A stretch of DNA of 39,329 nucleotides from Candidatus Omnitrophota bacterium. Its GTDB lineage: Bacteria; Omnitrophota; Gorgyraeia; Gygaellales; Profunditerraquicolaceae. The position numbers were made by a program, and so were the translations under genes. The notes beneath the pieces are model-generated. The model ran no database searches and was not told the origin of the DNA. It saw only the letters and a list, made by a program, of their open reading frames with translations. The DNA lies in contig JAPLLZ010000028.1 in the NCBI GenBank assembly GCA_026387265.1, forward strand, positions 5,009 to 44,337, written 5' to 3'. Position 1 is the stretch's first letter, and each line of letters starts with the position of its first letter. This document shows positions 1 to 39,329 of this stretch, piece after piece.

Positions 1-272
1 TCTACATCATAGTCGCCAAAAACCATTACCTTTTCTTTATTCTCTTGTGCTTTTTTAACCAAACTGATCGCCTTTGGCATATCCGAAAATAAATGCGGAC
101 TGGATAAATCATTAATGGAGCTTTTAAGGAATTGCTGGGCAGCGGTAATTGTAGTTACCTTACGATTTATCAAGATTTGCGCCAGTATTTTAGAAACACC
201 TAATTCTTTGGAAAATTGATTTTGTAAGGAAATATTGGGAGTGGCTAATCTTAGGATGGAATGGGAAGACAT
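1..272 (-). CDS. recJ: RecJ single-strand DNA exonuclease, N-terminal fragment (3' end outside window)
   Basis: The minus-strand frame opening with ATG at 272 runs off the window edge and gives 90 residues. They contain the RecJ entry pattern: a segment reading ILAQILINRKVTTITAAQQF, then a short acidic stretch, then KVMVFGDYDV at the edge. GDYDVDG is the first metal-binding (DHH) motif of RecJ, a 5'-3' exonuclease used in recombinational and mismatch repair. Only the region before and including that motif is visible, so the DHHA1 and OB parts cannot be judged. It follows argS after a 120-base gap holding two hairpins. No clear Shine-Dalgarno precedes the ATG. Confidence 0.85.
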   Translation of the reverse strand, partial: MSSHSILRLATPNISLQNQFSKELGVSKILAQILINRKVTTITAAQQFLKSSINDLSSPHLFSDMPKAISLVKKAQENKEKVMVFGDYDV

Positions 273-287
273 ATATGTTGAAAGGTT

Positions 288-339
288 ATCCCACACCCAG
301 GAAGTATTCATTTTACAGCTTACTTCCTGGGTGTGGGAT
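288..339. repeat. Perfect 19-bp inverted repeat between argS and recJ
   Basis: Bases 288-306 (beginning ATCCCACACCC) are the exact reverse complement of 321-339, separated by a 14-base loop. The stem is long and GC-rich, but neither side is followed by a T-run, so it is not a standard intrinsic terminator. It could be a processing site, a REP-like element or a weak terminator for argS. Confidence 0.8.
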
Positions 340-395
340 GAGTTCGGCCAAACGGCTTAGCTTGGCTTTGCCTCGCTAAGCCGTGGCCTCACTCA
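339..395. repeat. Second long hairpin directly behind argS
   Basis: The arms are ACGGCTTAGC at 352-361 and its complement at 375-384. The stem extends outward through GGCC (346-349 / 385-388) and TGAGT/ACTCA (339-343 / 391-395). The outermost arm includes the argS stop codon, so the structure is built onto the gene end. It lies back to back with the 19-bp inverted repeat. There is no T-run on the transcript side. Confidence 0.7.
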
Positions 396-2030
396 CATCT
401 TTTCTGGCTGAGTTATTCCTAACAACTCTAACCCGCAGGCTAAAACAATCTTTACCCCTTTAATCAAAGCAAGCCGGGCAGCGGTTAAAGCTTCATCCTG
501 ATCCAGGACCCGGTGTAAATCATAAAATTTATGAAAACATTCAGCAAGCTCCTGCAGATATACCGTAAGCATATACGGATCACAGGTAGCTTTACAGATA
601 TTCAAAGTAGTATCAAACTCCAGTAACTTTTTAATCAGGGCTAGTTCTTCTTTCTCCTTCAATACGGCAAGATTCAAATCATCCCCGATCTCTAATGGAC
701 TGCTACGCAATATACTACAGATCCGTGCATGCGCGTACTGCACATAAAATACGGGATTCTCCGCGCTTTGTTTTTTGGCAACCTCCAGATCAAAATCCAA
801 ATGGCTGGATGTCCGGCGCATTAAAAAGAAAAATCTGGCAGCATCTGCGCCTACCTCATCTAAAACTTCCCGTAAAGTTATGTATTGCCCGCGCCGCGTA
901 GACATTTGAATCGGCTGGCCATCTCTAAAAATCGTAGCCAGCTGAACAATAATCACGCTTAATTCATCTGACTTATGCCCAAATGCCTCAATCGCTGCCT
1001 TAATCCGGTTAATATAGCCGTGGTGATCCGGGCCCCAAAGATTAATCAACCAGCCAAAACCCCGATTAAATTTATCTTCATGATACGCAATATCCGGGGC
1101 CAAATAAGTCTGACTGCCATCACTTTTAATAATTACCCGGTCTTTATCATCTCCAAAAGCCGTAGATTTAAACCAAAGCGCGCCATCCTGTTCATATAAA
1201 AACTTTTTTTCTTTTAGGCGGCTAAACGCCTGTTCGATCTTACCGCTTTTAGCCAATTGCTTCTGAGAATACCAACAATCAAAATTAACCCCGAAATCAA
1301 TCAACTCCTGCTTGATAATTTTTAAAATATAATCAGCCGCAAAGTTTCCTAAATCAATATCCTTGATCTTTTGTTTATCCGCTTCCCGGGCGATATCATA
1401 GATATAATCACCCTGATAATAATTTTCCGGAAATTCATTTTTTTGACCTTTTAACTCTTTAAGCCGCAAATCTACCGAAGCCCCGAGAATATTAATCTGG
1501 TTACCTTCGTCATTAAGATAATACTCACGCTGTACATCAAACCCGATAAAAAAAAGGATATTGGCCAGACAATCCCCCACTGCTGCCTGGCGCGCATGCG
1601 CCACAGACAAAGAACCAGTAGGATTAGCGCTGACAAATTCAATTAAAACTTTCCTGCCAGCTCCTACATTACTTTTTAAAGCAGTTTTGCCTTGAGTAAT
1701 AATTACTTTTAATTTATCATAAAAATAATTTTCTTTAAGATAAAAATTTATAAATCCCACACCCTCAACTTTGATTTGGGTAACCAAAGCCTTTAATTCA
1801 GATTTAGCTAATTTTTGCTGTAAAGAAACTACTAATTCTGCAGCAATCGCTTGAGGCGGACGTTTAAGCAGCTTACTTAATTTTAAAGCGATATTAGTGC
1901 TAAAGTCGCCGAAACGGTTATCCGTAGGTAGATCAAGGGAGATTTTTTCGACAAAATCGGCCAACCAACCTAAATCCGTTAAGCAATGCCTAACCAAATC
2001 AATTAATTCTTCTTGAATATCTTTGTTCAT
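393..2030 (-). CDS. argS: Arginyl-tRNA synthetase
   Basis: A class I aminoacyl-tRNA synthetase that charges tRNA-Arg in the cytoplasm. The 545 residues match the usual length. The N-terminal Add-1 domain (about 1-110) is followed by the HIGH-type motif in SANPTGSLSVAHAR near residue 135. The KMSKS-equivalent loop is IQMSTRRGQYITL, as is normal for ArgRS, and the C-terminal anticodon-binding helical domain contains FYVQYAHARICSILR. ATG at 2030 agrees with the family start, although no strong Shine-Dalgarno is visible. It lies 38 bases after rsfS and is probably co-transcribed with it. The stop codon sits inside a hairpin. Confidence 0.97.
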   Translation of the reverse strand: MNKDIQEELIDLVRHCLTDLGWLADFVEKISLDLPTDNRFGDFSTNIALKLSKLLKRPPQAIAAELVVSLQQKLAKSELKALVTQIKVEGVGFINFYLKENYFYDKLKVIITQGKTALKSNVGAGRKVLIEFVSANPTGSLSVAHARQAAVGDCLANILFFIGFDVQREYYLNDEGNQINILGASVDLRLKELKGQKNEFPENYYQGDYIYDIAREADKQKIKDIDLGNFAADYILKIIKQELIDFGVNFDCWYSQKQLAKSGKIEQAFSRLKEKKFLYEQDGALWFKSTAFGDDKDRVIIKSDGSQTYLAPDIAYHEDKFNRGFGWLINLWGPDHHGYINRIKAAIEAFGHKSDELSVIIVQLATIFRDGQPIQMSTRRGQYITLREVLDEVGADAARFFFLMRRTSSHLDFDLEVAKKQSAENPVFYVQYAHARICSILRSSPLEIGDDLNLAVLKEKEELALIKKLLEFDTTLNICKATCDPYMLTVYLQELAECFHKFYDLHRVLDQDEALTAARLALIKGVKIVLACGLELLGITQPEKM

Positions 2031-2068
2031 TTTTTATTAAAGTTGCGGTTGGTTCAAATTGGGCAAGC

Positions 2069-2437
2069 TTAGCGTTTGGGGGCAATCACCCTTATTTTTT
2101 TAGCATCAGACCAAAGCCCCTCTAAAGAATAAAACTCTCTCACCGGTTTATAGAACGAATGCGCGATTACGCTTGCGTAATCCAGGGCAATCCACCCTGA
2201 TTCATCGTTCGGAGAAACCTTAGAGAGAGATTTTATTTTTTGTATTATTTTTTGTATTTCTAAATCTTCCTGAATTGCCTGGGCAATGGCAGTAGCTTGC
2301 CTTAAAGAATTACCGCTGGCAATCACGAAATAATCGCAAAACCCGGCTACTTTAGAAACATCAAGAATAATGACCTGCTCTGCTTTTTTAGATTTAGCAA
2401 CCCAGGCAATGCGTTGCGCTAATTGTTTTGAGTTTAT
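2069..2437 (-). CDS. rsfS: Ribosomal silencing factor RsfS, probable ATA start
   Basis: RsfS binds uL14 on the large ribosomal subunit and blocks subunit joining. The core reads FCDYFVIASGNS, then WIALDYASVIAHSF, which is the family signature. The only in-frame ATG/GTG/TTG is a GTG at 2326, inside the core (the V of YFVIAS), so starting there would delete the first strands. Reading upstream to the preceding TAA adds 37 residues that match the family N-terminus (QLAQRIAWVAKSKKAEQVII). The only initiation signal there is AGGAG at 2448-2444, six bases before an ATA codon at 2437-2435. I therefore place the start at ATA, giving 122 residues, a typical length. It lies 28 bases behind the DUF5679-like gene and ahead of argS. 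Confidence 0.85.
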   Translation of the reverse strand: MNSKQLAQRIAWVAKSKKAEQVIILDVSKVAGFCDYFVIASGNSLRQATAIAQAIQEDLEIQKIIQKIKSLSKVSPNDESGWIALDYASVIAHSFYKPVREFYSLEGLWSDAKKIRVIAPKR

Positions 2438-2448
2438 TTTTTACTCCT
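2435..2448 (-). promoter_or_regulatory. Ribosome binding site that decides the rsfS ATA start
   Basis: AGGAG occupies 2448-2444 on the minus strand, then a 6-base spacer, then ATA. There is no ATG, GTG or TTG in frame between the upstream stop and the conserved core. This is a textbook spacing pointing at a non-standard start codon. Confidence 0.65.
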
Positions 2449-2465
2449 GTTCGATTTAAAAACAG

Positions 2466-2618
2466 TTATTTGGCTTTTCCCAAAATTTTATACATCCCGG
2501 TTCCGCATTCAGGACATTTACCCTTCATTGCTGCGCGGCCGTTTTTCATGGTAACCTTCTGCTCATCCTTCATTACCTTTTTACCCTTGCATTTTACGCA
2601 ATATCCTGTTTCTGACAT
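2466..2618 (-). CDS. Small zinc-ribbon protein, DUF5679-like
   Basis: A 50-residue ORF. ATG at 2618 is preceded by a perfect AGGAGG (2630-2625) with a 6-base spacer. The protein has two Cys pairs: CVKC near residues 7-10 and CPEC near 36-39. Between them is a basic stretch and the phrase KNGRAAMKGKC, which resembles the DUF5679 family (small zinc ribbons, sometimes fused to topoisomerases). Function is unknown; nucleic-acid binding is a reasonable guess from the basic charge. It is the first gene behind the promoter at 2664-2692 and probably heads a unit with rsfS, argS and recJ. Confidence 0.8.
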   Translation of the reverse strand: MSETGYCVKCKGKKVMKDEQKVTMKNGRAAMKGKCPECGTGMYKILGKAK

Positions 2619-2663
2619 TTGTTTCCTCCTTTTTATACTACATACATGTTCCTATTGTTAATA

Positions 2664-2692
2664 ATTTTAACATAGTAAAATTTTCATGTCAA
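2664..2692 (-). promoter_or_regulatory. Sigma70-like promoter ahead of DUF5679-rsfS-argS-recJ
   Basis: On the minus strand a perfect TTGACA (2692-2687) is followed after exactly 17 bases by TAAAAT (2669-2664), with an extended -10 TG two bases upstream of it. Predicted start of transcription is near 2657, leaving about 38 bases of leader with AGGAGG. The -35 box begins just after the stop of the preceding gene. Confidence 0.7.
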
Positions 2693-2700
2693 TTTTATTA

Positions 2701-3714
2701 TTAACTAATCGTTTTAGAATTCTTTCCTTTCATCGCATGCTTCTCTTCTATCTCGCCAACAATCTCCTCCAATAAATCCTCTAAAGTAACCAATCCTATA
2801 GCTAATTTATTCTTATCCACAATAATCGCAATCTGAATCTTCTCGGCCTGAAACTTCCTGAGCATCTCACTAACCCGCATTGATCCTGAAACAAAACAAG
2901 CTCCATGAAGCAAATCCTGCAGTAGAAATAAACCTTTTTCACGCAAGATATATAAAAGATCTCGGGCATAAACTATACCCACGATATTATCCTTACTCCC
3001 GCTATATACCGGAAGGCGGGCGTGCCCCTCTTCCACAAAAATATTCAACAAATCATCGGAACCGATATTCAGACTTACCGCAATAATTTTATCTTTAGGC
3101 ACCATAACATCAGTAAGTTTGGTATTACCAAATTCGAAAATACGATGAAACATTTTGTGTTCCTCTTCACTTAAGACGCCCTCCTCCTGCCCTATTTCGA
3201 TCATGGTTTTTAATTCCTCAACCGTAACCAAAGGCGATCTTTTAGTAACTCCCACCCTGAATAATTTTAAAATAGAATTACTGATTCCGATAAAAAAATC
3301 TATGGGGAGCTTTAAAATTACAAGCACAACCTCCATCAAAGGCGCAGTAAACAAAGCAACCTTTTCCGCTCGTTTAGCAGAAAGTATTTTAGGAGTCACT
3401 TCGCAAAAAATAAGCAGGATTAAAGTCGTAACAAAAGTTGAAACTACCACTCCCCAGCGATACCCGTAAACCTGAACGAATACCCCGGTAACAATCGATG
3501 AAACAGCGATATTCACTAGGTTATTACCGATAAGAATGGCAGCAATCACCTTGTCTAATTTAAGCACCAGCCGCTGTACGCTTTGAGCGTGCTTGATACC
3601 CTGCTGAAGCATATGGCGCAAGCGGATCTTGCTTAATCCGATAATCGCCGTCTCCGAAGCCGAAAAAAAGAAAGAAAGCACAACTAAAATTAATAAAATA
3701 AAAACAATAATCAT
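2701..3714 (-). CDS. CNNM-domain / CBS-pair membrane protein (HlyC/CorC family)
   Basis: The N-terminal ~180 residues form a DUF21/CNNM transmembrane domain. A first helix reads IIVFILLILVVLSFFFSASE, followed by a conserved ETAIIGLSKIRLR stretch and further hydrophobic segments near 60-80, 90-110 and 125-145. Residues about 200-320 form a tandem CBS pair opening with LTDVMVPKDKIIAV. The C-terminal CorC_HlyC domain of longer relatives is absent; the protein ends shortly after the second CBS domain. The family is implicated in magnesium or cobalt homeostasis; substrate cannot be inferred here. The ATG lies two bases behind the M16 protease stop, with AGGA upstream. Confidence 0.88.
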   Translation of the reverse strand: MIIVFILLILVVLSFFFSASETAIIGLSKIRLRHMLQQGIKHAQSVQRLVLKLDKVIAAILIGNNLVNIAVSSIVTGVFVQVYGYRWGVVVSTFVTTLILLIFCEVTPKILSAKRAEKVALFTAPLMEVVLVILKLPIDFFIGISNSILKLFRVGVTKRSPLVTVEELKTMIEIGQEEGVLSEEEHKMFHRIFEFGNTKLTDVMVPKDKIIAVSLNIGSDDLLNIFVEEGHARLPVYSGSKDNIVGIVYARDLLYILREKGLFLLQDLLHGACFVSGSMRVSEMLRKFQAEKIQIAIIVDKNKLAIGLVTLEDLLEEIVGEIEEKHAMKGKNSKTIS

Positions 3715-3716
3715 CT

Positions 3717-4985
3717 TTATCCTATAATCAGTTTATTATAGATTTGTCCCTGGCTTATTTTCAGTGGGCCGATAAGCGCAAGATTAATCGCCTCATTCCT
3801 AAATACCTGCCTGGCCACAGCGCGCACATCCTCTAAAGAAATTTTAGCCACTTCTTTAATGACCTGTTCTAAAGAATACACTTTATCCAAGCAAGCAACA
3901 CTCTCCCCCATCCATAGCATATATTCCATCGTATCTTCTAATGCCAAACTCAATTGCCCCAGATAGAATTCCTTAGCCCGCTTAAATTCATCTTTTGATA
4001 TTAAGGACTTCTTGGTTTTACCCAACTCCTGGAAAATTAATCCCAGGCAATCTGAAACTTTCTGATTATCAATACCAGCATGCACTAAGAATGCACCTGT
4101 GTCATAGTAACGCTTAAGTCCGGTGCCAATCTCATAAGCTAATCCTCTTTTTTCCCTGACTTCATTAAAAAGCCGGCTAGACATATTTGCCCCTAAGATT
4201 ATATGCAAGATTGATTGAGCATGCCGCAAAGGATGATCGCGCTCCAAAGCATGAAAACCTAAAGCCATATGCGTTTGTTCAGTATCCTTATAAAAAATAT
4301 TTAGCTGCGGTTTATCCTGACATTGTTTGGCCTTAAGAAAAGTATTGATCTTAGCACTTTTAATCGACGAAAAAATAGTCGAAACTTTTTTAACTAAAAA
4401 ATCATGGTCTAATAACCCAGCGGCGCTAATTACAATATTAGCCGGGGTGTAATGGTTGGCGCGAAAAGACTTAATAACATCGCGGCTAATATTATTCACC
4501 GTTTCCACTGTTCCGATGATTGGCGAGCCCAAGGCTTGGCTAGGCCAAAGCAAAGCATCCAATAATTCATAAACATAGCTTTGTGGAAGATCCCGGTACA
4601 TTTTTAGCTCTTCCAAAATTACGGTTCTCTCTTTTACTATATCCGCCGGCGCCAAACTCGGATTAATTACCATATCCGATAAAATATTTAAGGCACTTGA
4701 TAAATAACGGTGAGGAATTTTAACTAAATAGCAAGTATGTTCTTCAGAAGTAAAACCATTTAATGAACCGCCTACTCCTTCAATTGATTCCTTAATCGTA
4801 CGGCAGGAATATTTCCTGCTGCCTTTAAAAAGTAAATGCTCCAAGAAATGAGAAATTCCTTTCTGTCCGGGATTTTCATAACGGCTGCCGATATTAATCC
4901 AAATCCCCAATGCCACAGATTGCACACTACTCAAACGTTTAGTAACTATCTTTAAGCCATTTTCCAGCTTTAGCCTTTTATACAT
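3717..4985 (-). CDS. M16 family zinc protease (processing-peptidase type)
   Basis: 422 residues, the length of a single two-domain M16B protease. The inverted zinc motif HFLEH is at residues 46-50 (ligands His46 and His50, catalytic Glu49), and the third ligand is likely Glu126 in VILEELKMY. The C-terminal half carries the conserved NEVREKRGLAYEIG segment that contributes the substrate-binding Arg/Tyr. No signal peptide is visible, so it is probably cytoplasmic. The ATG overlaps the trpA stop region by 8 bases, giving tight coupling to the trp genes without an obvious functional link. Confidence 0.9.
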   Translation of the reverse strand: MYKRLKLENGLKIVTKRLSSVQSVALGIWINIGSRYENPGQKGISHFLEHLLFKGSRKYSCRTIKESIEGVGGSLNGFTSEEHTCYLVKIPHRYLSSALNILSDMVINPSLAPADIVKERTVILEELKMYRDLPQSYVYELLDALLWPSQALGSPIIGTVETVNNISRDVIKSFRANHYTPANIVISAAGLLDHDFLVKKVSTIFSSIKSAKINTFLKAKQCQDKPQLNIFYKDTEQTHMALGFHALERDHPLRHAQSILHIILGANMSSRLFNEVREKRGLAYEIGTGLKRYYDTGAFLVHAGIDNQKVSDCLGLIFQELGKTKKSLISKDEFKRAKEFYLGQLSLALEDTMEYMLWMGESVACLDKVYSLEQVIKEVAKISLEDVRAVARQVFRNEAINLALIGPLKISQGQIYNKLIIG

Positions 4986-5763
4986 TTAATCTTTCTACAA
5001 ATTTACTGACCACTTGTACCAAATTACGCTTTCCCATGTTTTCTTTAATTTTAGCGACAATTGCACTACCGATAATTGCCCCATCAGCTATTCTTTGCAC
5101 CTCTTTGACCTGTCGGGCAGAAGAAATACCAAACCCAACACAAACCGGCTTAGTCGTTAATTTCTTAATTATAGACAACTTGGTTTTTAGGTCACTAGCC
5201 AATTCTTTCCGGCTGCCGGTTACTCCGGTTAAAGAAACATAATAGATAAAACCACGGGCAATTTTTGATACGGTTTTAATCCGCGCTACAGAGCTAGTCG
5301 GTGCCACAAAACAAATATTGGCCAGGCCTTTTTGATTTGCATAATGTGTAAATTTCCTAGCTTCCTCATATGGTAAATCCGGGATAATTACCCCATCCAC
5401 ACCAGCAGCCACAGCTTTATCCACAAAAAATCTTTCTCCAATACAAAAAACCGGGTTGTAATAAGTCATCAGGCAAATCGGCAAATTAGTAGATCGGCGC
5501 AGGCGCTTCACTAAATCTAAAATCTTAAGTATATTAATTCCCTTGCTTAGAGCATACCCTGAAGCTTCTTGAATTATCGGCCCATCAGCCAGCGGCTCAG
5601 AAAAAGGCACGCCTAACTCAATTATATCTACTCCGCTTTTCTCTAACGCAATAACCAGCTTAACGGTAGTGGATAAATCCGGATAACCAGCGGTAATAAA
5701 AGCAATGAAAGCTTTTTTATTCTGTTTTTTAAGTTGAATAAATTTTCTATCAATACGATTCAT
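4978..5763 (-). CDS. trpA: Tryptophan synthase alpha chain
   Basis: Cleaves indole-3-glycerol phosphate to indole and glyceraldehyde 3-phosphate, passing indole to TrpB. The TIM barrel has catalytic Glu49 ([11 protein letters not shown]) and Asp60 (LADGP), plus the C-terminal phosphate-binding GFGISS and GAIIGSAIV. The ORF is open to 5799, but ATG at 5763 is preferred. It gives 261 residues with the standard numbering of catalytic residues, has AAGGA six bases upstream, and overlaps the trpB stop by 14 bases. It is last of the trp genes and overlaps the M16 protease. Confidence 0.95.
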
Positions 5764-6847
5764 GCAGATCCTTATCTCCTCTTCCAGAAAGGCAAACAAT
5801 AACTAAAGAATTTTTCTTAATTGTTTTCCTGGCTTTCTTTAAATAAGCAATGGCATGGGCAGATTCCAAGGCTGGAATAATTCCTTCAATCAAAGATAAT
5901 AACTTAAATCCATCCAATGCTTCTTGATCAGTAATCGACACATACTTAGCCCTGCCAATCTGCTGATAATAAGCATGCTCCGGGCCAACCCCTGGATAAT
6001 CTAGGCCGGCAGCAACCGAATGTGCATTTTTAATCTGGCCGAATTGATCTTCCAGAATTTTTGATTTAGAACCATGCAAAACGCCGGATGCACCAGCACC
6101 CAGACTTGCAGAATGTTTACCTGAAGCCAGACCTAACCCGGCAGCCTCAACTCCGATCATCTTTACATTTTTATCATTAAAAAAAGGGTAAAATAAACCA
6201 ATAGCATTACTACCACCGCCAACACAAGCCACCAGATAATCCGGCAGTCGTTTTTCCTTTTTTAATATCTGCTTCCTAGCCTCTTTGCCAATTACGCTTT
6301 GAAAATTACGTACCATTTCCGGATACGGATGCGGGCCGGCAGCAGTACCGATAACATAATGCGTATTGCGCACATTGGTTACCCAATCCCGTAAAGCTTG
6401 CGTCATCGCATCTTTTAAAGTTTGCGTGCCGGTTCCAACGCTAATCACGTTAGCTCCCAGCAGTTTCATCCGCATTACATTTAAAGCCTGGCGATGAATA
6501 TCTTCTTGGCCCATATAAATATCGCAACTTAAACCAAATAACGCCGCTACCGTAGCTGTAGCCACTCCATGCTGTCCTGCGCCGGTTTCAGCAATTAAAC
6601 GTTTCTTACCCATCCTAACCGCTAAAATTACCTGAGCTAAAGTATTATTAATTTTATGTGCGCCGGTATGCAGAAGATCTTCTCTTTTTAAATAAATCTT
6701 CGCCAGATAATAATTTAGATCCCTGATAAATTTCTTATCATGTTTAGCCCGGGCGTACTCTTTAGCTAATTCATCCAAAGCGTAAATCAGGGTCTCCGGT
6801 ACAAACCTTCCGCCGAAATCCCCAAAATGACCAGTTTTATCCGGCAT
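5750..6847 (-). CDS. trpB: Tryptophan synthase beta chain, with an apparent internal deletion
   Basis: PLP enzyme that condenses indole with serine. Visible family motifs are [15 protein letters not shown] at the N-terminus, Lys65 in HTGAHKINN (the PLP lysine), [28 protein letters not shown] and the C-terminal SGRGDKD. ATG at 6847 is chosen; an ATG at 6895 is in frame but overlaps the upstream gene and adds residues foreign to the family. The protein is 365 residues, about 22-30 short. The universal GRPTPL segment and following helix, normally just before KIYLKRED, are absent: YYL (residue 48) runs straight into AKIYLKRED. The frame is kept. It may be inactive, or the assembly may be at fault. 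Confidence 0.92.
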
Positions 6848-6869
6848 TTTATTCCGTATTGAATATCTT

Positions 6870-7232
6870 TTATGAAGCAGGATAGATTTTTTCATAGTCT
6901 TTTAGTGAACCATTGTTTAAAAAATCCTTAAAAATTTGGTAACCCTGCCCTAAATCATCAAACATCCCCTGCATATTTCCCAGAGGATTAAAAGGCAGAC
7001 TAATCCGCGGCAGGTTGGCCCGAATAGCCATAATTTTATACATCGCCGCATCAAGCATAAAAGAAGACAGATAAATAAGAATACCACAAATTAAAACAAA
7101 TACGCCTAAACTAGTAAGGCAGCCGAATAGACACCGCATCCCCTTGCTCTTCTTCTTTAAAAACTCGCCGCAATACCGGCATTTTACAGCCTCATCCTGA
7201 ATCTCTTCTGCGCAAAACGGGCATTTTTTCAT
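6870..7232 (-). CDS. Membrane-anchored zinc-ribbon protein of unknown function
   Basis: 120 residues. An N-terminal double-Cys ribbon ([20 protein letters not shown], residues 4-23) is followed by lysines, a single membrane helix at about 34-58 ([20 protein letters not shown]), and about 60 further residues with no recognised domain. By the positive-inside rule the ribbon is probably cytoplasmic. Such ribbons head many uncharacterised bacterial proteins. The chosen ATG at 7232 is two bases after the trpF stop; a TTG at 7238 is also possible. It interrupts the trp cluster between trpF and trpB. I see no known role in tryptophan synthesis. Confidence 0.8.
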
Positions 7233-7234
7233 AT

Positions 7235-7855
7235 TCAAGATTTCTTTTTAAGTACCTGAATAAACCGCTTAATCTTCTGATGATCCTTTTTCCCGGGAAC
7301 AGATTCCAAACCGCTGGAAACATCCACCCAATCAGGCTTTAATAATTTAATGGCTTTACTAACATTACCCACAGTCAAACCGCCGGATATAAATATAATA
7401 GCCTCAATTTTAGCTGATTGAGCAAGTATTTTCCAGTTAAATTTTCTTCCTGTGCCACCAGGGGCAGCAGTAGAAAAACTATCAAATAGATAAGCAAAGG
7501 TTTTATATTCGGATGTTTTCGCTAAATCTTCTTTCCTGTTTACCCAGAAAGCCTTAATAACTTTATATCCTTTAAATCTCCGGCAGTAAGCGCTAGACTC
7601 CTGTCCATGAAACTGCAACATATCCAGCTTACAGGCCGCAGCAATTTTTTTTACCGCAGATACTTTCTCATTAACAAAAACCCCTACCCGCTTAATTTTC
7701 TTCGGCAGGATGCACGATATATTTCGAGCTTGGCTTGGATTAATATAACGCGGGCTTTTTTTATAAAAAACAAATCCCAGGGCATCTGCCCCAAAAAAAT
7801 AGCTCGCTAAAGCATCCTCTAAATTAGTAATCCCGCAAATTTTTACTTTAACCAT
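7235..7855 (-). CDS. trpF: Phosphoribosylanthranilate isomerase
   Basis: Catalyses the Amadori rearrangement of PRA to CdRP. The 206-residue TIM barrel has the usual landmarks: catalytic base Cys7 in VKICGITN, general acid Asp125 in AYLFDSFS, the glycine-rich phosphate loop in IFISGGLT, and the C-terminal DVSSGLES. Length is normal. The start is separated from trpC by a 69-base gap occupied by a palindrome, and no Shine-Dalgarno is visible. The stop is almost in contact with the zinc-ribbon gene. Confidence 0.95.
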
Positions 7856-7883
7856 ATTAAAATAAGGGCATCTTTTAGTGGCA

Positions 7884-7922
7884 GCTTGCCCGCCAACGGT
7901 TTAGTGGCGGGAACCCTCAAGC
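7884..7922. repeat. Intergenic palindrome (CCCGCCA family) between trpC and trpF
   Basis: CCCGCCA at 7889-7895 pairs with TGGCGGG at 7905-7911 around a 9-base loop. Outer arms GCTTG (7884-7888) and CAAGC (7918-7922) extend the stem across a bulge. Related palindromes with the same core occur at 26902 and 36882. There is no T-run, so it is not a standard terminator. Confidence 0.7.
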
Positions 7923-7924
7923 GC

Positions 7925-8713
7925 CTACCACCCCATGACCTCTTCAACTTTAGTTTTAATATCCGCTGCTTCCATAAAAACCGAACCGATCAATACGCTG
8001 CTAGCCCCCAGGATTTTCAAAAATAGAATATCCTGAGCATTTTTAATTCCACTTTCTACAACCACTATCTTTTCCCGGGGAATTAAAGTAAATAATTTTT
8101 CAGTAGTTTTAAAATCGACTTCTAACGTACGCAGATTACGATTATTGATACCAATTATGGGCACCTTTAAATTTAAAACCTTCTTTAACTCCTTTTCATC
8201 ATGCACTTCCACTATATAATCCAATCCTAAAGTATCGGCAATCTGCATTAGCTCTACCAGCTTATCTTTAGTCAATAAATCCGCAATTAATAAGATCGCA
8301 TCAGCCCCGAAATAGCGCGACTCGTAAACCTGATAACCTTCTAAAATGAAATCTTTTCTCAAAATCGGTACACTAACGATATTCTTTACCTGGTTCAGAT
8401 AAGACAGATTACCATTAAAAAAATCTTCTTCCGTTAACACGGAAACCGCCTGTACACCTGCATCCTGATAAGACTTAGCAATCTCCTCCAAATTAAAGTT
8501 CTGCCGGATAACTCCTGCGGAAGGCGAAGTCTGTTTAATTTCAGCAATCAAAGCAATTTGTTTAGGCTTACTAATCGCTTCTTTAAACAGCCGGGTCGCC
8601 GGTAAATCCGCCAACTTAGTCATTAAATCTTCCTGACTCAACTGCTGCTTAGCCAGGATAATTCTTTCTTTTTTCTTTGCTACAATTTGTTTTAAAGTAT
8701 CAGTTTTAGCCAT
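7925..8713 (-). CDS. trpC: Indole-3-glycerol phosphate synthase
   Basis: Converts CdRP to indole-3-glycerol phosphate. 262 residues, a normal single-function length. TIM-barrel motifs in order: the catalytic lysine in ALIAEIKQTSPSAG (about 52-65), the second lysine in PILRKDFILEGYQVYE (about 118-133), DAILLIADLL, the glutamate in YIVEVHDEKEL, the GINNRNLRTLEVD loop and VVVESGI. ATG at 8713 lies four bases behind the trpD stop, so translation is probably coupled. Confidence 0.96.
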   Translation of the reverse strand: MAKTDTLKQIVAKKKERIILAKQQLSQEDLMTKLADLPATRLFKEAISKPKQIALIAEIKQTSPSAGVIRQNFNLEEIAKSYQDAGVQAVSVLTEEDFFNGNLSYLNQVKNIVSVPILRKDFILEGYQVYESRYFGADAILLIADLLTKDKLVELMQIADTLGLDYIVEVHDEKELKKVLNLKVPIIGINNRNLRTLEVDFKTTEKLFTLIPREKIVVVESGIKNAQDILFLKILGASSVLIGSVFMEAADIKTKVEEVMGW

Positions 8714-8717
8714 TTAA

Positions 8718-9722
8718 TTATGCATACTCCTTTAACAATCTAAGCTTTCCTGCTGCAGCTTGGGAATCAATGGATTTTTTTGCTAACTCCAGGCCTTGTG
8801 TGATTGTATCCGCCTTATCCGCCGCATATATCGCACAGGCAGCATTAAGTAAAACAATATCTCTGCAGCTACCTGTCTCTCCTGCTAGAACACCTTGAGC
8901 AATCTTTACGTTTTCTTTAATTGAACCACCTAATAAATCATCTAACCTTACGCGCTTTAAACCAAAATCCTCAGGCGTGATTTCATAATCTTTCAATAAA
9001 CCGTTTTTTACTTCAGTAACAAAAGTTTTATCCGTAGTAGAAACCTCATCCAATCCATCTGCACCATGAACTACCAAAACATGTTTAGAGCCTAAATTAT
9101 GTAAAACTTCAGCCAGCGGCCTGACCCAAGCCTTAGAATATACACCAATTAGCTGATTCGTCGCCCGTGCAGGATTAATTAACGGGCCCAGAATATTAAA
9201 TATCGTCTTTTGCGCAATTTGTTTTCTGGCCGGCATAACATAGCGCATCGCCGGATGTAAATTAGGCGCAAATAAAAAAGCAATACCAATTTCCTCAAGG
9301 CATTTTTTAATTTTTACCGTATCCATATTAATTTTAACGCCCAAAGCTTCTAAAATATCCGCGCTGCCGCACTTGCTGGATACAGACCGGTTGCCGTGTT
9401 TGGCTACCGTCACCCCGGCACCACTAGCCACCAAAGCCGTAATTGTGGAAATATTAAAAGTACCCTTTTTGTCTCCGCCGGTTCCGCAAGTATCCAGTAT
9501 ATTCGGTTTATCTACGATAATCGGCTCGACATATTGCAGCATAACATTTACCGCCGCAGTTAATTCGGCAACTGTTTCGCCTTTATTATTTAGGGAGGTT
9601 AAAAATGCAACGATATCAGCGGTATCCACTGCACCGCTTAAAATCTCCCGCATTACCTGTTGCATTTGCGGTTGAGTTAAACTCTCTTTATTAAGCAGTT
9701 GCTTAATGAGATCTTTAATCAT
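8718..9722 (-). CDS. trpD: Anthranilate phosphoribosyltransferase
   Basis: Transfers phosphoribose from PRPP to anthranilate. 334 residues, normal for the family. The PRPP-binding [14 protein letters not shown] is near residues 81-95. It is followed by [34 protein letters not shown] for anthranilate binding, and the GPLINPA segment with the metal-binding DE pair in GLDEVS. It overlaps the trpG stop by 8 bases and is followed at once by trpC. Confidence 0.96.
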
Positions 9723-10284
9723 TTAATCTAATAAAATTATCCAGTATTGCTTTACCGCTCTTGGTCAAAATAGATTCCGGATGGAACTGCACCCCCCAAA
9801 GAGGGTATTTTTTGTGTTTTAGCCCCATAATTTCAGACTCGGATGTCCAAGCAGTAATCTCCAGGCAATCCGGTAAGCTCTTTTTTTCCACCAATAAAGA
9901 ATGGTAGCGTGTAGCCAAGAATGGGTTAGAAATATTTTTAAAAATATCTTTTTTATTATGATAAATTTTAGAAGTTTTGCCGTGCATTAGCCTCTTGGCT
10001 TGCACGATTTTTCCGCCAAAACAATAACCAATCGCCTGATGCCCCAGGCAAACCCCCAAGATCGGAACCTTTCCGCAGAACTCTTTAATTACTGAGCAAG
10101 AAATTCCGGCATCTTCCGGTCTTCCGGGCCCCGGAGAAATAACTATTCTTTGCGGATTAAACTTCTTAATCCCCTCTAGAGTAATCGCATCATTACGGTA
10201 AACCTTAACCACCTGGCCTAATTCTCCTAAATATTGCACTAGATTATACGTAAATGAATCATAGTTATCAATCATTAAAATCAT
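9715..10284 (-). CDS. trpG: Anthranilate synthase glutamine amidotransferase subunit
   Basis: Class I glutamine amidotransferase that supplies ammonia to anthranilate synthase component I. The triad is visible: nucleophile Cys79 in [13 protein letters not shown], then His168 and Glu170 in VQFHPES. The oxyanion-strand motif [11 protein letters not shown] is near 50-60. ATG at 10284 shares ATGA with the murA stop and has GGAGA eight bases upstream; the ORF opens upstream at 10299 but the added residues are not family-like. The partner TrpE is not in this window. PabA is a close alternative, and some TrpG proteins serve both pathways, but the trp context favours TrpG. Confidence 0.93.
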
Positions 10285-11501
10285 TCTTTTTCTCTCCAAA
10301 CTTTAGCGCCCAAATTAATCAGTTTTTGTTCAATGAATTCATACCCGCGCTCTAAATGATAAATCCTAGAAATTGATGTCTTGCCGCAAGCCGCTAAACC
10401 AGCAAGCACTAAACCGGCAGAAGCACGCAAATCAGACGCCATTACCGGAGCACCGGATTGGATATGCGCACCCATACGATTAAGTTCAGCTACATGCATA
10501 AACCTGTCCGGATAAATCTTTTCGGTAATTACGCTAATCCCGCCGGTAACCGACATCAGGCTCATCATCTGCGCCTGCATATCTGTAGGAAATCCCGGAT
10601 ATGGCAGAGTAGTTATATTTACCGACCTTAATTTTCTATTCCCTTTAACCCGTAAAGCTCCATCAGTCCGTTCAATATGCGCGCCCGCCTCACTTAGTTT
10701 ATCAATCAAAGCCCCCAAATGCTGATATTGCACATTTCTAACTAAAACATCTCCTCCGGTAATCAGTGCGGCTAAAATTAATGTTCCTGCCTCGATACGA
10801 TCAGGAATTATTGAATGCGTGGCACCATGCAAATGTTTTACTCCTTCAATTTCAATTACCGGTGTACCATGCCCCTTAATTTTTGCGCCCATTTTAATCA
10901 AAAATTCCGCCAAGTCGGCTACTTCCGGCTCACAAGCTGCCGATTCAATCACTGTTTTACCGGATGCTAATACCGCCGCCATCATTACGTTATCCGTAGC
11001 TAGAACTGATGAACCATAAACTCCGCCTAGGTAAATGTAGGTCCCGCGTAACTTACTTGTCTTGGCAATCACATAACCTGAATCAATACTGATATCAGCG
11101 CCTAAAGCCCGGATGCCTTTAAGGTGTAAATCAACCGGCCGTACGCCAATAACACAGCCACCGGGAAGTGAAACTTTAGCTTTTTTTAATTTGCCTAAAA
11201 GCGGCCCCAAAACACAAAATGAAGCACGCATGGTTGAAACTAATTTATATTCAGCAATATAATTTGAAGTTTTACCGGCAGTAATACTAACCCTACCCTT
11301 ATCAAACTCCGCAATTTTCCCTAACGCACGCAAAATCTTAAGCATACTGTTGGTGTCGCGTAAATTCGGCACGCCCTTAATTACACAAGGTTCATCCGTA
11401 AGCAAAGTTGCAGCCAATATTGGTAACACGGCGTTTTTGGCTCCGGAAACGGTAACCTCTCCTTTTAATTTTACTCCGCCCTCAATAATTAATTTATCCA
11501 T
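10281..11501 (-). CDS. murA: UDP-N-acetylglucosamine 1-carboxyvinyltransferase, with an apparent internal deletion
   Basis: First committed step of peptidoglycan synthesis, using PEP. The two-lobed EPT fold is recognisable: [20 protein letters not shown] at the N-terminus, the active-site loop [13 protein letters not shown] with Cys116 (the fosfomycin-sensitive cysteine form), and [13 protein letters not shown] and IYHLERGYE near the C-terminus. At residue 348 RMGAHIQ joins SGAPVMASD directly. Family members carry about 16 more residues here, a beta hairpin of the type EGNTAIVTGVEKL. The 406-residue length is short by that amount and the frame is intact. ATG has GGAG nine bases upstream. It is fused by overlap to trpG. 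Confidence 0.95.
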
Positions 11502-11516
11502 ATATTTAGACTCCCA

Positions 11517-11655
11517 ATCCTAAAACTCGAAATTCTAAACCCTAAATCCTAAACAAATCTTAAATCCGAAACCCTAAAGGTAATGTTTAGTTTCGAGTTT
11601 AAGGTTTCGAGTTTGTTTAGAGTTTAGAATTTCGTGTTTCGGGTTTAAGGTTTTT
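11517..11655. repeat. CTAAA-rich inverted-repeat element, copy 1 (murA-prmC)
   Basis: The left arm (about 11517-11580) is full of CTAAA/CCTAAA units; the right arm (about 11585-11655) is its imperfect complement (TTTAGAG, TTTCGAG). It shares the 16-mer CTAAATCCTAAACAAA and the segments TTTGTTTAGAGTTT and TTCGTGTTTCG with the copy at 34512-34650. The right arm runs into prmC and encodes its final residues. Confidence 0.85.
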
Positions 11656-12432
11656 AGCTGCCATCACTCTCTCTTTATTATTATAATCCTTAATTACTTC
11701 TATTATCTCAAAATTTTTCGATTTCCTTAGTATATTTTCTATTGCACTACGCTGACCCAAACCCATCTCTAGGATTAAAAAACCATCTTCTTTCAAATAG
11801 CCCGCTGCCTGGCTAACTATGCGCCGGTAAAAATTTAAACCATCAATACCCGCCTCTAAAGCTAGGGCTGGCTCGAAAAATATTTCCCTGGCTAAACTGC
11901 TAAACTCTCCTGAAGCTACATATGGTGGATTACTGATGATTAAATCAAACTTTACCTTTTTGTTTTCTAATGATTTAAAAATATCCGAAAGTAAAAATTT
12001 AATTTTCACTTTATGTAAATCTGCGTTTTCTTTAGCCAGTTGTAAAGCTTGAGAAGATATATCCGTAGCCCAAACAAGCGCCCGCGGAAGCAATTTAGCG
12101 ATAGAAACAGCAATGCAGCCGCTGCCTGTACACAAATCAAGAATTTTTAACCCGGTAGTTTTGCTATTTAATTTTAATCTCTCCAGTGCACAATTAACCA
12201 ATATCTCTGTTTCCGGTCGGGGAATTAAAGCGCGCTGGTCAATTTTAAACTCAAACCCCATAAACTCAGTTAATCCTAAAATGTATTGCAAAGGTTCACC
12301 GTTGATCCTGCGCCTTAGTATCTGAGAAACCTGAACAGATTTTTCTTTATCTAAACAGACCTCTTTATTTAAATATAAAGATAAGCGGTCACAATTTAAA
12401 ACATGCGTTAAAACTAATTCAGCTTCGTTCAT
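11617..12432 (-). CDS. prmC: Peptide chain release factor N5-glutamine methyltransferase
   Basis: Methylates the GGQ glutamine of release factors; its substrate PrfA is encoded directly upstream with a 14-base overlap. The SAM-binding motif is [16 protein letters not shown] and the active-site tetrad is NPPY in [11 protein letters not shown]. 271 residues. Two oddities: the protein starts at AELVLTHVL, about 20-25 residues later than most PrmC proteins, and no longer in-frame start exists (a stop lies 8 codons upstream). The last ~11 residues ([11 protein letters not shown]) are encoded by the right arm of the CTAAA-rich repeat. The catalytic core looks complete. Confidence 0.94.
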
Positions 12433-13483
12433 TTTTCTTCTCTTGCTCTGCTTTTAATAAAACCTCGAACAACTCATCCATCTGCCCCTCAAGAATTCCT
12501 TCTAGCTGATGTGAAGTAAAATTAATCCGGTGGTCCGTAACCCGGCGATCCGGAAAATTATAAGTGCGGATCTTTTCGCTGCGGTCTCCTGTGCCAATCT
12601 GAGTTTTCCTGGCACTAGACAATCTTTTTGCTTCGGTTTCGACTTTTACCTCTAATATCCGGGCACGCAAAACCCGCATTGCCTTTGCCTTATTCTTAAT
12701 CTGCGAACGCTCATCCTGACAGGCAACAACAGTACCGGTAGGAATATGCGTAATCCTTACGGCTGAATCAGTCTTCTGCATATGCTGCCCGCCTGGGCCG
12801 CTTGAGCGGTATGTATCAATTCTTAAATCTTTGGGCTCAATTACTAAATCAATCTCTTCCGGTTCCATTAATACCGCCACCGTGGCCGTGGAAGTATGAA
12901 TACGGCCTTGCGACTCTGTTGTCGGAACCCGCTGCACACGATGTACTCCGCTTTCAAATTTTAGACAGCGGAAAGAATCTTTACCTTTTACACTAAAGAC
13001 TATTTCTTTAATCCCTCCAGCTTCATTAATACTGGAATACATCGGTTCAATTACCCAGCCTTTATTATCGGCGTATTTTGAATACATCCGATAAAGCACC
13101 GCCGCAAAAAGCCCGGCTTCATCACCACCGGTACCTTGGCGAATCTCCATGATACAATCTCGCCCGGCATCTTTATCTTCTCCGGCTAAAATCTTATCCA
13201 GCTTTTGCTCAAGATCAACCTTTTTCTGCTCCAGATCTTTTTCTTCGGCCTGCGCTAATTCCATAAAATCCTGGGCGTGTTTACCCAGCATTACTGTTTC
13301 CAGATCAGAAATTTCCTTAAGCAAATTTTTATATTCCCGATATAAAGAAACTGTCGATTTCAAATCCGAAAGCTCCTTAGCCAACTTATTATAAGTCTGG
13401 CGGTCAGTAATTTGCTCATGGTTTCCCAAAAGCTGTTCCAGCTCCTGATAGCGGGCAACTGTCTTTTCTAATTGTTGGTACAT
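12419..13483 (-). CDS. prfA: Peptide chain release factor 1
   Basis: Recognises UAA and UAG and triggers peptide release. 354 residues, normal. The GGQ motif is in [17 protein letters not shown] near residue 230, the catalytic loop. Upstream are the conserved [16 protein letters not shown] and [20 protein letters not shown] segments; the anticodon-mimic region is inside the latter (the PxT-type PTT identifies RF1 rather than RF2). No frameshift of the RF2 kind is present. AAGG is about 10 bases before the ATG. It overlaps prmC, which modifies this protein. Confidence 0.96.
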
Positions 13484-13515
13484 AGCTTAGATACCTTGGC
13501 TTAAGAATTAACAAG

Positions 13516-13592
13516 ATCCTCGCTCGCTCTGCTCGCGAGGATAAATTCGCACATAAACTTACGTCGCGCTTTGCGCTCCGTAAGTTTAGTGC
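13516..13592. repeat. Two adjacent hairpins between rpmE and prfA
   Basis: Hairpin A: ATCCTCGC at 13516-13523 pairs with 13535-13542. Hairpin B: TAAACTTACG at 13554-13563 pairs with 13579-13588, with an inner GCGC/GCGC stem and outer GCAC/GTGC arms reaching the rpmE stop. Neither has a T-run on the transcript side, so they look like palindromic repeats rather than standard terminators. Confidence 0.7.
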
Positions 13593-13796
13593 TCATTTAT
13601 TTTTCGCATACTTCTTCACAAACTTATCCACGCGGCCGGCAGAATCTACCAGCTTTTGTTTTCCGGTAAAAAATGGATGACACTTTGAACAAATCTCCAC
13701 CCGGATACTGGGCTTAGTGGAACGGGTATGTACCGTCTCCCCGCAAGCACAGACAATGGTACTCTCTTTATAATTAGGATGAATTTTTTCTTTCAC
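13593..13796 (-). CDS. rpmE: 50S ribosomal protein L31 (zinc-binding form)
   Basis: 67 residues. [12 protein letters not shown] opens the family pattern. Four cysteines (Cys16 and Cys18 in VCACGE, Cys37 and Cys40 in CSKCHPF) mark the zinc-containing C+ type, and the conserved [21 protein letters not shown] follows. It starts at GTG 13796 with AGGAG seven bases upstream. It lies between rho and prfA, a common order of these genes in bacteria. Confidence 0.97.
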
Positions 13797-13860
13797 TTTA
13801 CTGCTCCTTTCGTTAATAACTGGCTAATCAATAATTTTTACTTGCTTTATATGCTTTTTT

Positions 13861-13888
13861 GTAGAGACGCAAAATTTTGCGTCTCTAC
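13861..13888. repeat. Perfect 28-base palindrome between rho and rpmE
   Basis: GTAGAGACGCAAAA (13861-13874) is followed immediately by its exact reverse complement (13875-13888). It has no loop, so it can form a cruciform or a 12-bp hairpin with a tight turn. On the minus transcript it is followed by A residues, not U, so it is not a terminator for rho. Similar GTAGAGACG palindromes are known to me as dispersed repeats in several bacterial groups. Confidence 0.85.
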
Positions 13889-13925
13889 CTTATACCACCA
13901 ATGACACGGGAAAATTCCGAATCAC

Positions 13926-15185
13926 TTACTTTTGATTCATACTATTTAAGAACTCTTCGTTATTCTTGGTCTTACCCAATTTTTCAATCAACAACTCCAT
14001 TGCTTCCACATTATTCAGCTCATTGAGAACCTTCCTCAATATCCAGGTCTTGCTCAACACATCCGGCTTAACCAATAACTCTTCATGGCGGGTATTGGAA
14101 CGTTTAATGTCAATTGCCGGATATATCCTACGCTGGAAGAGATTACGATCCAACTGAGTTTCCATATTGCCTGTTCCCTTAAATTCTTCGAAAATAACCT
14201 CATCCATCCGGCTGCCTGTATCCACCAAAGCCGTAGCAATAATGGTTAAACTTCCGCCTTCATCTACAGCACGCGCCGCGCCAAAGAATCGTTTAGGTTT
14301 TTGTAAAGCATTAGAATCAATACCTCCGGAAAGAACCTTGCCGCTATGCGGAACTACGGCATTATAAGCCCGGGCCAGACGGGTAATACTATCCAAAAGA
14401 ACCACTACATCGCGCTTATGCTCCACCAGGCGTTTAGCTTTCTCTAAAACTATCTCAGCAACCTGTACGTGGCGTTCCGGCGGCTCATCAAAAGTTGACG
14501 AAATTACCTCGCCTTTAACATTTCGCTGCATATCCGTCACTTCCTCCGGCCGCTCATCAATCAAAAGAACAATCAAAATCACGTCCGGGTTATTACTGGT
14601 AATGGCGTTCGCGATTTTCTGCAACAAAACAGTTTTACCGCTATAAGGCTGAGCAACAATTAAACCACGCTGCCCCTTACCGATCGGAGTAAGTAACCCC
14701 ATAATCCGCATGGATAGCTCATCAGGCTTAGTTTCCATATTAAACGGCTCACGCGGATAAACCGGAGTAAGGTTGTCAAAAAGAACTTTTTCCTTTACTT
14801 CCTCGGGATTTTCAAAATTTACCGCTTCCACCTTAAGCAGAGCGAAATATTTTTCCCCTTCTTTAGGCGGACGAATCTGGCCGCTTACCGTGTCTCCTGT
14901 GCGTAATTCAAACTTGCGAATCTGTGACGGAGAAATATAAATATCATCCGGACAGGGTAAATAATTATAATTCGGGCTGCGTAAAAAACCAAATCCTTCC
15001 GAAAGAATCTCTAATACCCCCTCGCCAAACATTAACCCTTCCTTCTCTGCCTGGGCCTGAAGTATTTTAAAAATCAGATCCTGTTTTTTTAACCCGCTTG
15101 TACCACTGGCATTTAATTCTTTAGCCAGCTTATTTAATTCACTAATCTTCATGTTTTTTAGATTTTTAATATCTAACTTTTCCAC
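13926..15185 (-). CDS. rho: Transcription termination factor Rho
   Basis: Hexameric RNA-dependent ATPase that ends transcription. 419 residues. The N-terminal Rho_N helix bundle ([14 protein letters not shown]) is followed by the cold-shock-like RNA-binding domain with [18 protein letters not shown], then the ATPase core. Walker A is [12 protein letters not shown], a variant of the usual APPKAGKT, followed by [14 protein letters not shown] and the Q/R loops in [19 protein letters not shown]. The start is GTG 15185: GGAGG sits five bases upstream inside the coaE end, while the in-frame ATG at 15152 has no Shine-Dalgarno. It overlaps coaE by 13 bases. Confidence 0.97.
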
Positions 15186-15781
15186 AACAACCTCCGTATT
15201 TTAACAACTTGTTTCCTGGTTTTACTTAACTGAACACTATTATCTATTATAAAATCCGCAAAACGCGACTTTGCTTTTTGCGAAATCTGGGATTTCATTC
15301 TTAACAACACCTGTTCCTTAGTTAATCCTAAGCTTTTCTGACTGCGCGTAATCTGCTGATGCTTTTTTGCAGTGACTACTACTAGTTTATCCACCATCCT
15401 GGTTAATCCAGCTTCCACAATTAAAGCTGCATCTAGAATTATGATCTTTTTATCAGAGTTACGAATACATATTTTAATCTTACGGATCAATTCCGGAAGA
15501 ATAATGCTGTTAAATTTAGCTAAAACCGGCTTATTGGAAAAAACTTTTTGCGATAACTTTGCGCGATCAATAGAATTATCCGGTTTAAGAATTTTGCGGC
15601 CAAACAATTTCAATATTTTCCTATAAACCGCTGTATCACTAGATAAAATCTTATGCCCCAGATAATCCGCATTAATTAAAAAACAATTTCTGGTCTTAAG
15701 CATCCTGGCTACTGTGCTTTTACCACAGGCAATATTACCAGTCACTCCGATAATAAATTTATTTTTTCTTGGTTTTGGCAT
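15173..15781 (-). CDS. coaE: Dephospho-CoA kinase
   Basis: Last step of coenzyme A synthesis. The P-loop is [19 protein letters not shown], followed by the DAD-like [25 protein letters not shown] and [10 protein letters not shown]. About 202 residues from ATG 15781. ATG at 15793 with a weak GGA upstream is equally possible; the ORF is open to 15838 but the extra residues lie inside glgA and are not family-like. It overlaps glgA upstream and rho downstream. Confidence 0.92.
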
Positions 15782-17147
15782 ATAGCTGGACATACTTATC
15801 CGCTGAAATCTTCCAGGAAAAATTGCATTCCATAGCATTGCTCGCTAAAGAAGCCCATTTCTTCTTATTCTTAAATACGGATACCGCTTTACGAATTAAT
15901 TTTACCAATTCTTCTTTAGTGTATTGGCTAAAAACAAAACCATTGTTCCGGTTAATTGTATCCGCCAAGCCGCCAGTTTTAAAAACCAAAGGAATTGTTC
16001 CGTAATGCAAACTGATCAACTGCCCCAAACCACAGGGTTCATATTTCGAAGGCATCAGAAATATATCGCTGCCGGCATAAATTTTATGCGCCAGCGGGTC
16101 ATCAAATTTTAAATTCAAAGAAATAATTCTTGGATATCTTTTTGCTGCGGAGAGCAAGATCTCTTGATACTTTAAGTCTCCGGCTCCCAAAATAACTAAT
16201 TGCACATTCATTTTACAAATTTCATCCAGCCCGTCTGAAAGAATATCCAGCCCTTTTTGTTCCGCTAAGCGCGAAACAATACCTAAAACCGGTATATTTC
16301 TATCTAGAGGCAACCTGGAAATCTTTTGTAAATCTTCTTTATTTAAAACCTTATTTTCAGGGTTAACCGGGGAAAAATTCTGCATAATAAACCTATCCGT
16401 ATTCGGATCCCAGACAGAATAGTCCACTCCATTGAGAATTCCGCTTAAAACATTCCTACGCTCCCTTAATAACCCATCCAAACCAAACCCCAATTCTTTA
16501 GTTTGGATCTCGCTGGCATAAGTAGAACTGACTGTATTGATTGCGTCTGCAAAAACAATCCCTCCTTTTAGCAAATTCACTTTGTCATAAAATTCAAAAC
16601 CATCAATATCAAAAAGCTTACCGTCCAGTCCCAATTTAGAGAATTCTTCTTTAGGAAAAATCCCTTGATAACCAATATTGTGGAGGGTTAAAACACATTT
16701 CATTCTTTTATAAAAGATTTCATTGGAATATAAGCTCTTCAAATACGCCGCAATTAAACTAGCCTGCCAATCATGCAAATGTAGGATATCTGCAGAGAAA
16801 TTTATCTCTTTTAACAAATCCAGCGACCTACGGCAAAAGTAAGAAAACCGTTCTAAATTATCCGGGTAATCGCCATGCTTATCTCCGTAGAGCCCATCAC
16901 GTCCGAAATACTCTTTATTTTCTATAAAAAAGACTTTTATATTTTTACCGATAACCGCAGACGACACATCTTTGGAAATCTTGGTAATTTTCAGCTTAGC
17001 CTCTGTAATACATTTATAACCAGGCATAATTACAATTATTTCATGCCCACAATACTCTAAAGCTAAAGGTAAAGCCCCTGCCACATCCGCTAAACCTCCA
17101 GTTTTAGCAAAGGGCACAACCTCTGAAGCCACCATCGCTATCTTCAC
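15759..17147 (-). CDS. glgA: Glycogen synthase (ADP-glucose type, GT5)
   Basis: Adds glucose from ADP-glucose to growing alpha-1,4-glucan. 462 residues. The N-terminal KTGGLADVAGALP contains the ADP-glucose-binding KxGGL motif. GILNGVDYSVWDP is in the middle, and the C-terminal domain has GIVSRLAEQKGLDIL, PSKYEPCGLGQLISLHYG and a second KTGGLAD. The GTG start shares GTGA with the polA stop and has GGAGG seven bases upstream. After KTGGLADTI the loop before GFVF is about 8-10 residues shorter than usual. No glgB, glgC or phosphorylase gene is adjacent. Confidence 0.95.
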   Translation of the reverse strand: MKIAMVASEVVPFAKTGGLADVAGALPLALEYCGHEIIVIMPGYKCITEAKLKITKISKDVSSAVIGKNIKVFFIENKEYFGRDGLYGDKHGDYPDNLERFSYFCRRSLDLLKEINFSADILHLHDWQASLIAAYLKSLYSNEIFYKRMKCVLTLHNIGYQGIFPKEEFSKLGLDGKLFDIDGFEFYDKVNLLKGGIVFADAINTVSSTYASEIQTKELGFGLDGLLRERRNVLSGILNGVDYSVWDPNTDRFIMQNFSPVNPENKVLNKEDLQKISRLPLDRNIPVLGIVSRLAEQKGLDILSDGLDEICKMNVQLVILGAGDLKYQEILLSAAKRYPRIISLNLKFDDPLAHKIYAGSDIFLMPSKYEPCGLGQLISLHYGTIPLVFKTGGLADTINRNNGFVFSQYTKEELVKLIRKAVSVFKNKKKWASLASNAMECNFSWKISADKYVQLYAKTKKK

Positions 17148-19702
17148 CGGTTTACCTCCGCATTTTTATGAAATTTAGACATCTCTAACCAATTAGCCCC
17201 TTTTTTCATATCCACTTTTATCGGCACATTTAACTTCATCACATTTTCCATTTCGTCTTTAACTAATCCTGCAAGCATATTTAATTCGAAAATGGGCAAA
17301 TCAAAAACCAGTTCATCATGAATCTGCAAAATCATTTTAGCTTTTAAATTCTTGCTTTGGATTTGGGCGCTAATTTTAATCATCGCCAACTTGATCAAAT
17401 CACTGGCGGTGCCCTGAATAGGAGTATTTACCGCCTGGCGCTGTGCAAACTGCCTAATCCCCATATTTTTATTGTTAATCTCAGGAATGTATCTTCTCCT
17501 GCCCAAAAGCGTGGTAACAAATCCCTCATTTTGTGCTTTTTTTATTTGAGCCTCAATATATTCTTTAACTTTAGGATAACGCAAAAAATAAGCATCAATA
17601 AACTCCTGAGCCTGATTTACCGGAATCTCCAAATCTTTACTTAAACCAAATGCGCTTTGGCCATAAACAATACCGAAATTTACCCTTTTAGCTACCTCGC
17701 GCATCTGCTCCTGAACTTCCGATTCAGAAAGATTATAAATTAAAGAAGCGGTCAAGCGATGCACATCCTGATTACCATTAAAAGCTTTTATCAGAGTATC
17801 ATCGCCGCATAAATGCGCCAACACCCTTAATTCTATCTGAGAATAATCACAAGAAAGAAGGCAATGTTCTACATCGCAAGCAACAATTGCCTGCCGGATC
17901 TTTGCTCCTATGTCGGTTTTCACCGGAATATTCTGCAAATTAGGGTTGCTGGAACTTAACCTGCCAGTTTCGGTACCGGTTTGATTAAAAGAAGTATGCA
18001 CCCTCCCGGTAACAGAATCTACCAATTTAGGTAAAGCATCAACATAAGTATTCTTTAATTTCGTCAACTGCCGGTATTCTAACAATAGTGCAGGCAAAGT
18101 ATGCTTTTGGCTTAAACGTTTTAAAACTTCTTCATCAGTAGACGGCCCGGTTTTAGTCTTCTTAATTATGGGAAGCCCTAATTTTTCAAATAAAACCTGC
18201 CCCAATTGTTTTGGTGAATTAATATTAAACTGCGTTCCGCTTGCTTCGTAAATATCTGAGATTAACTTAATTAATCTATGCTCAATTTCATGTGAAAGAT
18301 TCTTTAATAATTCTAAATCCAGCTTTATCCCGTCCTGCTCCATTACCGCTAAAATGCTCACCAATGGCATTTCAAGCTCATAAAAAAGCTTGGATAAATC
18401 TTTCTCTTCCAGGGACTGTTTAAGCACTGGTTTTAATCTAGTAACCAAAGCCAGCGCTTCTTGTTCACCCAATGTTTGCGGACGGATAAACTCCCCTAGA
18501 TTTTCCAGAGCTAAATCCTCTAGTGCGTAACTTGCCCGCGATGGATTTAACAAATACGCCGCGATCATCGTATCAAAATCCAAACCGTTTAGAATCAAAC
18601 CTTCCTTAGCCAATGCAACTTTTAATTTTTTAAGATCATGGCCGGTCTTTTTTATCCGGGGATCAGCAATAACCAAACGCGCCTGCGCGCAAAGCTTAGC
18701 GCTAAAAAATTTATCTTCTATGGCGAAAAATAAATCATCAAAACAAGATCCGTAAACAGTAACTTCGTTACAATATTCAAGTATATCGGATAATTCCTCC
18801 TGATTGCAGCTAAATAAACTAGCGGGCGTAATCTTATCTACTGCATCCGGCAACTCTCCCAACAACTTCTTAAATTCTAATCTCTTAAAAATACTGGCTA
18901 ACTGGGCATAATCAGGTTGGCCGGTTTTAGCTTTCTTTAAATCCAAATCCAGTTCTAACTCCTGATCCAGGCTAATTAGTTCTTTGTTCAATTTAATACG
19001 CTGACTATGTTCAATAATCATCTCTCTTATCTTATCCGGCTTAACTTTAGCAACATTCTTTAATAATTTATCTACAGCACCAAATTCCACAATAAGCTTC
19101 TGAGCAGTTTTTTCGCCGATTCCCGGGACACCCGGAAGATTATCCGCAGAATCCCCCATTAAAGCAATAATATCTGCCACCTGCTCCGGAACAACTCCAA
19201 AACGCTCTTTTACTTTGGCCACATCATAAAGTATTCCGCTATCTTTAGAAGGACTCAATACCTGGATATGTTTATTTACTAATTGCAGGATATCTTTATC
19301 GCTGCTGACAATCGTTACCGGCATAGACTTTGATGCTGCACTTTTCGCCAGCTGAGCAATCAGATCGTCGGCTTCGAAACCTTCTTTTTCAAAAATCGGG
19401 ATTCCATATGCTGCGACAACTTCTTTAATTATCGGTATCTGGCTAATCAAGTCATCCGGCATTGCTGCTCTTTGCATTTTATATTCTGCAAATTTTTTCG
19501 AACGGAAAGTGATACGCGATAAATCAAAACAACAAACCAAATAATCGGGCTTATGTTCTTTTAGTATTTTGGTAAGAATATTTATAAATCCGTAAACCGC
19601 ATTTGTCGGCTGGCCGCCAGATGTACTCAAGCTACTTAAAGCATAAAATGCTCGATAGCAGAATGCAGTGGCATCAATCAAGAATAAACTTTTTTTGGCC
19701 AT
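17144..19702 (-). CDS. polA: DNA polymerase I
   Basis: 852 residues in three parts. The 5'-3' exonuclease (about 1-290) has FEADDLIAQLA and the helix-hairpin-helix GVPGIGEKTAQKL. A middle 3'-5' exonuclease-like domain spans about 300-440. The polymerase domain has motif A LLSCDYSQIELRVLAHL, the O-helix REVAKRVNFGIVYG and motif C HDE at 795-797. The middle domain lacks the DxE metal pair (its strand reads EVTVYGSCFDDL), so proofreading is probably lost, as in several other bacterial Pol I proteins. There is no Shine-Dalgarno before the ATG. GTGA overlap with glgA. Confidence 0.96.
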   Translation of the reverse strand: MAKKSLFLIDATAFCYRAFYALSSLSTSGGQPTNAVYGFINILTKILKEHKPDYLVCCFDLSRITFRSKKFAEYKMQRAAMPDDLISQIPIIKEVVAAYGIPIFEKEGFEADDLIAQLAKSAASKSMPVTIVSSDKDILQLVNKHIQVLSPSKDSGILYDVAKVKERFGVVPEQVADIIALMGDSADNLPGVPGIGEKTAQKLIVEFGAVDKLLKNVAKVKPDKIREMIIEHSQRIKLNKELISLDQELELDLDLKKAKTGQPDYAQLASIFKRLEFKKLLGELPDAVDKITPASLFSCNQEELSDILEYCNEVTVYGSCFDDLFFAIEDKFFSAKLCAQARLVIADPRIKKTGHDLKKLKVALAKEGLILNGLDFDTMIAAYLLNPSRASYALEDLALENLGEFIRPQTLGEQEALALVTRLKPVLKQSLEEKDLSKLFYELEMPLVSILAVMEQDGIKLDLELLKNLSHEIEHRLIKLISDIYEASGTQFNINSPKQLGQVLFEKLGLPIIKKTKTGPSTDEEVLKRLSQKHTLPALLLEYRQLTKLKNTYVDALPKLVDSVTGRVHTSFNQTGTETGRLSSSNPNLQNIPVKTDIGAKIRQAIVACDVEHCLLSCDYSQIELRVLAHLCGDDTLIKAFNGNQDVHRLTASLIYNLSESEVQEQMREVAKRVNFGIVYGQSAFGLSKDLEIPVNQAQEFIDAYFLRYPKVKEYIEAQIKKAQNEGFVTTLLGRRRYIPEINNKNMGIRQFAQRQAVNTPIQGTASDLIKLAMIKISAQIQSKNLKAKMILQIHDELVFDLPIFELNMLAGLVKDEMENVMKLNVPIKVDMKKGANWLEMSKFHKNAEVNR

Positions 19703-19753
19703 TAATTAATCAAGGAATTCAATGTATAAGGAAAGATGTTTTGCGGTACGTTT

Positions 19754-20512
19754 CTATCGCGTCAGAGCCCTTAGCTCTGCTTTTTCAATAAACGCTTCAA
19801 TCTCCGGGTTATCCTGATCTAAATATTGGGCATCTAATGCCTCTTTGATTGCCGTAGCCATATCCCCTCTATTAAAACTCAATTTGGCTTTTTTGAAATG
19901 CGATTGGGCAAGAGTCGTACTGTTTTTGTTAACCTCGCCTTTATCCTGCGCGACATCTTGCATCAAATCCAGAATCTCTTGCTCCCGTTCATCAGAAAAC
20001 GGGCGCCCGGATAAAGAACTACGGATATCACGCAGCCGGCTTGCTGCTTTTTGAGTCCAGGGATCATCCTCCTGGCCCACCTCTACGCGTTTATTCCAAT
20101 AAAATGCTGCCTTTTCTAAGTCACGCTTGCCTTCATAAAGAAGCGCCAAATTTGTATAAGCGCTAGCATAAAGAGGATCAATTTTGACTGACTTTAAATA
20201 ACTTTCTTCTGCCTGATCAAGACGACCCAATGCTTCAAAAACTACCCCTAAATCATTGTAGGCAACGGCAAAATCAGGATATATAGCAACGGCCTTCTGA
20301 TATAAACCTAATGCTTCAGCAGCATTACCAATTCGCTGGCATTCTAAACCTGCCTCCCGGTATTTCTTGGCCTGTTCCTGTTTTACAGATGTAAGTTTTT
20401 CGAATGAAGGTGACTCCTTTGTCTCTTGAGCAAAAACACACTCAACACAACAAAAAACAGATAATATTGCGATTGCTGTACTTAAGAATATAGGCGGGAG
20501 TCGGTTATTCAT
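19754..20512 (-). CDS. Secreted or periplasmic TPR-repeat protein
   Basis: 252 residues with an N-terminal signal peptide: a hydrophobic run at about 8-27, and a likely cleavage after VFA near residue 28. Several tetratricopeptide repeats follow: AGLECQRIGNAAEALGLYQK, then AVAYNDLGVVFEALGRLDQA, then ASAYTNLALLYEGKRDLEKA, and a further one near the C-terminus (KAKLSFNRGDMATAIKEALD). TPRs mediate protein contacts; no enzyme domain is present. It is first behind a good promoter at 20526-20553 with only a few bases of leader, and polA follows after 51 bases. Confidence 0.88.
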   Translation of the reverse strand: MNNRLPPIFLSTAIAILSVFCCVECVFAQETKESPSFEKLTSVKQEQAKKYREAGLECQRIGNAAEALGLYQKAVAIYPDFAVAYNDLGVVFEALGRLDQAEESYLKSVKIDPLYASAYTNLALLYEGKRDLEKAAFYWNKRVEVGQEDDPWTQKAASRLRDIRSSLSGRPFSDEREQEILDLMQDVAQDKGEVNKNSTTLAQSHFKKAKLSFNRGDMATAIKEALDAQYLDQDNPEIEAFIEKAELRALTR

Positions 20513-20525
20513 TTATCTGTTCATT

Positions 20526-20553
20526 ATTATATACATTAAACTGTCCACGTCAA
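20526..20553 (-). promoter_or_regulatory. Sigma70-like promoter ahead of the TPR gene and polA group
   Basis: On the minus strand TTGACG (20553-20548) and TATAAT (20531-20526) are separated by 16 bases. The expected transcription start is near 20519, about 6-8 bases before the ATG at 20512. The mRNA would be nearly leaderless, which agrees with the absence of a Shine-Dalgarno there. Confidence 0.6.
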
Positions 20554-20562
20554 GAAAAATTT

Positions 20563-20648
20563 GAGCACCTTATAGATTTTATCCAGCGAAATACTTACGA
20601 GCGTAAGCGAGTAAGTATTGAGCGCCGCAATCTATTGTCCAGCGAAAT
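20563..20648. repeat. Hairpin flanked by direct repeats in the acsB-TPR gap
   Basis: Two related ~29-base direct repeats, 20563-20592 and 20620-20648, both start with GAGC and end with TCCAGCGAAAT. They flank a hairpin with arms AATACTTAC (20590-20598) and its complement (20611-20619). The 12-mer AATTTGAGCACC at its left edge also occurs near 26925. This is the main content of the 230-base gap 20513-20742. Confidence 0.65.
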
Positions 20649-20687
20649 TGAACACCCTGGTTTTAAATCTGGTGAAACCCATCGAAT

Positions 20688-20715
20688 ATAAAAAATTCAG
20701 TTATAAATTTTTTAT
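20688..20715. repeat. AT-only 10-bp hairpin downstream of acsB
   Basis: ATAAAAAATT at 20688-20697 is exactly complementary to 20706-20715 around an 8-base loop. It lies 28 bases past the acsB stop on the transcript side. With no GC in the stem it is a weak structure, possibly a 3' end element. Confidence 0.45.
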
Positions 20716-20742
20716 GGTTATGAGATGGGGTCAAGAACACTT

Positions 20743-22278
20743 TTATATTATCGCATCCATCGTTAACGCCGGATGCTCTACCTTCTTTAGAAAAACCAAT
20801 AATTCTTCCAAAGTAGTAGCCACAGATTCATCAGCAATCTTATCTAATAAACCATCCTGGCCAATCTCCTGAATTCTGGATTTTAACTTATCTCCTAAAA
20901 TTTCCTTAAGTTCCTTAGGCATCCAAACGACTCTGGCTAATCCGCCTTCAGCAGAAATGAACTTTTTACTTAAAATATATAATTTACCCACCCCGAGAAA
21001 ACCCGGAGTCTGTACTCCGCCTCCGACTGATCCGGCTAAAGTTGTAAAACTCATCCCCGAAGGAGTACTCCCAACATAATCACGATGCACTAGCATTACC
21101 CCGTTAGCTTCAGGCACAATGGCCACAATACACTCAAAACATCCGCATGATGATTGCGGCCCGTCCATTAATGAATACATACTTACTGCCTCAATAGTCT
21201 GATTGGACTTCTGCTGCACAAATGTATTTATATTATCCCATTGGCCAAGCCGGCCGTCTAAAAGATTACCTTTGAGAATCGGCTGATTAGGACCGGTAGG
21301 AATAATTTCAAAAGAAGCTTTAGCATCTAACCAGGAATACGCTCCGCACAAACCTAAGCGCTCCGGAGTAACCACGCAAACATGGTTAGGAGCAAAAGAT
21401 TGGCACAATAAACAGGAATAAAATGTATCTACGCTTTCGTCAGTCATACCGGCTAAACGTTCATCACGCTGATTATAAGTTTGCTGAGCTTGACTTGAAA
21501 TTCTAGACACATCATCCTGAGTGGTATAAAGTTTGACCTGCACTTTATCCACAATAGCGCTATATTCCGCATGCAACATCGCATGTAAAATGACTCCTAG
21601 ATGTTTTAGCCTAAAACCTTTGCCATATGCATCTTTAGAGATCCTGATCCAAACCATATCGCGCTGGCCCATATGCATCAGGCCCATACAATAGTTAACA
21701 AAACGATGGATCTGCCTTTCCAGTATCGGCTCGAAATCTTTTTGCATTTTGCGCCCAAAAACATCTACGACAATTGCCAAAGGTAAAGATTTGCTCCCGG
21801 CAGGTAACTGATCAATAGCCGGGCCAATTAATTCTACACTACCATCAGTAATGCTGGCTTCATCACCAGAACTTAAAAATTCAATCACAGCTGACGCCTT
21901 ACCTCCAAATTCAACAGCCAACTGTTCCCTACGTACACGCTCACCTTCAAATGCCGCAGCATACGGCACAGGCACAGCCACCTGTGACATTTTAACTTTA
22001 ATCCCGCGTGTCAAAATACATTTAGAAGGTAACTTAGCATAATCTTTCTCAGTAACTAAAGCTTCAAACAGAGTCGTATCAATCTTACCTAATTGTGGTA
22101 CCTCTAAATCTGTAATTATCGGCAGGCCGAAAGCCAAAGCCCCCAAACCTGTAGCCACTAAAAGTTCATCTACATGGCTAAGCAGAAGAATAAATGCTGG
22201 AACGCGATTACGGATATAATCGGAGATCTCTTTCCATTGCCCGGGCTTATTTCCGCCGTAGATTAAAGGAGCGCGCAC
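20743..22278 (-). CDS. acsB: Acetyl-CoA synthase (CODH/ACS beta), C-terminal piece with the A-cluster
   Basis: Catalytic part of acetyl-CoA synthase, which joins CO, a corrinoid-bound methyl group and CoA. All A-cluster ligands are present: Cys289, Cys292, Cys301 and Cys311 in FYSCLLCQSFAPNHVC plus LGLCGA (the 4Fe-4S cluster and bridging Cys), and Cys378-Gly379-Cys380 in SSCGCFEC (the distal nickel). 511 residues from GTG 22278, but the same frame is open back to 22338 and its upstream residues (YIVPLGDDYLSAIYAVNFAV) are clearly AcsB sequence. No ATG, GTG or TTG and no good ribosome site exists in that stretch. It is therefore the downstream part of a gene whose 5' part is 22320-23219 in another frame. 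Confidence 0.93.
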   Translation of the reverse strand: MRAPLIYGGNKPGQWKEISDYIRNRVPAFILLLSHVDELLVATGLGALAFGLPIITDLEVPQLGKIDTTLFEALVTEKDYAKLPSKCILTRGIKVKMSQVAVPVPYAAAFEGERVRREQLAVEFGGKASAVIEFLSSGDEASITDGSVELIGPAIDQLPAGSKSLPLAIVVDVFGRKMQKDFEPILERQIHRFVNYCMGLMHMGQRDMVWIRISKDAYGKGFRLKHLGVILHAMLHAEYSAIVDKVQVKLYTTQDDVSRISSQAQQTYNQRDERLAGMTDESVDTFYSCLLCQSFAPNHVCVVTPERLGLCGAYSWLDAKASFEIIPTGPNQPILKGNLLDGRLGQWDNINTFVQQKSNQTIEAVSMYSLMDGPQSSCGCFECIVAIVPEANGVMLVHRDYVGSTPSGMSFTTLAGSVGGGVQTPGFLGVGKLYILSKKFISAEGGLARVVWMPKELKEILGDKLKSRIQEIGQDGLLDKIADESVATTLEELLVFLKKVEHPALTMDAII

Positions 22279-22319
22279 CGCAAAGTTAACCGCATAAATT
22301 GCTGAAAGATAATCATCTC

Positions 22320-23219
22320 CTAAGGGAACAATATACTTTTAGACTGAAAATCTCGAATCAACTGCACAGCCGACTGTTCATCTTTAGCCGGACCCAAGAT
22401 GACCGCAATACCGGCAATCCTGCCATCAACCAATTGCAATCCTAGTGACCGTAAAATTTTATCCGGAATAAAACCAATCCCCTCTTTCGGATGTTCTTGA
22501 TTTAACACAGCCAAAACAGCGAGAATTTCTTCACAAATTAAAACTGCCACCCCTTGGTTTAATAAACCATCCGCAGAGTTAATCATCAAACCACTAGAAG
22601 CAGCCTGATTAACGGCCAAAGCCTCAGCTTGAACAAAAGCTGCCCGGCAATCCTGCAGATTTTTTACTTCAATATTCAACAGGGCATAAATTAAAGGCAG
22701 GTAATAGTTTGTTTCCGGAAATTCTATTTTTGCATCAGGGCCTTTTTGATTTATTGCATTTTCTAATGACTGGCGCGTAAGATTTAATACGCCCTGCGTT
22801 CCTTTTGTCCCTAATTCCGCCAATAGTTGAGGCAACTGCCCTGGCTTAACTTGCTCACTAGAAGAATCCGGCATGGACTTATCTACAAACACAACCAAAC
22901 ATACCCCAACAGCTTTCCCATCTTTAAATTTAACCGCTTCAGCCCTGCCCTCGCCGACAATCTCCTGAATTGAGCTATTAATAATTTGAACACTTTCAGG
23001 CAACTGCCCGCTAAATCCTAGATTACTGACCACTTTAATACCAACTTTATATTTCTCAGCAATTAATTGTGCTATTTTAAATACTGCTCCTGTAGGCCCA
23101 TCAACGCAAACAGTATCAACAATTAAATAATCATCTAATTTTTTAAGGTCATCTTCCGAACTGATAAGTATAACCCCTTTTTTTCTTGCTCCGGGTATCT
23201 GCGGTAAGTTTAGTGCCAT
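22320..23219 (-). CDS. acsB: Acetyl-CoA synthase N-terminal domain with an unusual Rossmann-like extension (5' part of split acsB)
   Basis: 299 residues. From about residue 125 onward it matches domain 1 of bacterial AcsB, the CODH-contacting part: GPDAKIEFPETNYYLPLIYA and GFIPDKILRSLGLQLVDG, then IAVILGPAKDE. It ends at a TAG (22320) where AcsB should continue, and the continuation is found one frame away. Residues about 15-115 are not normal AcsB. They resemble a degenerate NAD-binding fold of disulfide-oxidoreductase type (IVDTVCVDGPTGAV, IQEIVGEGRAEAVKFKDGK), which I infer with low confidence. GAGG lies 10 bases before the ATG. The metF-side gap is 37 bases. Confidence 0.85.
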   Translation of the reverse strand: MALNLPQIPGARKKGVILISSEDDLKKLDDYLIVDTVCVDGPTGAVFKIAQLIAEKYKVGIKVVSNLGFSGQLPESVQIINSSIQEIVGEGRAEAVKFKDGKAVGVCLVVFVDKSMPDSSSEQVKPGQLPQLLAELGTKGTQGVLNLTRQSLENAINQKGPDAKIEFPETNYYLPLIYALLNIEVKNLQDCRAAFVQAEALAVNQAASSGLMINSADGLLNQGVAVLICEEILAVLAVLNQEHPKEGIGFIPDKILRSLGLQLVDGRIAGIAVILGPAKDEQSAVQLIRDFQSKSILFP

Positions 23220-23256
23220 GTTTTTACAACCTCGCTTATAGAATTAAATATATTTT

Positions 23257-24126
23257 TTATAATCCGCTCGCTTCTAAGACCTGCGGGACAATTTTATCCC
23301 AACCAATAGACATAATATGAATCCCCTGGCACATCGGTTTTAATTGCCTGATTAAACGACTGGCAATTTTTATGGAAGTAGCCACCTTGTCCTTGCAAGA
23401 ATCCATCTCCGCAATTAACTCTTGCGGAACAGAAATACCGGCAACATGCTTATTCATATATCTGGCCATAGCTGCCGATTTTAACAAAACAATACCCGCC
23501 ATAACCGGAACTTTAAAATTTTTAACCTGAGAGATAAAATTCTCAAAAGTCTTTACATCAAAAACTGCCTGGGTCTGAAAAAATTCAGCACCTGCGGAAA
23601 TTTTTTTCTCCATTTTCATAATCTGCGGAGCCAATGGGTCTGAACCGGGATTAACCACTGCGCCAATACAAAATACGGGCGGATTCCCTTCTAATTTATG
23701 GCCCTGCATATCAAAGCCGGTCTCCAATTTTCTAGCTACCTGCAACAATTGCACCGAGTCTAAATCAAACACCGGTTTGGCCTGCGGATGATCACCTAAG
23801 CTTGGGTGATCTCCGGTAGCAATCAAGATATTCTGAATTCCCAAGGCTGCAGCAGACAATAAATCTGATTGTAAGGCCAGGCGATTACGGTCGCGGCAGG
23901 TTAACTGATAAATCGGCTCAAAACCCTTTTGTTTAAGCAAATAACTTACGGTTAAGGACCCTAAACGCATTACTGAACTCTGTAAATCCGTAACATTAAT
24001 CGCATCGACTTTATTACGGATAAGTTCAGCATCTTCCAATAATCTTTCAGCATGCATGCCTTTTTCCGGGCCGACTTCCGAAGTAAGTAAAAATTTACCT
24101 GCTTGAACTTTTTCTTTAAATGTCAT
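23257..24126 (-). CDS. metF: 5,10-methylenetetrahydrofolate reductase
   Basis: Reduces methylene-THF to methyl-THF, the methyl donor for acetyl-CoA synthase or methionine. 289 residues, a TIM barrel of MTHFR type: LTSEVGPEKG near the N-terminus (catalytic Glu region), INVTDLQSSVMRLGSL, QLTCRDRNRLALQSDLL, and NILIATGDHPSLGDHP for FAD binding. Later it has KISAGAEFFQTQAVFD and PVMAGIVLL. The zinc partner MetV seen in acetogens is not in the window. Its place between folD and acsB suggests service in the Wood-Ljungdahl methyl branch. Confidence 0.93.
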   Translation of the reverse strand: MTFKEKVQAGKFLLTSEVGPEKGMHAERLLEDAELIRNKVDAINVTDLQSSVMRLGSLTVSYLLKQKGFEPIYQLTCRDRNRLALQSDLLSAAALGIQNILIATGDHPSLGDHPQAKPVFDLDSVQLLQVARKLETGFDMQGHKLEGNPPVFCIGAVVNPGSDPLAPQIMKMEKKISAGAEFFQTQAVFDVKTFENFISQVKNFKVPVMAGIVLLKSAAMARYMNKHVAGISVPQELIAEMDSCKDKVATSIKIASRLIRQLKPMCQGIHIMSIGWDKIVPQVLEASGL

Positions 24127-24149
24127 TTCTAAACAAAATTAAAAATAGT

Positions 24150-25007
24150 TTATGATTTTGTAGACTGCTGCGCTTTAGCGACTTCCACTAAATTACGCAT
24201 TAAGATGGCCACAGTTAATGGCCCCACTCCTCCCGGCACAGGAGTAATATAGGCAGCGCGCTTTGCGGCTGATTCAAATTCAATATCACCGACAATTTTA
24301 TCATTTAAATGGTTTATGCCTACATCTACAACCACGGCACCTTCCTTTATCCATTCGCCTTTAATCAAACCGGCCTGGCCAACCGCGACAATCAAAACTT
24401 CTGCTCTTTTTACATGATCTTCTAACTTACCGGCTTTGCTAGTAGCAATATGGCAAACTGTCACTGTAGCAAATTTTTCCAACAAAAGCATCGCCAATGG
24501 TTTGCCCACGATTTCGCTATGTCCAACAATTACCACTTCTTTCCCATACAAATCTAGGCCGATAGAATCCAGTAATTCCATTACAGCATTAGCTGTGCAA
24601 GCCGCAATCCTGGCTTTGCCGAAAAGAACTTTTCCAATATTGGTCGGATGCATCCCTTCGACATCTTTATTGGGCTGGATAAACTCACATATCTTCATAT
24701 AATCAATATCTGGCGGAAGGGGAACCTGAACGATAATACCATTCACCGAAGTATCAGCATTTAACTTAAGCACAAAATCAATCAACTGATCCTGGGAAAT
24801 ATTCTGCTCCAACTGATACAGTTTATAGGTTATCCCCAAACTCTGCGCAACCTTAGCCTGAATCTTGACATAAGCCAAAGCACTGGGATTATCTCCTACT
24901 AAAATACTAGCCAGAACCGGAGCCTGTCTTAAACTCAGCACACTGTTTTTAACCTTCTCTTTAATCTTATCAGCGACAATTTTACCTTCTAATAACTTTG
25001 CCAACAT
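24150..25007 (-). CDS. folD: Bifunctional methylene-THF dehydrogenase / methenyl-THF cyclohydrolase
   Basis: 285 residues, normal. Folate-site motifs are ALAYVKIQAKVAQSLGI with the catalytic lysine near residue 54, and GIIVQVPLPPDID. The NAD(P)-binding domain has EVVIVGHSEIVGKPLAMLLL, and the C-terminus carries the signature PVPGGVGPLTVAILM. The ATG lies inside the end of fchA, a 26-base overlap. FolD already has cyclohydrolase activity, so having fchA next door is partly redundant, as in many acetogens. Confidence 0.96.
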   Translation of the reverse strand: MLAKLLEGKIVADKIKEKVKNSVLSLRQAPVLASILVGDNPSALAYVKIQAKVAQSLGITYKLYQLEQNISQDQLIDFVLKLNADTSVNGIIVQVPLPPDIDYMKICEFIQPNKDVEGMHPTNIGKVLFGKARIAACTANAVMELLDSIGLDLYGKEVVIVGHSEIVGKPLAMLLLEKFATVTVCHIATSKAGKLEDHVKRAEVLIVAVGQAGLIKGEWIKEGAVVVDVGINHLNDKIVGDIEFESAAKRAAYITPVPGGVGPLTVAILMRNLVEVAKAQQSTKS

Positions 25008-25545
25008 TATCCTCCGTGTCCTTACGAATCTTTAGAACTATTTTTTGCATCTGCTTTAGTTCTTTTATAATTTTACCAGTACGCTTGCTATCAGCTAAGC
25101 TTTTTAGATTAATCTCTACATTAAAACAAGCGCAAACAAAAGCTGACTCCAATAAAACAGCAGCTACTGCCACATCGCTGATTAAATTAATATTACCCTT
25201 CTTGACTAACGACGGGCATAATTGCTGCGCCTGGCAACAAAGTTTGGCCAAGCGCAAAGGTACCGCCAGCATCTTTGCAGCATCCTTGCTTTGATAAGCC
25301 AACACATCTAAATCCACCAAGTCCAGAAAATATTTTCTTAATCTTTCAGATTTAGTTAATATTGCCTTTAACTCTTTCGTAAAGGCAGCATACTTGGGCT
25401 TGCCTAAGGTAAAATTAACTACCATACTCACTAAACCGGCAGCTAAAGCAGCATTTAAAGCCGCAGCTGATCCGCCTCCCGGAGCAGGCAGCCTGGCAGC
25501 AAGATCATTTAAATATTTAGTTAGGCTTTGATTTTTATATTTCAT
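24982..25545 (-). CDS. fchA: Methenyltetrahydrofolate cyclohydrolase / FTCD_C family protein
   Basis: Helical formiminotransferase-cyclodeaminase C-terminal family; in acetogens FchA acts as methenyl-THF cyclohydrolase. 187 residues. The N-terminal signature LPAPGGGSAAALNAALAAGL and the C-terminal NINLISDVAVAAVLLESAFV and NVEINLKSL are clear. In the middle LDVLAYQS runs directly into KDAAKMLAVPL; most relatives have about 20 more residues here (a VMxAYxLPK-type segment), so the protein is short by that amount. The frame is intact. ATG two bases behind the yraN stop; overlaps folD. Confidence 0.88.
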   Translation of the reverse strand: MKYKNQSLTKYLNDLAARLPAPGGGSAAALNAALAAGLVSMVVNFTLGKPKYAAFTKELKAILTKSERLRKYFLDLVDLDVLAYQSKDAAKMLAVPLRLAKLCCQAQQLCPSLVKKGNINLISDVAVAAVLLESAFVCACFNVEINLKSLADSKRTGKIIKELKQMQKIVLKIRKDTEDNVGKVIRR

Positions 25546-25547
25546 AT

Positions 25548-25928
25548 TTAAATTGTAAAATCCTGTTTTAATTCGAAGGCATCCCTGATTAAGGATATCT
25601 CCGGTTGATTATTTACATACAAAAGCGCAAGCACATCAAAACGCGCAGTATGCCCTAAAAGATTATTCAACTTTAAATAAGCAACCGCGACCCTGGAGAT
25701 CTGTTTTTGCTTTTGCGCAGAGACTGCTTCCTGAGGTGTTCCGAAATCAAGCGAATGCCTGGCTTTAATCTCCACAAAACAAATTGCCCCATTTTGCTGT
25801 GCGATAATATCAATTTCACCAAGCTTATTTCTATAGTTGCGCTCAAGAATTTTATAGCCTTGGGCTTTTAAAAACCTGGCGGCTGCATTTTCAGCAGCTT
25901 TTCCAAATTCTAAATTTCCTGACAACAC
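25548..25928 (-). CDS. yraN: YraN/UPF0102 family nuclease-like protein
   Basis: 126 residues with the restriction-endonuclease-like core of UPF0102: GKAAENAAARFLKAQGYKIL, then NYRNKLGEIDIIAQQNGAICFVEIKAR. GEIDI and EIK supply the PD-(D/E)XK-type acidic and lysine residues. Biological role is unresolved. The start is probably GTG 25928 or the adjacent TTG; it overlaps the rnhB end by 19 bases. The usual neighbour in bacteria is rnhB, as here. Confidence 0.93.
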   Translation of the reverse strand: MLSGNLEFGKAAENAAARFLKAQGYKILERNYRNKLGEIDIIAQQNGAICFVEIKARHSLDFGTPQEAVSAQKQKQISRVAVAYLKLNNLLGHTARFDVLALLYVNNQPEISLIRDAFELKQDFTI

Positions 25929-26524
25929 CTTAAAAAACTCTTTCTATGGATAGCGATCGGCCCTCTTTCTTTTAAAATAGCCCGATGCAATTGCGTAGGA
26001 TAACCTTTATGTTTAATAAATTCATACTGCGGATAAATTTTATGAAATGCGGCCATAATCTGATCACGCCGCTCTTTGGCCAGGATACTTGCTGCGGCAA
26101 TACTTAACGATTTACCATCTCCCCCCACAATACTTTGATAAGGTAAATCCAGCTTAAACCGCATATTACCGTCAATTAGCACAAAAGCGCGTTTTAGTTC
26201 CTTGTCGGTCAGCTGCTTAGTTACTCCTGCAATCGCCTTCTGCATAGCTAAAATTGTTGCTTGCAGGATATTAACCTGATCAATCTTAATATGGTTAACT
26301 GCGGCAATCGCGTATAAAGATTTGCTTTTTATTTCCACAAAAGCAGCTTGTCTTCTCGCCGGAGTTAATTTTTTTGAATCATCTATCCGGTGAACAAACT
26401 TAAAACTTTTTAAACAAACTGCCGCCGCCACTACCGGCCCGGCTAAAGGGCCGCGCCCTGCCTCATCTACGCCGATAATTAAATCGTAGCCTTTGTTTTT
26501 TAGCTTTCTTTCGTATGACAACAA
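25910..26524 (-). CDS. rnhB: Ribonuclease HII
   Basis: Cuts RNA-DNA hybrids and removes single ribonucleotides. 204 residues. The active-site signature GVDEAGRGPLAGPVV places Asp20 and Glu21; the other acidic residues are in VLIDGN and in the SIAAASILAKERRDQ region. The C-terminal YPQYEFIKHKGYPTQLH is standard. The start is TTG (26524 or the next codon), directly behind the rplS stop without a clear Shine-Dalgarno, so it probably relies on coupling. Confidence 0.95.
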   Translation of the reverse strand: MLSYERKLKNKGYDLIIGVDEAGRGPLAGPVVAAAVCLKSFKFVHRIDDSKKLTPARRQAAFVEIKSKSLYAIAAVNHIKIDQVNILQATILAMQKAIAGVTKQLTDKELKRAFVLIDGNMRFKLDLPYQSIVGGDGKSLSIAAASILAKERRDQIMAAFHKIYPQYEFIKHKGYPTQLHRAILKERGPIAIHRKSFLRCCQEI

Positions 26525-26525
26525 C

Positions 26526-26879
26526 TTAAGCTTTTTCTTCTTTGCTTTCTATTTTAGTAGCGTGTTTACCAATCTTCTCTCTTAAATAGTAAAGCTTAGC
26601 TCTTTTTACCTTACCCAAACGAATAATTTCAATACTGTCGATAACCGGAGAATAAAGCGGAAACACCCTTTCTACCCCCTCGCCGGAAGAAACTTTTCTT
26701 ACGGTAAAATTAAGTTTAGTACCCGATCCGCTCTTAGCAATCACCACGCCTTCAAAAGGGTGAAGACGAAATTTATCCGGCCCCTCAGGAATTCTGGTAA
26801 GCACTTTAACCGTATCTCCGACATTAACCGCCGGCATCTCTTTCTTCGTAAATTTTGCCTCAATTGATTTGATATCCAT
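26526..26879 (-). CDS. rplS: 50S ribosomal protein L19
   Basis: 117 residues. The core PAVNVGDTVKVLTRIPEG, the FEGVVIAKSG segment and the C-terminal VKRAKLYYLREKIGKHA are the L19 signature. ATG 26879 is chosen over an upstream in-frame start at 26909 because GGAGG (26892-26888) is eight bases before it. It follows trmD, the common order trmD-rplS, but the rpsP and rimM partners are absent; tgt and queA occupy the upstream side. Confidence 0.97.
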   Translation of the reverse strand: MDIKSIEAKFTKKEMPAVNVGDTVKVLTRIPEGPDKFRLHPFEGVVIAKSGSGTKLNFTVRKVSSGEGVERVFPLYSPVIDSIEIIRLGKVKRAKLYYLREKIGKHATKIESKEEKA

Positions 26880-26901
26880 TACTACTTCCTCCTTGAATGA
26901 T

Positions 26902-26944
26902 TCCGCCATAAATCGTGGCGGACGAATTTGAGCACCGCATGCTC
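26902..26944. repeat. Palindromes between trmD and rplS
   Basis: TCCGCCA (26902-26908) pairs with 26916-26922 around a 7-base loop. This is the third member of the CCCGCCA palindrome family. Next to it GAGCA (26930-26934) pairs with TGCTC (26940-26944). The leading AATTTGAGCACC is shared with the element at 20563. The first hairpin sits upstream of the rplS ribosome site, so it could mildly affect rplS translation. Confidence 0.6.
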
Positions 26945-26965
26945 TTGTTTAACGAAATCCTTTTC

Positions 26966-28752
<1,787 letters not shown>

Positions 28753-28780
28753 TTAATATGACGAACATTTCATTTTTATT

Positions 28781-28794
28781 GTAGAGACACAAAA
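28781..28794. repeat. Half copy of the GTAGAGAC palindrome ahead of tgt
   Basis: GTAGAGACACAAAA at 28781-28794 differs at one base from the left arm of the perfect palindrome at 13861, but the right arm is missing. It is probably a decayed copy. The rest of the 28750-28825 gap shows no convincing promoter. Confidence 0.5.
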
Positions 28795-28825
28795 CCTTCC
28801 CTTTGCATAACTTTACAAAATCAAC

Positions 28826-29818
28826 CTAAACAATCAACATCGCGTCGCCATAACTATAAAACCGGTATTTATGATCTATCGCCTCTTGATACGCCTTCAT
28901 CATTAATTCTTTACCACCAAAAGCACAAACCAACATTAAAAGGGTAGTCATAGGCAAGTGAAAATTAGTCAATAAACAGTCTACTAATGCAAATTTATAC
29001 CCCGGATAGATAAATAAATCTGTATTACCTTCTTTACGCCCAGTGACATAAGTTTCTAATGCCCGCAGGCTGGTTGTGCCAACAGCAATAACACGCCCCT
29101 TATCCGCCTTTACTTTATTCAACGCGGCGATAGTAGGATCAGGAACTGAAAAAAATTCCGGCTCCATTTTGTGCTCAGTAATATTTTCACATTTTACCGG
29201 GCGAAACGTACCCAACCCGACATGCAATGTAACATAACCCAGGTTTACTCCCGCGTCATGAATTTCTTTAAGTATTTCTTGAGTAAAATGCAGGCCGGCG
29301 GTAGGCGAAGCAAGCGCACCTTCATTTTTTGCATAAACCGTCTGATAATAAACTGTATCTAAATCTTCAGGCGCCCGTTTAATATAAGGCGGCAAAGGAA
29401 CAATTCCAAAACTATAAATCTGGTCTGCATCCGCTTGCTTAAAACTAATTTGCCCCCGGCTGCTAATCGTGCCGATTACAGAACCTGAAGCAAAAAGAAT
29501 CTTTTCCCCGGTTTTTGTGCGACTAGGCTGCACTAAACAAGAGAATGTTGTTCCGTTAAGACGGCGGGTAAGTAAGATTTCGACTCTGCCGCCGGTTGTC
29601 TTTTTCCCCATTAAACGGCAATGCAAAACTTTTGTATCATTAAGCAACAGCAAATCGTTCTTTTTTAAAAACCCGATAATATCCTTAAACACCCCGTGAG
29701 TAATCTGCCCAGTTTTGCGGTTTACCGTTAAGAGGCGTGCCTCTTCTCTTTTTTTCAAAGGGTATTGCGCAATCAATTCCTTGGGGAGAGGATAATCAAA
29801 TTCAGAAAGTTTTAACAT
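28826..29818 (-). CDS. queA: S-adenosylmethionine:tRNA ribosyltransferase-isomerase
   Basis: Converts preQ1-tRNA to epoxyqueuosine-tRNA using the ribosyl part of SAM. 330 residues, slightly short because one variable loop near residues 100-125 is compact. Motifs: FDYPLPKELIAQYPL, LLLNDTKVLHCRL, GIVPLPPYIKR, ALASPTAGLHFT, VTLHVGLGTFRPV, VIAVGTTSLRALE and LLTNFHLPMTTLL. It precedes tgt in the operon. The 57-base leader holds two overlapping hairpins and no Shine-Dalgarno. Confidence 0.96.
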   Translation of the reverse strand: MLKLSEFDYPLPKELIAQYPLKKREEARLLTVNRKTGQITHGVFKDIIGFLKKNDLLLLNDTKVLHCRLMGKKTTGGRVEILLTRRLNGTTFSCLVQPSRTKTGEKILFASGSVIGTISSRGQISFKQADADQIYSFGIVPLPPYIKRAPEDLDTVYYQTVYAKNEGALASPTAGLHFTQEILKEIHDAGVNLGYVTLHVGLGTFRPVKCENITEHKMEPEFFSVPDPTIAALNKVKADKGRVIAVGTTSLRALETYVTGRKEGNTDLFIYPGYKFALVDCLLTNFHLPMTTLLMLVCAFGGKELMMKAYQEAIDHKYRFYSYGDAMLIV

Positions 29819-29828
29819 AAAAATATTA

Positions 29829-29874
29829 ACAGCGTTATTGCTTAAAAAATAACCGCTGTCCCACTATAAGACAG
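29829..29874. repeat. Overlapping, mutually exclusive hairpins ahead of queA
   Basis: One stem pairs ACAGCGTTATT (29829-29839) with AATAACCGCTGT (29848-29859, one bulged base). The other pairs CTGTC (29856-29860) with GACAG (29870-29874). They share 29856-29859, so both cannot form fully. On the minus transcript the larger hairpin comes second and is followed by a T-rich stretch just before the queA ATG. Confidence 0.5.
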
Positions 29875-29875
29875 G

Positions 29876-31054
29876 TTAATTCAAGTAGCTTATAATTTGA
29901 TCGGTTAAATCGTCAATGGAATAAAGTACTATGCCGTCTGGAGCCAGATCGCTAACCAAACGGAATTGATTAAAAAATAAATCCGGGGCGTCTTTCATCA
30001 GATAAGCGCCTAAGCCGACATAAATTTTCCTTTTACCGCGATGGCCTAAACTAGATTTTATTGTTTCTTTAATAAACTGATTGTCTTTAGTGTAGGACAT
30101 TAATACTACGTAATCGATAATCCCCTCTTCCAACCAAACCGACCAATCCTGGAATGCATTACTATATGCACGCTCCACAACCGGAATAACTGCGCAAGAA
30201 ACCACTAAACTGGGAGACTTTACTTTAACCAGACTGGATATCTTACGCACTAACTCCGTAACCTGCTGGCGCCTCCAATTATCCCAAGCCAAATACTCAT
30301 CTTCATTGTTTAACGCATCAAGAACATTAATTCCGGTTTTCTCGCGGAAGCGTTCCACATTTACCGATCCATAACCATAGGTTAGCCCGAATTTATTAAA
30401 TCGGGAGCCGGGAACAAACGGAACAGGAGATGGATAACGCATATAATCCAAGTGTATCCCGCTAAATAACGGGTAACGGTTAATAATCTCATTAATAATC
30501 GTTAAAATATAAGCCTCAACCTTTGGATCGCCAGGCTCTAAAAATATCATATCCTCCCTTAAATAATATTTATCTAATTCAAGATTATTAGAAGTTTTTG
30601 ATGTCCTTTGATACTGATCACGGGTAAGTATGGAGCGGCCATATTTATTTAATATGTCCGCTTTTTCATTCTTACCTAAACCTAAAATATTCACCCAGGC
30701 GAAAACTTTAATATTGTTTTGTCCAGCTTCCCTTAATAATAAATCCAGCGTATCTAATCCTGCGGAAGCAACCATCTGGTCATATTTTGTTTTATCACAA
30801 ATTTTTGAATCATAATAAGCATTCCCGGACTGAAAAATCTGCAGATAAATCTCATTTATTTTGGCTTTATTGCATTGGGAAATCAGGTTACGTACTCCCT
30901 GTTCAGAATAAAGCATCCTTTTGCTGGAAAATACCGATACCCAGATGCCGCGAGCGGCGGAGGCTTGAGCTTGAGGTTGAACATCTTCAGCCTGGACTGT
31001 TTTAAACCCAAATATGCAACAAAATAAAAATATGAGCAGTATCTTATTTTTCAT
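29876..31054 (-). CDS. Secreted GHL10-family (glycosyl hydrolase-like) protein
   Basis: 392 residues with a signal peptide (KNKILLIFLFCCIFGFKTVQA, cleavage near 22). The remainder is a TIM-barrel protein of the GHL10 / DUF187 type. It begins with RGIWVSVFSSKRML and has YLQIFQSGNAYYDSK, VFAWVNILGLGK, the conserved SGIHLDYMRYPSP and, near the end, DYVVLMSYTKDN and GLGAYL. The family is thought to act on cell-wall or other polysaccharides; substrate is not predictable here. AAGGAG lies nine bases before the ATG. It separates queH/ruvB from queA. Confidence 0.85.
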   Translation of the reverse strand: MKNKILLIFLFCCIFGFKTVQAEDVQPQAQASAARGIWVSVFSSKRMLYSEQGVRNLISQCNKAKINEIYLQIFQSGNAYYDSKICDKTKYDQMVASAGLDTLDLLLREAGQNNIKVFAWVNILGLGKNEKADILNKYGRSILTRDQYQRTSKTSNNLELDKYYLREDMIFLEPGDPKVEAYILTIINEIINRYPLFSGIHLDYMRYPSPVPFVPGSRFNKFGLTYGYGSVNVERFREKTGINVLDALNNEDEYLAWDNWRRQQVTELVRKISSLVKVKSPSLVVSCAVIPVVERAYSNAFQDWSVWLEEGIIDYVVLMSYTKDNQFIKETIKSSLGHRGKRKIYVGLGAYLMKDAPDLFFNQFRLVSDLAPDGIVLYSIDDLTDQIISYLN

Positions 31055-31108
31055 TTCCGCTTACTCCTTACGTAAATATACAACTGCTTTTCCTGCGGCC
31101 GGTAAAAC

Positions 31109-31633
31109 TTAAGGCTGCATTGAATACTGGCAGCCACAATACTTCTGACGGTAAATTCCCCTATTTCTAGCTTCTACCTGCGCCTGCTTAAAACCAGACC
31201 GGAAATCTTCATAATAAAAATCAATACCAATTTCCCGGCTGATTTGTTCTCCTGCCTGTTTAAGCAACTCGTGGTTCTGATATGGACTGACCAACAGAGT
31301 AGTGCTGAATGCGCTAAAACCTTTTTGCTTAGCGTGCTTGGCAGTTTTACGTAAACGCAATGACCAGCAAATTACACAACGCTCAGATACAGGTAGATTT
31401 TCTTGAGGACAAACGGCTTGTAAAAATTCTAATTCCCTATATTCAGGGTATTCAACTTCCAGTAAAAATTCCTGGCTTAAAACTTTCACCCCTTCAAGGC
31501 GCCGCTCGTATTCAACAGGCGGATAAATATTAGGGTTATAATAAAATCCACTGATTGCAAACCCCTGGTCTTTTAACCGGTTAAAAGGATAGATTAAACA
31601 AGGCCCGCAGCAGATATGCAGTAGGATATCCAT
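31109..31633 (-). CDS. queH: Epoxyqueuosine reductase QueH
   Basis: Last step of queuosine synthesis; the DUF208 enzyme that replaces QueG in many bacteria. 174 residues. The metal and cluster cysteines are visible: ICCGPC at residues 7-12, the pair in CVICWSLRLRKTA, and YCGCQYS near the C-terminus. FYYNPNIYPPVEYERR and FSTTLLVSPYQNHE are family motifs. It sits 10 bases after ruvB and upstream of queA and tgt, which supports the assignment. Confidence 0.93.
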   Translation of the reverse strand: MDILLHICCGPCLIYPFNRLKDQGFAISGFYYNPNIYPPVEYERRLEGVKVLSQEFLLEVEYPEYRELEFLQAVCPQENLPVSERCVICWSLRLRKTAKHAKQKGFSAFSTTLLVSPYQNHELLKQAGEQISREIGIDFYYEDFRSGFKQAQVEARNRGIYRQKYCGCQYSMQP

Positions 31634-31642
31634 TTAAAACAA

Positions 31643-32698
31643 CTAAAAAATTTCTTCCTGTTGTTCCTGGTTGAACTTTAACCCAAAATGTTCAAAAGCT
31701 TTACGCGTAGCGATCCTGCCGCGCGAAGTACGCTTTAAGTATCCCGCCATTAAAAGATACGGTTCAACGGCATCTTCAATCGTATCGACTTCTTCATTAA
31801 GGCTGGCAGCTAACGATTCAATCCCCACCGGCCCGCCGTTAAATGACTCCAAAATAAATTTTAAAACTTTACGGTCCAGATCATCAAAACCTGCCTGATC
31901 AATACCCAACTCATTAAGAATCTTGGAGGCGCAAGTCAAGTTAACATTTTCAATTTTTAAAACCTGGGCATAGTCTCTGACCCGGCGTAAGAGCCGGTTG
32001 GCAATCCGCGGAGTGCCGCGTGAGCGCTTGGCAATTTCCAAAGTTGCCTCATCATCAATCTTTACCGCTAATAATTGACTAGAATTTTTTATAATTTTAG
32101 CCAGGTCTTCAATTTTATAAAAATCCAAGCTATAAAATATACCGAACCTGCCTCTAAGCGGAGCCGCCAAAAGCCCGGAGCGCGTAGTTGCCCCGATTAA
32201 AGTAAATGGTTTAAGATTAAACTTGATAGTTTTAGCGTAGGGGCCTTTATCAATTACAAAATCAATCTGAAAACTTTCCATTGCCGGGTACAGAAATTCT
32301 TCAACCACCTTGGACATCCGGTGTATCTCATCAATAAATAAAATATCTCCGCTCTCCAGATTAGTTAATATGCCGATTAAATCCCCGGCCCGCTCAATCG
32401 CCGGTCCGCTGGTAGCGGTAATTTTCGCCCCCATTTCATGAGCAATAATATGCGATAAAGAAGTTTTACCTAATCCCGGAGGACCGCTCAAAAGTACATG
32501 CTCCAAAGGTTCATTTCTCTCTTTGGCAGCCTGAATAGAAATCTTTAAATTATCTACGATATCTTTATGGCCGACAAACTCGGTAAACTTTTTTGGCCTT
32601 AAGGATATATTCAGGACTACATCCTCTTCGGATTCCTTAGTATCGGTAACAATAGGATTATTGGCCTTCAGCAGTGTGTGTCTGGTCTCTTCGCTCAT
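31643..32698 (-). CDS. ruvB: Holliday junction branch migration ATPase RuvB
   Basis: Hexameric AAA+ motor. 351 residues. Walker A GPPGLGKTS at 72-80, Walker B LFIDEIHRM near 120, sensor ATTRSGLL, arginine finger region PLRGRFGI and the C-terminal winged helix FNGGPVGIESLAASLNEE. The ATG lies 41 bases inside the scpA end, giving an N-terminal tail of about 30 residues, a little longer than usual. ruvA and ruvC are not in the window. Confidence 0.97.
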   Translation of the reverse strand: MSEETRHTLLKANNPIVTDTKESEEDVVLNISLRPKKFTEFVGHKDIVDNLKISIQAAKERNEPLEHVLLSGPPGLGKTSLSHIIAHEMGAKITATSGPAIERAGDLIGILTNLESGDILFIDEIHRMSKVVEEFLYPAMESFQIDFVIDKGPYAKTIKFNLKPFTLIGATTRSGLLAAPLRGRFGIFYSLDFYKIEDLAKIIKNSSQLLAVKIDDEATLEIAKRSRGTPRIANRLLRRVRDYAQVLKIENVNLTCASKILNELGIDQAGFDDLDRKVLKFILESFNGGPVGIESLAASLNEEVDTIEDAVEPYLLMAGYLKRTSRGRIATRKAFEHFGLKFNQEQQEEIF

Positions 32699-33431
32699 AG
32701 GGAATAATATTTTCTTTATTTCTGGATATGACTATATCTTCAAATTCTAAATTTTGACGGGCGATGATTTCTTTCATTTTTGCCAGTTCCAAAATTGCTA
32801 AAAAGATTACCACAATTTCCAGCTTGCTCTTGGTTTTAGCGAATAACTCCGACAGCTTAACCTCTGTTTGCACTAAAAGCAAATGCAGGATATCATGAAC
32901 CTTCTGCTCAACAGTGTACTGATCTTTGATTACCTCATAAAAAACTTCACGGGGGACATCTTTTAGTGCCTGCGAAAAAGCACTAATTAAATCAAAAATG
33001 CTGGCTTCAAAAGTTACTTCCTGCTTATCCGGAGTTTTGCTATCCAAAGGTTCTTCGCTCTTGGGGCGTTTAAAAACCTCCTGCTGGCTGATTTCCCTTT
33101 GTTTTAAGTTTTCGGCGATTTGTTTAAATTTTTCATACTCTAGCAGCCTTTTTACTAATTCTGCGCGCGGATCCTCTTCTTCTTCCAGAGCCGCCAGCTC
33201 TTCGGCCGGAAGAAGCATCTTAGATTTTATCTGCATCAGCGTAGCCGCCATCACCAAGAATTCACCGACAATATTTAAATCCAAAAGCTGCATCAAATTA
33301 ATATATTCTAAATACTGCTGAGTAACCTTGGCAATCGGTATATCATAAATATTCAGATGGTCTTTTTTTACTAAATATAACAGTAAATCCAACGGCCCTT
33401 CAAACATATCCAGGCGGATTTTATAGTTCAC
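32658..33431 (-). CDS. scpA: Segregation and condensation protein A
   Basis: Kleisin subunit of the SMC condensin complex. 257 residues. The N-terminal MFEGPLDLLLYLVKKDHLNIYDIPIAKVTQQYLEY and the following LVMAATLMQIKSKMLLP are the ScpA signature; the C-terminal winged helix (LSELFAKTKSKLEIVVIFLAILELAK) binds SMC. It starts at GTG 33431 with AAGG six bases upstream. That ribosome site is complementary to a sequence about 60 bases upstream. The usual partner scpB does not follow; ruvB does. Confidence 0.95.
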   Translation of the reverse strand: MNYKIRLDMFEGPLDLLLYLVKKDHLNIYDIPIAKVTQQYLEYINLMQLLDLNIVGEFLVMAATLMQIKSKMLLPAEELAALEEEEDPRAELVKRLLEYEKFKQIAENLKQREISQQEVFKRPKSEEPLDSKTPDKQEVTFEASIFDLISAFSQALKDVPREVFYEVIKDQYTVEQKVHDILHLLLVQTEVKLSELFAKTKSKLEIVVIFLAILELAKMKEIIARQNLEFEDIVISRNKENIIPYERRDQTHTAEGQ

Positions 33432-33508
33432 CCCGCACCTTCTCTCTTATTTAATTTATTTAACCAATTGACTTTAATAGTTGAATTCATAGGAGGTGCG
33501 GGGTTCAT
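33428..33508 (-). CDS. Possible 26-residue leader ORF between trpS and scpA
   Basis: ATG at 33508 directly behind the trpS stop opens a 26-codon frame (MNPAPPMNSTIKVNWLNKLN, then KREGAG) whose TGA overlaps the scpA GTG as GTGA. The arrangement would allow coupling to scpA. No good Shine-Dalgarno precedes it, and parts of it are the arms of an inverted repeat, so it may be chance. Confidence 0.25.
   Translation of the reverse strand: MNPAPPMNSTIKVNWLNKLNKREGAG
33431..33503 (-). promoter_or_regulatory. Inverted repeat that can mask the scpA ribosome binding site
   Basis: CCCCGCACCT at 33431-33440 is exactly complementary to 33494-33503, and pairing extends by about three more bases with one mismatch. 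On the transcript the downstream arm contains the scpA AAGG and reaches the GTG start. Folding would therefore cover the ribosome site, while translation through the intervening 26-codon frame would open it. Confidence 0.5.
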
Positions 33509-33509
33509 A

Positions 33510-34493
33510 TTAAATCTTAAGCAGTTCCCTCACCTGCGCAATGGTTTTTTCAGCTACCAACAATGCCTTTTGCTTACCAGCAGATAAAATCTCATAGATA
33601 TACTTTTTGTCTTTTTCTAAAGCCTGCCTTTTCTCCTGAATCGGCATTAACAAATCAACCAGTAAAGCAGCTAATTCTTTTTTACATTCCGTACAACCAA
33701 TCGCACCTTTCGTGCAACGATCATGAACTTTTTGCTTAAAATGAGAAGAAAATGCCGCATAATAAGAAAAAACACTGCATTTATCCGGATGCCCGCAATC
33801 TGTAACGCGAATACGCTCTGGATCGGTAAACATGCCCTGCACCTTTTTACGGATAATCTCGGGTGCATCAGAAAGAGAAATATAATTATTATAACTTTTA
33901 CTCATTTTACGTCCATCCAACCCCAGAAGTCGGGTAGTCTGAGCAAGCAAAGCCTTAGGCTCCGGAAAACATTCTGTCTTGTATAGATGATTAAACTTAC
34001 GCACAATCTGCCGGGTCAACTCTAAATGCGGTAGCTGATCTTCACCTACAGGCACGCCATCAGCCTTATAAAGTAAGATATCCGCAGCTTGTAAAACCGG
34101 ATAACCTAAAAAAGCATATGTACTTAAATCACGGTTATCTACCTGGCGCAGCTGTTCTTTATAGGTGGGGCAACGTTCAAGCAAGCCCAAAGGAGTAATT
34201 AGAGAAAGAATGAAAGAAAGTTCAAGATGCTGGGGGACTTGCGATTGAATAAAAATAGCGGATTTCTCAGGATCAATCCCACAAGATAACCAATCAATAG
34301 CATTGTCCAGCATGTTGGCTTTAAGTTCAGCTGGATTTTCATATTCAGACATCAATGCGTGCCAATCAGCAATCATAAAAAAACATTCGTACTCTTCTTG
34401 CAATTTAGTCCAGTTAGTCAAAGCACCCACTAAGTGGCCAAGGTGTAATTTGCCTGTAGGACGCATTCCGCTGAATATTCGTTTTTTAGCCAT
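33510..34493 (-). CDS. trpS: Tryptophanyl-tRNA synthetase
   Basis: Charges tRNA-Trp. 327 residues. The HIGH-type motif is PTGKLHLGHLVGAL (residues 12-25), KMSKS is intact in GLDGRKMSKSYNN near 195, and AFLGYPVLQAADILLY and PVGEDQLPHLELTRQI are conserved. It is not next to the trp biosynthesis genes, which are 23 kb downstream. The gap to infB is filled by the CTAAA-rich repeat. No Shine-Dalgarno is visible. Confidence 0.97.
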   Translation of the reverse strand: MAKKRIFSGMRPTGKLHLGHLVGALTNWTKLQEEYECFFMIADWHALMSEYENPAELKANMLDNAIDWLSCGIDPEKSAIFIQSQVPQHLELSFILSLITPLGLLERCPTYKEQLRQVDNRDLSTYAFLGYPVLQAADILLYKADGVPVGEDQLPHLELTRQIVRKFNHLYKTECFPEPKALLAQTTRLLGLDGRKMSKSYNNYISLSDAPEIIRKKVQGMFTDPERIRVTDCGHPDKCSVFSYYAAFSSHFKQKVHDRCTKGAIGCTECKKELAALLVDLLMPIQEKRQALEKDKKYIYEILSAGKQKALLVAEKTIAQVRELLKI

Positions 34494-34511
34494 ATTTTAG
34501 TTTTTTATATA

Positions 34512-34650
34512 TTAAACTCTAAAACCTAAACTCTAAATCCTAAACAAACCCGAAATCCAAAACTCAAATGTTGAAAACAATAGTAGTTTTGAGTTTTGAG
34601 TTTCGAGTTTTGAATTTGTTTAGAGTTTCGTGTTTCGAGTTTAGAGTTTT
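34512..34650. repeat. CTAAA-rich inverted-repeat element, copy 2 (infB-trpS)
   Basis: The left arm (about 34512-34565) has AACTCTAAA and CCTAAA units; the right arm (about 34587-34650) is its imperfect complement. It shares the 16-mer CTAAATCCTAAACAAA and matching right-arm segments with 11517-11655. It fills the whole infB-trpS gap and stops two bases before the infB stop codon. Confidence 0.85.
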
Positions 34651-34652
34651 CA

Positions 34653-36866
34653 TTATAATTTTCTTGCTATTTTTTCTATATCATAAGCTTCAATAATATC
34701 GCCCTCGAGTAACTGATCAAACCCGCCGATAGCAATACCACATTCAAACCCTTCGCCTACCTCACGCACATCATCCTTAAAACGCTTAAGGCTGGAGATT
34801 TTACCTTCAAAAGCAACTGCGCCATTACGCATCAAGGTCACCAGGCAATTACGGTTAATCTTACCCTTAGTCACCATGCATCCGGCAATAATACCGGAAC
34901 GGGAAAGTTTAAACATTTTCCTGACTTCCGCCCTGCCTAAAAATACTTTCTTTAATTTCGGATCAAGCATGCCTTCAACCGCAGCTTTTATATCATTAGC
35001 TAACTCATATATAATATTATATATTTTTAATTCTACGCCCTCTTTAGAGATAAGCTCTTTTGCCGGCTCATCAGCAGAAACATTAAAACCTAACAGTAAA
35101 GCATCAGAAGCCATTGCTAAAACTACATCAGAAGTATTAATATTTCCGGCTCCCATATGCATGATATTAATTTTTATCTCAGAAACATTCAGTTTATCCA
35201 GCGTATCTTTAATTGCTTCCAACGATCCCTGAACATCCGCTTTGATAATTAAATTTAATTCCTTAATTTTTCCTGCGGCAATCTGAGTATGCACTTCTTC
35301 CAGGCTTACTCTTTTTACCTCTTTGATTTGCGACTGTTTTTCTTTTTCCGCGCGGGATGCAATTAAACTTTTAGCCTGCTTTTCATCCTCAATTACAAAA
35401 AACTGCTCGCCAACCTGGGGAATTCCACTAATCCCCAAAACCTCTACCGGTGTTGCCGGACCCACAGTAGTTACTCCCTGCCCGCGGTCATTAAGCATTG
35501 CCCGGATTTTTCCGTAAAAATTGCCTACAATAATATTCTGATTAAGATGCAGCGTCCCATTCTGTACAAGCAGGGTAGCTACCGGACCCCTACCCTTAGC
35601 CATTCTCGCTTCTACCACTACTCCGTAAGCCAGGCGATTAGGATTAGCTTTTAGCTCCATGATCTCAGCCTGCAACAAAATCATCTCAAGCAAACTATCG
35701 ATTCCTGCGCCGGTTTTCGCCGAAACTGGAACAGTAATTGTTTTTCCACCCCAATCTTCAGGAGTTAATCCGGCGGCAGAGAGCTGTTTTTTCACCATAT
35801 CAAGATTTGCCTGTGCTTTATCAATCTTATTAATTGCCACAATAATTACTACTTGCGCAGCACGCGCATGATCGATTGCTTCTTGAGTCTGAGGCATAAT
35901 TCCATCATCAGCAGCCACAACTAAAACCACAATATCAGTAATCCGGGCACCACGGGCACGCATCGCCGTAAAAGCTTCATGGCCAGGCGTATCTAAAAAA
36001 GTAATCTCTCCCTGGGGGAGGCTAACCCGATAAGCACCAATATGCTGAGTAATACCACCATGTTCTTTTTCTGTAACCTTGGTATTACGTATAGCATCCA
36101 AAAGGGAAGTTTTACCATGATCAACATGCCCCATAAAAGTAACGATCGGGGAACGGCTTTTGAGCTCCTGCGGCTGATCTATTTTCTTATGCCCCTGCAA
36201 AGCTACCTCTTCAGCATTCAAAGCTTTCTTAATACTAAAATTATATTTTAAACATAGCTTATTTAAAACCTCTTCATCCAATTGCTGATTAATACCGATC
36301 ATTACCCCCATACCCATCAGATGTTTAATAAGAATCGATGATTTTTCCTGTAATTTTATCGCTAAATCTTTAACCGTGATCGGCAATTCCAGTTCAATCT
36401 CTTTTTCCGGAGCAGGCGCAGTCTCTATTTTTATTTCAGGTTTTACTACAGATTTAATTTCAGGCTCAACCTTAGCCTTAATTTCAGGCTTATGTACAGG
36501 CTTTAACTCTACTTTTACTTCCGGCTTTACTGCCGCCTTATGTCCAACCTCAGCTTTAACCTTAATTTCAATCTTCGGTTCAGATTTTATTTCATGTTTA
36601 ACCTCAGGCTTTAAAATAGGCCTATGACTCAAACCACCGCCCTGCGGCTTGTGGCTTTGCCCAACAGAAGGTAAAACACCGCTCTGTGGTTGGATTTTTT
36701 CTTTAATTTTTTTTGCCACTGCCTTAGACTTAACAGCTTTAGTTACAGGCTTATGCTTAACTGCCTCCTGTATTTTAATAACAGGCTTCTTAGCGTGAGC
36801 TTCCACCTTAATTTTAGCTTTAATTATTTTTTTTACTGCCGGCTTTTCTTTTTTTGTTTTTGGCAT
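34653..36866 (-). CDS. infB: Translation initiation factor IF-2
   Basis: GTPase that brings fMet-tRNA to the small subunit. 737 residues. A charged Lys/Glu-rich N-terminal region (1-165) with repeated KPE/VKPEIK units is followed by the IF2 N-domain, then the G domain: G1 GHVDHGKT, the switch segment in [11 protein letters not shown]3 DTPGHEAF and G4 NKID. The beta-barrel and C-terminal fMet-binding domains follow ([22 protein letters not shown]-like, [12 protein letters not shown]). Residues 69-80 ([12 protein letters not shown]) resemble the repeat inserted in RimP. Normal nusA-infB order, but rbfA and truB do not follow. Confidence 0.97.
36630..36659. repeat. Repeat unit within infB, related to the rimP insertion
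   Basis: 30 bases that match 38617-38646 in rimP at 24 of 30 positions and in the same orientation and reading frame. They encode [10 protein letters not shown] versus QSHKAQADGL. The unit lies in the low-complexity N-terminal region of IF-2, where an insertion would be tolerated. Confidence 0.6.
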
Positions 36867-36881
36867 ATCTTCTCTTTCTCA

Positions 36882-36929
36882 CCCGCCAAGTTTTGTGGCG
36901 GGGCTGCCCGCTAACATTATATATAGCGG
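36882..36929. repeat. Two palindromes ahead of infB (CCCGCCA family)
   Basis: CCCGCCA at 36882-36888 pairs with TGGCGGG at 36896-36902. Next to it CCGCTA at 36908-36913 pairs with TAGCGG at 36924-36929. Together they fill most of the 77-base nusA-infB gap. No T-run; not standard terminators. Confidence 0.7.
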
Positions 36930-36943
36930 ATAATTATATTAAA

Positions 36944-38251
36944 TTATGACAGCTTTTTAGCTTCTGCAATAATTTTCTGAGCTTTCTTTTCTCCAATTCC
37001 CTTAATTTTTATCAATCCCTCTACATCCAGCTTAATTATATCATCTACATTCTTAATCCCTGCTTCTTTTAAGCTATCAGCAATTTTCTGGCCGACACCC
37101 AAAAGATCCCCTAAAGAATCCTCTTTTCTAGTTTCTTTCTTTGCTTCTTTTTTAGTATCTTTTTTTGTATCAGTCTTGGTTGTTTTTTTAGCAACTTTCT
37201 TAGTTTCTTTCTTGACCTTCTTAACTTTAGCTGGTTCTGACTGGCTATCCGCTGTTCCCTGCGCAACAACAGCTTCTCCTTCTTTCTTACTACCAAGCGC
37301 CTCAGCAGCAATCATACTCTTGGTGCGGATATCCAACTCCCAACCCACCAGGCGGGAAGCCAAACGCACATTTTGCCCGTGTTTACCAATGCTCAAAGAC
37401 AATTGATCATCATCAACAATCACTCCGGCTTTCATCCCTTCTCTATCCAGTTTAATTTCAGAGACCTTAGCTGGGGAAAGCGCAGCCTTAATATATTCAC
37501 GCACATCTTCATTAAAACGCACAATGTCAATTTTTTCTCCTTGCAGTTCATTAACAATATTTCTTACCCGGTTACCGCGCATTCCTACGCAAGCACCCAC
37601 GGCATCAACCTTCTCATTCTTAGAATAAACAGAAATTTTAGTACGCTCACCAGCTTGGCGCGAAATGCCCCTGATTTCCACAATTCCTTCATAAATCTCC
37701 GGGACCTCTAATTCAAATAATTCTTTAACTAAATTAGGATGCGCACGCGATAAAATAATCTGCGGGCCTTTAGTATCCTTTTTAACTTCTACTACGTAAG
37801 CCCGGATACGCTGGCCTTGTTTAAATTCTTCTTTAGGAGATTGCTCACGTTTAAGTAAAACCCCCTCGGCTTTACCCAGCAGATCCACAATCACATTACC
37901 TTTTTCAAAACGATAAACTGTCCCGCTGACAATCTCCCCTACGCGGCTCTGAAATTCCATAAAAACTACATCTTTTTCTGCTTCACGCATTTTTTGGATA
38001 ATTACCTGACGGGCAGTAGAAGCGGCAATCCGGCCAAAATCAATATTGGTCACTGGCTCATTATTGCGAAAAGCGCGAATCTCCCCGGTTTCCCGGTCAA
38101 TCTGCACCTTAAATTCTTCATCCGGCTTTAAATCAATTACTCTTTTAGCAGCACTCAGCATCGCGCTTTCTACTGCCTCCAGCATAATTTCTTTTTTAAT
38201 TCCTTTTTCTCTTTCAATCTGTTCAATAATTGCTAAAAGTTCCTGACTCAT
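36944..38251 (-). CDS. nusA: Transcription termination/antitermination factor NusA
   Basis: 435 residues. N-terminal RNA polymerase-binding domain, S1 domain (GEIVSGTVYRFEKGNVIVDL), two KH domains with VGACVGMRGNRVRNIVNELQGEKIDIV and SIGKHGQNVRLASRLVGW. A lysine-rich low-complexity linker (about 335-375, KKDTKKEAKKETRKED) leads to a C-terminal helix-hairpin-helix domain (LIKIKGIGEKKAQKII). Between GEIRAF and FGRIAA the N-domain is 30 or more residues shorter than in E. coli NusA, which may be natural in this lineage. GGAG lies five bases before the ATG. It lies between rimP and infB, as usual. Confidence 0.97.
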   Translation of the reverse strand: MSQELLAIIEQIEREKGIKKEIMLEAVESAMLSAAKRVIDLKPDEEFKVQIDRETGEIRAFRNNEPVTNIDFGRIAASTARQVIIQKMREAEKDVVFMEFQSRVGEIVSGTVYRFEKGNVIVDLLGKAEGVLLKREQSPKEEFKQGQRIRAYVVEVKKDTKGPQIILSRAHPNLVKELFELEVPEIYEGIVEIRGISRQAGERTKISVYSKNEKVDAVGACVGMRGNRVRNIVNELQGEKIDIVRFNEDVREYIKAALSPAKVSEIKLDREGMKAGVIVDDDQLSLSIGKHGQNVRLASRLVGWELDIRTKSMIAAEALGSKKEGEAVVAQGTADSQSEPAKVKKVKKETKKVAKKTTKTDTKKDTKKEAKKETRKEDSLGDLLGVGQKIADSLKEAGIKNVDDIIKLDVEGLIKIKGIGEKKAQKIIAEAKKLS

Positions 38252-38268
38252 TTTTTCTCCAATTCTTA

Positions 38269-38832
38269 TTAAATTACCAGCTTTGCCTTGTTTATTTTTG
38301 TTAACGAAATTTCCAGAATCTCCCCCGGAGTCTGGACAAACACACTATTATCACTAACCTTACAAATTAATCCTTGCCATTGACACTTACCAGACACTAA
38401 TTCCTTAAGAAAAAACACCACTTCTTTATTTAGAACACGTAAAAAATCCTTCTGGCTCTTAAGTAATCGATCCAACCCTGGAGAAGAAACCTCTAAAACA
38501 TAATCCGTATCAATTATATTTTTCTCTTCCAACAGGTCTTTAATTTGGCGGCAGGCAATCGCGCATTCCTGCAAAGTAATCGCGCCTTGTGCCTTATGGC
38601 TTTGGCTAGCGGAAGCCAAACCATCGGCTTGTGCCTTATGGCTTTGGCTATCTGTAGCCAATGCCTGCCTAGCCGGCAGGCAGGCATTGCCTTGCGGCTT
38701 ATCAGCTAAAACAGTTAAAATAATTTTCTTTCCATCAAACCTATAAATCAGCTCGATCAGCTCAAGGCCCTTGCTCTCTAAAAATGCCGAGACTAAGCTG
38801 TTTAATTCTTGGACTAAAGCTTCCTTACCCAA
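38269..38832 (-). CDS. rimP: Ribosome maturation factor RimP, with a repeat-encoded insertion
   Basis: Needed for 30S subunit maturation. The family core is present: ESKGLELIELIYRFDGKKIILTV, then GAITLQECAIACRQIKDLLE, then DYVLEVSSPGLDRLL (the most conserved RimP motif). About 35 residues (roughly 49-84, LPARQALATDSQSHKAQADG and onward) are inserted where other RimP proteins go straight from DKPxG to ITL. These are encoded by direct repeats and palindromes. The start is TTG 38832 (AGGAG with a 6-base spacer) in preference to the GTG three bases upstream, which is too close. Upstream of nusA as usual. Confidence 0.93.
   Translation of the reverse strand: MGKEALVQELNSLVSAFLESKGLELIELIYRFDGKKIILTVLADKPQGNACLPARQALATDSQSHKAQADGLASASQSHKAQGAITLQECAIACRQIKDLLEEKNIIDTDYVLEVSSPGLDRLLKSQKDFLRVLNKEVVFFLKELVSGKCQWQGLICKVSDNSVFVQTPGEILEISLTKINKAKLVI
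38586..38698. repeat. In-frame repeat cluster inside rimP
   Basis: A 23-base unit occurs exactly twice, at 38586-38608 and 38628-38650, 42 bases (14 codons) apart. Next to them is a palindrome with 11-bp arms (38660-38670 and 38678-38688, starting AATGCCTGCCT). TTGGCTA/TAGCCAA hairpins are embedded too. The whole is a multiple of codons and keeps the rimP frame open. Confidence 0.85.
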
Positions 38833-38864
38833 CACCTTCTCCTTTATAAAACTACAAAAATTAA

Positions 38865-39329
38865 TTAAGCTACCAGCTTTTTAATAATCTTTACAATATC
38901 TTCCTTAGGGATAAGTTGAGTACTCTTATCCTTGCGTATTCTTAATTCAATATTGTTTTCTTCAATACTCTTTTTACCAATCACAATACTTAACGGAACA
39001 CCAATTAAATCCGCATCCTTAAATTTTACCCCTGCCCGCTCATTACGGTCATCAAAAAGTACATCCAGTCCGCTATTTTTAAGTTCCTGATACAAGCTAT
39101 TTGCCGCCTGCATAAGCTCTTGATTAGTTGTATCTAAAGGTAGAATCATAATTTCAAAAGGGGAAACTTCTTGCGGCCAAATAATTCCATCGGCATCATT
39201 ATTCTGCTCAATAATCGCCGAAATCAGGCGCGATACCCCAATCCCATAACAACCCATAATCAAGGGCTTAAGCTGTCCGGAACTATCCGGGAAATTAGCC
39301 TGCATGGCCTGGCTGTATTTTGTGCCCAA
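38865..39329 (-). CDS. proS: Prolyl-tRNA synthetase, C-terminal part (5' end outside window)
   Basis: 154 residues in a frame open at the window edge; the first codon shown is internal (LGTKYSQAM), not a start. MGCYGIGVSRLISAIIEQ is class II motif 3 with the catalytic arginine, and GIIWPQEVSPFEI leads into the anticodon-binding domain with DDRNERAGVKFKDADLIGVP. These are typical of bacterial-type ProRS. rimP follows after 32 bases. Confidence 0.95.
   Translation of the reverse strand: MGTKYSQAMQANFPDSSGQLKPLIMGCYGIGVSRLISAIIEQNNDADGIIWPQEVSPFEIMILPLDTTNQELMQAANSLYQELKNSGLDVLFDDRNERAGVKFKDADLIGVPLSIVIGKKSIEENNIELRIRKDKSTQLIPKEDIVKIIKKLVA

Follow-up and report, generated by a model that had tools for sequence, protein, structure and literature searches.

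Two overlapping acsB frames and a missing segment

The window, a stretch of 39,329 nucleotides from a Candidatus Omnitrophota genome (G000; 1.56 Mb in 73 contigs, 87.5% complete), carries on its minus strand the acetyl-CoA synthase (ACS) gene acsB in two pieces whose frames are offset by one in the ORF list. The features at this locus are the following:

20743..22338, minus strand: acsB 3' part, an open frame of 531 aa with the remainder of domain 1, domains 2 and 3 and all A-cluster cysteines
22320..23219, minus strand: acsB 5' part, 299 aa, with its TAG at 22320 (ORF list)
22333..22336, minus strand: junction of the 88-bp deletion, with TAT at 22333-22335 common to both flanks (DNA alignment with L002-L020)
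22830..23219, minus strand: N-terminal extension of AcsB, ~130 aa, NAD-domain remnant of a CODH-linked FAD/NAD(P) oxidoreductase (FNOR)
23257..25545, minus strand: metF, folD and fchA, intact and directly upstream of acsB (ORF list, Pfam; unbroken in comparison with relatives)

The 5' ORF terminates in ...LIRDFQSKSILFP* at 22320, and the continuation of AcsB, YIVPLGDDYLSAIYAVNFAVRAP, is open from 22338 in the other frame, so that the two overlap by 19 bases. These positions and the overlap, as given in an earlier sequence-only reading, are borne out by the ORF list, and the break by frame change that it described is also evident in the DNA alignment with relatives. That reading put the 5' part at about 174 residues, a figure that falls short of the actual 299 aa because AcsB carries here ~130 extra N-terminal residues. 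Both pieces are AcsB by sequence, each separately matching the family models NF040764 and NF007078: in the 5' part these profiles match residues 133-297, with Pfam CODH_A_N at residues 150-236, and the 3' part gives a full-length match to Moorella AcsB (E about 1e-180). The 3' frame encodes the A-cluster cysteines of domain 3 (YSCLLC...HVC...GLC and SCGC), which are invariant in alignment A1. The protein thus resembles the bacterial AcsB, or CODH/ACS alpha subunit, of Moorella (1OAO) and C. autoethanogenum (6YTT) in domains 1-3 and in all A-cluster cysteines, but differs from it by the 88-bp loss in domain 1, the ~130-aa N-terminal extension and the want of a CODH partner.

The extent of the loss was determined by aligning the DNA with that of L002-L020, 17 relatives from the same genus and one from the same family; the alignment contains a single clean gap of 88 bp, i.e., 29 codons plus one base, and hence more than the ~22 missing codons first estimated. 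Identical against every relative compared, this gap is judged from the alignment to exceed chance. The missing bases correspond to I304-N332 of the intact L031 ortholog and the last base of codon 303, and codons 304-332 span a strand (304-309) and a helix (317-323) of ACS domain 1 in the predicted L031 model (pLDDT 75.7, pTM 0.44), in which domain packing is unsure. There are no large repeats at the junction, where the 3-bp TAT alone is shared. With 88 bp gone and the frame altered, the window holds no single continuous frame with the complete domain 1 of a functional AcsB.

Could the two frames nevertheless yield an enzyme? A programmed frameshift joining them would make use of the 19-base overlap, but a single shift would give a product still short of the 29 conserved residues found in every relative compared, and the relatives have a continuous frame without such a site, which makes this explanation exceedingly improbable. 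A natural split enzyme, with AcsB made as two polypeptides and the 3' part resembling archaeal CdhC, which is devoid of domain 1, is highly improbable as well. The CdhC family model TIGR00316 does match the 3' frame, which contains the whole A-cluster, a truncated ACS lacking domain 1 (3git) folds alone, and domain 1 may matter less where there is no CODH. However, the 3' part has neither a start nor a ribosome site: as already remarked in the sequence-only reading, no plausible restart exists, since no Shine-Dalgarno sequence precedes the in-frame GTG at 22278 and an in-frame ATG first occurs at 21990. No minus-strand promoter site was found for the 3' part either, the 29 lost residues are conserved and comprise one strand and one helix within domain 1, and no relative has the split.

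This last point follows from the other 26 genomes of the genus. A continuous acsB frame of 843-891 aa is present in 19 of them, acsB is cut in four (G002, G022, G024 and G026) by breaks that look like contig ends, and the remaining three, bins 74-77% complete, have no match. Thus, the same split in relatives, which the sequence-only reading had entertained, was not found in any same-genus genome, and the second intact acsB that it proposed to look for was searched for in G000 and is not present. The window protein clusters with those of its relatives in the AcsB tree. The absence of acsB from G025 and G032 was not accepted as real loss because the neighboring polA is also missing from both bins. 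Elsewhere, a scaffold join (NNNNN) near 5206-5240 interrupts acsB of L088, which comes from a Lake Pavin MAG, and in L102 (4732-6908; a Nitrospirota MAG) acsB appears as two overlapping ORFs (127 and 643 aa), which may stem from a frameshift or from misassembly.

An oxidoreductase remnant in a genus without CODH

The N-terminal extension occurs in the window and in L031-L066, and in the window's genus ~130 aa are fused to AcsB. It has no Pfam match, and its reading as a new domain was discarded in favor of a degraded FNOR fragment on three grounds: by tblastn it is related to the oxidoreductase genes that lie upstream of acsB in relatives (alignment A4), it matches FNOR in a profile-profile comparison (97.5% probability, E 6.7e-12), and in structure comparison its predicted model (pLDDT 80) matches flavoprotein reductases. 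The dinucleotide-binding glycine motif expected of a FAD/NAD oxidoreductase is not intact in the extension, where LGGG of FNOR has become DGPT or DGPA, and NAD(P)H binding is therefore doubtful. In CODH-bearing relatives acsB is preceded by genes for CODH, a CooF-like ferredoxin and the 421-aa FAD/NAD oxidoreductase, in that order, in keeping with the known association of CODH and FNOR genes (PMC6344411); of that cluster the window's genus retains only the FNOR fragment, fused to AcsB. Members of the CODH-less clade have a shorter oxidoreductase of about 290-305 aa, and whole oxidoreductase-AcsB fusions are found in L049 and L053 (1046 and 1035 aa). In a quick tree several changes of fusion state are needed, no fewer than 5 if counted by starred branches; fusion of the oxidoreductase to AcsB seems to have happened repeatedly, which is to be confirmed.

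No CODH scores over the TIGR01702 cut-off in G000 or in the 26 other genomes of the genus, and G000 thus lacks the catalytic subunit of a bifunctional CODH/ACS complex. A mere bin gap was dismissed as the reason, with 27 of 27 genomes devoid of the gene. Formate-THF ligase (Fhs; PF01268 over its cut-off) is likewise found in none of the 27. In contrast to these absences, acsB is present in 24 of the 27 genomes and the genes of the corrinoid iron-sulfur protein (CoFeSP) in all seven checked, and G000 retains acsBCDE (with acsB broken), acsV (with a gap), cooC, larB, metF, folD, fchA and SHMT. CODH-less partial pathways are already published for Omnitrophota: PMC10066038 describes a partial Wood-Ljungdahl pathway without AcsA/CooS in Ca. 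Velamenicoccus and 24 Omnitrophota species and proposes that CO feeds the carbonyl branch. The window's genus shares with that version the absence of AcsA/CooS; there, formate is described as entering the methyl branch, whereas here formate-THF ligase is missing too, and the passages of that paper considered here do not mention an N-terminal extension of AcsB. A second likeness, from PMC7005905 (citing Zhuang 2014), is Dehalococcoides mccartyi, which has AcsB and CoFeSP but no CODH and in which AcsB cleaves acetyl-CoA to a methyl group and CO. The window's genus has acsE and metF and lacks fhs, while Dehalococcoides shows the reverse.

A genus already without CODH and Fhs is a setting in which acsB itself could be lost, and a real, recent 88-bp deletion that inactivated the gene in the population, as part of an erosion of ACS, is the foremost rival to an artefact, though an unlikely one. 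Real losses occur in the same family: in G030 and G031, which represent two other genera, acsB is missing at the syntenic site (fchA-folD-metF-oxidoreductase-TPR-polA), and the arrangement there, metF-FNOR'-[no acsB]-TPR-polA, speaks for such a deletion. In these two genomes (L144 1219-2100 and L145 1117-2046, respectively) the shortened oxidoreductase adjoins metF, with acsB and CODH gone. Since it persists next to metF in their absence, it may act together with MetF independently of ACS.

Conservation of acsB and private deletions across the assembly

Outside the junction acsB shows no sign of decay. Its dN/dS against the nearest relatives is about 0.06, and only two private changes fall on 345 otherwise invariant ACS columns, which indicates strong constraint. 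The stops or relaxed selection of a pseudogene are thus not seen beyond the lesion, although a very recent lesion would look alike. This lack of decay and the intact frame in 19 same-genus genomes count against a real deletion. Decay of the whole pathway in G000 was also rejected, as acsC, cooC, acsD, acsE and larB are whole on contig C2. In acsV, by contrast, an in-frame gap of 132 bp removes 44 residues that the relatives used for comparison possess. In G014 (L146 3398-5026), acsV is without a ~100-residue middle domain owing to a 297-bp deletion that differs from the 132-bp one of G000, and cooC of the same locus ends in an odd repeat-like tail. These internal deletions of acsV, distinct in the two genomes, are compatible with genuine erosion of the pathway.

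The acsV gap raised the question whether the damage is confined to this pathway. Stretches of G000 were compared both ways with stretches of G006, G009, G014, G020 and G022, and a private deletion was counted where at least two reference genomes agreed and the lost segment was conserved. G000 has six private deletions in conserved protein segments in 101.4 kb and the five relatives together two in 344.6 kb, an excess in G000 with P = 0.0025 (conditional test). The six lesions are those of acsB (-88 bp), acsV (-132 bp, 44 aa), trpB (-66 bp, 22 aa), murA (-42 bp, 14 aa), a C-terminal protease (Ctp) gene (-57 bp, 19 aa) and pdxJ (-39 bp, 13 aa, plus an in-frame stop). Besides acsB, two lie in the window:

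10281..11501, minus strand: murA, without 14 invariant residues (REGPHAIVEGIKxL) near 10457 (comparison with relatives)
5750..6895, minus strand: trpB, without 22 conserved residues (EYAGRPTPLY...) near 6703 (comparison with relatives)

The losses outside the window (Ctp protease, acsV and pdxJ) are at L115 near 4078 and 11527 and at L153 near 6437; on contig C2 of G000 these three sites fall near 24077, 31526 and 46337. There is one copy of murA in G000, its lost block is kept in 21 of 21 other same-genus genomes examined, and the 14 residues are also contained in solved MurA structures. Two more candidate sites in G000, of 108 bp and 13 bp, have weaker support. The bases shared at the lesion junctions number 0-3, about chance level in our reading. 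Five of the six lengths are divisible by 3 (P about 0.018 if lengths were random), a proportion obtained with a search that detects in-frame gaps more readily than frame breaks. A different kind of gap concerns FolD, which in several species lacks a conserved 15-residue active-site loop; as the same gap is seen in G020 (L137 near 16472) and L039, and another form of it in L032/L034/L036, these gaps are probably real and inherited.

Origin of the break and its meaning

The break in acsB is probably an assembly artefact rather than a true loss of the enzyme, because private losses in conserved genes unrelated to acsB exceed in this assembly the rate of the relatives (6 in 101 kb versus 2 in 345 kb). 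When lesions of one kind strike unrelated, partly essential genes in an otherwise well-conserved sequence, the fault more likely lies with the assembly than with biology, and the joint loss of such segments from single-copy murA, trpB and pdxJ should be intolerable to a living cell, which counts against a real deletion. The segment is missing from this assembly only, and the excess of losses is genome-wide. Most likely the organism has one intact acsB of ~850 aa, from whose consensus 88 bp of ACS domain 1 were dropped, and short conserved pieces of murA, trpB, acsV, pdxJ and the Ctp protease gene were lost likewise, probably not in the cell but while the library was prepared, the reads were assembled or gaps were closed.

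Several observations stand against an artefact. The predominance of lengths divisible by 3 (five of six), by which most private deletions of G000 are in frame, could have been left by selection acting on real deletions. Against G006, G014 and G020, no other gene of the window has a frame break and the remaining sequence is free of small indel noise, so the window is not generally noisy. An overlap of 3 bp should be too short for a plain de Bruijn assembler to merge on, so the junction must come from the reads or from a gap closer. Finally, acsB has been genuinely lost elsewhere in the same family. The most far-reaching alternative is a stepwise loss of ACS in Omnitrophota following that of CODH and formate-THF ligase, in which the deletion would be real and acsV and acsB would erode first here, with sister genera devoid of acsB and the corrinoid protein but keeping the oxidoreductase remnant beside metF; this scenario is somewhat less probable still than the inactivating deletion as such. 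Of the three options left by the sequence-only reading, then, assembly error is the best supported, a real inactivating deletion comes second and the split enzyme finds poor support.

Taken at face value, the break would yield the claim that this lineage lost acetyl-CoA synthase. Because short conserved stretches of several genes are missing from the assembly, claims of gene loss based on it need read-level support. On the favored reading of the break as an assembly artefact, the intact protein would be a nickel acetyl-CoA synthase functioning without CODH, which would exchange methyl groups with CoFeSP and serve in acetyl-CoA cleavage or in the use of outside CO. A genus that keeps ACS, the corrinoid protein and the methyltransferase without CODH or Fhs, and in which AcsB is fused to what is left of the CODH-linked oxidoreductase, represents a natural case for the solo role of this enzyme.
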